Origin: a virus
IMG/VR virus record: IMGVR_UViG_3300025928_000012
Location: 1-50,334 of that record
Length of the DNA: 50,334 bases
Reading direction: 5' to 3' (one strand)
The position numbers and the translations under genes are program-made. The notes beneath the pieces were generated by a model. That model saw only the letters and a program-made list of their open reading frames with translations. It searched no databases and was not told the origin of the DNA. Shown in pieces: positions 1 to 50,334 of this stretch. How positions within the stretch are numbered: position 1 is the stretch's first letter; every line of letters starts with the position of its first letter.

Positions 1-204
1 GGGTTACCGGCATGTCTTCACCATGCGAACACCTGGTCCGCGAACGGGATGCCGTTCAGGGTGCCCTGCAGAAGCTCGGCGGCCCGCGCCGGGATGGCGA
101 ACCCGAACCCGGGGACCATGACCGGCTGCTCCCCGGCCATCGGCAGGGCGAGCGGGCCGCGCTGGGATTCGTAAAGGTGCTGCAGGACGATCCGGGCGAA
201 GATG
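1..204. repeat. Terminal direct repeat, left copy (circular overlap)
   Basis: These bases recur at the right end of the window with seven mismatches, at positions 15, 17, 24, 51, 59, 72 and 78; the last 126 bases are identical. The simplest reading is that the sequence is a closed circle (circular replicon, concatemer or permuted ends) written with an overlap. The mismatches suggest that the two ends come from two closely related variants rather than from one molecule. Confidence 0.9.
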
Positions 205-908
205 CTGAGCGCCGCCGGGACTGACGTGCCCCACCCGGCCACGTAGGCGACCAGGACCACCGCGGAATCCGAGCTGAACGGCGAGCCGTCCGCCTTGCGG
301 ATCATCCTGCCCGCCGGGTTGATGTCCAGGCCGGAGATGTCGAGCGCGGTCCCGGACTTGACGGACGTGACCGACGTGACCGACACGAGGGGGCGGCGGC
401 GGACTTGCAGCGCCTCGTACCAGCCGAGGAAGGTGCACCGTTCGGCGGTGACGGCCCGGTTGACGACCGGGCCGCCGGTCAGCCCTTCCAGCGAGCTTTC
501 GATAGTGGCGACGTACGCCTGGATCTCGGCGTCCTGGCTGGTGTCGGACTGCGGGATGTTGAGGGCGTCCTTGGCGTCCTGCAGCGGCAGGAGGCTGACC
601 TCGAACGGGTCGAAGACGTCGAAGTCGCCGAATATCACCCCGGCACCGGCGCCGGTGGTGACTACCGCGTACTGGTAGTGGCCGAGCGTGGTGAGGTCGG
701 TGACCGGGACGTCCTGGTGGTAGGTGCCCAGGGAATCGTGCGACGGCGATGTGTAGGTGCCGGTGGTGGTCTGGCTGCCGTCGGCGGCGGCAAGTTTGAC
801 CGTGGTTGTCGCTGTCCCGGCGTCGACGAGGCTGTACGTGCCGTCAGTGTTGCGCTGCTTGACCGTGAACGGGATGGTGACTGGCTGGCCGAGCGGGTAC
901 CTGCTCAA
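18..908 (-). CDS. Head-tail connector with N-terminal beta domain
   Basis: A 296-residue protein. Residues from about 105 on have the acidic helical pattern of gp6-like (phage_connect_1) head-tail connectors: an LQDAKDALNI start, a central helix pair, and a C-terminal IFARIVLQHLYESQ helix. These proteins form the ring under the portal. The first ~100 residues are Thr/Val/Gly-rich and look like an added immunoglobulin-like beta domain, as on virion surfaces. The start codon overlaps the stop of the lectin-like gene by four bases, so translation is probably coupled. The 3' end is present again at the right end of the window. Confidence 0.75.
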   Translation of the reverse strand: MSRYPLGQPVTIPFTVKQRNTDGTYSLVDAGTATTTVKLAAADGSQTTTGTYTSPSHDSLGTYHQDVPVTDLTTLGHYQYAVVTTGAGAGVIFGDFDVFDPFEVSLLPLQDAKDALNIPQSDTSQDAEIQAYVATIESSLEGLTGGPVVNRAVTAERCTFLGWYEALQVRRRPLVSVTSVTSVKSGTALDISGLDINPAGRMIRKADGSPFSSDSAVVLVAYVAGWGTSVPAALSIFARIVLQHLYESQRGPLALPMAGEQPVMVPGFGFAIPARAAELLQGTLNGIPFADQVFAW

Positions 909-2689
909 CTCGGTCCTCCTGTCCGTTGGTCTGTGGCCGTCAGGACGCCGCCCGATGCGGCGCCGGCTGCGACAGCGGCGGTCAGCGTTGATGTGGCCGC
1001 CGTGGCCGAGGTCAGGGTGCCGACGGTGAACGCCACGGTGACAGTTCCCGATGCGGTGGCCTGCCCGGCGGCGGCGAGGGCGGCGGTGGCCTGCTGGACA
1101 GCGAGGGCCGCCAGTGCGCTCGCGCCTGCCGCCGCGGCGGCGCCTGCCGACTGCACCGCCTTCGCGGTGGCTGAGCCTGCGCCTGCGGCGCTCGCCGTGC
1201 CCAGGATGACACCGGACACGGCGACCGAGCCTGCGCCCGCAGCGGCCGCCTTCGCGGCCTGCGTGGCGACAGCGGTAACAGCACCGGCACCGGCGATGGC
1301 CGCGGTAGCGGTACCAGACCCGGACCCGGTGGCGGTGACCGCGGCAGCCCCGGCACCCGCGGCTGGGGCGATCTGCGTGGCGACAGCGGCGGCGGCAGCG
1401 GCGGCGGCGGCCGTGGCGGTGCCCTGCGCCGTGACCGCTGCAGGACCGGTTATCACCTGCGGGCTAGGCGTCCGGACGAGCATTACCGGGAGGTCGGAGG
1501 CCGCCATCACCGGCAGCGCGACGGGTGGCTGCGCGGACGCCGCGGCGGTCGCCCCGGCACCCGCGGCCGCAGCGGCGGCCGCCTGGGTGACGACGCCGGT
1601 GACAGCGCCCGCGGCGGCGGCCGTGGCACCCGCGATCACGGTTCCCGCGGCGGTGACGGACCCGGCCCCGGCAGCCGTCGCGGGGGCGATCTGCGTCACG
1701 ACGTCAGTGACCGCCCCGGCACCCGCGGCCGCGGCGGTGGCCGCGCCCGACGACGACCCGGCGGCGGTGACGGAACCCGCGCCTGCCGATGCCGCGGGGG
1801 CGATCTGCGTGACGACGTCAGTGACCAGCCCCGCGGCCGCAGCCGCCGCCGGGGCGATGACCGTGGCGACCGCAGTGGCCGCGCCGGCACCCGCCGCAGA
1901 TGCGGTACCCGCCGCGAGCGATGACGCGGGCCCGGTGATCACCTGCGGGGCTGATCCCGGCGGGGCGGCCGGACGCCCCCCCGAGATCAGGACCGGCAGG
2001 ACAAGAGACGGGCCCGGCGCAGCCGTGTCGCTGAACGCGATGCCGGCGAACCAGATGTTCCACGCCGCGGTCTCGGTCACGCTGGCCGACGGGCCGTACC
2101 GGGCCGCGTTGACCAGCGCCGTAGTAGTCTGCGCGGCGGCCGAGATCGACCCTCCGGAGTCGGGGTTGCCCGTCTCCAGGTTCGCGCCGGAGAAGATCCG
2201 GGCGGCCAGGTTCGCCGTCGTGCCGCTGTTGGCGGTGATGTCTCCCTCGACCCGGCACCAGGCGTTCAGCGGGATGACGCCGGTCGATGTGGCGATGATG
2301 TTGTTAAGCTCGTTGACGATCTGTATCGTGCCGGTGGTGGAAACGCGCACCGACATCTGCGCGACGGACGCGCCGCCGAGGAAGTTGATGAGCCGCGGGA
2401 TGACCGTCGGGTAGGCGGTCATGTAGACGTAGCACCGGGCGAAGGCGTTCGCCACCGGGGTCGGGCTGATCTGGGTGGTCCAGTCCGCGTGGATGATCGT
2501 GGCCACCGAGATGGCACACGAGATCTTCCACGACGTGCCGCCCTGGTAGACGTGCGTGTTATCCCACGTGGACGTGCTGCCGGTGCCGGACGCCGTGACC
2601 GCGTCGAACTGGTAAGGCCCGGTGGAGTTCGCGGTGGAGATGGCGGTGCCGGAAGTGCCCTGGCAGATGTTGGAGAGGTTATCCGCCAC
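905..2689 (-). CDS. Lectin-like protein with long Ala/Gly-rich repeat region
   Basis: A 594-residue protein with two parts. Residues 1 to about 225 look like a concanavalin/LamG-type jelly roll (alternating hydrophobic strands, an internal WCRVEGDI strand, and a closing AAWNIWFAGIAF strand). From about 235 on the chain is almost only Ala, Gly, Val, Thr and Ser in degenerate units of about 38 residues (VTAAG...AAAAGAGAVT...VTQIAPA). The repeats fall in two larger blocks, each opened by a PQVITGPA segment. Placement among head and neck genes suggests a virion surface or fibre-like protein that binds sugar; that is inference. The repeats could also make the gene prone to length change. Confidence 0.5.
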   Translation of the reverse strand: MADNLSNICQGTSGTAISTANSTGPYQFDAVTASGTGSTSTWDNTHVYQGGTSWKISCAISVATIIHADWTTQISPTPVANAFARCYVYMTAYPTVIPRLINFLGGASVAQMSVRVSTTGTIQIVNELNNIIATSTGVIPLNAWCRVEGDITANSGTTANLAARIFSGANLETGNPDSGGSISAAAQTTTALVNAARYGPSASVTETAAWNIWFAGIAFSDTAAPGPSLVLPVLISGGRPAAPPGSAPQVITGPASSLAAGTASAAGAGAATAVATVIAPAAAAAAGLVTDVVTQIAPAASAGAGSVTAAGSSSGAATAAAAGAGAVTDVVTQIAPATAAGAGSVTAAGTVIAGATAAAAGAVTGVVTQAAAAAAAGAGATAAASAQPPVALPVMAASDLPVMLVRTPSPQVITGPAAVTAQGTATAAAAAAAAAVATQIAPAAGAGAAAVTATGSGSGTATAAIAGAGAVTAVATQAAKAAAAGAGSVAVSGVILGTASAAGAGSATAKAVQSAGAAAAAGASALAALAVQQATAALAAAGQATASGTVTVAFTVGTLTSATAATSTLTAAVAAGAASGGVLTATDQRTGGPS

Positions 2690-2723
2690 GGGTCACCTCA
2701 TCCCCCATCTGGCGTACCGGCAT

Positions 2724-2927
2724 CTACGTCACATGCAGGGGCGGCGGCTCTGCTGGCTCCAGCTCCGTGACGGGCACCCAGTCAGTGGCCAGGTGCTTAC
2801 GGACAGCGCCGTCCCAGATGACGCTGACCTCATGGCCCATGACGTCCTTGACGGTGCCCGTCCGGCCGTCCGCGGTCCGGCGGACCCGCTCATCGTGCTC
2901 GAAGAACCTCATGCCTGCCGTGTCCAC
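2724..2927 (-). CDS. Small SH3-like protein, structural operon
   Basis: A 67-residue protein. I chose the GTG start because an AGGAGG lies four bases upstream; the first internal ATG is too far from it. The chain has an HDERVRR, GRTGTVKDV, EVSVIWDG pattern that reads as a small KOW/SH3-like beta barrel. No enzymatic motif is visible. It lies between the phosphoesterase and lectin-like genes on the same strand. Function unknown. Confidence 0.55.
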   Translation of the reverse strand: MDTAGMRFFEHDERVRRTADGRTGTVKDVMGHEVSVIWDGAVRKHLATDWVPVTELEPAEPPPLHVT

Positions 2928-2937
2928 GGAGCCTCCT

Positions 2938-3921
2938 TTACGGCTGGTTAGAGGCCACCGGGCCACCGGAATCCAGGACGGAGCCGGGTGACTCGCTGCC
3001 CGCGGCGTTCTGGGAGGTGAACCGCCACGCGTATGAATGCGGGTGCGGGTACAGCCACAGCTCGAAGTAGCCGAACCACTTGCTGTTCACCTGGTCGTAG
3101 GCCGCGACCTGGTAGGAGTTGACGTCGGCCCGCCCCGGCCCGGTGAGGGTGTGCAGCCCGGACCCGCCTGTCCCGACAACGAACTCGCGTATCCCCGCCG
3201 CGTCAGCCGAGCCGGTCTTGCCGAGCTTGGGAAACCGCTGGTAGGAGTGGCAGTGGCCGTTAAGCACCAGGTCGCAGTGGTTGTCGTACAGCAGGTTCCA
3301 CAGGTCGCCGACTTCGGTGCAGTCCCCGGTGCCCCCGGGGTCGGCAGTTGCGGTGCCGTCGGACCAGCGCGGGTGATGCCAGAAGGCGGCAAGCGGCTTG
3401 CCCGCGTTCGCGGCCAGGTCGGCTGCCAGGGCTGTATAGGTGGTGCTCGGGTTGGCGACCGACCCGATCCACTGGGTGCCGGAGTCCAGGCTGATGATGT
3501 GCCACCCGGCCGGGGTGTCGAAGCTGTAGAAACTCGGCGGGGTGGCGCCGGAATGGGCCTGCGCGCCGAAGTAGGTGTTGTAGGCGGCCAGGTTCGTCGG
3601 GGTGTTGGCCGGGTCGCCGTTCGGGGCGTGATCGTGGTTGCCCGGCGCCGGCTGGCACTTGGTCCCGAAGGTGCTGCCGTAATACCCGTCCCAGATCGTG
3701 TACTCGGCAGTCGTGCCGTCGTTGGTGATGTCACCGGGGAACAGCACCAGGGCCGGTGCCGGGTTCAGCGCCCGGACCTGCGCGGACACCACCTGCGGCG
3801 GGACGTTGGCCCCGGTGGCGGGCTGCATGTCCGCGACCGCGACCAGGTAGTCCGGGGGCTGCGGCGGCGCGGGCAGGCCGCCCGTCACCCGGCTGCGCTT
3901 ATGCGAGACCCAGGCTGTCAC
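2938..3921 (-). CDS. Calcineurin-like metallophosphoesterase
   Basis: A 327-residue protein (GTG start) with the full set of calcineurin-like phosphoesterase motifs: D31-x-Q33 in place of the usual DxH, GD (63-64), GNHD (94-97), HH (182-183) and GHxH (222-225). The layout is closest to purple-acid-phosphatase-like or secreted metallophosphatases that bind two metal ions. There is no clear signal peptide. The gene lies inside the late operon between structural genes, so the enzyme may act on or as part of the virion, for example on phosphorylated sugars or host-envelope phosphoesters. The substrate cannot be read from the sequence. The DxQ variant deserves a check. Confidence 0.8.
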   Translation of the reverse strand: MTAWVSHKRSRVTGGLPAPPQPPDYLVAVADMQPATGANVPPQVVSAQVRALNPAPALVLFPGDITNDGTTAEYTIWDGYYGSTFGTKCQPAPGNHDHAPNGDPANTPTNLAAYNTYFGAQAHSGATPPSFYSFDTPAGWHIISLDSGTQWIGSVANPSTTYTALAADLAANAGKPLAAFWHHPRWSDGTATADPGGTGDCTEVGDLWNLLYDNHCDLVLNGHCHSYQRFPKLGKTGSADAAGIREFVVGTGGSGLHTLTGPGRADVNSYQVAAYDQVNSKWFGYFELWLYPHPHSYAWRFTSQNAAGSESPGSVLDSGGPVASNQP

Positions 3922-3927
3922 GCCGGC

Positions 3928-4437
3928 TTACTCGGCGACCTTGTTCTTGTTCCAGCTCTGCGGTCCCGCTTTACCCTCGGCGTTGAGCTGCTTCATGCGC
4001 ACTGACGAGGCCGCCCTTCGTTCTGGCGTCATGGCCCGGGACAGGGCCACTCGCGTTTCTTCGGTGAAGTCGTACTGCCTGTGACAGGAATGACACATGG
4101 GCACGTAGTCCATCCATATGTCCTTGCCATCTGTGCCGTGGATCTGCGCCCACTCGCGAGCCTGCCTGCTGATTCCGCCCTTGGCACAGAGCGCGCAATC
4201 ATGCTCAGCAGCCTTGCCTCGCTGCCGCCTGACCAGCGCATGCAGGTTCATGTAACTGTCGCGTTCGCCTAGATCGGGGCGGCGGTGATGACCGCAGGTG
4301 CAGTCCGGCGGGCACTTCTTCCCGGTGCGTGCATGGCGTCCGCACGTACAGCCGGGCGGGCACGGGTGACTGCGGCCGGCCCGGTCTTTCCGGTGCAGGC
4401 CGCAGGTGCACTCTGGCGGGCATTTCCCTTTCGTCAT
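3928..4437 (-). CDS. HNH homing endonuclease with three CPPxCTCGxH repeats
   Basis: A 169-residue protein from the ATG; a GTG two codons upstream is possible. The N-terminus carries three near-identical CPPxCTCG(x)H knuckles at about 6-15, 26-35 and 42-51, probably zinc-binding DNA-recognition units. An HNH-type core follows, with C81xxC84 and C115xxC118 pairs and a PMCHSCHRQYD segment. The C-terminus (MTPERRAASS...SWNKNK) resembles a NUMOD3 DNA-binding motif. There is no Shine-Dalgarno sequence; an AT-rich stretch with a TATAGT hexamer lies just upstream, so it may have its own leaderless promoter. It is probably a free-standing homing gene inserted after the 157-residue gene, whose last codons it repeats. 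Confidence 0.75.
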   Translation of the reverse strand: MTKGKCPPECTCGLHRKDRAGRSHPCPPGCTCGRHARTGKKCPPDCTCGHHRRPDLGERDSYMNLHALVRRQRGKAAEHDCALCAKGGISRQAREWAQIHGTDGKDIWMDYVPMCHSCHRQYDFTEETRVALSRAMTPERRAASSVRMKQLNAEGKAGPQSWNKNKVAE

Positions 4438-4465
4438 GCACACTATAATACGATATATATGTCAC
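4438..4465 (-). promoter_or_regulatory. AT-rich island upstream of the HNH gene, possible promoter
   Basis: This short stretch is almost pure A/T in a very GC-rich genome and contains a TATAGT hexamer at 4442-4447 on the minus strand, about five bases from the ATG. No good -35 box was seen. It may be a promoter that came with the homing endonuclease, giving a leaderless transcript. Confidence 0.35.
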
Positions 4466-4939
4466 TCATTCGGCGACCTTGACGTAGCAGTCGTAGCCCA
4501 CGGCCAGCGCGCTGAACTGCCACACCACCGGGTTCACCTGCCCGGCGGCCGCGCCGGACCACAGCACGAACTCGCCGGGCAGCCACGTCCAGATGATGCC
4601 CGACCCGATGATCGCCTGCAGCGGGGCACGCCGCATGAAGTTCGCCGGGACGGTCGGCTGCAAGGTCGTGTACAGGCTGACCAGCTGGGTGTGGCCTGCC
4701 ACGTCGAAGCCGCCCGTTGGCAGCACCGTCACGCTGGCGCTGATGCCGCCGGTGCCGGTCGCGGCCGGGTACCCGATGCCGATCTCGCAGGCCACGCCGG
4801 TGGTGTTGAAGATGCCGATCTCGCGGATTTCCGGCGGCCGGTTAGCGGAGGCGATCCCGCCGGGAACGATGCTGAACAAGGTCCCGGCGGCGGCACCGCT
4901 CGTCTTGACCGTTGCCGCCTCGTAGATGTGGTCAGCCAT
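4466..4939 (-). CDS. Putative virion protein, 157 aa
   Basis: Family not recognised. The protein is mostly beta-strand-like and rich in Gly, Ala, Thr and Val (segments IREIGIFNTTGVACEIGIGY and FVLWSGAAAGQVNPVVWQFS), with few charges, as in small decoration or fibre-base proteins. It sits between two other presumed virion genes in the late operon. Its last four residues (KVAE) and their codons are repeated at the end of the downstream HNH gene. Confidence 0.5.
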   Translation of the reverse strand: MADHIYEAATVKTSGAAAGTLFSIVPGGIASANRPPEIREIGIFNTTGVACEIGIGYPAATGTGGISASVTVLPTGGFDVAGHTQLVSLYTTLQPTVPANFMRRAPLQAIIGSGIIWTWLPGEFVLWSGAAAGQVNPVVWQFSALAVGYDCYVKVAE

Positions 4940-4949
4940 TATCCCCGCC

Positions 4950-5399
4950 TCACGTCAGCGAAATTTGTATTCCGGCAGCCGCGCCCGAGCCGCCCACTAC
5001 CTGGAACGTGTTGCCTGACGCCACATTCACCGGCTGGCCGTTGAACGGACCGAACCACGCCCGCGTCCCGCCGTTGGCCGTCAGGTCGAAGCTGACCACC
5101 GCCGTCGGCGACCCGGACGAGACGAACGAGAAAGTGGCACCCGGCACGCCCACCGCGCTGCCCGCCGAGCTCACCGTCGAAGACGTGGTCAGCACCCAGC
5201 CGCCCGCCGTGTAACCGGACGTCTGCGTGCCGATGTCCGTCCCCGCCGCGCTCGGCGTGCTCAGCGTCGAGTTGAGGCGGATCTTCATCGCCGTCGACCC
5301 CACCGGCGTGCCGAGCGCCGTCCCCGGGGCACTCGTCGTCCCCGTCGGCGTCAGCGCGTTCAGGATGAGGGACACAAGGGTCTGGTCGATCGCTGCCAT
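4950..5399 (-). CDS. Ser/Thr-rich putative virion protein, 149 aa
   Basis: Begins MAAIDQTLVSLILNALTPTG, then a Ser/Thr/Gly/Ala-rich middle, and ends in a beta-like segment (ARAWFGPFNG, NTFQVVGG, IQISLT after small gaps). The style is that of actinophage fibre or decoration proteins. The high Ser/Thr content makes it a reasonable acceptor for the glycosyltransferases encoded close by, but that is a guess from composition and position. Confidence 0.5.
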   Translation of the reverse strand: MAAIDQTLVSLILNALTPTGTTSAPGTALGTPVGSTAMKIRLNSTLSTPSAAGTDIGTQTSGYTAGGWVLTTSSTVSSAGSAVGVPGATFSFVSSGSPTAVVSFDLTANGGTRAWFGPFNGQPVNVASGNTFQVVGGSGAAAGIQISLT

Positions 5400-5594
5400 C
5401 TACTGCTCCTGCCCGGCGCCGAGCAGCGGCACCTGGTTCCCGTCGACTCCGAACAGCTGCCCGAAGATGAATTCCGCCGTGATGATCGTCTTGCCGCCCG
5501 CGTCGACCACGTGGCCGTCCGGGTCAAGCACCCGCCAGCCCTGGTCCGGCTCCCACTCGGGGATCACGAGCTCCGCAGTGCCGAGCAGGTGCAC
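5400..5594 (-). CDS. Hypothetical protein, 64 aa
   Basis: A short acidic protein (GTG start, GGGAGG four bases upstream) with a WEPDQGWRVLDPDGHVVDAGG segment. Its stop abuts the start of the Ser/Thr-rich gene. No motif recognised. Same strand and tight spacing support a real gene of the late operon. Confidence 0.5.
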   Translation of the reverse strand: MHLLGTAELVIPEWEPDQGWRVLDPDGHVVDAGGKTIITAEFIFGQLFGVDGNQVPLLGAGQEQ

Positions 5595-5622
5595 GGGACC
5601 TCCCAGGCCGTCATCGTCGTTT

Positions 5623-6210
5623 TCATGCGACCGGCGTCACTCCGGCCGCGTCCCACGCCGCCCGCACGCCGTCCGGCCACGACCAGCCCGCGGGCTTGCG
5701 GGCCTTCGCGAACACGCCCGGCGACTGAGGGTCCGGATCCGGCTTGCACTGCAGCACATCCAGGCCCGCAGCCACCAGGATCGTCCCCATCGCCTCGACG
5801 GAGTACCGCCAGTGATCCTCCGGGTAGCCGTGCAGCGGGAACCCCTGCGACCGGGTAGTCAGCACCAGCACGCCGCCCTCGGCCAGGACGATGATCATGC
5901 CGCGCATCGCCGCCTGCCAGTCCTTCGCGTGCTCCAGCATCTCCGTGGAGACCACCACGCCGAATCCGCCGCCGCCCCCCATCTGGGCGAACCGCGACGG
6001 CAGCTCCTCAGCCGTGAGCACCATGTCCACGCCCGCCCCGGGGCGCATGTCGGTCGCGGTGTAGGAGTACGGCCCGAGGCTCTCCACGTGCCCGCGCACC
6101 GAGCCGTTGACGTTCATCGACCCCGCCTCGAGCACGCTGCGGCCGGCCACGTCGTCAGCGGTCAGCGCCGAGCAGGCGAACCGGTACGCCGAGGGATGCA
6201 CGGCAGTCAC
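5623..6210 (-). CDS. SAM-dependent methyltransferase (class I)
   Basis: A 195-residue protein that reads as a small Rossmann-fold methyltransferase of the methyltransf_11/23 type. Motif I is SVLEAGSMNVNG (25-36), a D/E follows at the end of strand 2 (TATDMRPG), and the segments FGVVVSTEMLEHAKDWQAAM and EGGVLVLTTRS correspond to motifs II/III. The stop of the two-domain glycosyltransferase overlaps its start, so both enzymes are made together. A role in methylating a sugar or a virion protein would fit the context; DNA methylation is unlikely because no DPPY or PC motif is present. Confidence 0.75.
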   Translation of the reverse strand: MTAVHPSAYRFACSALTADDVAGRSVLEAGSMNVNGSVRGHVESLGPYSYTATDMRPGAGVDMVLTAEELPSRFAQMGGGGGFGVVVSTEMLEHAKDWQAAMRGMIIVLAEGGVLVLTTRSQGFPLHGYPEDHWRYSVEAMGTILVAAGLDVLQCKPDPDPQSPGVFAKARKPAGWSWPDGVRAAWDAAGVTPVA

Positions 6211-7637
6211 CCTTCCCCGTGCGCGGCCAGCCGCGCCTTGAACAGCGCCTGGTCGGCGTCCACATGCTGGCGGCCCAGCGCGTACGTGTCATCGTCGGGG
6301 GCCATGCCCCACAGCGGGTGCAGGTGCTCCACCTTCGCGTGACCGGCCATCGCCCACGCGCCGCGCTGCTTCGCCGCGGTCACCAGCTCGTCATCCACGA
6401 ACCAGTGGCGGTACCCCTCGTGCGCGACGGTCTTCGGGCCGTCCCACGACGCGCCCTGCTCGTCGATGTAGGAGCGGCGCACCAGCAGGTGCGCGGACCA
6501 TTCGCCGGAGGTGACACGCGGGTTGTGCAGGTCGTTGGTGCCGATGACGCTGGCGCCGTCGCGGGCGGCGTGCTGCGCCTGGTCCAGCCACCCGGGGTGG
6601 AACCTCACGTCATCACCCACGAGGAACAGCCACGGCTCGGCGGTGCCCTGGTAGCCGCGGTTGACCTTCTCCGCGAACGTCCCCGGCGTCGGCCCGTACC
6701 TGAGCAGGACCAGCGCCCCGGCATTGGCCCACGCGGTCACGGTTTCCTCGTCGTCCTCGTCGGCGACCGCGTACACGGTGGCGAGGTCGGCGCCGGACGC
6801 CTTCAGCGACTCCATGAACGGTGCCGCGTTCCCCGGCCGGCCCAGCACCGGGACGATCACCGCCGTTTCCTCCGCCGCTGCGGGCACCTCCGGGACTATC
6901 TTCGACAGGGCAACCTGCCCGAAATAGTCATCCTCGGCCAGCCACAGCACCTTCTGGTGCGACGTTTTCACCCCGGTGTGCACGTGCACGGGGATGTTCA
7001 GCGCCCCGGCCCGCAGGCACATCGACAGGTCCTCCGAAACCAGCTGGCCCGTCGTCGTGTTCGGGATCCGGTCATACCAGTGCTGCCCGTACTCGCCCTC
7101 GATCCGCTCGAACACCGACCGGTGGACCAGCACGCACGCCGTCCCCGTCCCGGCGACCCGGATGAGGGTGTCCGGCGGGTAGTCCCAGCGGATCGCGAAC
7201 CCCATCTGGCCCGTGTCCTCCAGGACCCGCCAGTCGAACACGGTCGGGGAGGCGAGGCACCGCCAGCCGCCCATCCCGTCGGATTTCTCTTCCCGCTGCG
7301 TGAAGCACAGGCCGCCGACCACGGGCCGTTCCACCGGGTCCGCCGCCTCCAGGAGGCGGTCTACCGTGTCCGGCGCGAACCCCATGTCGGTGTCGATCCA
7401 GAACAGCCATTCGGCCTGGTGCTCGTCGAGGAACGCCTTGACGACCTTGTTCCGGGCGTCGGGCAGCCCGTCGGTGCCGGATTTCCACGCCACGTAGCCG
7501 CCGCGCATGACCCGCTGCTGATTCGCGATGTCGTGGCCGATCAGCTCGATCATGCAGTGATGGAAGGATGCGGCGACGTCCCGCTGGTGGACGTAGGCGA
7601 CGGTCACCGCCCCGTCACGGGCGCCCGGGTCAGGCAT
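6207..7637 (-). CDS. Two-domain glycosyltransferase (GT-A type)
   Basis: A 476-residue protein. The reading frame extends further upstream, but that part is only the shadow of other genes; the ATG just before MPDPGARDG fits the four-gene chain of overlaps. Domain 1 (about 10-250) is GT-A-like with a DTD motif at 82-84 in LFWIDTDMGF, an RNKVV helix, and a late HVH at 218-220. Domain 2 (about 258-476) starts again with AVIVPVLGRPGNAAPF, has VADEDDEETV, and a second metal motif GDD at 341-343 in WLFLVGDDVRFHPGW. Two active centres in one chain suggest stepwise sugar addition. In actinophages such enzymes near head genes are linked to virion glycosylation; DNA glycosylation is an alternative. Confidence 0.82.
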   Translation of the reverse strand: MPDPGARDGAVTVAYVHQRDVAASFHHCMIELIGHDIANQQRVMRGGYVAWKSGTDGLPDARNKVVKAFLDEHQAEWLFWIDTDMGFAPDTVDRLLEAADPVERPVVGGLCFTQREEKSDGMGGWRCLASPTVFDWRVLEDTGQMGFAIRWDYPPDTLIRVAGTGTACVLVHRSVFERIEGEYGQHWYDRIPNTTTGQLVSEDLSMCLRAGALNIPVHVHTGVKTSHQKVLWLAEDDYFGQVALSKIVPEVPAAAEETAVIVPVLGRPGNAAPFMESLKASGADLATVYAVADEDDEETVTAWANAGALVLLRYGPTPGTFAEKVNRGYQGTAEPWLFLVGDDVRFHPGWLDQAQHAARDGASVIGTNDLHNPRVTSGEWSAHLLVRRSYIDEQGASWDGPKTVAHEGYRHWFVDDELVTAAKQRGAWAMAGHAKVEHLHPLWGMAPDDDTYALGRQHVDADQALFKARLAAHGEG

Positions 7638-7770
7638 GCGACACCCGCTTGTGATCGTCGAGCCTGGCCGCGAGCACGATCGCGAAACAGGCAGGACACT
7701 CAACCGCGGCCGGCGGATCCGGCGGCAGTTCAGGCAGCTGGAGATACAGCGGCGCGCGGATATCAGCCAT
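7630..7770 (-). CDS. 46-aa protein with a C2H2 zinc finger
   Basis: The ATG at MADIRAPLYL is chosen; the longer frame is antisense noise. The C-terminal half has the spacing C25-x2-C28-x11-H40-x4-H45, a compact C2H2 finger, which is unusual for a phage. The stop codon lies inside the start of the glycosyltransferase gene, so translation is probably coupled. It might bind DNA or a partner protein. Confidence 0.55.
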   Translation of the reverse strand: MADIRAPLYLQLPELPPDPPAAVECPACFAIVLAARLDDHKRVSHA

Positions 7771-7987
7771 CGCCGCCCTGCTTCCCGAATCCGAACGCGC
7801 GGGCGGCAGCGGGAGCACGGTGCGACGGCTGCCATGCCTGCTGGGTGCTGGCGGCGGTGCAGTTGATCTCCTGCCGGCCCGGGGCGGCATCTGGCGGCGC
7901 AGGCGGCGGGGCGTCCAGCTTGCGGTACTCGGCCGCGACCGCGTGAATCGCCGCCGCGACCAGCGCGGCGGGACTGGGCAGCGTCAT
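7763..7987 (-). CDS. Hypothetical protein, 74 aa
   Basis: Begins MTLPSPAALVAAAIHAVAAEYRKLDAPPP, a short helix followed by a Pro/Ala-rich tail. Its start overlaps the stop of the upstream 83-aa gene by four bases, and its end overlaps the 46-aa gene. No family recognised; overlapping starts and stops support translation. Confidence 0.5.
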   Translation of the reverse strand: MTLPSPAALVAAAIHAVAAEYRKLDAPPPAPPDAAPGRQEINCTAASTQQAWQPSHRAPAAARAFGFGKQGGDG

Positions 7988-8235
7988 GCGCCTGCCCCGC
8001 GCCGCGTGTTCCGCTTCTCGCCCGGCGCGGCGGTCGCCTGCTCAAGCGGCGGGTCGGCCATCTCCGGCGGCGGCGTGCTGTACGACATGCCGTACCGGGC
8101 ATCCGGGCTGAACACGGCCGGGTTCGCCTGCACTACCGGGTCATCCGCCGGCCAGTGCTGGCCGCCGTGGACCGTGTGACGGGCCCCGTCCGGGGTTTCG
8201 ATCTGCGCGGAGTACTTCGCGTACACGACATCCAT
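7984..8235 (-). CDS. Hypothetical protein, 83 aa
   Basis: Starts MDVVYAKYSAQIETPDG after a GGGAG eight bases upstream. The N-terminal half looks folded (beta strands, VHGGQHWPADDPVV), followed by a polar Pro-rich tail. Similar small proteins are common after actinophage capsid genes. Function unknown. Confidence 0.55.
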   Translation of the reverse strand: MDVVYAKYSAQIETPDGARHTVHGGQHWPADDPVVQANPAVFSPDARYGMSYSTPPPEMADPPLEQATAAPGEKRNTRRGAGA

Positions 8236-8284
8236 CAGTTTTCTCCCGGATAGTTTTATAACGATTTCGACTGTCCGCTGGTGT

Positions 8285-8336
8285 ATGCAGATGTAGTTCG
8301 TCAAGCTCCAGCGAACGCCAGCAAGTACATCTGCAT
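8285..8336. repeat. Nested inverted repeat between divergent genes
   Basis: ATGCAGATGTA at 8285-8295 is the exact reverse complement of TACATCTGCAT at 8326-8336. Between them GTTCG (8296-8300) pairs with CGAAC (8311-8315). The structure lies between the start of the minus-strand 83-aa gene and the plus-strand GIY-YIG gene. It could be an operator, a cruciform or a recognition site for the nuclease. Confidence 0.6.
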
Positions 8337-8416
8337 GCATCTCGTAACAGCGGCGAACAGTGCCGCACCGGCGGCCCTGGCTAGCGCCGTTATCTTCGGC
8401 GGTCACACTCCCGGAT

Positions 8417-8761
8417 ATGACCCAGATGACATTGCTGCCCGACCTGCCAGCCGTCGCCCAGCCGGCCGTCTACTTCATGACCGACGGCGTGCGCGTCAAG
8501 ATCGGCTACACCGAACGGCAGCCACGGAGACGCGGCGGCGAGCTGAAGACCGAAGTTATCTACTTCATGCCCGGCGATGAGGTCACCGAGCGCCGCGAGC
8601 ACCGCCGCTGGGAATCGTCCCGCATCGGCGCCACGGAATGGTTCGAGGCCACCCAGTCACTGCTCGTATGGCTCGCGATCCGGGTAGACCGCAGCGACGG
8701 CCGCGCCATCCAGGCACTGGAATGGCTGGCGAGCAACCTGGAACACCGCCGCGCCGCCTGA
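8417..8761 (+). CDS. GIY-YIG nuclease-like protein (T5orf172 type), moron
   Basis: A 114-residue protein from the ATG at MTQMTLL. The segments VYFMTDG, VRVKIGYTERQPRRRGGEL and EVTERREHRRWESSRIGATEWFE match the short GIY-YIG variant of T5orf172/MUG113 proteins: VYF replaces GIY, the VKIGYT strand follows, and an Arg-rich helix and a Glu come later. It is encoded against the late operon and is followed by its own terminator, the layout of a moron or a free-standing homing gene. Nuclease activity is inferred only from the fold. Confidence 0.75.
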   Translation: MTQMTLLPDLPAVAQPAVYFMTDGVRVKIGYTERQPRRRGGELKTEVIYFMPGDEVTERREHRRWESSRIGATEWFEATQSLLVWLAIRVDRSDGRAIQALEWLASNLEHRRAA

Positions 8762-8765
8762 TGGT

Positions 8766-8799
8766 GGCAGCCCCGCCTCCGGGAGGGAACGGGGCCGCC
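8766..8799. terminator. Bidirectional hairpin terminator
   Basis: GGCAGCCCCG (8766-8775) pairs with CGGGGCCGCC (8790-8799) with one mismatch and a 14-base loop. It lies exactly between the ends of two convergent genes. There is no U-tract, as is usual in actinomycetes. It probably stops the GIY-YIG transcript. Confidence 0.6.
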
Positions 8800-8804
8800 A
8801 GTCT

Positions 8805-9005
8805 CTACTTGACGCCGAGCTCCGCCAGCCGCGCGGTCAGCGCCTTCACCGCGCCCTCGTCGCCGTTGCTTTCGGCGATCAGCCGTTCGGCGAGCAGCTG
8901 GTGCACCAGCGGGTAACCGGACTCGCCGGCCGGGGCCAGCGCCGGCGCCGGGACGTTCAGGATCTCGTCCACCTTCGCCTGCTCGGCGGTCTTCTTCTCG
9001 GCCAT
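8805..9005 (-). CDS. Small helical protein near capsid, 66 aa
   Basis: Starts MAEKKTAEQAKVDEILNV after an AGGGAG. An N-terminal amphipathic helix is followed by a Pro/Ala linker and a second helix pair (YPLVHQLLAERLIAES, AVKALTARLAELGV). It sits downstream of the capsid gene, separated from it only by a homing endonuclease, so it may originally have followed the capsid directly. Candidate head-associated protein; function unknown. Confidence 0.55.
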   Translation of the reverse strand: MAEKKTAEQAKVDEILNVPAPALAPAGESGYPLVHQLLAERLIAESNGDEGAVKALTARLAELGVK

Positions 9006-9013
9006 GACACTCC

Positions 9014-9829
9014 CTAGATGGTCGATGTCTCGCGGTACCGCTCGATGTACTCGGCCGCCGCCCGGAGCCGTGCCGGATCGTCGCCGAACATGCCCAGTCC
9101 GACATTGCACGGCCGGCACAGGAAACCCCGGACGCACTTGCCGCACGAACGCTGGCCGGGGCAGCACAGGTGATCATGGTCGATGTCAAGCCGCTGATCC
9201 GTGCCGCACAGCCCGCAGATTTCAGCCATACCGTGATCCGGCGTCAGGCCCTTGGTCTTCCAGCGGGCGTCCCTGGCCGTGAAGATCCGGCGGCAGTCGT
9301 CGCCGCAGAACCGCTTCCTGCCGCTCTTGTAGGGCACCGTGGCACCGCATTGCATGCACACCTTCGGCGCGGGCTGATACTCGCTGTCCCGCCGCCGGCG
9401 GAGCAATGCTGTGCGCTTGCAGGCTGGCGAGCAGTACCGCCTGTTCGGGTGCGCTGCCGTAAATGGTGAGCCGCACTCAGCGCACTGCTGCGGCACCCGG
9501 GACGCGAGTTCCCGCCCGCTTACCGCGTGCGCTATCTCGCGATGGTAGGCCCGGCGGCACTCATCATGCCCGCAATGGACCCGGCCCCGCCGACGGTCCT
9601 GCTCAGTGAACGGCGCGCCGCAGAACCGGCACGCAGCCTCGCCGCGCAGTGGCGGCTTCGGGCGCCGGCTGATACCTGCCGTGACCTTGCAGGGACGGCT
9701 GCAATACCGCTGATCCCTGCGGCGGGGACGGAACTGCTCACCGCAGTGAGCACAGGCGATGACCGGCGGCCCGGCGAGATCGCCGAGTTTGGCCAAGCGC
9801 TGATAATGCTTGCCGCACAGGGCATTCAT
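9014..9829 (-). CDS. Endonuclease VII-like homing nuclease with zinc-finger array, N-terminus shifted
   Basis: From the first in-frame ATG with recognisable content (MNALCGKHYQR) there are 271 residues. Four CxxC...CxxxC modules follow in a row (CAHCG/CSRPC, CRFCG/CGHDEC, CAECG/CSPAC, CMQCG/CGDDC). The recombination endonuclease VII core follows (CGLCG, DIDHDH, CGKCVRGFLCRPCN). A strong GGAGG and ATG at 9854 open another frame that reads MGDTTCSIDECP, the usual first zinc knuckle of such proteins, then leaves the frame. A small deletion or shift therefore probably separated the true N-terminus from the rest. It sits directly after the capsid gene and is likely selfish. Confidence 0.7.
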   Translation of the reverse strand: MNALCGKHYQRLAKLGDLAGPPVIACAHCGEQFRPRRRDQRYCSRPCKVTAGISRRPKPPLRGEAACRFCGAPFTEQDRRRGRVHCGHDECRRAYHREIAHAVSGRELASRVPQQCAECGSPFTAAHPNRRYCSPACKRTALLRRRRDSEYQPAPKVCMQCGATVPYKSGRKRFCGDDCRRIFTARDARWKTKGLTPDHGMAEICGLCGTDQRLDIDHDHLCCPGQRSCGKCVRGFLCRPCNVGLGMFGDDPARLRAAAEYIERYRETSTI

Positions 9830-9886
9830 CGATCGAGCAAGTAGTGTCACCCATGTCAGGGCACCTCCGTGAAAGGTGTTCTGGCT

Positions 9887-9916
9887 GATGCCGGGGAGGG
9901 ACATCTCCCCGGCATC
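9887..9916 (-). terminator. Hairpin after the capsid gene
   Basis: A perfect 12-bp stem, GATGCCGGGGAG at 9887-9898 and CTCCCCGGCATC at 9905-9916, with a six-base loop, starts 14 bases past the capsid stop. It probably ends or weakens transcription after the very highly expressed capsid gene, or stabilises its mRNA 3' end. Confidence 0.65.
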
Positions 9917-9930
9917 CCTAATCTAACAGG

Positions 9931-11415
9931 TCACGTCGCGCCCTGCACAAGCAACCTAAACGAGCCTGCGTCGGCGACGTCAGAACCGATTCTCGAATAA
10001 GCGAACCAGCCCCTTTGACCTGTTGGAACAGCGGGCCCTGTGCCAGCAGTTACCTGCTGAAACAGCTGAGGCACAAGTTCAACAGACATCCCGCCGTTGC
10101 GGGCGATGACCATGTTGTTGAAGTTCCCGACGATGCAGGCGCCCTCCGCCGTGGTCGTCCACGTGGTGGTGTCCGGCATGTACGGCGACTCGTAGACGCC
10201 CTTGCCGAACAGGGAGTCGGTCCAGTTCTCCGGCAGGTTGATCGTGTACGCGTGGTACACGTTCGCCGTGCCGATCTGCCGGATCGCGTTGTTCACGCCC
10301 ACGCTCATCAGCCACGACGCGTTGCGGCGGTGCTTCTGCGGGAGCGCCTTCCACACCTTGTACGGGTCGGGGGCGCCGATCGACCCGGCGGTGGTGACGA
10401 ACACCCGGTCACCGGACGTCGCCGAGATCGCCGTCAGGATCCCCTTCGGCTCGCCCGTCCCCGACCCGGTGGTGAACTTCTGCACCAGCAGCTCGTCGTA
10501 TCCCTGCGCCAGCAGCGTGGACATCTCCGACGCGAACGACGGGTAGTCCATCCCGACTTCAATCGAGTAGGGGATGAAGCCGCGGGCCATGTGCACCAGC
10601 ACGGACGGCTGCGCCAGCGTCGGGCTGTTGTCCGTCGCTGCCGCCGCCTCGGTCTGGAACGCCCACGTGACACCGGCGGAGGAGACGCCCTTCCACTGGT
10701 TGGTGTTCACCGTCACCTGCCTGGCGATCTGCAGGAACGGGTTCCCCGATTCTTGCGCTGTCAAAATAATGCTCGGGTCGATGAACACGGGAATCCCGAA
10801 CCCACCCGCTGTAGTCGTCCAGTCGCCCATGGCGCGGAACTCGTACCACGCCTGGATCGCCCGGTTCTCCTCCGCGGACAGCACCGGGTGCGGGTCGGTG
10901 ACCATCTTCATCCACGCCGACCGGTAGTCCTCGTTCTCGGTGACGAGGATCCGGCGGGCGGTCACCGTGTCGCGGCGGAGCATCTTGTCGACCTGCGTCT
11001 TCTGCGCGTCGGACAGTTCGGACGCGTCGCGGGAGTCCAGGACGCGCAGCGCCCGGTCGCGGGCCTCGGTGTTCGTCAGCCGGCGGGTGTCGCCGGCCGG
11101 GTCGTCAAGGCCGTAGCGGATGTTCGCGTACGCCTGCTGCACCTTGTCGGGGCGGCGGGTGAACACGTCGGCGATCTTGCGGTGCTCCTCGAGCTTCCGC
11201 AGGATCTCCTCCCGCATCTGCATGCCGAAGTCGAACGCGGCCTGCTCGCCGTCGTCGAGGTCGCGGAGTTCCCCGTCGTCGCCCTGGTGCAGCGACTTGA
11301 GGTGCGCGTCGAGCACCTCGAAGATCTTCCGCAGTTCATCGGGGGTGCGCCCCCGCAGGTCGTCCATGCTGCCCGGGAGGAACTCGTCCCGGGTCTCGGT
11401 GCCGTTGTCAGCCAT
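9931..11415 (-). CDS. Major capsid protein (HK97 fold)
   Basis: A 494-residue protein starting MADNGTETRDEF; the longer frame upstream is a shadow of the protease gene. Residues 1 to about 130 are charged and helical, the delta-domain type of built-in scaffold (EILRKLEEHRKIADVF). The rest follows the phage_capsid (HK97 gp5) pattern: GDWTTTAGGFGIPVFIDPS, EMSTLLAQGYDELLVQ, FTTGSGTGEPKG, and an end with QRGWFAYSRIGSDV. The start ATG overlaps the TAA of the prohead protease gene, so translation is coupled and the protease can remove the delta domain. Confidence 0.93.
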   Translation of the reverse strand: MADNGTETRDEFLPGSMDDLRGRTPDELRKIFEVLDAHLKSLHQGDDGELRDLDDGEQAAFDFGMQMREEILRKLEEHRKIADVFTRRPDKVQQAYANIRYGLDDPAGDTRRLTNTEARDRALRVLDSRDASELSDAQKTQVDKMLRRDTVTARRILVTENEDYRSAWMKMVTDPHPVLSAEENRAIQAWYEFRAMGDWTTTAGGFGIPVFIDPSIILTAQESGNPFLQIARQVTVNTNQWKGVSSAGVTWAFQTEAAAATDNSPTLAQPSVLVHMARGFIPYSIEVGMDYPSFASEMSTLLAQGYDELLVQKFTTGSGTGEPKGILTAISATSGDRVFVTTAGSIGAPDPYKVWKALPQKHRRNASWLMSVGVNNAIRQIGTANVYHAYTINLPENWTDSLFGKGVYESPYMPDTTTWTTTAEGACIVGNFNNMVIARNGGMSVELVPQLFQQVTAGTGPAVPTGQRGWFAYSRIGSDVADAGSFRLLVQGAT

Positions 11416-12416
11416 TAGGGCTGCCTCCTGATTCGCCAGATGCGGTCCCGCAGGACCGCGCGCTGCTGGGCAATTGACGGCCCGCCTTTTCCTGGCTGCA
11501 CGTCTTCGACACCGGCGGGCGCGCGCCGCGCGTTGCCCCGCCCGGTGAAGTCTTCGAATGAAAGGCCGGCGGCCCGCACCGCGTCCGCGAACGCGGGAGG
11601 GTCCACGCCGGCGAGGCGGCCGTAAAACTCGTCGGTCGCCGACCGGACCCCGGAGGTCGCGCCCGGGTTCGCCGGGAACGTCACCGGCCCGAACTCGGGC
11701 ACCTTCATCCGGGTGATCGTCCGCTCCGGCAGCCCGTCCGGGTTCGCGTCCGACGGGCCCGGCTCGTCGTCCCACGAGTCGGCCAGCACCCGCATCCGCA
11801 TCGACGCCCCGTACACGCCGGCCTTCAGGCCCGGCAGCAGGTCACGGTTGTAGGACGTGTCGAACAGCGGCACCTCGTAATGCGGCCCGTCGGACCTCTC
11901 GTCCAGGACGGCGATCGGGCCGAGAACCTTGTTGCCGATCTGGGCGTCCATCCCGTGGTCGAACAGCACCCGCATCCCGTCCCGGTCAGCGCGGATCGTG
12001 TCGGCGGTCGCGCCGGGCAGCACCCGTTCCATGAAGTTGCCCTCGAACCGGGACGACACCGGGTACCAGCGGCCGAACTCGGAGAACCGGCCAGTGAGCG
12101 TCCCCAGCGACCCGCCGTCGCCGGGCTGCAGCTCGATGCCCTCACCGGAGCGCACCACGTCCAGGTCCGGGACGAAATGCGCCGCGTTGGACTGGCTGGC
12201 GGTGGTGATGCCGAACTTCTTACAGGCCGCCATGATGCGGCTTTTGACCTCGGAGAGTGTGACGCCGTTCAGCGGGTACTTCGCCGCGTTCTTCGGCATG
12301 TTGATGTACGACCAGGCCGCTTTCGCTTGAGCTTTCGTGGAAACGGGATACTTGCCATTTTTGGGGTCGGCATAGGCCACATCGCCGTAAGGCTTCGGGG
12401 AATCAGCCACTTTCAC
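11415..12416 (-). CDS. Prohead protease (S78) with N-terminal DUF6582-like domain
   Basis: A 333-residue protein (GTG start). Residues 8-72 form a helical domain seen in actinophage proteases (YADPKNGKYPV, AWSYINMPKNAAKYPL, IMAACKKFGI). The S78 protease core follows at about 85-290, with the catalytic His in LFDHGMD (H154) and the Ser in VYGASMRMRV (S205), then EFGPVTFPANP. The C-terminal Arg-rich tail may bind the capsid scaffold domain. It matures the capsid encoded immediately downstream. Confidence 0.92.
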   Translation of the reverse strand: MKVADSPKPYGDVAYADPKNGKYPVSTKAQAKAAWSYINMPKNAAKYPLNGVTLSEVKSRIMAACKKFGITTASQSNAAHFVPDLDVVRSGEGIELQPGDGGSLGTLTGRFSEFGRWYPVSSRFEGNFMERVLPGATADTIRADRDGMRVLFDHGMDAQIGNKVLGPIAVLDERSDGPHYEVPLFDTSYNRDLLPGLKAGVYGASMRMRVLADSWDDEPGPSDANPDGLPERTITRMKVPEFGPVTFPANPGATSGVRSATDEFYGRLAGVDPPAFADAVRAAGLSFEDFTGRGNARRAPAGVEDVQPGKGGPSIAQQRAVLRDRIWRIRRQP

Positions 12417-12444
12417 GCCCTGCCTTCCGTGTTAATGTAGGTCC

Positions 12445-13338
12445 ATGCCAAAAGGTCAAGCCGGGACCGCCAAACCCGTTCCATCGGGTACGGCCTACGG
12501 TCCGTGGGTCGTCGTGCGAGAGGTCGAACGCCAGAAGAACAACCGGCGTTTCGAGTGCAGGTGCGCAGGATGCGGCACCATAGCCATCAAGTGGATGGCC
12601 AACCTCATGCAAGGCAAAACGGCCTGCCTGACCTGCACTCCATGGAGCCAGATCAACCGCGCAGGGCGAGATGCGATCATCGCCGCCCGGCAGGCGCGTT
12701 CGCAGGAGTCAGGCACCGGGCGCATCTGCCTCACCTGCGGCGAGTGGAGGCCCTGGAGTCAGTTCACCGCCGACCCCCGCCGGACGCGGGGTAAGACCTC
12801 TAATTGCATGAGCTGCGGCCATTGGCGGACGGTCAAGAGCCTCTACGGGATCACCCGCGAGGAGTGGGCCTGGCTTCTCGCCAGCCAGGACAACCGGTGC
12901 AAACTCTGCGGCGAACTTGATACCGTCCGGCTCAACATCGACCATGACCACGCCTGCCATCCGCCCGGCCGTGCCTGCAAGAAGTGCATCCGGGGGATGC
13001 TCTGCCGGGTCTGCAACCGGATGCTCGGCCACGTCGAGGCAAAGCCAGCGCTCGCCGGCCGGTTCAGCGACTACCTGGAGCGCCGCCCGTTTCAGGAGGC
13101 CGCCGGTACCGGCGGCTTAGCCGGGGGCTTGCCGTTCTGCGGTGCGAGAGGCGGCGACGGCACGCCCGCCCCGGTCGGCTGGCTGGGACTCTCCGCGCCG
13201 GGCTCGGGCTTGCGCGGGCTCTCCGCGCCCGGCTCCCACAGCTGCACCGACACGAGGCCGGTGTGCTTCAGCAGCGAGATGTCCTGCGCGCGGACCGCCG
13301 CGACAGCCGACTCCGGGGTGAACCCGTCCTTCACGTAG
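12445..13338 (+). CDS. Endonuclease VII-like homing nuclease, antisense C-terminus
   Basis: A 297-residue frame inserted against the late operon between portal and protease. The N-terminus is a zinc-ribbon-like DNA-binding part (YGPWVVVREVERQKNNRRF, CAGCG, CLTC), followed by CLTCGEWRPWSQF and CMSCG, then the endonuclease VII core (CKLCG, NIDHDHAC, CKKCIRGMLCRVCNRMLG). The recognisable protein ends near DYLERRPFQE. The frame then runs on for about 80 residues over the portal 3' end on the other strand before meeting a stop. The tail is probably not under selection. It is a paralogue of the nuclease next to the capsid gene. Confidence 0.75.
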   Translation: MPKGQAGTAKPVPSGTAYGPWVVVREVERQKNNRRFECRCAGCGTIAIKWMANLMQGKTACLTCTPWSQINRAGRDAIIAARQARSQESGTGRICLTCGEWRPWSQFTADPRRTRGKTSNCMSCGHWRTVKSLYGITREEWAWLLASQDNRCKLCGELDTVRLNIDHDHACHPPGRACKKCIRGMLCRVCNRMLGHVEAKPALAGRFSDYLERRPFQEAAGTGGLAGGLPFCGARGGDGTPAPVGWLGLSAPGSGLRGLSAPGSHSCTDTRPVCFSSEMSCARTAATADSGVNPSFT

Positions 13339-14588
13339 CCGCTGATCGTCGCCTGCTTCACCTGCTCGATGTCCGCCGCGTCCTTCGCGTCTTCCCTTAG
13401 GATCGGCATGTCCGCCGTGTCGAACCACAGCTCCGCGTCCGGGGGGACATTCACGATCGGCGACAGCGACGACGCCACGTCCTGCAGCGCCGGGTACACC
13501 CACGTGTCGGAGAAGATCCGCCGCGTCATCGCCAGGTTCCCCGCGTTCAGCGACGAGCCCGTCAGGCCCTTGCTGATCCCCAGCAGCGCCGCCGGCACCC
13601 GCGACAGGATCGCGATCCGCGTCTCCGTCGCGCCCTGCAGGTTATCCAGGTCAAGATCACGCAGGTTCGACCCGACCACGGTGGCGTCCGCGCCCGCAGT
13701 CAGGTACAGCGTCCGGTACGCGTTCGCCACCCCGGCGTGCCGCGACTCCATCTCGTCGACCAGTTCCTCGAACTGGGTCCGGGACACCGCCGGAACGCCC
13801 TTAATCACCAGGTTCGGCGTAGCGCCCTGCTCGAAAAACCGCAGCTTGTGCTCAGTGCCGATCCGGTCCAGCTGCATCTCCCGGATCGCCGGCGTCAGCC
13901 AGCTCATCCCCAGGCCGCCCATTTCCGGGTCCGGCAGCGGCGACCAGTGCGCCACGTCCGACGGCAGCAGGAAATGCGGGTCCTCAGTGCCCCGGTTCCG
14001 GTACACGTAGCCCAGCAGCACCGCGTCCAGCGCACCCGACGCCCAGTCCGGCTCCGTGTCCGACCCGTACAGGATCGCCGTCCAGTCCGGCCGCAGCACC
14101 CGCAGCCGCCCCGGCTGCCGGTACACGTACGCGTTCCCCGCCAGCCCCGCGTCCCACTCCATCCGCGACAGCAGGTCACCCGTCGTCCCGTTCGGCCACG
14201 GCACGTCCAGCAGCGCCAGGTCCCGGTTGCGGAACACCCGCCGCGGCGCCGCGTCCGGGTGGAACTGCTGCCGTCCCGGCGCCAGGTACGGCCGGTTACG
14301 GAACGTGAAACGGGCCTGCGACAGCACCAGCGACCGCACCATCTGCGCGGCGAACGCAGGCGGGCACGCCTGCAGCGCCATCCGGTACCCAGGAATCGAG
14401 TTGGCGATCTCGACAACCCGGTTCGCGCCGATCGTCTGCGGCAGCCCGGCACCGAACGGGTACGTCACGTTCCCGTACGCGAACGTCCCCGCCGACGGGA
14501 TCAGGTACTGGCTGATCCACTCATCGACGCTGAACCGGGACTCATCCCCGCCGCGGGGCGCCTCGTTAACGCGCTGGAGCAGGCCCAC
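13092..14588 (-). CDS. Portal protein
   Basis: A 498-residue HK97/SPP1-type portal with a GTG start. Typical segments are the clip and wing strands (AYVYRQPGRLRVLRPDW), a VAHWSPLPDPEMGGLGMSWL loop, a long helix with LRFFEQGATPNLVIK, and the C-terminal LLGISKGLTGSSLNAGNLAMTR region. The last ~45 residues are a Pro/Glu/Ser-rich tail with a repeated PGAESP unit. The portal forms the dodecameric channel for DNA entry and binds the terminase. Its 3' end overlaps the plus-strand homing nuclease frame by 247 bases. Confidence 0.92.
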   Translation of the reverse strand: MGLLQRVNEAPRGGDESRFSVDEWISQYLIPSAGTFAYGNVTYPFGAGLPQTIGANRVVEIANSIPGYRMALQACPPAFAAQMVRSLVLSQARFTFRNRPYLAPGRQQFHPDAAPRRVFRNRDLALLDVPWPNGTTGDLLSRMEWDAGLAGNAYVYRQPGRLRVLRPDWTAILYGSDTEPDWASGALDAVLLGYVYRNRGTEDPHFLLPSDVAHWSPLPDPEMGGLGMSWLTPAIREMQLDRIGTEHKLRFFEQGATPNLVIKGVPAVSRTQFEELVDEMESRHAGVANAYRTLYLTAGADATVVGSNLRDLDLDNLQGATETRIAILSRVPAALLGISKGLTGSSLNAGNLAMTRRIFSDTWVYPALQDVASSLSPIVNVPPDAELWFDTADMPILREDAKDAADIEQVKQATISGYVKDGFTPESAVAAVRAQDISLLKHTGLVSVQLWEPGAESPRKPEPGAESPSQPTGAGVPSPPLAPQNGKPPAKPPVPAAS

Positions 14589-14787
14589 TGCGAGCCGCTC
14601 CCGCCTGCCAGCCGACCTTCACGGCGACCGCGCACCACGCCAGGCCCAGGAAGAACCGGCCCGCCAGCCACCCGGTTCCGAAGAACACCGCGGCGATCAC
14701 GGTCAGCAGCACCCGGCCGAACCGCACCTGACGCGCCTGCGCGCCGATATCGTCCAGCGGCACCCGGTCGAGCAGGCTCGCTGCCAT
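14566..14787 (-). CDS. Small two-helix membrane protein
   Basis: A 73-residue protein; the ATG nine bases after GGAGG is chosen over upstream frames. It has two predicted membrane helices, VLLTVIAAVFFGTGWLAG and FFLGLAWCAVAVKVGW, with a short charged N-terminus. It sits between large terminase and portal, overlapping both. Role unknown; a membrane protein at this place could affect DNA entry or packaging. Confidence 0.6.
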   Translation of the reverse strand: MAASLLDRVPLDDIGAQARQVRFGRVLLTVIAAVFFGTGWLAGRFFLGLAWCAVAVKVGWQAGAARSGPAPAR

Positions 14788-14794
14788 CAGAAGC

Positions 14795-16354
14795 TCACCT
14801 CCAGGATCCGAAGAAGGCACCGGGGTTCACCCCGTGCGTCATGAAACCGTGCCGGGCCAGGGTGATCGCCTCCAGCGGGATGGTGTTAGCCGTAGCGCCC
14901 CGCCACGACCACGCCCACGCATCGGCCAGCGGCCGGGTCCGGGCACCCTTCACGGCGTCATCCGCCGGTTCCTGCCCCAGATGCCGCCACCGGTCATTCG
15001 CCACGTCGTCGGCCAGCGCCCCGCACGCCTGCGCGTACTCCCGGGCACCCGTCAGCTGCAAGCGCCGCTTCCCCGGCGGCGGGTCCTTCCCCGGCGGCGT
15101 CACCGCGAACCCGCGCTCGAGAAGCTCCTTCTCGAACGCGCCCGCCGCACCCGCCGGGTTGATCACCAGCACGCACGGATCCCACGCATCCGCCAGCTCC
15201 GCTATGCGGTCCACCAGCCCCGCCGTTCCCTGCCGGACCGGCTCCGTCAGCTCACCGTGCCCCAGCCCGTCAGCCCGGCGGCCGGCCACCGAAATCGCCG
15301 CCGTACCCGCCCACGGCGACTCATCCGGCGCCACAGCGAACGCCAGCGCCACCGGGCCGCTCAGCTGCGACCCCAGGTCACGGCACGCCGCCCACCTGGC
15401 CGGATCGATCCGCACGGCCGCCTGCCCCGACCGGTCCGGGATGTTCCCGTACGCCCGCGCGAACTCGGCTGCCTCCATCGAGGCCCGCTCACTGCGGATC
15501 GCGTCCATCGTCACCGTGTGCCGCCACTTCCCGCGCCCGCACCGGCACGGCGGCGCCGGGCACAGCGCCGGCATGAACCCGAAATACGACTCCTCATCCA
15601 GCGGATCCCAGCCGTCCGGCGCCGAATACTCGAAATAGGCGATGCCGCGGCCGGAATCCTCCTGAACCGCGGCACGCCCCTGCTCGATCTTCCGGTTCAG
15701 CACCACCGACGCGTCATTCCCGGCCGTCGAGCACACCAGCAGCTGCGCGTCCGCGATCGTCAGCATCGCCGGGCGCAGGCCCTGCTCACGCCGGTTATCC
15801 CCGTCATGCCAGATCTCGTCGAGAACCGCCTGATGCAGCGTCTTGGAATGCCCCGACGACGACGACGTAGACAGCAGCCGGATCAGCGACCCGTTCGTGA
15901 ACCGGATGTACTCGTTCCCCATCCCCTCGTAAATCCGGTCCGTCAGCCCCGCGCCCGGCTTCAGCTTCCGCGACCGGCGGATCAGCGGGAACAGCTCATC
16001 CAGCCACTTGTCCCGCGCGTCCTTCCCCGACTGCGCGGTGAACGCTGACCGCTGCGGCTGCGCCCACCGCGGCGACAGGCACCGGCTGACCTGCCACGAC
16101 AGGAACAGCGTCGTCTTCCCCTGCTGCCGCGGCACCGTGATGATCACCTCGCGGTACGCCGGCAGGCCCGTCTCGCCGTCGATCTCGCATCCGGCCATCG
16201 CCGCATCCAGCTGCCACGGCATGAACGGCTGCCCCAGCGCCGCGGCGATCGAAACCAGGTCACCGCCGAACGACTCCCGCTCAGGGCGGCGGCGCGTCGC
16301 CCATTTCGGCGAACAGGCTGGCAAGAGCCGCGTCTGCAGAGCCGTCATCGCCAT
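14795..16354 (-). CDS. terL: Terminase large subunit
   Basis: A 519-residue packaging motor. The ATPase domain carries Walker A VPRQQGKT (74-81) and Walker B AVLDE (176-180), with a GHSKTLHQ segment just before. The nuclease half contains VALAFAVAPDES, the likely first acidic metal ligand, and later acidic residues near ADDAVKGARTRPLADA. The start overlaps the small-terminase gene by 74 bases, typical of this phage group. It works with the small subunit, portal and HNH protein to cut and pump DNA. Confidence 0.93.
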   Translation of the reverse strand: MAMTALQTRLLPACSPKWATRRRPERESFGGDLVSIAAALGQPFMPWQLDAAMAGCEIDGETGLPAYREVIITVPRQQGKTTLFLSWQVSRCLSPRWAQPQRSAFTAQSGKDARDKWLDELFPLIRRSRKLKPGAGLTDRIYEGMGNEYIRFTNGSLIRLLSTSSSSGHSKTLHQAVLDEIWHDGDNRREQGLRPAMLTIADAQLLVCSTAGNDASVVLNRKIEQGRAAVQEDSGRGIAYFEYSAPDGWDPLDEESYFGFMPALCPAPPCRCGRGKWRHTVTMDAIRSERASMEAAEFARAYGNIPDRSGQAAVRIDPARWAACRDLGSQLSGPVALAFAVAPDESPWAGTAAISVAGRRADGLGHGELTEPVRQGTAGLVDRIAELADAWDPCVLVINPAGAAGAFEKELLERGFAVTPPGKDPPPGKRRLQLTGAREYAQACGALADDVANDRWRHLGQEPADDAVKGARTRPLADAWAWSWRGATANTIPLEAITLARHGFMTHGVNPGAFFGSWR

Positions 16355-16544
16355 CCGCTGTCAGCTCCCTCAGCGCCTCCCGGTACTGGCGCCACAGCGC
16401 CGCGTTCGACGGGTCCTCGTCCAGCGCGAACGCCATCGACCGGAGCGCCTGGACGGCTGCCGCGTCGATCTTCTCGATGCGGCCGAGGCGGCGCAGCTCC
16501 TTCAGCGTCTGCTCGAGCTGCCCGTGGTTCGTCGTCCTCGTCAC
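16281..16544 (-). CDS. Terminase small subunit-like protein
   Basis: An 87-residue helical protein (MTRTTNHGQLEQTLKELRRL, then ALWRQYREALRELTADG) of the type found before terL in actinophages. It has the length and charge of a DNA-recognition small terminase but no obvious HTH. Call by position and pattern. Confidence 0.7.
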   Translation of the reverse strand: MTRTTNHGQLEQTLKELRRLGRIEKIDAAAVQALRSMAFALDEDPSNAALWRQYREALRELTADGDDGSADAALASLFAEMGDAPPP

Positions 16545-16737
16545 CTTGAGTCACGGGCCTCTCGTCGGGCCGCCAATCCCCGCTGCGCACGTTTGCGCAG
16601 GTCAGGAAAGTTTGGCGCTGTAAGTAAATCGCGTCCTGGCTGCGGCGTCGTGGCAGGCCATGGTCCCGTCGCTACCCCTCCCCCCCACTACGTTGCGTGT
16701 TCGCGGGGATGGCAGCCGCGGCCGGGGTGGTGAGACG
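16545..16737. other. Intergenic region, candidate cos site
   Basis: This gap lies between the HNH gene and the small terminase, where cos sites of HNH-carrying siphophages are often found. It contains a perfect inverted repeat CTGCGCA/TGCGCAG at 16583-16600 with a four-base loop, and a C-rich run (ccccccc) near 16680. No overhang can be assigned from sequence alone. Confidence 0.35.
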
Positions 16738-16744
16738 TCACCAC
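16727..16744 (-). terminator. Small hairpin at the HNH gene end
   Basis: GTGGTGA (16727-16733) and TCACCAC (16738-16744) form a perfect 7-bp stem with loop GACG, covering the stop codon of the HNH packaging gene. It could be a weak terminator or a site for the packaging proteins. Confidence 0.4.
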
Positions 16745-17217
16745 TGCCGCGACGTGCGCAGCTGCGCTGGCGCCGTGCTCGCTGTCGCGCTGACTGCCTG
16801 CGTCGCGATGCCGCGCATCTGGTTACCGCCTTGCTTGGTGCGGATGGCTGCCTGCTGCCGTGCCGTCAGCCCTCCGCGTGCCCGGTTGATGGCTGCGGTG
16901 ATCGCCTGCCCTGCGCGCCTGTTGCATGACCGGTGGCTCAGCCGCTTGACTTGCGGGCCGCCGTAGACACGGCCGGGGAAGTCGTCCACGTCGATAGCGC
17001 TGACGCGCCTGCCGTCCTTCTGGATGATCCACCGGTGCAGCATCGGCAGGCCGCAGCGGGCGCACGGATCGCCTGGCTTCCACGCGGCGAACAGCTGCCG
17101 TCCGATGCGCTGGTGCGGTGAGCCCAGGCCGCGTTCGGTGGTCGTGCCCTGCCAGCGCGCCACGGTCAGGCGCCAGGCGTGTAGCCGCGTCCGTCGCCGG
17201 TGAGCCGCTGTCGCCAT
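16738..17217 (-). CDS. HNH endonuclease next to terminase
   Basis: About 159 residues from the second ATG. The core reads CARCGLPMLH, then IDVDDFPGR, YGGPQVKRLSHRSCNRRAG, the HNH/CxxC layout of packaging-associated HNH proteins that assist terminase cutting at cos in HK97-like phages. The Ala/Thr-rich C-terminus is disordered. It lies immediately before the terminase genes, unlike the scattered homing nucleases of this genome, and so is probably part of the packaging machine. Confidence 0.72.
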   Translation of the reverse strand: MATAAHRRRTRLHAWRLTVARWQGTTTERGLGSPHQRIGRQLFAAWKPGDPCARCGLPMLHRWIIQKDGRRVSAIDVDDFPGRVYGGPQVKRLSHRSCNRRAGQAITAAINRARGGLTARQQAAIRTKQGGNQMRGIATQAVSATASTAPAQLRTSRQW

Positions 17218-17303
17218 GACGTCCAGGTGACGCGGCATTCCAGGCAGCGGAGTTCATGCCACGCAGCTTTGCAGCGCAGCCTGATGGAGACGCGGTTAGC
17301 CAT
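17166..17303 (-). CDS. Hypothetical protein, 45 aa, CxxC motif
   Basis: A short frame starting MANRVSIRLRCKAAWHELRC with a CLEC knuckle and ending in GDGRGYTPGA. It overlaps the start of the HNH gene by about 50 bases. The Cys pattern and its place in a gap otherwise empty support it; no family is recognised. Confidence 0.45.
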   Translation of the reverse strand: MANRVSIRLRCKAAWHELRCLECRVTWTSWRQRLTGDGRGYTPGA

Positions 17304-17310
17304 GGCTGGT

Positions 17311-17559
17311 TCAGGCGGCTGGCGGTGCGGCGAGCGCGCCCAGGTCGGCGACGGCCTTGTCGAGGCCGGTCAGGTCGAGCGCCGGGTTGGCGCTCTTGAG
17401 CGCGGCGATCTCCGCGGCGAGCGCGGCGATGGCGGTTTCGATGGCCGCGGCGTCGGCGGTGATGTCATCCTGCTGGCTGGTCATGTGGTCCACCTTCGCG
17501 TCGAGTGTGTGTACGGTGCGCTGAATATCCAAGATTGCCGCGAAGGGGTTCCAGCTCAT
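17311..17559 (-). CDS. Coiled-coil protein, 82 aa
   Basis: Starts MSWNPFAAILDIQRTVHTLDAKVDHM and continues with heptad-like Ala/Ile/Leu repeats (AIETAIAALAAEIAALK). Proteins like this are frequent next to actinophage packaging genes. Function unknown. It appears to be the first gene of the late operon proper. Confidence 0.6.
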   Translation of the reverse strand: MSWNPFAAILDIQRTVHTLDAKVDHMTSQQDDITADAAAIETAIAALAAEIAALKSANPALDLTGLDKAVADLGALAAPPAA

Positions 17560-17562
17560 GAG

Positions 17563-18039
17563 CTAGCTTTCCTCCCGGCGCTTCGCCTTGCGGCTGTACT
17601 CCCTGGCACGCCGGGCAGTGCATGCCCGGCAATGCCGGATCCCATGCCACATGTACGTGTTCGCGGACGTGAACTCGTGACCATGGATGCAATGCGTCTG
17701 ACTGGCCTGTGGATGACGACCGTGCCGCACCTTGTCGTATTCGTTTTCTGAGGGCGTCCCGTACGCCAGGTTCTGCTGCCGGTTGTTCTCCGGGTTGCCG
17801 TCAAGGTGGCGGACGTCATAACCATCCGGGCATGGACCGTGAAACGCGAGCGCGACAAGGCGGTGGACCTTGCGAGTGGTCCTGATCTTGTCGCTCCTGA
17901 GAATGACCTGGAGATATCCGTCAGGGCGCTTGAACTGCCTGAGGAGCCGGCCGCGCAGGCCGCGGATCTGTCCGGCGTCTGAGATCTGGTAGCGGTCCCA
18001 TCCTGGGATGGGCAGCCATACGGGGGTAGCCTCAGCCAC
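17563..18039 (-). CDS. NUMOD4-HNH homing endonuclease
   Basis: A 158-residue protein with an N-terminal NUMOD4 motif (VWLPIPGWDRYQISDAG), the HNH core (VHRLVALAFHG, DVRHLDGNPENNRQQNL) and a C-terminal zinc ribbon (HCIHGHEFTSANTYM, RHCRACTARR). Start GTG after AGGAGG. It is a free-standing homing gene at the border between early and late modules. The upstream hairpin may belong to the same insert. Confidence 0.88.
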   Translation of the reverse strand: MAEATPVWLPIPGWDRYQISDAGQIRGLRGRLLRQFKRPDGYLQVILRSDKIRTTRKVHRLVALAFHGPCPDGYDVRHLDGNPENNRQQNLAYGTPSENEYDKVRHGRHPQASQTHCIHGHEFTSANTYMWHGIRHCRACTARRAREYSRKAKRREES

Positions 18040-18065
18040 GTGAGCCTCCTATACAGGCTTGCCGT

Positions 18066-18094
18066 GCCCGGGGCCGTGTCAGCGGTCGCCGGGC
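18066..18094. terminator. Hairpin between small membrane gene and HNH gene
   Basis: GCCCGG (18066-18071) and CCGGGC (18089-18094) can pair across a GC-rich loop that holds further complementarity (CCG, CGG). On the plus strand it is followed by TTTCTTTC, like a Rho-independent terminator in that direction. On the minus strand it forms the leader of the HNH gene. Confidence 0.4.
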
Positions 18095-18106
18095 TTTCTT
18101 TCGATC

Positions 18107-18199
18107 TTATGCGCCGTGGCCGCGCAGCAGGCCGACGAGGTAAGCGAGCGCGATGATGCCGACCAGCACGATCAGGATCCACGCCTGCAGGGTCGTCAT
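18107..18199 (-). CDS. 30-aa single-pass membrane peptide
   Basis: The peptide starts MTTLQAWILIVLVGIIALAY, almost all membrane helix, and ends LLRGHGA. A GGAGG lies four bases before the ATG. Such tiny genes are easily missed. Possible roles are membrane targeting, superinfection control or holin accessory; none can be chosen. Confidence 0.6.
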   Translation of the reverse strand: MTTLQAWILIVLVGIIALAYLVGLLRGHGA

Positions 18200-18264
18200 T
18201 GTGCCTCCAGTGCCGGGTACGCGTGAGACCCCATCCCGTTTCAGGGCATGAGGTCTCGCGCCCA

Positions 18265-18486
18265 TTATGCACGGTCATTGGCGAGAAAGGGAACGAGGGC
18301 CGCATGAAGTTCGAGGAGCCGCGCCGCGTCGTAGACGGGCCATGGCCGGCCGCGCTTGCCGGTGTGCCTGTTCCCGGCGGGTTTCCACCCGAGCGCGGAG
18401 ACGATCTGCCGTAGCTGCTGCTCGGTGACGGGCGGGTTGAGCACGGCGGCGGCTTCGCTCAGGGTGAGGGTGACCGCCGTTTCCAT
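18265..18486 (-). CDS. Small HTH protein, 73 aa
   Basis: Sequence LTLSEAAAVLNPPVTEQQLRQIVSALGW followed by GKRGRPWPVYDAARLLELHAAL reads as a winged-helix DNA-binding unit of the MerR/excisionase kind, including the typical recognition wing around RGRPWPVYD. It is the last gene of the early operon. Regulator or DNA-remodelling protein. Confidence 0.6.
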   Translation of the reverse strand: METAVTLTLSEAAAVLNPPVTEQQLRQIVSALGWKPAGNRHTGKRGRPWPVYDAARLLELHAALVPFLANDRA

Positions 18487-18525
18487 GGCACCTATGGTGC
18501 ACGATGCGGCTCATGGTTCGCGCGT

Positions 18526-19815
18526 TCACCAGTTCAATCCGAATAGCGGCTCTATGCCGTCGGGTACGGGCGGCGGCTTGGGCACGCACATGGCCTTGGC
18601 GCGCTCGGCGGGGTCGGTGACGCGCCAGCGGGCGAGGCGGCAGTAGTCGGCGGAGCGGTCGACGCTGATGCCGGTGCGGCCGTGCATGGCGGCGACGAGG
18701 GCTGTCGTGCCGGTGCCGCCGAACGGGTCGAGGACGACGGCGGGGCGCGTCGGAGGGGCCATTTCCACGTCGCTGCCGTAGGCGGTGGTGCAGGCGCAGG
18801 CGTAGCCGGTGATGGTGGCCTCGAAGCTGCGCGGTATGACGTCCATCTCGTCTCTGCGCGGGACGCCGCGGCTTGCTGCCGTGTACCGCGTCAGTGATGA
18901 GCGCGGCTGTGTGGCGCGCTGCGCGCTGGTCATCTGCTTGTCCACGACCGGCCGCCGTCCCTCGCCGCAGGCGGTGCAGATGCCGGGCGGTGACCAGCCG
19001 AGGATGACGCGGCGCGGCAGTTCCATGGGGAACGCGGCGAAGTGGTCGATGCCGAGGCTGGCGGGGACGGTGAGCGGCTGCGACGGGATCTCCCAGACGC
19101 TGCCGGGCAGCTTGCCGAGGTGGTTGGGTTCCTTGCCGTCGCGCCATGCAGCCATGCCGCCGTCGCCGCGGTCGGGGTTCACGGAGGTCGTCGCTCGCCG
19201 CCAGCGCGGGTCACCGATGCTGGTGTGCGCCTCCCTGATCTCGTCTACCGCCGCGTAATAGCGGGGCTGGCGGACGAGGTGGAACAGGTACTCGTGGCTG
19301 GACCGGCAGCGGTCGGTGACGGATTCGGGGAGGCCGTTCGGCTTGGACCAGATGATGTCGCGGCGCAGGATCAGGCCGAGGTCGTCCATGCAGCCGAGGG
19401 CGTACCGCCACGGCAGGCCGAGCAGGGACTTCGTGCGCGTGCCCTGGTTGTCTTTCCGTCCGAGGCTGACGGTGGGGCCGCGCAGCACGGGACCGGACTT
19501 GAAGTTGTCGATTGCCCGCCTGTTCCCGTTGCCGTTACGGGAGCGTTCCTCGTTCTGCGCGTACTTGTCGCCGAGGTTCACGAACAGCGACCCGGACGGC
19601 TTGAGAACGCGAATCCATTCCTTTGTGCAGGCCAGCAGCGCGTCAAGGTATTCCCGCGGGGTGGCTTCGCTGCCGAGCTGTCCCTGGTAGTGCTCGCCGC
19701 CATCGGCATACGACCGCAGAGCCCAGTACGGCGGGCTGGTGATCAGAAGATCAACCGACTCGTCAGGCAGCGGCAGGTGCGCCGCGTCACCCTGGAGCAC
19801 CATGGCAGCGGTCAC
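18526..19815 (-). CDS. DNA methyltransferase (N4-cytosine/N6-adenine type)
   Basis: A 429-residue protein; the GTG overlapping the previous stop (GTGA) is chosen. Catalytic motif IV TSPPYW is at 26-31 and the SAM motif I DPFGGTGTT at 363-371, the order of the beta class of amino-methyltransferases. Between them lies a long target-recognition region with a CTAC zinc-like knuckle and IIWSKPNGLPES. Acting alone, without a restriction partner, it probably protects phage DNA against host restriction. The target sequence is unknown. Confidence 0.9.
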   Translation of the reverse strand: MTAAMVLQGDAAHLPLPDESVDLLITSPPYWALRSYADGGEHYQGQLGSEATPREYLDALLACTKEWIRVLKPSGSLFVNLGDKYAQNEERSRNGNGNRRAIDNFKSGPVLRGPTVSLGRKDNQGTRTKSLLGLPWRYALGCMDDLGLILRRDIIWSKPNGLPESVTDRCRSSHEYLFHLVRQPRYYAAVDEIREAHTSIGDPRWRRATTSVNPDRGDGGMAAWRDGKEPNHLGKLPGSVWEIPSQPLTVPASLGIDHFAAFPMELPRRVILGWSPPGICTACGEGRRPVVDKQMTSAQRATQPRSSLTRYTAASRGVPRRDEMDVIPRSFEATITGYACACTTAYGSDVEMAPPTRPAVVLDPFGGTGTTALVAAMHGRTGISVDRSADYCRLARWRVTDPAERAKAMCVPKPPPVPDGIEPLFGLNW

Positions 19816-20396
19816 GGTGCCACCAGCCCGTCTGCCCACCTGATCAGCGGGTCGCCGGTGAGCTGTGACACGTCGAGCTGCCCGACGGGCGGCCGTCCGT
19901 CGCCGTCGGTGCAGGCACCCGCGCCTCTCAGGCATGCCACGCGCCCTGACCGGGCCTGCACGTAGAGCATCCGAAATTCACAGTACGGGCACGCCGCCGG
20001 CACCCGCCGCCACGGTTCAGCCTCATCCACGGCGGGCAGTTCATGGATCGGGCGTGTCCAGCGGGCGAGGAACCGAGCGCCAGCGTAGGCGGAGTCTTCG
20101 TCAACGGCGCGGCCGAGGTTCCCGATTGCCTTCAGCGCCGCCATGGTGTTGGCGTCTGAACCGCCGCGTCTCGGCCCCGTACGGCCGGTGACCTCGCGGC
20201 GCAGCGATGCTTCCAGGCGGCGGATGCCCTCGTGAGCGTCAAGGAGGGCTGCGGCGACGGCTGCGTTCCATGGCGGGGCGCTGCCGGGCTGTCCGCTGCC
20301 TGTCGTGCCGTCTTCGTCTTCGTCGGCGATGAGGGCGGCAGCGACGGGCAGCCAGCGGGCCAGGGCAGCGCAGGACGCGGCGAGGCTGTCAGTCAC
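19812..20396 (-). CDS. Zinc-ribbon protein of unknown function, 194 aa
   Basis: The N-terminal ~120 residues are helical; the C-terminal part has ACPYCEFRML, GRVACLRG and a conserved-looking end DGRPPVGQLDVSQLTGDPLI. Proteins with this ending are common in actinophage early regions. It overlaps both neighbours by four bases. No catalytic motif seen. Confidence 0.6.
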   Translation of the reverse strand: MTDSLAASCAALARWLPVAAALIADEDEDGTTGSGQPGSAPPWNAAVAAALLDAHEGIRRLEASLRREVTGRTGPRRGGSDANTMAALKAIGNLGRAVDEDSAYAGARFLARWTRPIHELPAVDEAEPWRRVPAACPYCEFRMLYVQARSGRVACLRGAGACTDGDGRPPVGQLDVSQLTGDPLIRWADGLVAP

Positions 20397-20713
20397 GGCA
20401 AACCCGGCTTGATCGCCTCGATCGCGGCGACATCATCGACGATGGCGAGGGTCACACCCGGCGCGCCGGCAGCCCAGCGTTCGCGGACCTCGTGTGCCGT
20501 CCGGGCGTCCAGCGGGCGGCTGAACGCGATGACGATGGTGTCGCCGTCGGCGGCCTTGACGGCGGCTAGGACGCCGTACGCGTCGAGGGCGGCCTGCGCG
20601 GCGGCTCTCCAGGGGGTGCGCTCCGCTTCGTTGAGTTCCGGCCAGGGAACAGGCGTGCCGACGTCCTCCCAGTACGCCTCGTACACGGCCTGCCCGGGTG
20701 TCTGCTCGCTCAC
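20393..20713 (-). CDS. Hypothetical protein, 106 aa
   Basis: N-terminus AYEAYWEDVG-like helix with WPELNEAERTPWRAAAQAAL, then an alpha/beta C-terminal part (DTIVIAFSRPLDARTAHEV, GVTLAIVDDVAAIEAIK). The first half is a motif often seen in small actinophage proteins. Overlapping start and stop on both sides. Function unknown. Confidence 0.55.
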   Translation of the reverse strand: MSEQTPGQAVYEAYWEDVGTPVPWPELNEAERTPWRAAAQAALDAYGVLAAVKAADGDTIVIAFSRPLDARTAHEVRERWAAGAPGVTLAIVDDVAAIEAIKPGLP

Positions 20714-21195
20714 GATGCCGCCTCAGCGTCAGCGCCGTCCTCAGCGGGCTCCGCAGCAGCCTTCTTGGCGTGCCTCCTCCGCTCGGCGCGTCCGGTGACC
20801 GCTGTCGGCTCGATCACGGGCCCGGGTACGTCGACGCCGAGCCCCGCGAGGAGCTCGCGCGCCTCCGGCGGCAGGTCGGGCGGGGAGACGTCGGCGGTGC
20901 GGATGCCGAGGATGCGCTCGCTGCGGGGCGCTCCGGGCAGCGCGTTGACGATGGCGGCGGCGCGGCGGGGGGTGGCCTCGTCGCCGGTGTGCGCGCGGTC
21001 CCACAGGAACCGCAGCGCGCGGTCCACCTGCACGGGCCTGTTCCTGGTGACGGCGCGGCCGGGGTTACGGCGGCGGTCCCCGGCGGCGGCGGCGAGCCAG
21101 TCGTTCGGCCCGTCGATGGTGATGACGGCTGCGGCCGGTTCCGGGGCGGTCGCGCCCGGTTCCGGCACGGCGTCGCCCTTGACGGTCGTGTCCAT
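20710..21195 (-). CDS. Hypothetical protein, 161 aa
   Basis: Starts MDTTVKGDAVPEPG. The core contains RPVQVDRALRFLWDRAHTGD and PEARELLAGLGVDVPGPVIEP, flanked by an acidic Pro/Ala-rich start and a Lys/Ala-rich end. The helical core could bind nucleic acid. Family not recognised. Confidence 0.5.
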   Translation of the reverse strand: MDTTVKGDAVPEPGATAPEPAAAVITIDGPNDWLAAAAGDRRRNPGRAVTRNRPVQVDRALRFLWDRAHTGDEATPRRAAAIVNALPGAPRSERILGIRTADVSPPDLPPEARELLAGLGVDVPGPVIEPTAVTGRAERRRHAKKAAAEPAEDGADAEAAS

Positions 21196-21196
21196 G

Positions 21197-21625
21197 TCAG
21201 CGGCCCTCGTCCGTGCCGGCCGCCAGGGCCTGCCAGCGGGCGATTGCCAGCTCGCTGTTCTGGTCGACCGGCTCAACATGCCCGGCGGCCTCGGCCAGGG
21301 CGTCCCGCAGCCGCATGATCTCGGCAGCGTTGTCGTAGTCCTGCGCTGTCGGGTCGACGGCTTCGGCGAGCAGCCGTTCCAGTTCGGCGTTGCGCTTGCG
21401 CAGCTCGTTCACTTCGGTCAGCAGCTCCGCGGTCCGCTCGTGCGCGGGGGCTGCGCCTGCGGCCGCGGCGGCTTCCATGTCCTCGCGGCGGAGCGCCCCG
21501 AAATCCCTGGCCATGGACTCGTCGAGCTGTTCCCACGGGATGTGACGGCTCTCGGTGTCGCGCTGTTCACGGGAGGCGTGCATCGCCTCGTACGCAAGCT
21601 GCCCGTCTGTTTTTTCCTCGCTCAT
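21197..21625 (-). CDS. Coiled-coil protein, 142 aa
   Basis: Starts MSEEKTDGQLAYEAM after AGAGG. An early segment resembles the WEQLDESMARDF motif of other small proteins here. A clear coiled coil follows (RTAELLTEVNELRKRNAELE, RLLAEAV). Likely oligomeric; function unknown. Confidence 0.55.
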   Translation of the reverse strand: MSEEKTDGQLAYEAMHASREQRDTESRHIPWEQLDESMARDFGALRREDMEAAAAAGAAPAHERTAELLTEVNELRKRNAELERLLAEAVDPTAQDYDNAAEIMRLRDALAEAAGHVEPVDQNSELAIARWQALAAGTDEGR

Positions 21626-21627
21626 GA

Positions 21628-21936
21628 CTACCTCTTTCCGGTGTATTCGAGATGCTTTCCGACTTCCCGGTGTTTCCCGCATTCCGTGTCATCCCACGAA
21701 TAGACGATGGCTTTGCAGGATGGGCACCGCCTGTGCTGCACGGACTGCTTCAGCGGCGAGGCGTGGCAGGCCGGGCATTTCTTGACGGCGCCGCGTTCCA
21801 GGTCAATGGTGACGAGCCTGGTGCGCCGGTCGCATATCCCGCACCATTGCGGTCGTTTATCGGTGACGTCGGCGCAGTAGGGGCAGTCGGATTGCACGTA
21901 TCCCTCGGCTCCGCAGCCGAAGCATCTAGCGGGCAT
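21628..21936 (-). CDS. Multiple zinc-ribbon protein, 102 aa
   Basis: Five CxxC knuckles are spread along the chain (CFGC, CPYC, CGIC, CPAC, CPSC), with one Cys/His near the end (ECGKH), enough for two or three zinc sites. Good GGAGG before the ATG. It may bind DNA, RNA or RNA polymerase. No family assigned. Confidence 0.6.
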   Translation of the reverse strand: MPARCFGCGAEGYVQSDCPYCADVTDKRPQWCGICDRRTRLVTIDLERGAVKKCPACHASPLKQSVQHRRCPSCKAIVYSWDDTECGKHREVGKHLEYTGKR

Positions 21937-22097
21937 TTCTGCGCCTCCTTTCTGCTGCCAAATCCTGAATTCGCCAACTTCGCTACTACGGAACTGTTAA
22001 AGCAAAGAGTTTTTATCTCAGCAGGAGAACAGGTGCTTGCACCGTTCGTGCGCCGTATCTTCAGGGCGAGCGGAGCGAGCCCCTAACCTCTACTGAA
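21937..22097 (-). promoter_or_regulatory. AT-rich gap, possible promoter or unwinding region
   Basis: This 160-base gap is clearly poorer in G+C than its surroundings, with A/T runs near 21990-22020 (aaagcaaagagtttttatc). It precedes the zinc-ribbon gene on the minus strand and follows the iteron-bearing gene. It could hold a promoter or, with the iterons, serve as the unwinding region of an origin. Confidence 0.35.
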
Positions 22098-22592
22098 CTA
22101 AACTCCCCCGCGCGTAGCGCGCGGCACGCGCGCGAGGGGCGGAGCGGGTCCGGAGCTGTTCGGGTATTCCTCCGGAGTTATTCCGGAGACTCTCCGGAAT
22201 CTGTCCCGACCATCTCCGCGTTGCCGCAGGTAGTTGGCGTGCTCTTGTTGCTCGTGTGACGGGCAGGGCGGTAGCTTGCTCGGTGTCCTGTGGCTGATCT
22301 TCTGGTGCTCATCCCACGACGGGCTGTGAATTAGCCGCACGCCGGCGATCTCGTAGCGGCAGATGAGGTCTTCGGCGGCAATCGCGTCGAGGTCTGCGGC
22401 CACCTGGCGCTCGCTGTGGGCCCTCCGGCGGGGCCAGACGGCGGCCTTGACGAGCGCCGCGTCGTCCTCGCCGCGCCCGTAGTCATCGAAATAGCACCAC
22501 AATCCGGCGTATGTGACCATTGCCGGAACGGGCAGCCTGTTGACGGGCGCGGAGGTGAAAAATTCCGGCGACAGCATCCGTTTACGTGCCAT
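22098..22592 (-). CDS. Replication initiator-like DNA-binding protein
   Basis: A 164-residue protein. The N-terminal ~110 residues (MARKRMLSPEFFTSAPVNRL, VTYAGLWCYFDDYGR, VKAAVWPRR, WDEHQKISHRTPSKLP) match the winged-helix start of actinophage replication organisers. The C-terminus is short and Pro/Arg-rich. It lacks a helicase-loader or DnaD domain, so it is a short version. The DNA of its 3' end carries 11-bp phased repeats, as expected if the origin lies within the initiator gene, like lambda O. Confidence 0.65.
   Translation of the reverse strand: MARKRMLSPEFFTSAPVNRLPVPAMVTYAGLWCYFDDYGRGEDDAALVKAAVWPRRRAHSERQVAADLDAIAAEDLICRYEIAGVRLIHSPSWDEHQKISHRTPSKLPPCPSHEQQEHANYLRQRGDGRDRFRRVSGITPEEYPNSSGPAPPLARVPRATRGGV
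22108..22124. repeat. GC hairpin CCGCGCG-TAG-CGCGCGG
   Basis: A perfect 7-bp inverted repeat with a three-base loop right at the 3' end of the initiator-like gene, between the iterons and the AT-rich gap. It could be a terminator or part of the origin. Confidence 0.5.
22149..22203. repeat. Iteron array, 11-bp period
   Basis: TCCGGA occurs at 22149, 22171, 22182 and 22193, and a degenerate TCGGGT at 22160, i.e. five units exactly 11 bases apart. Weaker matches continue the phase at 22204 (TCCCGA) and 22215 (TCCGCG). Eleven is not a multiple of three, so coding does not explain the spacing; one helical turn does. Candidate binding sites of the protein encoded by the same gene. Confidence 0.65.
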
Positions 22593-22885
22593 TACCGGAT
22601 CGCCTCCAGTTCGCGCTGAATACGTCCAGATTGCAAATCATCGGGCCGCCACACGTCCCACGAGATTCCAGCACTGCGAAGCATCAGTCCCCACTGCTGC
22701 TGCTCATTCGTGAGCCTTCCTGTCGCGGCTTTTAGCTCACGCAGCAGGAATCCGCGTGATCCGCACAGTGCCAGATCCGGCCAGCCCGGTATTGAGCGCC
22801 GCGAGGAATAGGCGTGATACCAGGCGACACCGAAGAGGCGGCACATGTCAATGACCGCTCCCTGCAGGTGCGCCTCTTCTTTCAC
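22592..22885 (-). CDS. VRR-NUC domain nuclease
   Basis: A 97-residue single-domain nuclease. The PD-(D/E)XK core reads SIPGWPDLALCGSRGFLLRE then LKAATGRLT: P36-D37, E50 and K52, followed by Q62-Q64. Small phage VRR-NUC proteins act as Holliday-junction resolvases or structure-specific nucleases in recombination and replication. The Lys/Glu-rich N-terminus and VAWYHAYSSRR are family-typical. Start and stop overlap its neighbours. Confidence 0.85.
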   Translation of the reverse strand: MKEEAHLQGAVIDMCRLFGVAWYHAYSSRRSIPGWPDLALCGSRGFLLRELKAATGRLTNEQQQWGLMLRSAGISWDVWRPDDLQSGRIQRELEAIR

Positions 22886-23472
22886 CCTTCGGCCGCCTGG
22901 CCGTAGTCCCCGTAGCGCTGCTGGAGGAATGCGCGCCGCTCTGCGGCCAGCTTCGCCCTGACCGTTATTTGCAGGGCCTTCCGCTTCGCCTCAGGCATCC
23001 GCTTAAGGGCATCGACTGCCTGCTCGCGCGTGAGGTCCAGGTTGCCGTCGACTGCTGCCGTGAGGATCTCGTGGTCTTCCTCGCGGCCTTCAAAGGACTT
23101 CACGAGCCGCCAGGAACTGGCGAGATTGGCGCTCACGTACTCCTCGTAGTCCGCCAGGGTGGCCGAATAGCTCGGGTCATCCTGGCTGATCGGGGGAACG
23201 TAGCCGTCGAGCGTGGGCCGCTCCATGCCGATCTTGGCAAGCGTCCGGGCAATCTCGGCCGCCTCCGTCTTGTTGCGCCTGGCGACGTACCGCTTGACAC
23301 CCTTGTCGATCTCGTTGTCGGCCCAGTCGTCGGCCAGCTTGTCCAGCAGTTCGGGATACGCCGGCACAGCGGCGCGCAGGTCCGCTACGGCGTCGTGCCG
23401 GTCAAGCTGCTGCTCGGCGACCTTCTTGGCGAGGTCGTCCCGGATGCCGAGCAGTTCACGGGGAGTGCTCAT
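22882..23472 (-). CDS. Hypothetical helical protein, 196 aa
   Basis: All-alpha and charged; contains KGVKRYVARRNKTEAAEIAR and LDLTREQAVDALKRMPEAKR. The middle (DYEEYVSANLASSWRLVKSF) looks like a protein-interaction helix. Position between an HTH gene and the VRR-NUC gene suggests DNA metabolism. No family recognised. Confidence 0.55.
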   Translation of the reverse strand: MSTPRELLGIRDDLAKKVAEQQLDRHDAVADLRAAVPAYPELLDKLADDWADNEIDKGVKRYVARRNKTEAAEIARTLAKIGMERPTLDGYVPPISQDDPSYSATLADYEEYVSANLASSWRLVKSFEGREEDHEILTAAVDGNLDLTREQAVDALKRMPEAKRKALQITVRAKLAAERRAFLQQRYGDYGQAAEG

Positions 23473-23771
23473 GCACGTTTCCTCCTGTCACTGAGAGAGA
23501 TGATGTTGGGGTCCGCCGTGTCCAAAGTTGGTGTCCATTCGTCGCCCCCGTGGGGCGGCCTTTGGACAGGGGTTTTGGACACCAGCGAAGTCACGTTGGC
23601 GTGCTCGCGATCCCATCGATTGAGATCGTTGAGGATTGTCTGGGGGCTCTTGACGCTGAGCCGCTCGGCTATCTGCCGCAGCGACAGCCCTTGGGCGCGC
23701 AACTCGACGGCGCGGGCCATGCGCCTGTCCGGGTTCACGCGGCCGGGCTTGCGCTTGTACTGCCTAACCAC
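23469..23771 (-). CDS. HTH protein, homeodomain-like
   Basis: A 100-residue protein (GTG start). Basic N-terminus, then a clear HTH: ARAVELRAQGLSLRQIAERL followed by SVKSPQTILNDLNRW, of the HTH_23/resolvase C-terminal type. The tail is polar. Likely a sequence-specific DNA-binding protein of the early operon, possibly for replication or transcription. Confidence 0.7.
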   Translation of the reverse strand: MVRQYKRKPGRVNPDRRMARAVELRAQGLSLRQIAERLSVKSPQTILNDLNRWDREHANVTSLVSKTPVQRPPHGGDEWTPTLDTADPNIISLSDRRKRA

Positions 23772-23952
23772 GTCCCGCCGCCTCGCTCTCGCACAGCCAG
23801 CACGGGACGAACCCGCGCCAGGTCACCTGATGCTTCGCGCAGCCCTGCGGCGGACCGCCGCCGTATGACCGTCTCGACGGGTCGCGCTGGCCGAACACCA
23901 GCGGGTCGCAGCGGTGCGGCGGCAGTTGCTCGGATTTGAGGTACAGGGTCAC
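23764..23952 (-). CDS. Cys-rich small protein, 62 aa
   Basis: Of two overlapping frames this one is chosen because its start overlaps the preceding stop and it carries Cys/His pairs (HRC, GCAKHQVTW, PCWLC). GTG start MTLYLKSEQLPPHRC. Probably zinc-binding. Function unknown. Confidence 0.55.
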   Translation of the reverse strand: MTLYLKSEQLPPHRCDPLVFGQRDPSRRSYGGGPPQGCAKHQVTWRGFVPCWLCESEAAGRG

Positions 23953-24176
23953 GGGACGTCACCCGCCGCCTCGGCCTGGCGCTCGGCCTCGGCGTACGCC
24001 TTGATGAACCGGTCGCGCCGCTCCGGGGTGTCGAGGATCGCGGGCGAGCCGCTGACGCCGATGAGCACCGCGTGCCTGAGCACGCCGACCTTGATCCAGT
24101 CGCCCGCCAGGTCCGTGATGACGTCGATAATCACGGTGTCGCGGATCGCCTCCAGCAGCTCCCCGGGGTCACTCAC
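23949..24176 (-). CDS. Hypothetical protein, 75 aa
   Basis: Mixed alpha/beta: LEAIRDTVIIDVITDLAGDW, VGVLRHAVLIGVSG, then a charged helix ERRDRFIKAYAEAERQAEAA. It lies directly after the RecT-like gene with a short overlap. No family recognised. Confidence 0.5.
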   Translation of the reverse strand: MSDPGELLEAIRDTVIIDVITDLAGDWIKVGVLRHAVLIGVSGSPAILDTPERRDRFIKAYAEAERQAEAAGDVP

Positions 24177-25350
24177 CGGGCACCGCCTCTCCGGTGTCCA
24201 GCAGCCGCCGCAGCACCTTCGCGTCCTCCAGCGGCTTGAGCCGCCAGAGGATGTCCTTCGCTTCCGGCTGGGTCAGCTCGGCGGGCGAGGCGATAGCCGC
24301 GATCTTCGCGAGCCTGGCCAGGTCGGCGAGCCACTGCTCCCAGTCCTGCTCGCTGTCGTCGTAGCCGAGCCGCTGCCGCTCCTTGTCGAGCTGCGTCTTC
24401 TGGCCGCTGGTCAGCTTCGCCGGAGGCGGCGGGGGCGGTGCGGGGGCCTCGCCCGCGCCCGCCGTGTGGGGGGGCTTAGGCGGTTCGGCCGACGGGGGTG
24501 CGGCCTGCGCGGGCGAGGCGTCTGTGGTGGCGAGGTCGCCAGCGGTGATGCGGTCCGGCGCGGCGCCGAACTCGTCGTCCCGCGTCGATTCGCCACGCTG
24601 CAGCGAGCGGTAGATGACGGTGAGCTGCGCCAGGTCGGCGGCCGACCACTTGTCCTGCGGCGCGCCGACCTTCTGCACCAGGTGCTCGGTGCGGATGCCC
24701 ATCTCGGCGAACCGCTTCACGGCCGCCGCGGCGCGCTCGGCGAGCGTCTCGCCATCAGCCTTGTCGGTGGCCAGCGTGGCGTAGCAAGCGCTCTTGGCGT
24801 CCTCCACGTACCAGCCGGGCAGGACGGCAAAGATCATCTCCCGCTGGCGGCGCGAGCCCATGTTGGCGTTGTTCTCGTAGATGTCCCGGACGTCGGCGAG
24901 GGCCTTGCGGCCGTTCGTCGTGTCGCGGACGTGCGGCACGATGAACGTGGTCGATGCCCGCGCGTTGGTCTGCACATCCCAGGCGAACGCCATCATCTCC
25001 GACTCGCCCGCGCCGTCGTCGCGGCGCAGCTCGGCGATGCCGTACTGGATGTTGCCCCAGCAGCGGGCGAGTTCCTTGGCCAGCACGATCGACTCGCCGC
25101 TGATCTGGCTGCCGCCGCGCTTGTACCGGTAGAACGCCCGGTCGGCCAGCGACTTCTGGGCGCATGAGCGCTGCATGTCGCGGATGGCGCGGTCGACGTC
25201 GCGGGGCATCTGCTGGGCGACGATGACCTGCGCCTGCACTTCGGCGATGGCGCGGGACTGCTCGACGGCGGTCGCCTGGCCGATGCGGGCAGGGGCGCCG
25301 TTGGCGCGGAGCCGGTCCAGGGCGCGGGGGGTGTCAGTATCCGTAGACAA
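24169..25350 (-). CDS. RecT-like single-strand annealing protein
   Basis: A 393-residue protein with a probable TTG start. The conserved part is residues 40 to about 230 (MPRDVDRAIRDMQRSCAQKS, AFYRYKRGGSQISGES, LAKELARCWGNIQYG, MMAFAWDVQTNARASTTF). A Pro/Ala-rich linker at about 285-320 leads to a helical C-terminus. Such proteins sit beside RecB/RecE-like nucleases in actinophages and are taken to be annealing recombinases; the direct neighbour here is that nuclease. The assignment rests on pattern and partner, not on a classic RecT motif. Confidence 0.6.
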   Translation of the reverse strand: MSTDTDTPRALDRLRANGAPARIGQATAVEQSRAIAEVQAQVIVAQQMPRDVDRAIRDMQRSCAQKSLADRAFYRYKRGGSQISGESIVLAKELARCWGNIQYGIAELRRDDGAGESEMMAFAWDVQTNARASTTFIVPHVRDTTNGRKALADVRDIYENNANMGSRRQREMIFAVLPGWYVEDAKSACYATLATDKADGETLAERAAAAVKRFAEMGIRTEHLVQKVGAPQDKWSAADLAQLTVIYRSLQRGESTRDDEFGAAPDRITAGDLATTDASPAQAAPPSAEPPKPPHTAGAGEAPAPPPPPPAKLTSGQKTQLDKERQRLGYDDSEQDWEQWLADLARLAKIAAIASPAELTQPEAKDILWRLKPLEDAKVLRRLLDTGEAVPGE

Positions 25351-26194
25351 GATCGATCTCGCTCTCTATCGCTCGCTCCTGCCACCGGGGCAGTGCGATT
25401 TCGCGGATGTCGTCCCCGTAGCCGGGCCACGTGCCTGATGCGGTGCAATCGCGGTAGATCTCGGCGGCGAGCCTGCAGCGCTGGCGCCCTAGCTCGACGT
25501 CGCGGTCGCGCAGGCGCACGACGTTGACGAGGTAGGGCTGCTGGGTCTGGACGAAGACGAAGAAGAAGTCGGGGTACGCGCCGGTGATCTGCTCGACGCC
25601 TTCCCTGTAGAAGGGGTCCTGCATGTAGTAGCCGTACTTGGCGACCGCCCTGGCGATCTCGTCGTCCGCTGCCGACTGGCAGCTCTTGAGGTCGACGATG
25701 GCGGGGCCGTGCCTGATCCACCGCAGGTAGTCGAGGCGCCCGTATTTCCAGATACCGAACTCGGGGCAGCGCCAGAACATCGCCTGCTCGGCGTCGCCGC
25801 CGTCGAAGAGCGCGCCAGCGAGCGGGTGGGACTTGACGGCGGCGTGGATCTCACTGGCCTTGTCCATGTCCTCGGCGAGCACCGGGAGTGCGCCGTTCGC
25901 TATCGCCTTGTCGCGCTGATCCTGTGCCTTCTGCGACCGCCAGTCCCTCGCGTCGATGACCTCGAGGGGCTGGCCGGTGCCGAGGACCAGGGTGTGGATG
26001 ACGGTTCCGAGTTCCATGGACTTGGTCCGCGGCTTGGGGTGGTCGCGCTCGTAGGCGTAGATGGCCGGGCAGGACGGCGGCAGTAGCTTCTTCGCGCCGG
26101 AGACGGACAGGCCGCCGCCGGGCACGAAGTCGCCGAGCCGTACGCCGTCGGGAATCGGATGGAAACCCGGCTCGGTGACCTCGTACTCAGCCAC
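25334..26194 (-). CDS. RecE/RecB-like PD-(D/E)XK exonuclease
   Basis: A 286-residue protein; the GTG six bases after GGAGG is chosen over a longer shadow frame. Motifs of the RecE C-terminal/DUF3799 family: LSVSGAKKLL, SMELGTVIHTLVLG (H67), WKYGRLDYLRW (D155), AIVDLKSCQS (D168, K170) and a later YYMQDPFYREG helix. It should degrade one strand at DNA ends so that the RecT-like partner can anneal, serving recombination or replication. Confidence 0.85.
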   Translation of the reverse strand: MAEYEVTEPGFHPIPDGVRLGDFVPGGGLSVSGAKKLLPPSCPAIYAYERDHPKPRTKSMELGTVIHTLVLGTGQPLEVIDARDWRSQKAQDQRDKAIANGALPVLAEDMDKASEIHAAVKSHPLAGALFDGGDAEQAMFWRCPEFGIWKYGRLDYLRWIRHGPAIVDLKSCQSAADDEIARAVAKYGYYMQDPFYREGVEQITGAYPDFFFVFVQTQQPYLVNVVRLRDRDVELGRQRCRLAAEIYRDCTASGTWPGYGDDIREIALPRWQERAIESEIDLVYGY

Positions 26195-26552
26195 GGCCAC
26201 CCTCCTTGTCGAGCAGTGCCCGCAGTTCGCGGCTGAAGTCCGCGTTGCTGACGCCGGTGTCGGCCGCGCCGCACAGCGGGTGGCTGCACCCGGCCTTGGA
26301 CGTGCACGTGCAGGTGCCGGGCTTGCCGTTGCACGGGTCGCAGACGTTCGCGATGGCCTGGTCAATGTCCCGTCCCGCGCGACGCAGCCAGTCGCGTACG
26401 CCGAGGGCGGCCCGCCAGGCGATGATGACCGCGAGCGCGACGGCTGTGATGACCGCGACGATGATCATGGCGGCCAGCCCGGCGATGCCCAGGGCGAGAA
26501 GGGCGGCCCAGGCGGCTGCGGTGACGGCCCAGCCGATGTCGTCGGCGATCAC
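26187..26552 (-). CDS. Membrane protein with Cys-rich tail, 121 aa
   Basis: GTG start after AGGAGG. Two adjacent hydrophobic stretches (about 5-48: AAAWAALLALGIAGLAAMII, VAVITAVALAVIIAW) are followed by an amphipathic part and a Cys-rich segment (CDPCNGKPGTCTCT, GCSHPLCG). The tail likely binds zinc in the cytoplasm. It precedes the RecE-like gene with an overlap. Function unknown. Confidence 0.55.
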   Translation of the reverse strand: MIADDIGWAVTAAAWAALLALGIAGLAAMIIVAVITAVALAVIIAWRAALGVRDWLRRAGRDIDQAIANVCDPCNGKPGTCTCTSKAGCSHPLCGAADTGVSNADFSRELRALLDKEGGRG

Positions 26553-26794
26553 GCTGCCCTCCTGAGCTGCCGTCGTATCCCGCGCCGCTCCATCGGGGAC
26601 AGGCCGCCCCAGATGCCTTCCAGTTCTGAGTTCTCCAGCGCCCAGGCGAGGCATTCGGCCCGCACTTCGCAGCTACGGCAGACCCGTTTAGCCTCCTTAG
26701 TCGAGCCGCCCTTCTCTGGATAGAACAGCTCGGGGTCCGTCTCGGCGCAGAGTGCCCGGTCCGCCCAGTGCGCCGGGGGATCAGCGGCGCTCAT
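26549..26794 (-). CDS. WhiB-family transcription regulator
   Basis: An 81-residue WhiB-like protein. The four iron-sulfur ligands are C16, C39, C42 and C48 (C-x22-C-x2-C-x5-C) and the GIWGG turn is at 60-64, followed by a basic C-terminal RRGIRRQLRR for DNA contact. WhiB proteins bind the primary sigma factor region 4; phage versions can alter host transcription. Its ATG overlaps the previous stop (ATGA), after a good GGAGG. Confidence 0.95.
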   Translation of the reverse strand: MSAADPPAHWADRALCAETDPELFYPEKGGSTKEAKRVCRSCEVRAECLAWALENSELEGIWGGLSPMERRGIRRQLRRAA

Positions 26795-27075
26795 GACACT
26801 GCCTCCTGCGGCGCCGTCTCGCGCGGCGGTCCGTCCAGCCTGCGGCGCAGGTACGGCATGACGGCGAGGTCGGGCAGCCCGGCGGATCCCGGCCGCCGCC
26901 TGTGCTCGCCGGGCAGCGCGCCGCCGTGCGGGTAGCGGGCCGCCCCCACCCCTACCGGGGGCGGCCCGTCCGTGCGCGCGTCGCCCGCAGCTGGGCGTGC
27001 ACGGAGCTTGCCGGCGTGCGTGCCGGGGTGAGCGGCGAACAGCCCGAGGACGGGGAACCTGGCCAGGACGCTCAT
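26791..27075 (-). CDS. Hypothetical Pro/Arg-rich protein, 94 aa
   Basis: Starts MSVLARFPVLGLFAAHPGTH, then low-complexity Gly/Pro/Arg and ends LAVMPYLRRRLDGPPRE. It overlaps both neighbours by four bases, which supports a real start and stop, but the composition is poor in fold signals. Could be largely disordered. Confidence 0.4.
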   Translation of the reverse strand: MSVLARFPVLGLFAAHPGTHAGKLRARPAAGDARTDGPPPVGVGAARYPHGGALPGEHRRRPGSAGLPDLAVMPYLRRRLDGPPRETAPQEAVS

Positions 27076-27647
27076 GACGCACCTGCAGGGAGGATGTCGG
27101 GGTGGCCCTGCGGGATGACGCTGCTGCGATCGTTCAGGGGCCGGCCGCCGCGCCCGTGCGCCTCGTGGTCACCGTCGTGTCCCGCGTCGAGCGTGCAGGT
27201 CCACACGCCCCCGGCCGGCCCCAGGTTCGGCCACTGCACGCCGCAGTGCGGCAGCCCGCTCTCGGGATGCCGGAACCTCCGCACCGGTATCCCGGCCTTC
27301 TCCGCCGCGTCCGCGCAGTGGGTGGCGCCCTTAGAGCCGTTGCGAATGAACGCGAGGCACACGTCGGCGCCGAGCGCGACCATCTCGGCGTTACGCCGGA
27401 AACCGGCGGACTTGCCGAACTGCTGCCAGTCGGCCGGGTGGGGTTCTACCTCGAACCCCTGATCGCAGACCAGCCGGTCGGCAAGGGCGTCCGCACCAGA
27501 CGGGCATGCCCCGTGGACGACGATGACGCGGCGGCCATCCCGGTGACCCTCGCTGATCGCCAGGCCGAGCTGATAGGCGAGCTTGTCGGTGTCCTCCCAG
27601 TCGCGGGAACCGGTCACGAGGATGCGGTAGTGCTCTGGCCCGCTCAT
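27072..27647 (-). CDS. SLOG-family protein (YspA/DUF2493-like)
   Basis: A 191-residue protein. The Rossmann-like SLOG core reads ILVTGSRDWEDTDKLAYQL, VIVVHGACPSGADALAD, GFRRNAEMVALGADVCLAF, GSKGATHCADAAEKAGIPV. A ~60-residue tail adds Cys/His residues (HCGVQW, CTLDAGHDGDHEAHG). SLOG domains bind nucleotides or nucleotide-sugar-like ligands; phage copies may sense or process nucleotide signals. The precise ligand is unknown. Confidence 0.85.
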   Translation of the reverse strand: MSGPEHYRILVTGSRDWEDTDKLAYQLGLAISEGHRDGRRVIVVHGACPSGADALADRLVCDQGFEVEPHPADWQQFGKSAGFRRNAEMVALGADVCLAFIRNGSKGATHCADAAEKAGIPVRRFRHPESGLPHCGVQWPNLGPAGGVWTCTLDAGHDGDHEAHGRGGRPLNDRSSVIPQGHPDILPAGAS

Positions 27648-27862
27648 GACCGCCTCCTGCGCTGCGGGATGCCGCCGGCGGCGCTGATGAGGTCGGCAAA
27701 CTGGGCGGACGGGAACCGCCAGGCCCGGCCGCCGGGGGTGTGCGAGCCGGTGATCTTCCCGGCCCTCGCCCAGATGCCGACCTGTCTCGCGGTAACGCCG
27801 TACAGGCCGGCCACTTCGGCTGTGGTGAGGTACTCGGGGATCCCGGGGGCCATGGCGCTCAT
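27644..27862 (-). CDS. MerR/excisionase-like HTH protein, 72 aa
   Basis: Core IPEYLTTAEVAGLYGVTARQ then VGIWARAGKITGSHTPGGR and AWRFPSAQFADLI is a helix-turn-helix_17 winged unit, as in excisionases and small phage regulators. ATGA overlap with both neighbours. A second such gene lies nearer to the switch region, so this one may act in the early operon instead of on attP. Confidence 0.75.
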   Translation of the reverse strand: MSAMAPGIPEYLTTAEVAGLYGVTARQVGIWARAGKITGSHTPGGRAWRFPSAQFADLISAAGGIPQRRRRS

Positions 27863-28038
27863 GACTCTGGCCGCCTCTGCATGAGGCCGCACGCTTCGAG
27901 CAGCAGCCGCGCGTCGGCGGCGTCGCGGGCGCGGGCGCACACGGCGAGCCGTGCGGCCTGCCGCTGGTCCTCGGTGACCGTGACCGGGCCGAGCTCGTGG
28001 CCCGCGAAGGTCTGCACGTCATGCTTCACGTCGCTCAC
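27859..28038 (-). CDS. Hypothetical protein, 59 aa
   Basis: GTG start overlapping the upstream stop. Sequence DVQTFAGHELGPVTVTEDQR then a helical AARLAVCARARDAADARLLL. No family recognised. Confidence 0.5.
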   Translation of the reverse strand: MSDVKHDVQTFAGHELGPVTVTEDQRQAARLAVCARARDAADARLLLEACGLMQRRPES

Positions 28039-28235
28039 GGCGTCACCTGACCGGACAGCAGCAGGCGCTTCGCCTCGACCCAGACGCGGATGGCGGCGTC
28101 GCACTCTTCAGGGGTATGGGCGAAGAAGCTGACATGGCCCATCTCGACGACGGCAAACGGGTCTCTGCCGGACGTGTTGAGCCTGGCGGCGAACTTGCTG
28201 CCATCAGCCTCGTCGCTTGGTCCGTGTATCTGCAT
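28035..28235 (-). CDS. Hypothetical protein, 66 aa, first gene of early operon
   Basis: Starts MQIHGPSDEADGSKFAARL after AGGAG. Contains DPFAVVEMGHVSFFAHTPEE, a beta-hairpin-like core, and a helical end. It opens the chain of overlapping early genes, so its upstream region should hold the early promoter. Function unknown. Confidence 0.6.
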   Translation of the reverse strand: MQIHGPSDEADGSKFAARLNTSGRDPFAVVEMGHVSFFAHTPEECDAAIRVWVEAKRLLLSGQVTP

Positions 28236-28282
28236 GAGCGCTCCTGTAATCTGGTTGTGACCGGCGAAAGCTTTGAGCGCTC
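28236..28282. promoter_or_regulatory. Two GAGCGCTC palindromes upstream of early operon
   Basis: The eight-base palindrome GAGCGCTC occurs at 28236-28243 and 28275-28282, directly upstream of the first early gene. The spacing is 39 bases. It is a candidate operator pair; a matching promoter could not be fixed. Confidence 0.35.
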
Positions 28283-28291
28283 CCGCCGGGT

Positions 28292-28325
28292 GGCCTCCCT
28301 GCCGTACGCGAGCGGCGGGGAGGCC
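28292..28325. terminator. Strong hairpin terminator
   Basis: GGCCTCCCTGCCG (28292-28304) pairs with CGGCGGGGAGGCC (28313-28325), 13 bp with one G-U type mismatch and an eight-base loop, followed by GCTTTAT on the plus strand. It lies just after the stop of the excisionase-like gene and likely ends the short cro-xis transcript, separating it from the early operon. Confidence 0.7.
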
Positions 28326-28328
28326 GCT

Positions 28329-28532
28329 TTATGCGGCTGTGATGGTGGTGACGAGGCGGGTTTTCTCCCACGCCTCGACGTCGGCGAGCCGGTAGCGGAC
28401 GCGGCCGCCGACGTGCATGAACGGCGGCCCGTAGCGGGTGCGCCGCCAGCGCTTGATGGTCCCGACGGGCCTGCCGAGGCGTTCGGCGAGTTCCTCCGGG
28501 GTGAGATGGCGCACGGCCTTCGGCGCCGTCAT
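28329..28532 (-). CDS. Excisionase-like HTH protein
   Basis: A 67-residue protein of the helix-turn-helix_17 type: LTPEELAERLGRPVGTIKRW, RRTRYGPPFMHVGGRVRYRL, ADVEAWE. This is the standard form of actinophage and AICE excisionases. It is next to the Cro-like gene with an ATGA overlap and about 1.1 kb from the integrase. It probably directs the integrase to excise the prophage; a regulator role is also possible. Confidence 0.8.
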   Translation of the reverse strand: MTAPKAVRHLTPEELAERLGRPVGTIKRWRRTRYGPPFMHVGGRVRYRLADVEAWEKTRLVTTITAA

Positions 28533-28795
28533 GACGCGGCCCGGGCCTTGTATTCGGCGACCTCGGCGAGCTGGTCGAGCAGCCGCCGGTACTTGGCGGC
28601 GTTCTCGGGCGACGGGTTGTCGACGCCGTTCTCCCAGTGGTGTACCGCCGTCATGCTGACGCCGATCTCGGCGCCCATGAGGCGCAGCGTGGCGCCCGAT
28701 TCGCGGCGGATGCGCCTTCGTTCGGCGACCGGGGGGAGCTGCCCGGCGCGCAGCAGTTCCGCGAGGGGCGACGCGCCGGCATCCGTTTGTGTCAT
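28529..28795 (-). CDS. XRE-family HTH protein, Cro-like
   Basis: An 88-residue protein with a XRE HTH: RRRIRRESGATLRLMGAEIG then VSMTAVHHWENGVDNPSPEN and a C-terminal helix. It is transcribed away from the presumed repressor gene and starts a short operon with the excisionase, as Cro does. A strong promoter TTGACA-18-TAAAGT lies directly upstream and leaves almost no leader, so translation may be leaderless. Confidence 0.78.
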   Translation of the reverse strand: MTQTDAGASPLAELLRAGQLPPVAERRRIRRESGATLRLMGAEIGVSMTAVHHWENGVDNPSPENAAKYRRLLDQLAEVAEYKARAAS

Positions 28796-28853
28796 GCCGG
28801 GAACTTTACGGAGGCTCAGGGAACCTTGTCAAGTCGAATCGGCAATTCTCTGT
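28796..28853. promoter_or_regulatory. Divergent switch promoter region
   Basis: On the minus strand TTGACA (28827-28832) and TAAAGT (28803-28808) are 18 bases apart, pointing to the Cro-like gene. The plus-strand repressor gene has no Shine-Dalgarno sequence, so its mRNA may be leaderless too. GGGAACTT/GGGAACCTT occurs twice about 21 bases apart (near 28799 and 28820), overlapping the promoter: candidate operator half-sites. Confidence 0.6.
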
Positions 28854-29258
28854 ATGGACGGCAGGCAGCGCGCAGCCCGCGCGGTCGCCGCCCGCCGTGG
28901 CGAACTGCGCATGACGCAGAGCGAGCTGGGCGCTGCCGCGGGTGTGGACACGAAGACCATCGGCAACCTCGAAAGCCGGGGCCGCTGGCCCATCGCCCGC
29001 ACCAGGGCACTGATAGAGAAAGCGCTCGGCTGGCCGTCCGGCGAGATGGAGCGCATCGCGGCGGCCGGGGAAGAAAAGCAGCTGGTCATCCCCCCGGACC
29101 TGCTGGCCCTGATCCCGGACCTGCTGGCCCGGATCCAGCGCCGGCACGCACCGGATAAGCGGCAGGAGGCCGTCGACGCGCTTGCGGACATCCTGCTGCC
29201 GCCTACGGAATCAGGCGAAGGCGCCCAGGCCGATCGTCGTCCGCGGCGCGTTTCCTAG
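28854..29258 (+). CDS. XRE-family immunity repressor candidate
   Basis: A 134-residue protein starting MDGRQRAARAVAARRGELRM. The HTH is MTQSELGAAAGVDTKTIGNL followed by ESRGRWPIARTRALIEKALG. The C-terminal half is helical (IPPDLLALIPDLLARIQRRH) and may mediate dimerisation. There is no S24 peptidase domain, so induction would not be by RecA-driven self-cleavage. Divergent from the Cro-like gene and upstream of the integrase, the usual repressor place. Confidence 0.72.
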   Translation: MDGRQRAARAVAARRGELRMTQSELGAAAGVDTKTIGNLESRGRWPIARTRALIEKALGWPSGEMERIAAAGEEKQLVIPPDLLALIPDLLARIQRRHAPDKRQEAVDALADILLPPTESGEGAQADRRPRRVS

Positions 29259-29490
29259 CCTCGACCGCGGCGGTGACGATCAGTTCGAGTTCCCGGTTGC
29301 GGCGCAGGAGCGCGGCCCCGAGCACGATCCACGCGGTGCCGCTGACGGCGGTGACTGCGCCCGCTGCGGAGGAGAGCACGCCGGTCGCGCGGTCAGAGAA
29401 CCCGGCTGCGGTGAGCGCCCACAAGGCCGCTACGACGGCAATGTTCAGCGTGATGAGCGGAACGCGCATCCTGCGCGGGGCGAACGGCAT
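29203..29490 (-). CDS. Two-helix membrane protein beside the repressor
   Basis: A 95-residue protein; the ATG after GGGAGG is chosen. Two membrane helices (ITLNIAVVAALWALTAAGF and VSGTAWIVLGAALL) are followed by a charged tail. It overlaps the end of the repressor gene on the opposite strand by 56 bases. Its location in the lysogeny region suggests expression in the lysogen, e.g. superinfection exclusion; not proven. Confidence 0.6.
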   Translation of the reverse strand: MPFAPRRMRVPLITLNIAVVAALWALTAAGFSDRATGVLSSAAGAVTAVSGTAWIVLGAALLRRNRELELIVTAAVEARKRAADDDRPGRLRLIP

Positions 29491-29682
29491 GGGCCCTCCC
29501 TTGGACCAGTGTGCGGCCGGTGTTCGCAACCTCGCGGGACGTTGCGTGTTTCCCTTCCCGGGGTCTGGAGGACGGGGATATACAGGGACAATACGCTTTG
29601 TTACCGGATAGCTGCAACGTGACAGGTGAGTAAACTTTTAGGAAACAAATTTCAGCAAGTCCGAACCCCTCAGGAGCGGGAA

Positions 29683-31032
29683 TTGGCTGTTTACGACCGC
29701 TGGCACAAATCCTCGGGCACCGATCCGTGCCGGGAGCACAGCCGCGGCCGGGCGCGGCTGTACCCGAGCGCCGTCCACGGCCAGGGCGACCGCTGGCAGG
29801 TCCGCTGGTACGACGACCAGGACAGGCAGCGGAAGAAGAACTTCGCCTACCGGGAGGGCAAGGACCCGAACAGGCACGCCGACGCGTTCGACGCGCAGCT
29901 GCGCCGGGACCTGAACGCCGGCGACTACACCGACCCGGCCGCCGCCGACGTGACGCTGCAGGCGTACGCGGAGGACTGGCGGAAGACACGCCGCCACGAC
30001 ACGGTGACCGCCGAGAACCTCGAGAATCACCTGCGGCTGCACGTGTACGAGGACCCGGCCCGGCCCGGCTCGGGCCGCACCCCGCGCGGCGGCGTCGCGA
30101 TCGGCCAGCGGCGGCTGCGGGAGCTGGCGAAGCGGCCGTCGCTGGTCGCGGCGTGGATGGCGGCGATGCCGCTGCAGCCGTCGACGGCGCGGAAGGTCGC
30201 CGAGGACGTGTCGGCGGTGTTCCGGGCGGCGATCGACGACCAGCTGGTGTCCCGTAACCCGGTGCGGGCGGCGTCGGTGTCCCGGCCGCTGCCGGGCGGG
30301 GTGAAGGCGCGGCCATGGACGGCGGAGATGGTGGAGGCGATGGCCGCGGCGCTGCCGGGCCGGTACGCGATCATCCCGCCGCTCGGCGCGGGCACGGGCC
30401 TGCGGCAGGGTGAGCTGTTCGGCCTGGCGGCGGAGGACATCATGTTCCTCGGCAGGCACCCGCACGTGACGGTGAGGAGCCAGGTGAAGCTGGTGGGGCA
30501 CCAGCCGTTCTTCGCGCCGCTGAAGAACCGCAAGCCGAGGACGGTTCCGCTGGCGGCGTCGCTGGCACCCCGCCTGGCCCGGCACATGGAGCTCTACCCG
30601 CCCGTGGAGGTGACGCTGCCGTGGCATGACCTGCGCGACCCGGCGGCGCACGGCCGGCTGGTGACGGCGCGGCTGATCCTGTCGCGGCCGGACGGGCGCC
30701 CGCTGTCGCGGTCGGCGTTCAACGCGCAGGTGTGGCGCCGGGCGCAGGAGCGGGCGGGGATCACGCCGCAGCTGGGACCGGGGGAGAAGCGGGCCCCGGC
30801 GCGGCAGGACGGCTGTCACGCTCTCCGGCACACTGCGGCGTCGGTGTGGCTGCGGGCCGGGATCGACGTGGTGCGGGCGGCTGCGTGGCTGGGGGACACC
30901 CCGGCGATCGTGCTGGGCACCTACGCGCACCTGATGCCGGGCGAGTCCGGCGACGACGGGAGGGCTGCCGTTGACCGGTTCTTCGGCGCGGCGGATACGC
31001 TCGGCGGGAGAACGGAGGCTGACCATGGGTAG
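29683..31032 (+). CDS. int: Tyrosine integrase
   Basis: 449 residues from a TTG six bases after AGGAG; this start gives the AVYDRWHKS opening and DRWQVRWYDDQ arm-binding domain usual in actinophage and AICE integrases, while the upstream GTG adds an unlikely leader. The core-binding domain is about 88-195. Catalytic residues: R241 (GTGLRQGEL), probably K284 (KNRKPRTVP), H379 and R382 (CHALRHTAA), W402, and Y414 (GTYAHLMPG). It integrates the genome at attB through the attP expected nearby. Confidence 0.95.
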   Translation: MAVYDRWHKSSGTDPCREHSRGRARLYPSAVHGQGDRWQVRWYDDQDRQRKKNFAYREGKDPNRHADAFDAQLRRDLNAGDYTDPAAADVTLQAYAEDWRKTRRHDTVTAENLENHLRLHVYEDPARPGSGRTPRGGVAIGQRRLRELAKRPSLVAAWMAAMPLQPSTARKVAEDVSAVFRAAIDDQLVSRNPVRAASVSRPLPGGVKARPWTAEMVEAMAAALPGRYAIIPPLGAGTGLRQGELFGLAAEDIMFLGRHPHVTVRSQVKLVGHQPFFAPLKNRKPRTVPLAASLAPRLARHMELYPPVEVTLPWHDLRDPAAHGRLVTARLILSRPDGRPLSRSAFNAQVWRRAQERAGITPQLGPGEKRAPARQDGCHALRHTAASVWLRAGIDVVRAAAWLGDTPAIVLGTYAHLMPGESGDDGRAAVDRFFGAADTLGGRTEADHG

Positions 31033-31222
31033 GGGCAAGTACCTCGGGGTCGATGAGGCGCTGGATGATGACGACCCGTGCTGCTCATGGTGCGGCGGCG
31101 AGTGGTACCTGCAGGAGTGCGACGACCCGCTCCAGTGCTGCGATCCGCGCTGTGATGGCACCTGGCACCCGTGTGAGGCATGCCAGGGAACCGGCCTCGC
31201 GGAGCATCAAATCATCTGGTAA
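31025..31222 (+). CDS. Cys-rich zinc-binding protein, 65 aa
   Basis: Starts inside the integrase stop (ATGGGTAG). It has CCSWCGGEW, ECDDPLQCCDPRC and CEACQGTGL, a double zinc-ribbon pattern seen in small proteins that follow actinophage integrases. Translation is probably coupled to the integrase, which suggests a role in recombination or its control. Confidence 0.65.
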   Translation: MGRGKYLGVDEALDDDDPCCSWCGGEWYLQECDDPLQCCDPRCDGTWHPCEACQGTGLAEHQIIW

Positions 31223-31453
31223 CCGGCAGTCGAGATGCCCCGGAAGTGCCCTCCGGCGCGGCAAACCGGACATTATCCCTGGTTAATACGCTGCGAGACC
31301 AGTAGGTGTTGAACTGATATGCCCCGCTGGCCAGGGCTTCAATCCGTTCCTGAGCTGGGAATTGACGGGTCATGAGGGGTCATGAGGGGTCACTAGAGCG
31401 CAATGCGATGTGCCCTCAATGTGCCCTGCCGCCGCGCCGTCCCGTGTTTGCCC
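31223..31453. other. Candidate attP region with arm-type repeats
   Basis: This gap downstream of the integrase has three tandem 10-bp units GGGTCATGAG (31367, 31377) and GGGTCACTAG (31387), then ATGTGCCCT at 31408 and 31419 (11 bases apart), and a further GTGCCCT at 31246. Direct repeats on both sides of a unique stretch are typical of integrase arm sites flanking a core. The core itself (probably within 31253-31366) cannot be fixed without the host attB. Confidence 0.5.
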
Positions 31454-31498
31454 TTGCGATGTAGTACACCTTTGCGTATGGTGTGGGTGTATTACACC
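31454..31498 (+). promoter_or_regulatory. Cargo operon promoter with two GRTGTANTACACC operators
   Basis: TTGCGA (31454-31459) and TATGGT (31477-31482) are 17 bases apart, a fair sigma-70-type promoter for the rightward cargo genes. A 13-base inverted repeat occurs twice: GATGTAGTACACC at 31458-31470, in the spacer, and GGTGTATTACACC at 31486-31498, at the start of the transcript. Centres are 28 bases apart. Repression by a dimeric regulator, perhaps one of the RHH or PadR-like proteins just downstream, is a direct inference. Confidence 0.6.
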
Positions 31499-31515
31499 GA
31501 GCGAGAGGGCGGGAC

Positions 31516-31674
31516 GTGGACCCACATCAGATTGAGGCCGACAGTCACATCATGGCGATGAGCGAGATTGAGCTGCGCGCCACGCTGCTGGGGCTGAACG
31601 TCCGTCACGCGGAACTCGTGCTCGACGAGATCGAGCGGACGCTCGCCGTCACGCGGGCGGCCGGCGTTGCCTAG
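31516..31674 (+). CDS. Small helical protein, 52 aa
   Basis: GTG start with GAGAGGG upstream. Sequence MAMSEIELRATLLGLNVRHA then ELVLDEIERTLAV, all helical. First gene of the cargo operon. Its end overlaps the RHH gene. Function unknown. Confidence 0.5.
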   Translation: MDPHQIEADSHIMAMSEIELRATLLGLNVRHAELVLDEIERTLAVTRAAGVA

Positions 31675-31816
31675 CCAGCGCAAGCCGCTCAGCGTGCGCC
31701 TGCCGCCGACCGACGAGGCGGAACTGCGGGACTACGCGAAGGCGAACGGCATGTCGCTCGGCGAGGTGGTGCTGTCGGCGCTGCGGGAGTTCTTCAGCCG
31801 CAAGAGGGAGGCGTGA
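31667..31816 (+). CDS. Ribbon-helix-helix protein, 49 aa
   Basis: A TTG-started short frame: QRKPLSVRLPPTDEAELRDY then AKANGMSLGEVVLSALREFF. The strand KPLSVRLPP and the two helices are the full CopG/Arc ribbon-helix-helix fold. It overlaps the previous gene and its TGA overlaps the ATG of the PadR-like gene. It is the best candidate autoregulator for the palindromic operator upstream of the operon. Confidence 0.7.
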   Translation: MPSQRKPLSVRLPPTDEAELRDYAKANGMSLGEVVLSALREFFSRKREA

Positions 31817-32112
31817 TGGAGGGCAGTACCTACCGTCGCCGCGTGCCGCGCAGCCACCGGCGCGTGATGCTCGTGCTGCTGACCGATGCCGCCAACCTTG
31901 GCGGGTACACGATCTGCCGCGCGGCGGGAATCGGCGCGGGGTCGGCCTATCCGGCGCTGGCCCGGCTGGAAGGACTCGGCTGGCTGGACAGCGAATGGGA
32001 AACGCCCGAGCCGGTCAACAGGCCACGGCGGCGCTTCTACCGGCTGACGCCCGTCGGGCGTGCGCGGGTGATGGAGCTGCTCGGGCTGGCCGTCCGCGAG
32101 AAGGTGTCCTGA
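31816..32112 (+). CDS. PadR-like winged-helix regulator
   Basis: A 98-residue protein: MLVLLTDAANLGGYTICRAA, GIGAGSAYPALARLEGLGWL, then RRRFYRLTPVGRARVMEL is the PadR/MarR-like winged helix with the YxLT wing. It lacks a long C-terminal dimer helix. In AICEs comparable small regulators control transfer genes. Stop and next start overlap (TGATG). Confidence 0.78.
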   Translation: MEGSTYRRRVPRSHRRVMLVLLTDAANLGGYTICRAAGIGAGSAYPALARLEGLGWLDSEWETPEPVNRPRRRFYRLTPVGRARVMELLGLAVREKVS

Positions 32113-32339
32113 TGGACCACACGGCGGGCAGGCACCTGCGCATCGCCGGCGGCGTCGACTACACCGTCGACCAGGTGGCGCGCCTTAATGAGTTCGAGGC
32201 GGGCCACCCGGAGTGGCGGATCTGGTGCGACAGTGACCGCAGCCGCCGCTGGCACGCCGAGCGGGACGGCGAGCGGGTTGAGGCGCTCGACCTGCGGGAA
32301 CTGCTCAACGAGCTGGAGCGGCGGTGCGACGGTGGATGA
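32112..32339 (+). CDS. Hypothetical protein, 75 aa
   Basis: Starts MDHTAGRHLRIAGGVDYTVD. It has a compact pattern (VARLNEFEAGHPEWRIWCDS, RRWHAERDG) that resembles small actinomycete proteins with an alpha/beta fold. Overlaps both neighbours. Function unknown. Confidence 0.55.
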   Translation: MDHTAGRHLRIAGGVDYTVDQVARLNEFEAGHPEWRIWCDSDRSRRWHAERDGERVEALDLRELLNELERRCDGG

Positions 32340-32700
32340 GCTGATCGCCTTCTGGAAGGCGCGGCTCGACGAGGACGAGGCGTCGGCGAAGGCGGCGGCC
32401 GTCGACGTGAAGCGATTCGCGGGCCGAGCGAACTGGTCGGCCGAGCTCGCGCCGATAGTGATTGATGCCGAAGACCCGGACTGGGCGATCGTCGATCTCT
32501 CGCCCTTCGTCGATGACGAATGCCTGGCTCGTCACATCGCCCGCCACGACCCGGCCCGCGTGCTGCGCGAGGTCGCGGCGAAGCGGGAGATCCTGGCCGA
32601 GTATGAGGCTGCTTACAGGACTGACCTGGGTGTCGCGATCAAGGCCCTCGCCGCCGTCGACAGCGGCCACCCGGACTACCGGCAGGAGTGGAAGCCGTGA
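32332..32700 (+). CDS. DUF6221-family protein
   Basis: A 122-residue protein with a GTG start. The pattern VDELIAFWKARLDEDEASAK and ARHIARHDPARVLREVAAKR, then EILAEY, is the DUF6221 signature, widespread in Streptomyces genomes and their phages. The His-rich helix suggests a conserved structural role, but no function is known. Confidence 0.75.
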   Translation: MDELIAFWKARLDEDEASAKAAAVDVKRFAGRANWSAELAPIVIDAEDPDWAIVDLSPFVDDECLARHIARHDPARVLREVAAKREILAEYEAAYRTDLGVAIKALAAVDSGHPDYRQEWKP

Positions 32701-32715
32701 ACGGCGGCTAGCTCT

Positions 32716-32734
32716 ACCTGACTTCACCTGACTT
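32716..32734. repeat. Tandem ACCTGACTT repeat
   Basis: ACCTGACTT occurs at 32716 and 32726, ten bases apart, with a partial third unit ACTGA after it. One-turn spacing in an intergenic stretch suggests a protein binding site ahead of the membrane-translocase gene group. Confidence 0.45.
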
Positions 32735-32746
32735 AACTGAAAAAGG

Positions 32747-32784
32747 CGGGCCGCCGAAGGTATCGAAAGTACCCCGACGGCCCG
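32747..32784 (+). terminator. Structured RNA element or attenuator
   Basis: CGGGCCG (32747-32753) pairs with CGGCCCG (32778-32784), and inside the loop GGTA pairs with TACC around TCGAAAG. This two-tier hairpin lies in the leader of the DUF2637 gene. It could be a terminator after the DUF6221 gene or an attenuator. Confidence 0.45.
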
Positions 32785-32836
32785 GAGCCGCCCGAAGGCG
32801 ACTCACCCTCCCTGAACCAGCAGGAAAGGCCCCACG

Positions 32837-33616
32837 TTGAAACCTAACAGTGGCAACTCTGGCCACTCTAGAGACCAAGTCGTTACCGTTGCATCACAAG
32901 ACGGCGTCTTTACCAGGCTGCGCACTTGGCTCAATAGCATCCGCGCCAGATTTGCCGGGGATGACACCCCGCCGCCCCATCCAGGCATCCTGCGCGGGCC
33001 GCGGCTGGCCGCCTTGTTCGCTATCGCCATCCTGGTCGCCTCGGCATCCGCGTCGGCCTTCGCCGAGTCTTACCGCGGCCTGTACGAGTGGGCCGGACGG
33101 CACAGCCTGACCGGCTTCTGGCAGGCGCCCTTCCCGCTCACGGTTGACGTGTTCATTGCGGTCGGGGAGCTGACGCTGTTCGTCGCGCTGATCGACCGCT
33201 GGCGCACCCGCGACCGCCTCGGCGCGTGGCTCGTGACGCTGGCCGGGCTCGCCGTGAGCGTCGCCGGGAACATCGGCCATGTCGCGTCGCACAGGATCAC
33301 CGACCGGGGCACTGCGGCGATCCCTCCGCTGGCTGCCGCTGCCGCTCTGGCGGTGGGTCTCGGGGTGCTGAAAAGAGTGGTCGCCGCCCGGTCGCAGCAG
33401 CCGGAGCCCGGGCCAGCAAAGCGCAGGTCACCCGTGGTGCCGAGCGGGAATCTGGAGGCTGCCAAGCTGGCACTCGAGGAGACCAAGGCGGCCAGCTTCC
33501 CTCTGCCGGAGCGGCAGCTGGTTGCACGCTATGGCATCAGCCGTACGGAGGCTGCCAGCCTGTACCGCGAAGTCGGCCTGAAGCCGTCGCTAAACGGGAA
33601 CGGCCCCCATGCCTGA
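32837..33616 (+). CDS. DUF2637 membrane protein with C-terminal HTH
   Basis: A 259-residue protein with TTG start, seven bases after AGGAAAGG. Four membrane helices at about 57-78, 99-120, 130-150 and 160-182 (e.g. PLTVDVFIAVGELTLFVALI) are followed by a Pro/Lys-rich linker and an HTH-like end (ERQLVARYGISRTEAASLYR). DUF2637 proteins are a hallmark of Streptomyces plasmids and AICEs, usually beside the tra/FtsK gene, as here. A spread or replication-control role is likely but unproven. Confidence 0.85.
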   Translation: MKPNSGNSGHSRDQVVTVASQDGVFTRLRTWLNSIRARFAGDDTPPPHPGILRGPRLAALFAIAILVASASASAFAESYRGLYEWAGRHSLTGFWQAPFPLTVDVFIAVGELTLFVALIDRWRTRDRLGAWLVTLAGLAVSVAGNIGHVASHRITDRGTAAIPPLAAAAALAVGLGVLKRVVAARSQQPEPGPAKRRSPVVPSGNLEAAKLALEETKAASFPLPERQLVARYGISRTEAASLYREVGLKPSLNGNGPHA

Positions 33617-34001
33617 CGAACGCTGGCGGCCCATTCCGGGCCACAGGGGAGAGGCGTCGAGTCTCGGCAACGTGCGCGGGCCGAGCGGCCGCGTGCTCGC
33701 GCTACAGGAGGACCGGGACGGCTACCTGACGGTCAAGCTGGGCGGTAAGCGGCTGCGGGTGCACGTGCTCGTGCAGCTAGCCTTCGCCGGACCTCCCGAG
33801 GTCCGGCACCTGGACGGGGACCGGAGGAACAACCGGCCACCGAACCTTGAATACGGAAGCCGGTGGAGGAATGAACGGGACAAGAAGGAAGGGAAAGGAA
33901 GGAAGGAAGAGAAAGATGAGATAGGAGGGAATGTTGTTACTGTCCCTCCCCGTCCCGCGTGGCCTGTTACAACTGGCACAGGGGAGCGGGATGAGTTCTG
34001 A
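33609..34001 (+). CDS. HNH endonuclease, NUMOD4-like
   Basis: A 130-residue protein: RWRPIPGHRGEASSLGNVRG (NUMOD4 type), LRVHVLVQLAFAG, VRHLDGDRRNNRPPNL (HNH core). The C-terminus is Lys/Glu-rich. Overlaps its neighbours (stop inside the FtsK gene). Either a homing gene or a normal member of the cargo operon; the tight overlaps favour a settled gene. Confidence 0.82.
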   Translation: MPDERWRPIPGHRGEASSLGNVRGPSGRVLALQEDRDGYLTVKLGGKRLRVHVLVQLAFAGPPEVRHLDGDRRNNRPPNLEYGSRWRNERDKKEGKGRKEEKDEIGGNVVTVPPRPAWPVTTGTGERDEF

Positions 34002-35802
34002 CCTGCTGATTCTCGCGCTCCTGATCACCGGCCTGATCGTCGCCGGAATGCTCTCCAAGGGCCGGGCGTTCATCGGGCATCACGGCCTTTTCACTATCGC
34101 CGCCCGGCACCTGACCGGCCACACGCTGACGGGAACCCACCTGACCGACGCCGGGTGGTTCAGTCCGGCCACCGCGAAGCCCGCGAGGACGAACACGGGG
34201 CGTACACGCCGCTTCTGGTACCTGCCCCGCGCGCACCGCATGGCACGCCGCTGCGCCCGCTACGCGGTGATCGTGCTGCTGCTGGTCATATGGAAAGACC
34301 TGCCGTTCCGGGAAGCGTGCCTGATCACCGTGGCTGTCCTCGCCGCCGCTGGCGGATGGGCAGGCTGGCGGGCGTGGACGCGGCTGTCTGAGCGGAAGCA
34401 TCACCGGACGTGGGTTAAGCCGCTGCACCTGGTGGCCGCGCATCAGGTCGGCCTGCCGATCGCCGCCGACCCGCGGTCGTGGCTGGAGATCGCCCCTGAC
34501 CGTTCCTACGCCCGGCTGGAACTGCCGCAGGGGTACAACCCGAAGCCTGACGACCAGAAGCACCTGGTGGCGACCGTCATCGGGAAGCTGGGCATGGAGT
34601 CCCCGGAGCCGCGGTGGATGCTCGCCGGCCCCCGGCCGGTGCTTGAGCTGGTCGCGTCATCCCCGCCGCCGCGTGAGGTGCTGCTCAAGGATGTCCGCAG
34701 CCAGTTCGACGCGGTGAAGCCCGACGAGCTCGTCTGGGGGATCGGGAAGCACGGCACGCTTATCACCACGTCGCTGTCGGCAGACTCGCCGCACATCGGG
34801 CTGAGTATAGGGTCCGGCGGCGGCAAGTCCCGCGCCGCGCGCTCCCTGCTGTCGCAGATGCTCTACCGGGGATCTCTCGGCATCATCCTCGACGTGAAGA
34901 TGGTCAGTCAGCACTGGGCCGCGTGGTCGGGGCAGCTGCCCAACGTCATCATCGCGCGCACCCCCGCCGAGATCCACCAGGTTGTTCTCTGGCTTGCCAT
35001 CGAGCTCACCCGCCGCAACGCCAAGGCGGTGGAGTACGGGGACGCCGAGGGGAACGTGCCGCCTGACCTGATTCCCACGGTGATCGGCCCGCGCATCATC
35101 ACGGTGGGAGAAGAGCTGAACGCGACGATGGGGCTCCTGCGCGCCTACTGGCGGCAGGCGCGTGACCCGAAGACTGATCCTGTTCGCTCCCCCGCGCTGC
35201 ATGCCATGGACGGCCTGAGCTTCATGGGCAGGCAGGCCAACATGAACCTTGTGTGCATCGGCCAGCGGCTTTCGGTGAAGGGCCTGGGGGGTGACGGGGA
35301 CATGAAGGAGAACATCGGGACGATCGCCCTCGGCCGTTACTCTCCGTCGAACTGGCGGATGAACGCCGAGGACTTCCCGATGCCGCCGAAGAGCACGATT
35401 CCCGGCCGGCTGCAGATCGTCACGGACAAGGTGCGGGAGGTCCAGGGGATCAACATGACTGCCCTTGAGGCGCGGCAGCTGGCGACGGCGGGGGCTGTCG
35501 CGCTGTTCCCGCCGGACGCTCCGGGGGCTCGTGTGATAGCCGGGCGCGCTGAGGCCGTAAACGGGGCTGAGCACAGCCCTGTAACAGGTACAAGTCCGGT
35601 TTATCCCGGTTTGCCGCCCGTGGGTGTAACAGGTCTTGTAACACTCTCAGAGGCTGTCGAGCAGGGCATCGTGGGCCGCTCGCTCGGCGCGCTCCGCATC
35701 GCCCGGCACCGTCACCAGCTGCCCGCGGCTGCCGGGGTGCGGGGCAACGCGCAGGTGTGGCATCCCGAGGAACTCCGTGAATGGGACCTGGCAGGGAGAT
35801 AG
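33991..35802 (+). CDS. FtsK/SpoIIIE-like DNA translocase (TraB type)
   Basis: 603 residues; ATG after GGGGAGCGGG. N-terminal membrane helices at 4-20, 91-107 and 111-127. The motor domain has Walker A GSGGGKS (274-280), Walker B GIILDVK (297-303), and later LIPTVIGPRIITVGEEL and FMGRQANMNLVCIGQRL. The C-terminus (LSEAVEQGIVGRSLGALRIA, then QVWHPEEL) looks like a winged helix, as in the gamma/TraB DNA-reading domain. In Streptomyces plasmids and AICEs one such protein moves double-stranded DNA between hyphae. It is not a normal siphophage protein. Confidence 0.9.
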   Translation: MSSDLLILALLITGLIVAGMLSKGRAFIGHHGLFTIAARHLTGHTLTGTHLTDAGWFSPATAKPARTNTGRTRRFWYLPRAHRMARRCARYAVIVLLLVIWKDLPFREACLITVAVLAAAGGWAGWRAWTRLSERKHHRTWVKPLHLVAAHQVGLPIAADPRSWLEIAPDRSYARLELPQGYNPKPDDQKHLVATVIGKLGMESPEPRWMLAGPRPVLELVASSPPPREVLLKDVRSQFDAVKPDELVWGIGKHGTLITTSLSADSPHIGLSIGSGGGKSRAARSLLSQMLYRGSLGIILDVKMVSQHWAAWSGQLPNVIIARTPAEIHQVVLWLAIELTRRNAKAVEYGDAEGNVPPDLIPTVIGPRIITVGEELNATMGLLRAYWRQARDPKTDPVRSPALHAMDGLSFMGRQANMNLVCIGQRLSVKGLGGDGDMKENIGTIALGRYSPSNWRMNAEDFPMPPKSTIPGRLQIVTDKVREVQGINMTALEARQLATAGAVALFPPDAPGARVIAGRAEAVNGAEHSPVTGTSPVYPGLPPVGVTGLVTLSEAVEQGIVGRSLGALRIARHRHQLPAAAGVRGNAQVWHPEELREWDLAGR

Positions 35803-36063
35803 ATGGAGCTGCTACTGATCGTAATCGCCGCCGTCGCCGCTGTCGCGGTGTTCCTGGTATGGACGTTCAACTGGGAGCTTGGCCCGTGCCCGCGCTGCCA
35901 GGGCCGGGGGCGGGGCCGGTGGTCGCGGCCGAAGGCGTATAACCGCCGCTGCAGGTGTGGTGGCCGGGGCGAGCGGATCCGCCCGCTGTCGATGATCTGG
36001 CCGCGGCACCGCGCAACGGCGCGGCGCATGCGGGAGCAGGCGAAGAAGGCGAGGAAACGATGA
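35803..36063 (+). CDS. Membrane-anchored zinc protein, 86 aa
   Basis: The N-terminal helix LLLIVIAAVAAVAVFLVWTF spans the membrane. It is followed by CPRCQGRGRGR and RRCRCGGRGER, a DnaJ-like zinc motif, and a basic tail. It starts immediately after the translocase stop and is likely co-expressed with it. Possible accessory (Spd-like) protein. Confidence 0.65.
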   Translation: MELLLIVIAAVAAVAVFLVWTFNWELGPCPRCQGRGRGRWSRPKAYNRRCRCGGRGERIRPLSMIWPRHRATARRMREQAKKARKR

Positions 36064-36428
36064 GAGGCACCTGGCAGACGACGGACAGCGCCGGCGGCTG
36101 GAAGGCGGTCCTGCTGGCGATCGGCGCGGTGCTGCTGCTCGGCTCGGGCAGCGCCGTGGCAGCAGTGTCGGAGGCCCTGATCGGCGCGCTGTGGGCCGTC
36201 GCCGCGGTGACGGTCCTGTCGGTGGTCGCGCTGGCAACGTTCCTGGTGCGCCACGCTCATAATCCCCCGCCGGGGGGATTCGTCCGGACGCCTGCCGTCC
36301 GGATGCCCGTGGCGCAGCAGCTGCCCGGCGAGCGGCCCGCGATCGAGCAGCACGTGCACCTGCATTTCGACGGGGCCGACCCGGCCGCCGTCGCCGAGAT
36401 CCTCCGCCGCCATCAGGCGGGGCAGTAA
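36060..36428 (+). CDS. Two-helix membrane protein, 122 aa
   Basis: Starts MRGTWQTTDSAGGWKAVLLA, ATGA overlap. Two membrane helices (AVLLAIGAVLLLGSGSAVAA; LIGALWAVAAVTVLSVVALA) and a cytosolic tail HVHLHFDGADPAAVAEILRR. Membership in the translocase operon suggests a spread-type accessory protein. No family recognised. Confidence 0.6.
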   Translation: MRGTWQTTDSAGGWKAVLLAIGAVLLLGSGSAVAAVSEALIGALWAVAAVTVLSVVALATFLVRHAHNPPPGGFVRTPAVRMPVAQQLPGERPAIEQHVHLHFDGADPAAVAEILRRHQAGQ

Positions 36429-36452
36429 AGCACCAGGAAGAGAGCACCGGTG

Positions 36453-36602
36453 ATGCGCAAGGGTAAGTTCGAGGCGGCCTACGCCGCCAGCGCGGGCGTC
36501 ACCGTGAAGTTCCTGCGCCGGCACGGCCTGTACGCGAAGCCGTGCCGGTGCGGCGCGGACGGCTGCGAAGGCTGGGTCATGGGGTTCCGGCCGGTGCTGT
36601 GA
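36453..36602 (+). CDS. Basic zinc-knuckle peptide, 49 aa
   Basis: Starts MRKGKFEAAYAASAGVTVKF, then LRRHGLYAKPCRCGADGCEG. A Cys-rich turn (CRCGADGC) follows a basic helix. GGAAGAG lies upstream, and its TGA overlaps the next ATG. Function unknown. Confidence 0.5.
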   Translation: MRKGKFEAAYAASAGVTVKFLRRHGLYAKPCRCGADGCEGWVMGFRPVL

Positions 36603-36760
36603 TGTCATCGGAGAACGGGCAACGGAAGGGATCGGTCATGTTCGGTAGCTATAACGGCGGTAACAGCATGTCCAACGGCAACAGCTTCGCTGAGGCGCGG
36701 GAGACGGTGGTCACGGAGCCGCCGCTGCTGTTCCCTGATCCGTGGCGGCGGCTGCCATGA
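36602..36760 (+). CDS. Hypothetical protein, 52 aa
   Basis: Starts MSSENGQRKGSVMFGSYNGG; Asn/Gly/Ser-rich start, then a Pro-rich end. TGATG overlap with the previous gene and ATGA with the next. No fold signals; supported mainly by the chain of overlaps. Confidence 0.45.
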   Translation: MSSENGQRKGSVMFGSYNGGNSMSNGNSFAEARETVVTEPPLLFPDPWRRLP

Positions 36761-36975
36761 ACGAGTGGCGCAAGCCGGGGCGGAGCGCGGGCAGCAACTG
36801 CGTTGAGGTCGCCTCCGGTGTCGCGGTGCGCGACACGAAGGACCGGGAGGGGCCGGTGCTGACGTTCAGCGCCGCCGCGTGGCGGGCGTTCACCGGCACG
36901 CTGGTCCCCGGCGAATGCACGGTGTGCGGTGGCCAGAACGGCAACCACGCTTCGTGGTGCGGCCACGCCCGCTAG
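36757..36975 (+). CDS. DUF397-family protein with C-terminal zinc motif
   Basis: A 72-residue protein: WRKPGRSAGSNCVEVASGVA, VRDTKDREGPVLTFSAAAWR is the DUF397 signature. The usual protein ends there; this one adds CTVCGGQNGNHASWCGH, a Cys4/His-like knuckle. DUF397 proteins accompany XRE regulators in Streptomyces and are linked to differentiation control. Its presence ties the cargo to host regulatory networks. Confidence 0.8.
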   Translation: MNEWRKPGRSAGSNCVEVASGVAVRDTKDREGPVLTFSAAAWRAFTGTLVPGECTVCGGQNGNHASWCGHAR

Positions 36976-37035
36976 GTCTCCCTCCCGCTAGAATCTGCGG
37001 CAGCGCACTCGCGCCCCATCCGCCCCGGAGGACCC

Positions 37036-37170
37036 GTGGATGCTGTCTGCCCGCCCGTGCTGCGCCTGACCGTACTGGTGCTGAAGCTGGCGGAGCGGGT
37101 CGCGGCCGGGGATGAGGAGGCAGCGCGGAAGGCGGAAGAACTGGCCGGGCTGATGATGGGCGGATCAGGG
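37036..37170 (+). CDS. Small helical protein, 3' end lost into lysin gene
   Basis: GTG start with GGAGG four bases upstream, reading MDAVCPPVLRLTVLVLKLAE and RVAAGDEEAARKAEELAGLM, a convincing helical start. No stop follows at the expected place: the frame runs on to 38319 across the lysin gene on the other strand. The given end is where the lysin gene begins. It probably marks a recombination joint between the cargo and the lysis module. Confidence 0.4.
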
Positions 37171-38067
37171 TTACGGGTTGACTGTCCAGTAGACCATGCC
37201 CGCCGGCATCGCCGGGTGCGGCTGCCCCGCGACGCCCAGCGCGGCGTCGAGAGCCAGGTAGGTGTTGAGGACGGCGAGGTTCACCGCGTTCAGGTGCTGC
37301 CTGCTGACCCCGGCGATGAAGGCCGGGGTAGTGTTCCGCTGGGCAGCGAGGGCGGCGAGGCTGAGAGTGTTCCCGGCGGGCACCATATGCCGGTAGGCGG
37401 TGGCTGGCGCCGGGGCTGTCACGGTGCCCCCGTAGGCGAGTGCGGCCAGGTCCGAAATGCTTCCGTGGAATACAGAGCAGTCGCAGGTGCCGACGCCGGG
37501 CACGGGGTAGCTGCTGGTGAACTGCCAGAGCGTGTGCGGGCTGGCAGGCTCGGCGGCCTGGTAGGCGGCGATCCACTGCACCGGCAGCGCCCCGTTCGCC
37601 TGCCCGAAGTTCAGCCCGCTGTACGTCCACAGGTACCTGTCCGGGTAGCCGAGGGCGAGCATCCGGTTGTACCAGGCGGTCAGCATCGGCTTGCCGCCTT
37701 CCTCGAAGTCGGCGATCAGCACCTCGCCCTTCTGCAGGGCGCCGACGAGGGCGTGCAGCACGTTCGCCTGCGCGGTGCCGTCCTGCCCGGCGACCAGGTA
37801 CTGGTAGATGCCGACGAACTGGGCGCCTCCGCTGTGCAGCAGTGCCCGGCGCTGGCCGCCGTACCACGCCTTGTCGTCGTGGGCGGTGCCGTACGCGGCG
37901 CGGATAACGATCGCCTTCGACCACGCGAGGTAGGCGGCGTCGGCGATGTTGGGCTGGAACTCGCTGACGTCGGCCAGCAGGGTGCGGACGGTGCTGGCCT
38001 CAGGCAGCGCGTACAGCTCTGCTGCCGCCCCGGGCACCTGCCCGGCGCGGAACGGGGTGACGCTCAC
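37171..38067 (-). CDS. Endolysin, GH25 muramidase-like
   Basis: A 298-residue protein. The catalytic domain (about 25-205) has the GH25 pattern LLADVSEFQPN (D33), AIVIRAAYG, IYQYLVAG, LIADFEEGG (D120, E122) and LWQFTSSY with D196. A Pro/Ala linker leads to a C-terminal LysM-like region (HMVPAGNTLSLAALAAQRNT) for cell-wall binding. No signal peptide, so it depends on the holin. It ends the late operon. Confidence 0.85.
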   Translation of the reverse strand: MSVTPFRAGQVPGAAAELYALPEASTVRTLLADVSEFQPNIADAAYLAWSKAIVIRAAYGTAHDDKAWYGGQRRALLHSGGAQFVGIYQYLVAGQDGTAQANVLHALVGALQKGEVLIADFEEGGKPMLTAWYNRMLALGYPDRYLWTYSGLNFGQANGALPVQWIAAYQAAEPASPHTLWQFTSSYPVPGVGTCDCSVFHGSISDLAALAYGGTVTAPAPATAYRHMVPAGNTLSLAALAAQRNTTPAFIAGVSRQHLNAVNLAVLNTYLALDAALGVAGQPHPAMPAGMVYWTVNP

Positions 38068-38149
38068 GATGGCTCCTCAACATGCGAAAACAGGCCCGGG
38101 GGGATATGGACCTCCCGGGCCTGTACTGCCTTCCCTTGGCTTTCCCAGG

Positions 38150-38722
38150 CTACCCCGGCGCCGTCCAGAGTGCCCGGTCATTCCAGTCCCACCAGTCGGC
38201 GGGCTCGCACTTCCGCTCGGTGCCGAGGTCCGGGTGCGCCCAGCCGACGGCGGGCAGGCCGTACAGCATGGCGAACAGGCTGCTGCATACGACGTGGCCG
38301 GGCAGCAGCCCGTGGTTAGCCGGCCAGCGCCACAGGTGGTCGATAGCCGCTGCGAGGTCCGCAGCGTGCAGCGCCTCGTCGGCGTCCTCGGCGATGCCCA
38401 CCCAGTCGTAACCGATCCCCATCGACTTGGCCGTGCCGGCGAGGAATGCGGGCAGCCCGGCCGGGTCGCGGGGCTGCGCGTGGTTGCTGCGGGTGCGGCT
38501 GTCGGACAGGAACGGCGTGCAGTCGACGAGGCCGACGCCGCCGGGCTGCCCCTGGATGCCCATCCAGCGGCCCTTGGCGTCCTGGTGGGTGATCCCGATG
38601 ACGTGGTTGGCGACGGCCGGCTTGCCCTGGAGCGCCTCGCCGACGCGGATCAGGTCGGCTTCCACGCTCGAGCTGGTCCACACGGCGAGGACATCGCCGG
38701 GAGCGGCGGGGCGGGCGGCCAT
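38150..38722 (-). CDS. Permuted papain-like cysteine peptidase (YiiX/NlpC-like)
   Basis: A 190-residue protein. It opens with GDVLAVWTSSSVEADLI, has the His in ANHVIGITHQD (H40) and the Cys later in LPGHVVCSSLFAMLYG (C146), the circularly permuted order of YaeF/YiiX NlpC/P60-type enzymes. Between holin and lysin genes, it is a good second cell-wall hydrolase cutting peptide bonds, or an amidase. The active-site assignment is from motif order only. Confidence 0.62.
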   Translation of the reverse strand: MAARPAAPGDVLAVWTSSSVEADLIRVGEALQGKPAVANHVIGITHQDAKGRWMGIQGQPGGVGLVDCTPFLSDSRTRSNHAQPRDPAGLPAFLAGTAKSMGIGYDWVGIAEDADEALHAADLAAAIDHLWRWPANHGLLPGHVVCSSLFAMLYGLPAVGWAHPDLGTERKCEPADWWDWNDRALWTAPG

Positions 38723-38970
38723 CACATCGCCGTGGGCTCAGCTGGCGGCGGCACGGCCGCCGCGGCGGGTGCGGCCACCACGGGCCGCGGCGTGTGCTTC
38801 GCCAGGTACCCGGCCGCGAAGGTGATGACGCCGGGCACCAGGACGTAGACCCAGGACGCGACCACATCCGGCACGGTGCCCTTGAAAACCCAGTGGCCCA
38901 GGGACCACAGGGCCAGCCCGGATACAGCGGCGGCGGCTGTTGACGCCTGGACCTTTTTCTCGACGGGCAT
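38722..38970 (-). CDS. Holin candidate
   Basis: An 82-residue protein with two membrane helices (AAAAVSGLALWSLGHWVF and VASWVYVLVPGVITFAAGYL), a charged N-terminus (MPVEKKVQ) and a Pro/Ala tail. Size, topology and position directly upstream of the two wall hydrolases fit a class II holin that opens the membrane for the lysin. Confidence 0.75.
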   Translation of the reverse strand: MPVEKKVQASTAAAAVSGLALWSLGHWVFKGTVPDVVASWVYVLVPGVITFAAGYLAKHTPRPVVAAPAAAAVPPPAEPTAM

Positions 38971-38976
38971 GAAGCC

Positions 38977-39438
38977 TCACTTCTTGATGGCATAGAGGAT
39001 GCCGAATACGACGGTGGCGAGGACGGCGAACGCCGCGATCACCTGGGAGGTCGTGAGCCGCTGCTCAGTGCGGCTTCCTTCCGCGCCGAGGTTGCGGCCC
39101 GCGTCGCTGGTGGCGTACTCCGTCAGCGGCTTGATCACCGCCTGCAGTTCGCGGACGGCGCTGGCCAGTTCGTCGCGGGTGACGTACAGGCCGCGCTCGG
39201 AGTTGATCTGCTCGCGGAGCTCGTTGGCTTTCTCGTCCTTGTACGTCTGGATTTCGCGGGCCAGCTGGAGGGCCGCCAGGTCGGCGCCTTCCTTGATCTT
39301 GACGGCTTTCTCTTTCTCGGCGCTGACCTCGGCGTACCGGCGGTCGCGTTCGGCGGCGAGGGCGTGGTCGGCGGCCCGCAGCGCCTCCAGGTGCTCGCGG
39401 AGGGTGACAGTCCAGCCGTCCGGCACACCGTCCGTCAC
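38977..39438 (-). CDS. Coiled-coil protein with C-terminal membrane anchor
   Basis: A 153-residue protein: long charged coiled coil (LREHLEALRAADHALAAERD, EKEKAVKIKEG) and a single C-terminal helix (QVIAAFAVLATVVFGILYAI) ending KK. This tail-anchored design occurs beside holins in many Gram-positive phages (XhlA-like). It may regulate lysis timing. Confidence 0.65.
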   Translation of the reverse strand: MTDGVPDGWTVTLREHLEALRAADHALAAERDRRYAEVSAEKEKAVKIKEGADLAALQLAREIQTYKDEKANELREQINSERGLYVTRDELASAVRELQAVIKPLTEYATSDAGRNLGAEGSRTEQRLTTSQVIAAFAVLATVVFGILYAIKK

Positions 39439-39442
39439 GGCC

Positions 39443-39832
39443 TCACCCGGCGGGCAGCCGGTAGTACGCGGCCCACTGCCGGAACGACGGCGACGGCGCG
39501 GGGAGCTGCCCCGCGCAGCCGGTCTGCCGCCATGCGACCCGCGCGTCGGAGACGATCGACACGCCGAGCAGCGACGCCTTCCCGGTCTTCGGGTCGGTGC
39601 CGACCGGCGCCCCGCCGAGGTCCGCGTCGAACCGGCACAGGGCCTGCGTCTTCGAGTTCGCCGCCCCGGTTTCCCGCGATGTCCACACCAGGTTCGCGGC
39701 GGTGAGCACGAGCATCAGCACGGACAGGTACACGAACCCGCGACGCGCGCCCCGTGACATGCCCGGCGTGCCCTGCTCGCCGCGCTCGCCTCTCGGGCCG
39801 CGCGGCAGCCGCTCGTCCGCCTCACCGTTCAC
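39443..39832 (-). CDS. Membrane protein with collagen-like N-terminus
   Basis: A 129-residue protein; GTG after GGAGG. The N-terminus has the Gly-x-y run GPRGERGEQGTPG, followed by one membrane helix (GFVYLSVLMLVLTAANLVW) and a C-terminal ectodomain-like part with two Cys (ALCRFDADLGG, TGCAGQLPAPS). Probably anchored with the Cys part outside. It lies between tail and lysis genes. Confidence 0.6.
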   Translation of the reverse strand: MNGEADERLPRGPRGERGEQGTPGMSRGARRGFVYLSVLMLVLTAANLVWTSRETGAANSKTQALCRFDADLGGAPVGTDPKTGKASLLGVSIVSDARVAWRQTGCAGQLPAPSPSFRQWAAYYRLPAG

Positions 39833-40073
39833 CAGCCGCCTCCGAAGAGGATCCAGGCGCCGGTTCCCCAGATGACGACGGCGATGGCGAGGAATGCCCA
39901 CCGGTATGCCCGGCCAGGAGACTGCCCGCGTGGGCGGCGACGCTCGGCACGGTGAGCGCCAGGCCTGTCACCAGCAGCACGTCGGACGGGGACGCTGAGA
40001 ACACCTGGCTGAGGACCAGCGCCATCCCTGTACCGGTGAGAAGGATGTCCTTCAGCAGCAGCCACCTGTTCAT
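39822..40073 (-). CDS. Two-helix membrane protein (holin-like), 83 aa
   Basis: Starts MNRWLLLKDILLTGTGMALV, with a second helix DVLLVTGLALTVPSVAAHAG and a Ser/Pro-rich tail. In the -1 frame, the same DNA after the second helix encodes a third hydrophobic stretch (RWAFLAIAVVIWGTGAWIL) with no start codon of its own. Holin or small lysis-control protein. Confidence 0.6.
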   Translation of the reverse strand: MNRWLLLKDILLTGTGMALVLSQVFSASPSDVLLVTGLALTVPSVAAHAGSLLAGHTGGHSSPSPSSSGEPAPGSSSEAAGER

Positions 40074-40135
40074 CGGTCCTCTCGTACGGGTACACGACTC
40101 ACTTTCCGCCCCCGGGGTCTGGAGGGACAGGCAGG

Positions 40136-40516
40136 CTACTGCAGGTTCACGTGAGCGATGACGGTCCAGCCGTCCGTCTTGTAGACGACGCCGCGCGACG
40201 GCGCGGGCGACCACAGGTAGGTGCCGTCGGGCTGCACCGTGACCGCGCGGACGACCATCGTCTCGCCGGTGGTGTTGCTGCTCAGCACGTCTCCCACGCC
40301 GACCTGGGCGAACTGGGTGACGACGGTGACGGGGATCTGCGACGGCGCGGCGGTCAGGTTCCCGGTGAGCACCCCGCTGGCGTCCATCAGGGCGCTGCCG
40401 CCCGCCGCCTCGGCCGGCCCGAACAGGGACAGGTGGGTGCCCGCCTGGTCGATCGCCGTGACCTGGGCGACGAAAATGAACGCCTGCCCGGCGGTCAGGT
40501 CCGCGAGTGTCGTCAC
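40136..40516 (-). CDS. Putative virion/tail protein, 126 aa
   Basis: The real gene starts at a GTG (VTTLADLTAGQAFIFVAQVT); the longer frame is a shadow. All-beta pattern (GTHLSLFGPAEAAGG, GDVLSSNTTGETMVVRAVTV, TDGWTVIAHVNLQ). Likely a tail-tip or fibre component by position after the baseplate-type proteins. Confidence 0.55.
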   Translation of the reverse strand: MTTLADLTAGQAFIFVAQVTAIDQAGTHLSLFGPAEAAGGSALMDASGVLTGNLTAAPSQIPVTVVTQFAQVGVGDVLSSNTTGETMVVRAVTVQPDGTYLWSPAPSRGVVYKTDGWTVIAHVNLQ

Positions 40517-40518
40517 GG

Positions 40519-41019
40519 CTATCCGATCCGGTTCGCGCTGATCAGCGATCCGGCCTGCAGCGACGCGCCGGTCGACGTGCCGTTCTCGCTGTACACCACG
40601 GTCAGGTTTCCCGACGACGCGCTGGTCGTAATCGAGCCGACGACCCTGAGGCTGTAGATACCGCCGTTCGTCCCGATTGTCTGCGTGATGGAACCAGTTA
40701 GCGAAGTAGGCGTAGCCGGGGCAATGAAGGTGCCGCCGCCGGCCGTGTCCCAGGAACCGGCCAGAATCCCCGTCGCGCTGGCCGGCACGGTGAAGCCGAA
40801 CTTGAAGCCGCCCGTGATGGTGCCGGAGTAAAGAACATGCACGCGGAACTCGTAGCTGGCGTTGGCCGCCAGGGCCACCGACAGCACGGTGTCCGCGGTC
40901 GGGCTGCCGCCCGTGTGCACGGCGGAGTTGGTCAGCCGGATGGCGGCTTCCGGGGTGAACCAGTTGTTGCAGTCGGCGGCGGCCAGGACCTGGCCGACTG
41001 AATATACGGGGGGCGCCAT
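40519..41019 (-). CDS. Putative tail fibre-like protein, 166 aa
   Basis: Starts MAPPVYSVGQVLAAADCNNW, the VGQ(V/I)LxAxDxNxW opening frequent in actinophage tail-tip/fibre proteins. The body is a jelly-roll-like series of strands (SYEFRVHVLYSGTITGGFKF, GIYSLRVVGSIT, NLTVVYSENGTSTG). Possibly receptor-binding. It is short compared with usual fibres, which raises the question of where the main receptor-binding protein lies. Confidence 0.6.
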   Translation of the reverse strand: MAPPVYSVGQVLAAADCNNWFTPEAAIRLTNSAVHTGGSPTADTVLSVALAANASYEFRVHVLYSGTITGGFKFGFTVPASATGILAGSWDTAGGGTFIAPATPTSLTGSITQTIGTNGGIYSLRVVGSITTSASSGNLTVVYSENGTSTGASLQAGSLISANRIG

Positions 41020-41462
41020 CAGGGTCCTTCCGTCTCGTAACGGCCGGTGTGCGCGCGGGAGCCTTCCCGCAGCCACCCGGCGCTGCCGCGGACCCGCGCC
41101 TCACGGCACCAGCGGGGGGGCGCCCATTCGCCGGGGGCGGCCAGCACCCGGACCTGCACCCACGGCCACGGGTCATCCAGCATCACGTGCCGCCCCGCCC
41201 CGCTGTCCCAGCGCCACACGTGCACGTCAGGCTCGCCGGGGCCGCGTTCCCGCTCAAAACCGCCGTGCCGCGTCCAGTGGTCATGCGGGCTGCTCAGGTC
41301 CATCACCGCGGTCACCTCGGCGGGTACCGGCTCGCCGAACGGCGTCTCCCGGAACAGCAGCCGTTCGCCCGGCTCCGGGACGGCCTCGCGCTCGCCGGGG
41401 CGCCGGTTCCATGCCCACCGGTCGATTTCCTCGCGGGTGTACGGCCGGGTGTCAGGCGGCAA
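41019..41462 (-). CDS. Tail-associated hypothetical protein, 147 aa
   Basis: Begins MPPDTRPYTREEIDRWAWNR; rich in Trp, Arg and Glu (WTRHGGFERERGPGEPDVHV, DPWPWVQVRVLAAPGEW). This Trp/Arg-rich type recurs between minor tail genes of Streptomyces phages. No enzymatic motif. Start and stop overlap its neighbours by one base. Confidence 0.55.
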   Translation of the reverse strand: MPPDTRPYTREEIDRWAWNRRPGEREAVPEPGERLLFRETPFGEPVPAEVTAVMDLSSPHDHWTRHGGFERERGPGEPDVHVWRWDSGAGRHVMLDDPWPWVQVRVLAAPGEWAPPRWCREARVRGSAGWLREGSRAHTGRYETEGP

Positions 41463-41463
41463 T

Positions 41464-42801
41464 TCAGTCTCCTAAGAAAGCCAGGGCATTCGCGTCGAGC
41501 CGCCCCAGCGACGGGTTGTCCAGGGTCATGAACGACCCGTACTTGCTGGCGGACTGCAGCGTCCATGTGGTCTGCCACGTGCCGGCGGACCAGTCCCAGG
41601 TGTGGGCGATGCCGCGGATGAAGCAGTCCTTCACCACCGGCGAGGCGACCCCGGGGGGGCGGCGCCACACCTGGATGCGGTCGCCGATCTCCCGGCCGAG
41701 CACCTGCGGCCACAGGTTCGCCGGGTCGCGGAGCGGCTTGATGACCAGCTGATCGAACCGGTCCTCGTCGCTTTTCGACACGTACAGCACCCATTGCGCC
41801 CAGGACAGTGCGTCGGAGTCGTTCTGCAGGATCAGGTCAGCGCGCGGATAGGAGCGCGGGAACAGGTATTTCGCGATCGACGCGGCATCCTGTGCCTCCT
41901 GCAGCGTGCCGCCGGTTCTCGTGGCCTGGATGTCGTTCGCGAGCGTCGTGTCATCCCGGGCGCGGGTGACGCTGCTGTACGCCTGCTCGGTGCCGTACGT
42001 CTCGGCGGTCCCGGGAGAGTCGCCGAAGACGGCCTGCGGGGTGTTGGAGCGGGTGTCGGTGAGGATGGCGCGGCGGCCGCGGAACACCAGCTGCCCGCTG
42101 CCGTTGATGTACAGCTCGCCGATTTCCGCGTCCGCGGCGGCCTGCATCAGGTTCCACGCCGTGTCGCCGCCCGCATATGCCTGCACCGTCGAGATGCCGG
42201 CGGCGACGGAGCGCTGGCCGGCGCCGGTGTACCACTGCGCGGCGTTCAGGATGCGGGTGATCCGCGCCCCGGCGGTTTCCCCCGCGCCGGCGGCCCCGGC
42301 GGGGGGCAGGGTGACGCCGTTCAGGATCTTCTGGCCGTCGGATGCGGACACGGCGGCCTGCGCGTAGCGGCCCCCGTAGTTCGTCCCGTCCTCGGGGAGC
42401 CATGAGTCGGCGAACCCGGAGAACAGCGGGTAGGAGACACCGTTCCACGCGGCGCGGACCCGGACCGGCACCATCGCGTTCAGCTGCGTCGCGCCTGTGC
42501 CGTCCACGTACGGGCCGGCCAGGTTGTCCGGGTCGAACCGGCCGTCCCTGTTATTCAGCACCACTGACGCGGCACCCTGCTGAAAGGCCCACAGCGGCCC
42601 TTGCAGCCGGTTCGCTGCCCGCGTCACCGACCCGGACCGGACGAACGGCGACAGGTCCGTCCACGTCGTCGACTCGCCCAGCACCGACGTGTCCAGCACC
42701 CCGAACGCGGGGTCGTCGAGGGTGAACGCGCCGCCCTGCACCGGGGCGCCCGGCGTGAAGCCGCCCTCGAGGATGATCTGCGGCCACTGGGAGGGCGGCA
42801 C
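41464..42801 (-). CDS. Minor tail protein (distal tail/baseplate hub type)
   Basis: A 445-residue protein: WPQIILEGGFTPGAPVQGGA, LGESTTWTDLSPFVRSGSVT, ASVVLNNRDGRFDPDN, PVRVRAAWNGVSYPLFSGFA. The SGxVTR...LNNxDGRFDP pattern is typical of siphophage tail-hub proteins encoded right after the tape measure. The C-terminus (GIAHTWDWSAGTWQTTWTLQ) closes a beta domain. It forms the tail tip ring. Confidence 0.82.
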   Translation of the reverse strand: MPPSQWPQIILEGGFTPGAPVQGGAFTLDDPAFGVLDTSVLGESTTWTDLSPFVRSGSVTRAANRLQGPLWAFQQGAASVVLNNRDGRFDPDNLAGPYVDGTGATQLNAMVPVRVRAAWNGVSYPLFSGFADSWLPEDGTNYGGRYAQAAVSASDGQKILNGVTLPPAGAAGAGETAGARITRILNAAQWYTGAGQRSVAAGISTVQAYAGGDTAWNLMQAAADAEIGELYINGSGQLVFRGRRAILTDTRSNTPQAVFGDSPGTAETYGTEQAYSSVTRARDDTTLANDIQATRTGGTLQEAQDAASIAKYLFPRSYPRADLILQNDSDALSWAQWVLYVSKSDEDRFDQLVIKPLRDPANLWPQVLGREIGDRIQVWRRPPGVASPVVKDCFIRGIAHTWDWSAGTWQTTWTLQSASKYGSFMTLDNPSLGRLDANALAFLGD

Positions 42802-42802
42802 G

Positions 42803-45800
42803 TCACGTCCCGCCGGTCTGCTTCAGGATGCGGCGGGCCTTCCCCGTGTACGCCAGGGCCGAGAACGACCTTTCGAACCAGGCCTGCAGCTCGGCCTGCG
42901 AGCCGACCGGGGCGTTGATGTTCACCGTCACGTTCACCGCCCCACCCCCGCCGCTGCTGCCTCCGCCTCCGGCGGGGATGACCTGCTCGGCGCGGCCGGT
43001 GCCGTTGTACGCCAGGGTCAGGCCCGGCTTCAGCAGGCCGCCCCGGTCATACCAGTTGTAAGCCAGCTCGTGGCCTTCAGCTGCCGCCGGGGATCCGTAG
43101 CGGGACCAGATGTAGGAAAGGCCCCACCGGATCTGCGCCTGGTAGTCGCCCAGGTTGTACGGGTGGCCTTTGCCCAGTGCCTGGGGTATGCCGTAGGCGC
43201 CGCTTGAGGGGTTGACCGCGTAGGAGTTCCAGCCACTGTTGCCGGTAAGGAAGGCCTGGCCGTCCTGCTGCGCCGTCCAGCTGCCCAGCTCCGTCGTGAC
43301 ACACCAGACTGGCTGGCGCTCCAGTACTTCATGCGACTCGAAGCGGTGCACGGCGACATGCGGGTTGCCGAGACCGATGGCCTGGTAACCGCTCCTGGGC
43401 ACGCGCACGTTAGGCCGATGCCCTTCCAGGTACACCGCGAGCTTGATGGCATCGGCCAAGTCGCCATCGTTCTGGAAGACGATGGTGTATCCGCCCTTGG
43501 CGGTTCCCTCCGCGTCGATCATCGCAGCGAGCCAGGCAGCGCGCTGATCCGGTGACATGCGCAGCACCATCTGCTCCGGGCCAGTCTCGTCCAGCCCGGA
43601 ACGCTTCAGCAGATCCCGGACGTAACCGGCCCGCAGCAGGAACACATGCTCGGGACGGTGGCTCTCCGGCCGCCCAGTCCTGGCCGAGACAACCTCGGTG
43701 TGCTCGATATGCGCCAGCAGCGCGCGCAGCCGGGTGATCTGCTCCGGCTTGGACTGATAGATGCGAGCACTGATCTCAGTCTTGCCGCGCCGCTGGATGT
43801 GCCCGTCACCCTGCAGCCACGCCAGGACCGCCGCGTCTTCCGTGCTCAGCCCCGCAATGCCGTCCGTGTCCGCAGGTGCGGCCAGCCTGATCCGGTCACC
43901 GCGCGTCAGCTCTGCGGTCTGCGCGAACCCGGAGTGCTCCTGCACGTAACCGCGGCCATTGTTCTGCCGGTAGTCACTCCACCAGCGGTGCCCGGGAGTG
44001 ACGTCGGCATGCCAGCGCTGGCCGCCGATCCGCCAGACCTCGGCATCGTCGTAGTGAACGACCCGGGTAATGCGAGTCCACTCACTGCGGCCAGTTTCCG
44101 GGTTGTAGCCAACGGTCTCGTCACCCGTGCGCACCTCGTCGTGAGCCAGCCAGCCGCGCCGGGTCAGGATGCGCGTGTCCAGGCTGGTGCACTCCTGGTT
44201 CCACAGCGCCTGCAGCGACGGGAACTGGTTCTGGCCCCACCCGTAGGCGAACAGGATGGACCTGGCGAACGCCTGCGCGACCGCCGCCGACCCGGAATGC
44301 GGGCCGAGGCCGAGCGGCAGGTTGTTGAGCCCGGCCTTCGCGGTCGCCGCGGCCTGCGCGGCGGCTTGCTTCACCGCCGTCTTCAGCTGCCCGATCAGCC
44401 GGACGGCGTAGCTGTTCTCGACCGACCTGCCGAAGCCGTACTCGCTGCCTGCCATCCAGTTTTCCGCGCCGGCGTAGTTGGGCACGTAGCCGCCGGCCGC
44501 GAAACCGGGCAGCTTCCCGCGCAGGTGGTCGACGGCGCCGCCCCGCACCATGCCCGCAGGGACGACCACCTCACCCGGCGTGAGCATGCCGAGCACGCTG
44601 TCTTTCCCGGGCCTGCCGCCGAATACCTTCCCGCCGGCGGCCATGAACTTCAGGCCGCCCTTGACGTCGCTACCCACCCCGGTGGACTCGTTGAAGACAA
44701 TGCTGCCGCTGCCAGCCGCGTGCATCAGCACGTTGACGGTCTTGCCGTGCAGGCTGTCGATAGCCTGCTGCAGTTTAGTAACCGGCGTGGTGTCGGAATG
44801 CGGCTTCAGGATCAGCCTGTTTACGCTGGCTATCTGCGGCGGGGTCAGGCCGATCCTGTGCAGCATCGCATCCACGTGGACCGGGTCCTGGCCGGGCTTC
44901 AGGTTCAGCTTGTTGACGCCGGCAATCTGTCCCGGGGTCAGGCCGATCCTCTTCAGCAGGCTGTCGATACTGGCGGCGTTACTGCCCGGCTTCACTATCA
45001 GCTTGTTGACCGCGAGTATGTCCGCCTGGGTACCGCCCAGCTGGTAGATCAGCGCGTCCACCTTGGCGACATTCGACCCTGGCTTCAGCACGGCCTTGTT
45101 AATCTGGCCGATTGCATCCTGGCTGTAGCCCAGGCTCTTGAGCAGGGCATCCGCGGGGCCGAGGTCTGTTCTCAGCTTCGCTGCCAGATTGGTCCCAGTC
45201 CCGGCGAGCACCGCGCCGAGCGAGGCCGACTCGCCGGAACTGCCGGACTGGCCGGCAGCGCTGGAGCCCTTCACGCCTGAACTGAACGCATTGCTGAACT
45301 TCTGGTAGGCCAGGAAGCCGGCGATCTGGGCGACGGCAGCCAGCCCGATCAGCGTGCCGATAGCGGGCGCGCCCGCCTTCATGGCCACCGCTTCGCTGCC
45401 GCCGACTGCCGCACCGTCGGCTGCCGCGCCGCCAGCCATGGCGGCCCGGATCTCAGCACCGGCAGCGACGCCGCCGCTGACCATGGCAGCGCGGATCTCA
45501 GCGCCCGCGGCTGCGCCGCCGCCCAGGTCTACGATCCCGCCGGTCAGCCACTTGACTGCCGGGCCGATGATCTTCACCCCGACGGAGATGACGCCGAGCT
45601 TGTTCAGGATCAGCAGCGACCCGGCCACCTCCGCCAGCGGCTTCGCCAGCGACGGGGGCAGTTTCGCGACGAACGCGAAGAACCCGGAGATGAGATTCAG
45701 TTCCGTCACGCCGCCCGTGGTGAGGCCCGGCGTCAGGGCCTTCAGCGCTCCCCCGATGTTCTTCAGCAGGGTGCCGACGACCGGGCCGTTAGCGGTGAAC

Positions 45801-46858
45801 CAGGCCATGAACCTGGTGATGTCGTCGCTGGCCTTCTTGCTGGCGGACCATTTCAGCACCGCCGGGCCCAGCTCGGAGATCCACCCGATCGCCTTGTCGA
45901 TCAGCGGATTGAACTGCGGCAGCAGGATCACGAACGACTTGACGAGATCGATGATCGTGTGGCCCGCCGCCCCGGCCGCCGCCGAGCCGGTCCCGGCGAT
46001 GAAATCCCGGAATCCCGTGAACGCGGAGGAATTGACCAGGCCGTCGAACTGGGCGCCGAGACTCCTGATGAACGGGGATACCCCGGCGATGACCGGGCCC
46101 AGCTTGCCGGTCAGGTCGGTGACGGACTTGAGCCACGGCTGCAGCGCCCCCGCCACGACGGGGGTCTCTGCGGCCTTCACCGCATCCCACGAGGCCGCCA
46201 TCGCCCCGATCTGCTTCGACAGGACGATCTGCGCCGGGGACAGGTTCGCGTACGCCTTGGCGATGGCGATCTGCTCGGCCTTGTACGCCACCGCCTTCTT
46301 GGTGCCGCCGGCGATGGCGGCGGCGTAGTTGTTCTGCGCCGTCTCGACCGCTGTGGCCGCGGTCTTCGCGTCGGTCAGGACGGGCTTGGCGACGGCCCCG
46401 AACGCGGCCAGCGCGGCACCCCCGGCCACGAACGCGCCCGACAGCCCCGCCGCCACGCCCGTCACGACCCCGCCCAGCGTGGCGATGGCCGGGGCGAGCG
46501 CCAGCGCAGGGCCCAGCAGCCCCGGGTTGAGCTTCAGGCCGCCCAGCGCCTTGCCCAGCTCCCCGGAATGCTTCGACGAGTCCTGCATCGCGTCGTCCAG
46601 GCGGCGGATCGCGGCGTCCGCCAGGACCGCCTTCGCCGCGGCCCGGTCCTCGGCGTCGCCGGTCTGCCGGAGGGCCGCCGCCAGGATCTTCGACTGCGCC
46701 GCGGTGCGGTCTTCCTTCTGCCCGAGCTCTTTTATTACCTCTTGCAGCACCTTCGCGCCGCGCGCCGCCGCAGCCGCGCTGTCGCCGGTCTTGCGGAAAT
46801 CGCCGGCGAGACGGTCCGCACCGCGGGATATGAAGTCGTAGGTTATGGACTCGGCCAC
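42803..46858 (-). CDS. Tape measure protein with lysozyme domain and intein
   Basis: 1351 residues from a GTG after AGGAG (upstream frame is chaperone shadow). An intein fills residues 890-1207, leaving 1033 residues. N-terminal coiled coils, a membrane-helix region with strongly Ala/Gly segments (around 180-215), and four 31-residue repeats before the C-terminal part. The muralytic domain reads LQALWNQE, then after the intein SGWNSYAVNPSSGAYGIPQA, the Glu-Ser active site of SLT-type transglycosylases. It sets tail length and opens the cell wall at infection, but only after splicing. Confidence 0.92.
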   Translation of the reverse strand: MAESITYDFISRGADRLAGDFRKTGDSAAAAARGAKVLQEVIKELGQKEDRTAAQSKILAAALRQTGDAEDRAAAKAVLADAAIRRLDDAMQDSSKHSGELGKALGGLKLNPGLLGPALALAPAIATLGGVVTGVAAGLSGAFVAGGAALAAFGAVAKPVLTDAKTAATAVETAQNNYAAAIAGGTKKAVAYKAEQIAIAKAYANLSPAQIVLSKQIGAMAASWDAVKAAETPVVAGALQPWLKSVTDLTGKLGPVIAGVSPFIRSLGAQFDGLVNSSAFTGFRDFIAGTGSAAAGAAGHTIIDLVKSFVILLPQFNPLIDKAIGWISELGPAVLKWSASKKASDDITRFMAWFTANGPVVGTLLKNIGGALKALTPGLTTGGVTELNLISGFFAFVAKLPPSLAKPLAEVAGSLLILNKLGVISVGVKIIGPAVKWLTGGIVDLGGGAAAGAEIRAAMVSGGVAAGAEIRAAMAGGAAADGAAVGGSEAVAMKAGAPAIGTLIGLAAVAQIAGFLAYQKFSNAFSSGVKGSSAAGQSGSSGESASLGAVLAGTGTNLAAKLRTDLGPADALLKSLGYSQDAIGQINKAVLKPGSNVAKVDALIYQLGGTQADILAVNKLIVKPGSNAASIDSLLKRIGLTPGQIAGVNKLNLKPGQDPVHVDAMLHRIGLTPPQIASVNRLILKPHSDTTPVTKLQQAIDSLHGKTVNVLMHAAGSGSIVFNESTGVGSDVKGGLKFMAAGGKVFGGRPGKDSVLGMLTPGEVVVPAGMVRGGAVDHLRGKLPGFAAGGYVPNYAGAENWMAGSEYGFGRSVENSYAVRLIGQLKTAVKQAAAQAAATAKAGLNNLPLGLGPHSGSAAVAQAFARSILFAYGWGQNQFPSLQALWNQECTSLDTRILTRRGWLAHDEVRTGDETVGYNPETGRSEWTRITRVVHYDDAEVWRIGGQRWHADVTPGHRWWSDYRQNNGRGYVQEHSGFAQTAELTRGDRIRLAAPADTDGIAGLSTEDAAVLAWLQGDGHIQRRGKTEISARIYQSKPEQITRLRALLAHIEHTEVVSARTGRPESHRPEHVFLLRAGYVRDLLKRSGLDETGPEQMVLRMSPDQRAAWLAAMIDAEGTAKGGYTIVFQNDGDLADAIKLAVYLEGHRPNVRVPRSGYQAIGLGNPHVAVHRFESHEVLERQPVWCVTTELGSWTAQQDGQAFLTGNSGWNSYAVNPSSGAYGIPQALGKGHPYNLGDYQAQIRWGLSYIWSRYGSPAAAEGHELAYNWYDRGGLLKPGLTLAYNGTGRAEQVIPAGGGGSSGGGGAVNVTVNINAPVGSQAELQAWFERSFSALAYTGKARRILKQTGGT
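43238..44191 (-). mobile_element. Intein with LAGLIDADG endonuclease in the tape measure gene
   Basis: 318 residues: block A starts C1-TSLDTRILTRRGW; block B is T65-PGH68; two LAGLIDADG-type helices are at 122-130 (VLAWLQGDG) and 221-229 (LAAMIDAEG); block F is VWCVTTELG (295-303); and the end is GQAFLTGN with Asn318 and Ser+1. The penultimate residue is Gly, not the usual His. It splits the host protein exactly between the catalytic Glu and the following Ser. It should be a full, mobile intein. Confidence 0.93.
44760..45135 (-). repeat. Four 31-residue repeats in the tape measure
   Basis: Coding repeats of 31 residues each. A typical unit reads IGLTPGQIAGVNKLNLKPG followed by QDPVHVDAMLHR; the others start LGYSQDAIGQINKAVLKPG, LGGTQADILAVNKLIVKPG and IGLTPPQIASVNRLILKPH. 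The turn LKPG/LKPH is constant. They probably form a helical solenoid between the coiled-coil and lysozyme parts. Confidence 0.75.
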
Positions 46859-46872
46859 GGGACTCCTATCCG

Positions 46873-47016
46873 CTAACGGTCGGCGATCATCTCCTCGGCG
46901 GCGTCGATCAGCGCTTCGAAGTCCTCGACTTCGAGGAGCCCGATCTCCCAGGGGCGGATGTGGAACTCGCGGGCAAAGAAGGCGAGGTAACGCTGCCTGT
47001 CGTAGGTGAACCAGCC
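46873..47016 (-). CDS. Tail assembly chaperone T-domain (frameshift extension)
   Basis: In the -1 frame relative to the G gene the DNA encodes GWFTYDRQRYLAFFAREF followed by HIRPWEIGLLEVEDFEALID and ends IADR, the classic T-domain of lambda gpG-T-like chaperones. It has no start of its own. Joined at the slippery site it gives a 163-residue G-T protein. Confidence 0.82.
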   Translation of the reverse strand, partial: GWFTYDRQRYLAFFAREFHIRPWEIGLLEVEDFEALIDAAEEMIADR

Positions 47017-47363
47017 GGGCCCGACCCGGCTGGCGTAGGGACCGCAGCGTCATCCTCCGCGTCCGCCGCGGCCTGCGCCATCTCCTCGGCCAGGGCCGAC
47101 TCGGCCATCGAATGGATCATCTCGTCAATGTCGAAATCGATCTTCCCGTCGAGGACGTCCTGGTATGCCGTGTCCACGTTCCGGCCCTCCCGGCGCCAGA
47201 TGAGGCACGCGAGCATGATGAAAGCCCGGGCCGATCCCTCGGCCATGTCAACCTGCCACTGGCCGTAGTTCCGCTTGTAGACGTGCTCGATCCACAGGGC
47301 CTCGTGCGTCGGCGATTTCCGGCCGTCGTATTCGTAGACCTGGCCGCCGATCGATACCTTCAC
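46908..47363 (-). CDS. Tail assembly chaperone G
   Basis: A 151-residue zero-frame product: MKVSIGGQVYEYDGRKSPTH, EHVYKRNYGQWQVDMAEGSA, CLIWRREGRNVDTAYQDVL. The last ~35 residues (Ser/Pro-rich) come from reading the T-domain DNA in another frame. It binds the tape measure during tail assembly. It is directly upstream of the tape measure gene, the invariant place of G/G-T. Confidence 0.85.
   Translation of the reverse strand: MKVSIGGQVYEYDGRKSPTHEALWIEHVYKRNYGQWQVDMAEGSARAFIMLACLIWRREGRNVDTAYQDVLDGKIDFDIDEMIHSMAESALAEEMAQAAADAEDDAAVPTPAGSGPAGSPTTGSVTSPSLPASSTSAPGRSGSSKSRTSKR
47016..47022 (-). other. -1 ribosomal slippery heptamer GGGCCCG
   Basis: On the minus strand G-GGC-CCG fits X-XXY-YYZ, with GGC and CCG as zero-frame codons and GGG and CCC after a one-base slip. 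It lies in the overlap between the G frame and the open T-domain frame. No clear downstream stem was checked by folding. Confidence 0.75.
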
Positions 47364-47846
47364 TCAGGCTCCCTTGCTGGTTGCTTTCGCTGTGACGTCG
47401 CGCAGCGCCTGCTCAAGCGCGGCGCGGACCTCCGGCGCGGCGTCCTCCGCGGGACCGGTGAACCATCCCGGCTGCACCGACGGCTCGTTCTGCTCGAACC
47501 ACCGGTTGCGCGGGTCGCCGCGCGGGAACCGGCCGAACAGCGGGTGCCACAGGATCCCGGCGTCGAGGCGCCCCAGCCGCCGCTTCCTGAGGCTGGCGTT
47601 CGCGGCGCGGACCGACGCTGTGGCGTCGGCGCCGCTGTTGCGGACAACCACCGTGATGTCAGTGTCGTCGCCGAGCACCGCCGCGTACCGGTCGGGCAGT
47701 TTCGGCTTCAGCCCGGCGCGGATCCTGGCCGGTACCGGCTGCACGCCGCGACGCATCGCCGCGGTCAGCTCCCGGGCCAGGTCCTCGGCCCCGGCGCGGC
47801 GCAGCCGGAACGCGACCGCCTCCAGCTCACTCGCCATATCGGCCAC
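47364..47846 (-). CDS. HK97 gp10-like tail completion/neck protein
   Basis: A 160-residue protein: VAFRLRRAGAEDLARELTAA, then VRAANASLRKRRLGRLDAGI and LFGRFPRGDPRNRWFEQ, then QPGWFTGPAEDAAPEVRAAL. The FxxR...W...QPGWF ending is typical of HK97 gp10-like neck proteins. Its position after the major tail gene instead of before is unusual. Confidence 0.72.
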   Translation of the reverse strand: MADMASELEAVAFRLRRAGAEDLARELTAAMRRGVQPVPARIRAGLKPKLPDRYAAVLGDDTDITVVVRNSGADATASVRAANASLRKRRLGRLDAGILWHPLFGRFPRGDPRNRWFEQNEPSVQPGWFTGPAEDAAPEVRAALEQALRDVTAKATSKGA

Positions 47847-47865
47847 GCTGGCCTACCCTCCGGGT

Positions 47866-48036
47866 ATGAGCATCATCATTGCCGCCATCGCCGCCCTGGC
47901 CGTCATCTGCGCCATTGCCGGGGCTTTCATCGGCGGCCGGTCACGCCACGCGACGGACGGGGCGTTCATCGGCCTGCTCGCCGGCCCGCTGGGCATCCTG
48001 GCGCTCTGGTTCTGCCGTGACGGCAACTGGTCCTGA
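47866..48036 (+). CDS. Small membrane protein on the opposite strand (moron)
   Basis: A 56-residue protein: SIIIAAIAALAVICAIAGAF, RHATDGAFIGLLAGPLGILA, LWFCRDGNWS. Two membrane helices with a Gly-rich turn. It sits against the late operon, so it has its own expression; TACCCT lies six bases before the ATG, a possible -10 for a leaderless message. Candidate lysogenic-conversion or exclusion protein. Confidence 0.6.
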   Translation: MSIIIAAIAALAVICAIAGAFIGGRSRHATDGAFIGLLAGPLGILALWFCRDGNWS

Positions 48037-48046
48037 GCCGCCAGCC

Positions 48047-48163
48047 GTGAGGCGGCGGACGTGGAAGCCGCTGATCCGGCAGCGGCTGTGGTTCAACTGG
48101 CGGCCGCGCAGGTCCCTGCCCGGCGAATGGGCCAGGGCGAAACGGAAACGACGGGGCCGCTAG
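48047..48163 (+). CDS. Basic peptide, 38 aa
   Basis: GTG-started frame MRRRTWKPLIRQRLWFNWRP with a very basic, Trp-rich sequence ending RAKRKRRGR. It follows the small membrane gene by a few bases. It may bind nucleic acid or membranes. It could also be an accidental frame. Confidence 0.35.
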   Translation: MRRRTWKPLIRQRLWFNWRPRRSLPGEWARAKRKRRGR

Positions 48164-48588
48164 GTGCCCATGCCGCCCCATGAGGTGTACCTCTGGATTG
48201 CGGACGCAGCCTGCCACGTGGCCTTGAAGTTCACCGGCCCGGCGACGGCGCCGTCGGCGGCGAAGTCGACCAGGATGGTGCCGTACCAGTACGAGTTCGG
48301 GTCGTTGACGGTGTCCCAGTAAAGGTAGAAGTTCCGCGGGAGCCCGTCGGAGGCGGCGACGTAGGTCTGGGATGTGCCCGCGTCCATAAAGCCGCTGAAA
48401 TCGCCGCTGGCATCCGGCAGGCCGCCCACGAAAACCTTGTTCTGGTCTCCGAAGGCCGTGACTTCATCGCGATCGGAGGCCCGGCTGATGGACCAGGCGG
48501 CCTGGAATGGCAGCGGTACCGCGACGGTACCGGTGGTGGCGCCGAGGTAGATCTGGGCGTTGCGCCCGTGACGACGGCTGCTGGGCAT
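48160..48588 (-). CDS. Major tail protein
   Basis: A 142-residue protein: RHGRNAQIYLGATTGTVAVP, then FQAAWSISRASDRDEVTAFG and VGGLPDASGDFSGFMDAGT, then FYLYWDTVNDPNSYWYGTIL. The DASGDFSGFMD strand and the closing PVNFKATWQAASAI match small actinophage tail-tube proteins. It polymerises to the tail tube on the tape measure. Confidence 0.85.
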   Translation of the reverse strand: MPSSRRHGRNAQIYLGATTGTVAVPLPFQAAWSISRASDRDEVTAFGDQNKVFVGGLPDASGDFSGFMDAGTSQTYVAASDGLPRNFYLYWDTVNDPNSYWYGTILVDFAADGAVAGPVNFKATWQAASAIQRYTSWGGMGT

Positions 48589-48599
48589 TTCCTGTCTCC

Positions 48600-49655
48600 C
48601 TACATCGTGGCTGGCTGCCGGTCGAGCAACCGGAGCAGGTGCTTGGCGTGCTCGGTGAAGGTGCGTCCCTGGACCGCGGCCCGGGCCCTGCCTGCCGCCC
48701 CGGCGCGTTCCCCGGGGTGGGCGATGGCCCAGCGGATGAGGTCACCGGCTTCTTCCGGGCTGGTGAAGGCGGGCAGCATGGGGAACAGCCCGTCGGATTC
48801 CGGGCGGGGGTCGCGGGCGAACCACAGCCCGCACGCCGCCTGCTCGATCTCCCTCGGGCCGCACGCCCATCCCTCGCCGGCGTGGGTGTCCTCGGCTTCG
48901 GTGCGGTACACGTTGATGCCGGTCCGCGCCCCGCGGTAGATGTTCGCGGTCTCGGGATTGTCGACGCAGTCGTCGGCGTCGGTCGCGGTCCAGTCCCGCA
49001 GCGGCGAGTCCTCGGGGAGGTCCATCCACAGCCCGGCCAGGCGGACGTTCAGCCCGGCGAGGTCCATCCGGGAGAAGAACCGGGCGCGGCTGGGGAACCC
49101 GGTGCCGACGAACGCGAAGTCGTATTCGGGCACGCTGCCGGGCGGCGGCGGGTAGTGGACCTTCTCCCGGTAGGCGTGCGGCATGTACTCGGCGGGGCCG
49201 ACCTGCCGGTAGGCGTCAAGGTTGACCGGGTCGTTCAGGAGGGTCAGGTCGGCGTACTGCGCCAGGTTGAGCTGGTAGTCGTCCTGGTAGGGCGATTCGC
49301 TCATCAGCATGACGATCTTGTGCTTGTGGTGGCGGAGGATCTCCAGGAGCCACGGCGGGAGGAAGAACCCGGACACGCAGAGGATCACGTCGGGCCACCA
49401 GCGGGACGCGGCGGACAGGATCGGGTCGACGGCGAGCTGGATGGCCTGCGCGCGGTCGAAGTATTTCCGCACGCCGGGGCAGCCGCATTCCAGGAGCTCG
49501 CCGGTCTCGGCGAGAGCGCCGTTGTAGACCCGCAGGGCCGCGTCGAGGGGGTATTCCTCGACCTGCTCGCCGAGGCCGGAGAGGGCCTCGGACCAGCCGC
49601 TGAAAACGTCAGAGACGCTCCAGGACGGCCCGGGATGGATGATGAGCCAGCGCAT
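48600..49655 (-). CDS. GT-B glycosyltransferase (CgeB-like)
   Basis: A 351-residue protein starting MRWLIIHPGPSWSVSDVFSG. Two Rossmann-like halves: 1-165, with DVILCVSGFFLPPWLLEIL and KIVMLMSESPYQDDYQLNLA, and 175-340, with YDFAFVGTGFPSRARFFSRM, NIYRGARTGINVY and the donor-site ACGPREIEQAACGLWFARDP. This is the CgeB/group-1 type. It lies between the neck and major tail genes, hence likely modifies virion proteins, tail tube included. Sugar and acceptor are unknown. Confidence 0.85.
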   Translation of the reverse strand: MRWLIIHPGPSWSVSDVFSGWSEALSGLGEQVEEYPLDAALRVYNGALAETGELLECGCPGVRKYFDRAQAIQLAVDPILSAASRWWPDVILCVSGFFLPPWLLEILRHHKHKIVMLMSESPYQDDYQLNLAQYADLTLLNDPVNLDAYRQVGPAEYMPHAYREKVHYPPPPGSVPEYDFAFVGTGFPSRARFFSRMDLAGLNVRLAGLWMDLPEDSPLRDWTATDADDCVDNPETANIYRGARTGINVYRTEAEDTHAGEGWACGPREIEQAACGLWFARDPRPESDGLFPMLPAFTSPEEAGDLIRWAIAHPGERAGAAGRARAAVQGRTFTEHAKHLLRLLDRQPATM

Positions 49656-50143
49656 CAGTTCCAGCCTGTCGAGTAGTAGACCCGGTAAGCCAGCAGGACG
49701 GCGATGCCGCCGAGGGACAGCCGGGTGACGAACCGGCCGTCGGACGTGCCGTCGAACATGACCCCCGGCGCGGCGGCCGGGAAGCCGCCATTGATGGCGG
49801 CGGCGTCCTCGGCTGCGTCCAGCAGGTCCGATGCCCGCTGCCGCCTGCCCTTCACGTCGCCCGCGTCGCCGGTCTGGGAGACGATCAGGCAGTTGATGTA
49901 GCCGGTTTCCTGCCGCACCCCGGGCATTTCCAGGTTCACCTGCGCGAAGGTGCCCGCCAGCGCATCCGGGGCCAGCGTCCCGTCAGCCTCCAGGGTGCCG
50001 TCATGGCCGGTGATGATGAAATCCGGCTGGCTGGCGGTCATCGCCTGCACGCTGTCATAGACCGGCACCCCGGCCAGGCCCGCGGCGGCCTGGTAGGCGC
50101 CGGTCAGCGCGAGCATCGCGTCATTGAACCGGGTTACCGGCAT
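49655..50143 (-). CDS. Tail terminator/neck protein-like
   Basis: A 162-residue protein: FNDAMLALTGAYQAAAGLAG, VPVYDSVQAMTASQPDFIIT and GYINCLIVSQTGDAGDVKGR, then RRQRASDLLDAAEDAAAING. The order connector, this gene, tail genes and the mixed alpha/beta pattern fit a tail terminator or neck protein. The upstream ribosome site differs between the two genome ends (TGAGGT at the right, TGAAGA at the left). Confidence 0.6.
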   Translation of the reverse strand: MPVTRFNDAMLALTGAYQAAAGLAGVPVYDSVQAMTASQPDFIITGHDGTLEADGTLAPDALAGTFAQVNLEMPGVRQETGYINCLIVSQTGDAGDVKGRRQRASDLLDAAEDAAAINGGFPAAAPGVMFDGTSDGRFVTRLSLGGIAVLLAYRVYYSTGWN

Positions 50144-50334
50144 GACCTCACCACGCGAACACCTGGTCCGCGAACGGGATCCCGTTCAAGGTGCCCTGCA
50201 GCAGCTCCGCGGCCCGCGCCGGGATGGCGAACCCGAACCCGGGGACCATGACCGGCTGCTCCCCGGCCATCGGCAGGGCGAGCGGGCCGCGCTGGGATTC
50301 GTAAAGGTGCTGCAGGACGATCCGGGCGAAGATG
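50131..50334. repeat. Terminal direct repeat, right copy
   Basis: Right-hand partner of the repeat at bases 1-204. Two of the seven differences fall in the short gap before the neck gene and five in the connector gene, all five silent. Confidence 0.9.
50148..50334 (-). CDS. Head-tail connector, 3' part repeated
   Basis: The final 61 codons of the connector gene, cut by the window end. The protein is identical to the copy at the left end. It is not a second gene if the molecule is circular. Confidence 0.85.
   Translation of the reverse strand, partial: IFARIVLQHLYESQRGPLALPMAGEQPVMVPGFGFAIPARAAELLQGTLNGIPFADQVFAW

Follow-up and report, generated by a model that had tools for sequence, protein, structure and literature searches.

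Most of the inteins catalogued so far lie in enzymes of replication, repair, packaging and metabolism, and those described from phages lie in the genes for terminase, helicase, the RDF and other proteins (PMC5050341 among the reports). Native inteins are found at a mean distance of 8.3 Å from active-site residues, compared with 21.1 Å for other Cys/Ser/Thr positions, and it has been argued that an intein which blocks the activity of its host protein makes the host dependent on splicing and is thereby protected from loss (PMC3359363). The described inteins closest to the one reported here are the RDF/metallophosphatase intein of cluster A1 mycobacteriophages (Bethlehem gp51; Applejack gp46, 317 aa), which Kelley et al. 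2016 assigned to class 1 (PMC5050341), and the class 3 inteins (Bethlehem DnaB, Msm DnaB1 and AceL NrdHF), that class being defined by the positions Trp B12, Cys F4 and Thr G5 (PMC3196547; PMC5050341). In haloarchaeal MCM helicases, inteins occupy four sites, several of them neighbouring within one catalytic domain and sometimes filled together (PMC10643990). The tape-measure gene of phage ICP1 is interrupted by a homing-endonuclease gene, in that case with splicing at the RNA level and no intein (PMC10448857).

The window, i.e. the whole stretch of DNA that was analysed, is a virus record of 50,334 bases (IMGVR_UViG_3300025928_000012) from an actinobacterial phage, namely a phage of soil actinobacteria, whose terminase matches those of Arthrobacter phages and other actinophages at only ~31%. 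Its likely tape measure gene contains a 318-residue intein, located between a Glu and a Ser of a lysozyme/SLT domain (written Glu/Ser below, with the slash marking the insertion point). The reading that we prefer, with a probability of roughly 0.75, is that of a mobile, endonuclease-bearing intein which splices constitutively and does not serve as a switch. The RDF intein is homologous to it over the full length (Applejack: BLASTP 2e-11, 23%; HHalign 99.1%), and the two share Cys1, a VWC block F, an LTGN/S ending with Gly before the Asn, and placement at an active-site motif (GNHD/S in the RDF). The RDF intein differs in having Val instead of Trp at B12 and in its host, a metallophosphatase.

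The open reading frame that holds the insert in frame (42803-47053, minus strand, 1416 aa) opens, as listed, at 47053, compared with a likely GTG start further downstream (Table 1). The position and length of the gene fit a tape measure protein, a major-tail-protein match lies nearby at 48163-48588, and the C-terminal part of the product matches tape-measure PHROGs. Its N-terminal body is not matched by a tape-measure model, and the name is given on the grounds of size, place and the lysozyme domain. Imperfect tandem repeats of 93 bases (31 residues, LTPxQIAxVNKLxLKPG...) are found in the body at 44801-45010. The spliced product is computed to be ~1033 aa and free of cysteine. The nearest relative of the tape measure as a whole (L008, IMGVR_UViG_3300036652_000110; 62% over 824 aa) is intein-free. 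It carries another SLT subtype, and an exchange of the wall-hydrolase module seems to have taken place just upstream of the intein-bearing domain. GC content was considered as a sign of recent intein arrival and proved uninformative (67.1% in the intein vs. 68.9% in the rest of the gene; GC3 82.7% vs. 87-89%).

Table 1. Features of the intein-bearing tape measure gene, in window coordinates.
Feature	Position	Strand	Basis
Tape measure protein gene (likely)	42803..46858	(-)	Likely start GTG at 46858 (VAESITYDF)
N-extein half of lysozyme/SLT domain, end ...LQALWNQE	44192..44296	(-)	Alignment with intein-free domains
Codon of conserved, presumed catalytic Glu (intein position -1)	44192..44194	(-)	Invariant in 21/21 aligned domains; aligned to MltC and human lysozyme
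C-extein half of lysozyme/SLT domain, SGWNSYAVNPSSGAYGIPQ...WGLSYIWSRYGSP...	43019..43237	(-)	NCBIfam NF052397, E 1e-15; PHROG transglycosylase
Intein with LAGLIDADG homing endonuclease, 318 aa, in frame	43238..44191	(-)	Blocks, alignment, model, Foldseek
Splicing block A, CTSLDTRILTRRGWL, Cys1	44147..44191	(-)	C1, L9, T10, G13, W14 invariant in 31
Splicing block B region, ..DVTPGHRWWSD..: T65 (B7), H68 (B10), W70 (B12)	43967..44011	(-)	Invariant in 31
Endonuclease motif 1, ..AWLQGDGHI.., acidic D129	43796..43831	(-)	Pfam LAGLIDADG_3, 23.4 bits vs. cut-off 22.5
Endonuclease motif 2, ..WLAAMIDAEG.., acidic E228	43505..43540	(-)	Foldseek match to I-DmoI and intein endonucleases
Splicing block F region, ..PVWCVTTELGSW.., Cys297 (F4)	43274..43315	(-)	W296, C297, T300 invariant in 31
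Splicing block G, ..FLTGN: Thr316 (G5), Gly317 (G6), Asn318 (G7), then Ser+1	43238..43258	(-)	

A sequence-only reading of this DNA had placed an intein at 43238-44191, between the catalytic Glu and the following Ser, and both the boundaries and the site were borne out. The boundaries are exact to the base: Cys1 (codon 44189-44191) is residue 955 of the reading frame and Asn318 (codon 43238-43240) is residue 1272. The insert starts with CTSLDTRILTRRGWL and ends with FLTGN before SGWN, while intein-free homologues read LWNQESGWN unbroken. Alignment with intein-free homologues, the check proposed by that reading, recovered the homologous Glu-Ser site. When viral contigs were searched with the sequence downstream of the insert, 18 loci were recovered, most of which have LWNQESGWN or a close variant without interruption, and a second scan seeded by the lysozyme domain of the sister allele added further loci. 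Among the 60 distinct readable domains other than that of the window, 59 are empty and one (L027) is filled, i.e. the Glu/Ser site is occupied in ~1 in 60.

L027 is another tape measure, with a 56%-identical intein that is the sister of the window intein (100/97 support), and two other metagenomes contain identical copies of it (L028 and L029, 0 differences). The rest of the L027 tape measure looks unrelated to that of the window. Of the 40 bases that flank the insertion (20 on each side), half (20) are identical in the two, and no long homing recognition sequence shared at the DNA level was seen between them; since the flanks agree at only this level, recent homing between them is not indicated.

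In a profile of the intein-free domains, the Glu at position -1 aligns with its counterparts in MltC (Glu-Ser) and human lysozyme (WESG), the matches being weak (E 0.2-0.3) but in register. The Glu of WESG in human lysozyme is E35, which is catalytic. The Glu of LWNQE is presumably catalytic as well, and homology gives good support for placing the Glu/Ser junction at the catalytic centre. The domain has the catalytic-type Glu, then Ser, then a G-x-x-Q motif; Pfam SLT matches 9 of 13 relatives, and a model of the intein-free relative L009 has lytic transglycosylases and lysozymes as its top matches, only at E >= 0.1. Left unspliced, such a domain could hardly be active.

The sequence-only reading had named a dead splicing block as a finding that would count against it. 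All blocks are intact: C1, T65-x-x-H68-x-W70, C297 and T316-G-N318/S are present, and every row of a 31-member alignment, on which the figures for blocks B and F rest, has C1, T65, H68, W70, W296, C297, T300, T316, G317 and N318. The structural model (mean pLDDT 95.8) has a HINT fold, its best Foldseek matches being solved inteins with endonucleases, namely: TliVMA (E 1e-16), PI-PfuI and PI-SceI. In both LAGLIDADG motifs (WLQGDG and MIDAEG) the acidic residues are retained, and the endonuclease is apparently intact, with a Pfam match just above the cut-off.

Pfam and NCBIfam scans of the window intein returned no splicing-domain match, and a search of solved structures with its sequence gave weak matches, with the family profile performing better. 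Of the 31 members of the family alignment, 1 is matched by Pfam Intein_splicing and none by an NCBIfam intein model, and the family is therefore missed by automatic annotation. That these models do not reach the window sequence would suit an ordinary nested domain or an assembly artefact. Such a reading is almost certainly wrong in view of the complete set of blocks, the empty-site homologues, the same-site sister allele in three metagenomes and the intein fold; the fold match and the empty-site alignment effectively refute it.

Dead members of the family exist. L007:2710-4080 in Streptomyces massasporeus is a degenerate copy, in a short unrelated reading frame, that no longer has His B10, Cys F4 or the final Asn, and L110 is frameshifted. 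The window intein could likewise be weak or dead, in which case splicing would be poor, the tail enzyme would be largely lost and the phage would tolerate the loss. Tolerance of the intein is plausible, since the wall-hydrolase motif in the tape measure of phage TM4 is dispensable, save for about half of the plating efficiency on stationary cells (PMC1796659). We nevertheless consider a weak or dead intein very unlikely, as the window intein has retained all the residues missing from L007, the frame is intact and the fold is predicted with high confidence.

The closest relatives of the window intein lie in wall-hydrolase domains. Inteins of this family are found at no fewer than eight positions of one lysozyme-like domain, namely Glu/Ser and seven others. 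Counted from the Glu, the latter are: +11 (L103); +13 (L097 and L104); +21 (L096); +27, after a GIPQ or GLMQ motif (L030, L046, L095, L099, L100 and L113); +63 (the second intein of L096); +71 (L102); and +95 (L031). These columns depend on one alignment, of which +71 and +95 lie in a less conserved part. The two inteins of L096 (IMGVR_UViG_3300037258_000024) share one SLT domain of a long tail protein, the first at 3001-4128 and the second further downstream, ~33 residues apart in the spliced protein. Sixteen of the 17 hydrolase-domain inteins are 312-427 aa long; L046:3001-3414 is a 138-aa mini-intein without endonuclease, at GAYGIPQ/SLPASK, which has kept all splicing residues. The spread of insertion sites over one domain resembles that of the haloarchaeal MCM inteins, with at least eight sites in a virion wall-hydrolase domain here as against four in the helicase.

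In L034 and the Gordonia phages Twinkle and Mcklovin, a family intein lies at the HxH motif of an M15-like peptidase domain (so named by motif, not by family search) of the tape measure. The Twinkle and Mcklovin inteins have all the key residues and, like that of the window, interrupt a tape-measure wall-enzyme domain; they differ from it in sequence (31% identity) and in site (ADH/SDHVHW), and their records carry no intein annotation. As tape-measure inteins of cultured phages (MK878902, 14915-15970; MN428055, 16025-17080), they are suitable for bench work. Ten of the hydrolase-domain hosts were scanned. Upstream of the intein, eight of them match tape-measure PHROGs; for L099 and L100 the only matches are to minor-tail or transglycosylase families. 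The 17 hydrolase-domain members group together on a tree of 51 inteins, where their distribution takes 3 label changes, compared with 14.5 when labels are shuffled (0 of 500 shuffles as low), it being noted that related rows make clustering easy and that the share of hydrolase-domain members is inflated by two family-gathering searches seeded with such members.

Sporadic presence, a kept endonuclease and a mix of filled and empty sites are the ordinary marks of homing. In a mixed infection, the LAGLIDADG endonuclease would cut intein-free alleles of the conserved lysozyme-domain DNA, and repair of the cut allele would copy the intein in. The precursor would then self-splice in the cytoplasm, with no signal required, and bring Glu and Ser back together, so that the tail would carry an active wall enzyme. 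Active-site placement would be what homing into highly conserved codons, together with selection against loss, usually produces, and closeness to the catalytic Glu is to be expected since native inteins generally lie near active sites (PMC3359363). A folded intein in a tape measure would also need to be gone by the time the tail tube closes. Against plain homing stands the clustering of the 17 relatives in hydrolase domains, which is more than simple homing into conserved genes predicts and could hint at a benefit.

The sequence-only reading had further suggested that splicing acts as a switch which keeps the enzyme silent during assembly. What stands of this is the position at the catalytic Glu-Ser pair and the probable inactivity of the unspliced domain; the switch itself is unsupported, given the low occupancy of the site, the conserved endonuclease and the relatives elsewhere in the domain. 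The idea that the Glu/Ser split is a specially selected point was rejected on account of the seven other positions. In general form, a conditional switch would keep the enzyme from acting until splicing is triggered by a cue (redox, temperature or tail assembly), and in its redox form oxidation of the Cys1-Cys297 pair would block splicing. These are the only two cysteines of the precursor, both at the splicing centre, and a class 3 DnaB intein is inhibited by oxidation via its block-F cysteine (PMC6195587); the clustering of related inteins in wall-hydrolase domains and the survival of the mini-intein in L046 would also fit. However, the intein is rare and sporadic at its site, and its relatives at other positions indicate that Glu/Ser was not the chosen point. 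Cys297 is invariant in the DNA polymerase members too and is thus not a tape-measure adaptation. The cytoplasm, moreover, has no wall to cut, so that assembly should need no switch, and a bulky intein lodged inside the tail lumen would get in the way of assembly. We therefore regard a conditional switch as distinctly unlikely. It is also unlikely that a phage intein lineage has specialised on tape-measure wall-hydrolase domains, moving among the eight or more positions of the lysozyme-like fold and the M15-like peptidase domain, and that its two obligatory cysteines (Cys1 and the block-F Cys) could make splicing redox-sensitive, such that the wall enzyme would be matured only under set conditions.

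The intein does end in TGN, with Gly in place of the usual penultimate His, as the sequence-only reading had noted, but the expectation that this Gly slows C-terminal cleavage is contradicted by the RDF intein, in which native Gly316 splices well and it is Gly316His that leads to a build-up of precursor (PMC5050341, Kelley et al. 2016). The Applejack metallophosphatase intein is taken to correspond to the intein of that study by host protein, length and Gly316, and as a homologue of the window intein it indicates that the expectation fails for this family. All 17 members in wall-enzyme domains end with T-G-N, or T-S-N in Twinkle.

The same 17 inteins carry both the Cys1 of class 1 and the Trp-Cys-Thr motif of class 3; in the window these are Cys1 plus Trp B12 (W70), Cys F4 (C297) and Thr G5 (T316), with Ser at +1. 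Cys1 is present in 63 of 63 family members, and no row of the 31-row alignment, DNA polymerase members included, departs from either set. Class 3 inteins share Trp B12, Cys F4, Thr G5, His B10 and Ser/Thr at +1 with this family, but the classical ones lack Cys1, and the solved AceL NrdHF intein aligns weakly to the family profile (E 9e-5). N-terminal cleavage could proceed from Cys1 (the class 1 route) or from Cys297 with His68 and Thr316 (the class 3 route), the sequence being compatible with both. Trp-Cys-Thr inteins with Cys1 or Ser1 were reportedly discussed by Tori and Perler in 2011. The pairing offers natural material for testing how class 1 and class 3 splicing relate.

The open-licence literature yielded no description of inteins in the wall-hydrolase domains of tape measures, and these domains are apparently an unreported niche for this family, in which the wall enzyme of a structural virion protein is a repeated host. 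As standard intein models miss this family, unannotated inteins may be present in phage tape measures and tail lysins, and this would bear on tail-length estimates and lysin engineering.

More distant inteins were found in 17 of 395 actinobacterial genomes (L138-L153 and L155), at GWADIGY/SFMACAHG. Judging by motif, their host resembles a PGRP-type N-acetylmuramoyl-L-alanine amidase, again a wall enzyme split at a conserved motif. Finally, L044 (IMGVR_UViG_3300037258_000549) has two inteins in series, ~80 residues apart, in an apparent portal protein.
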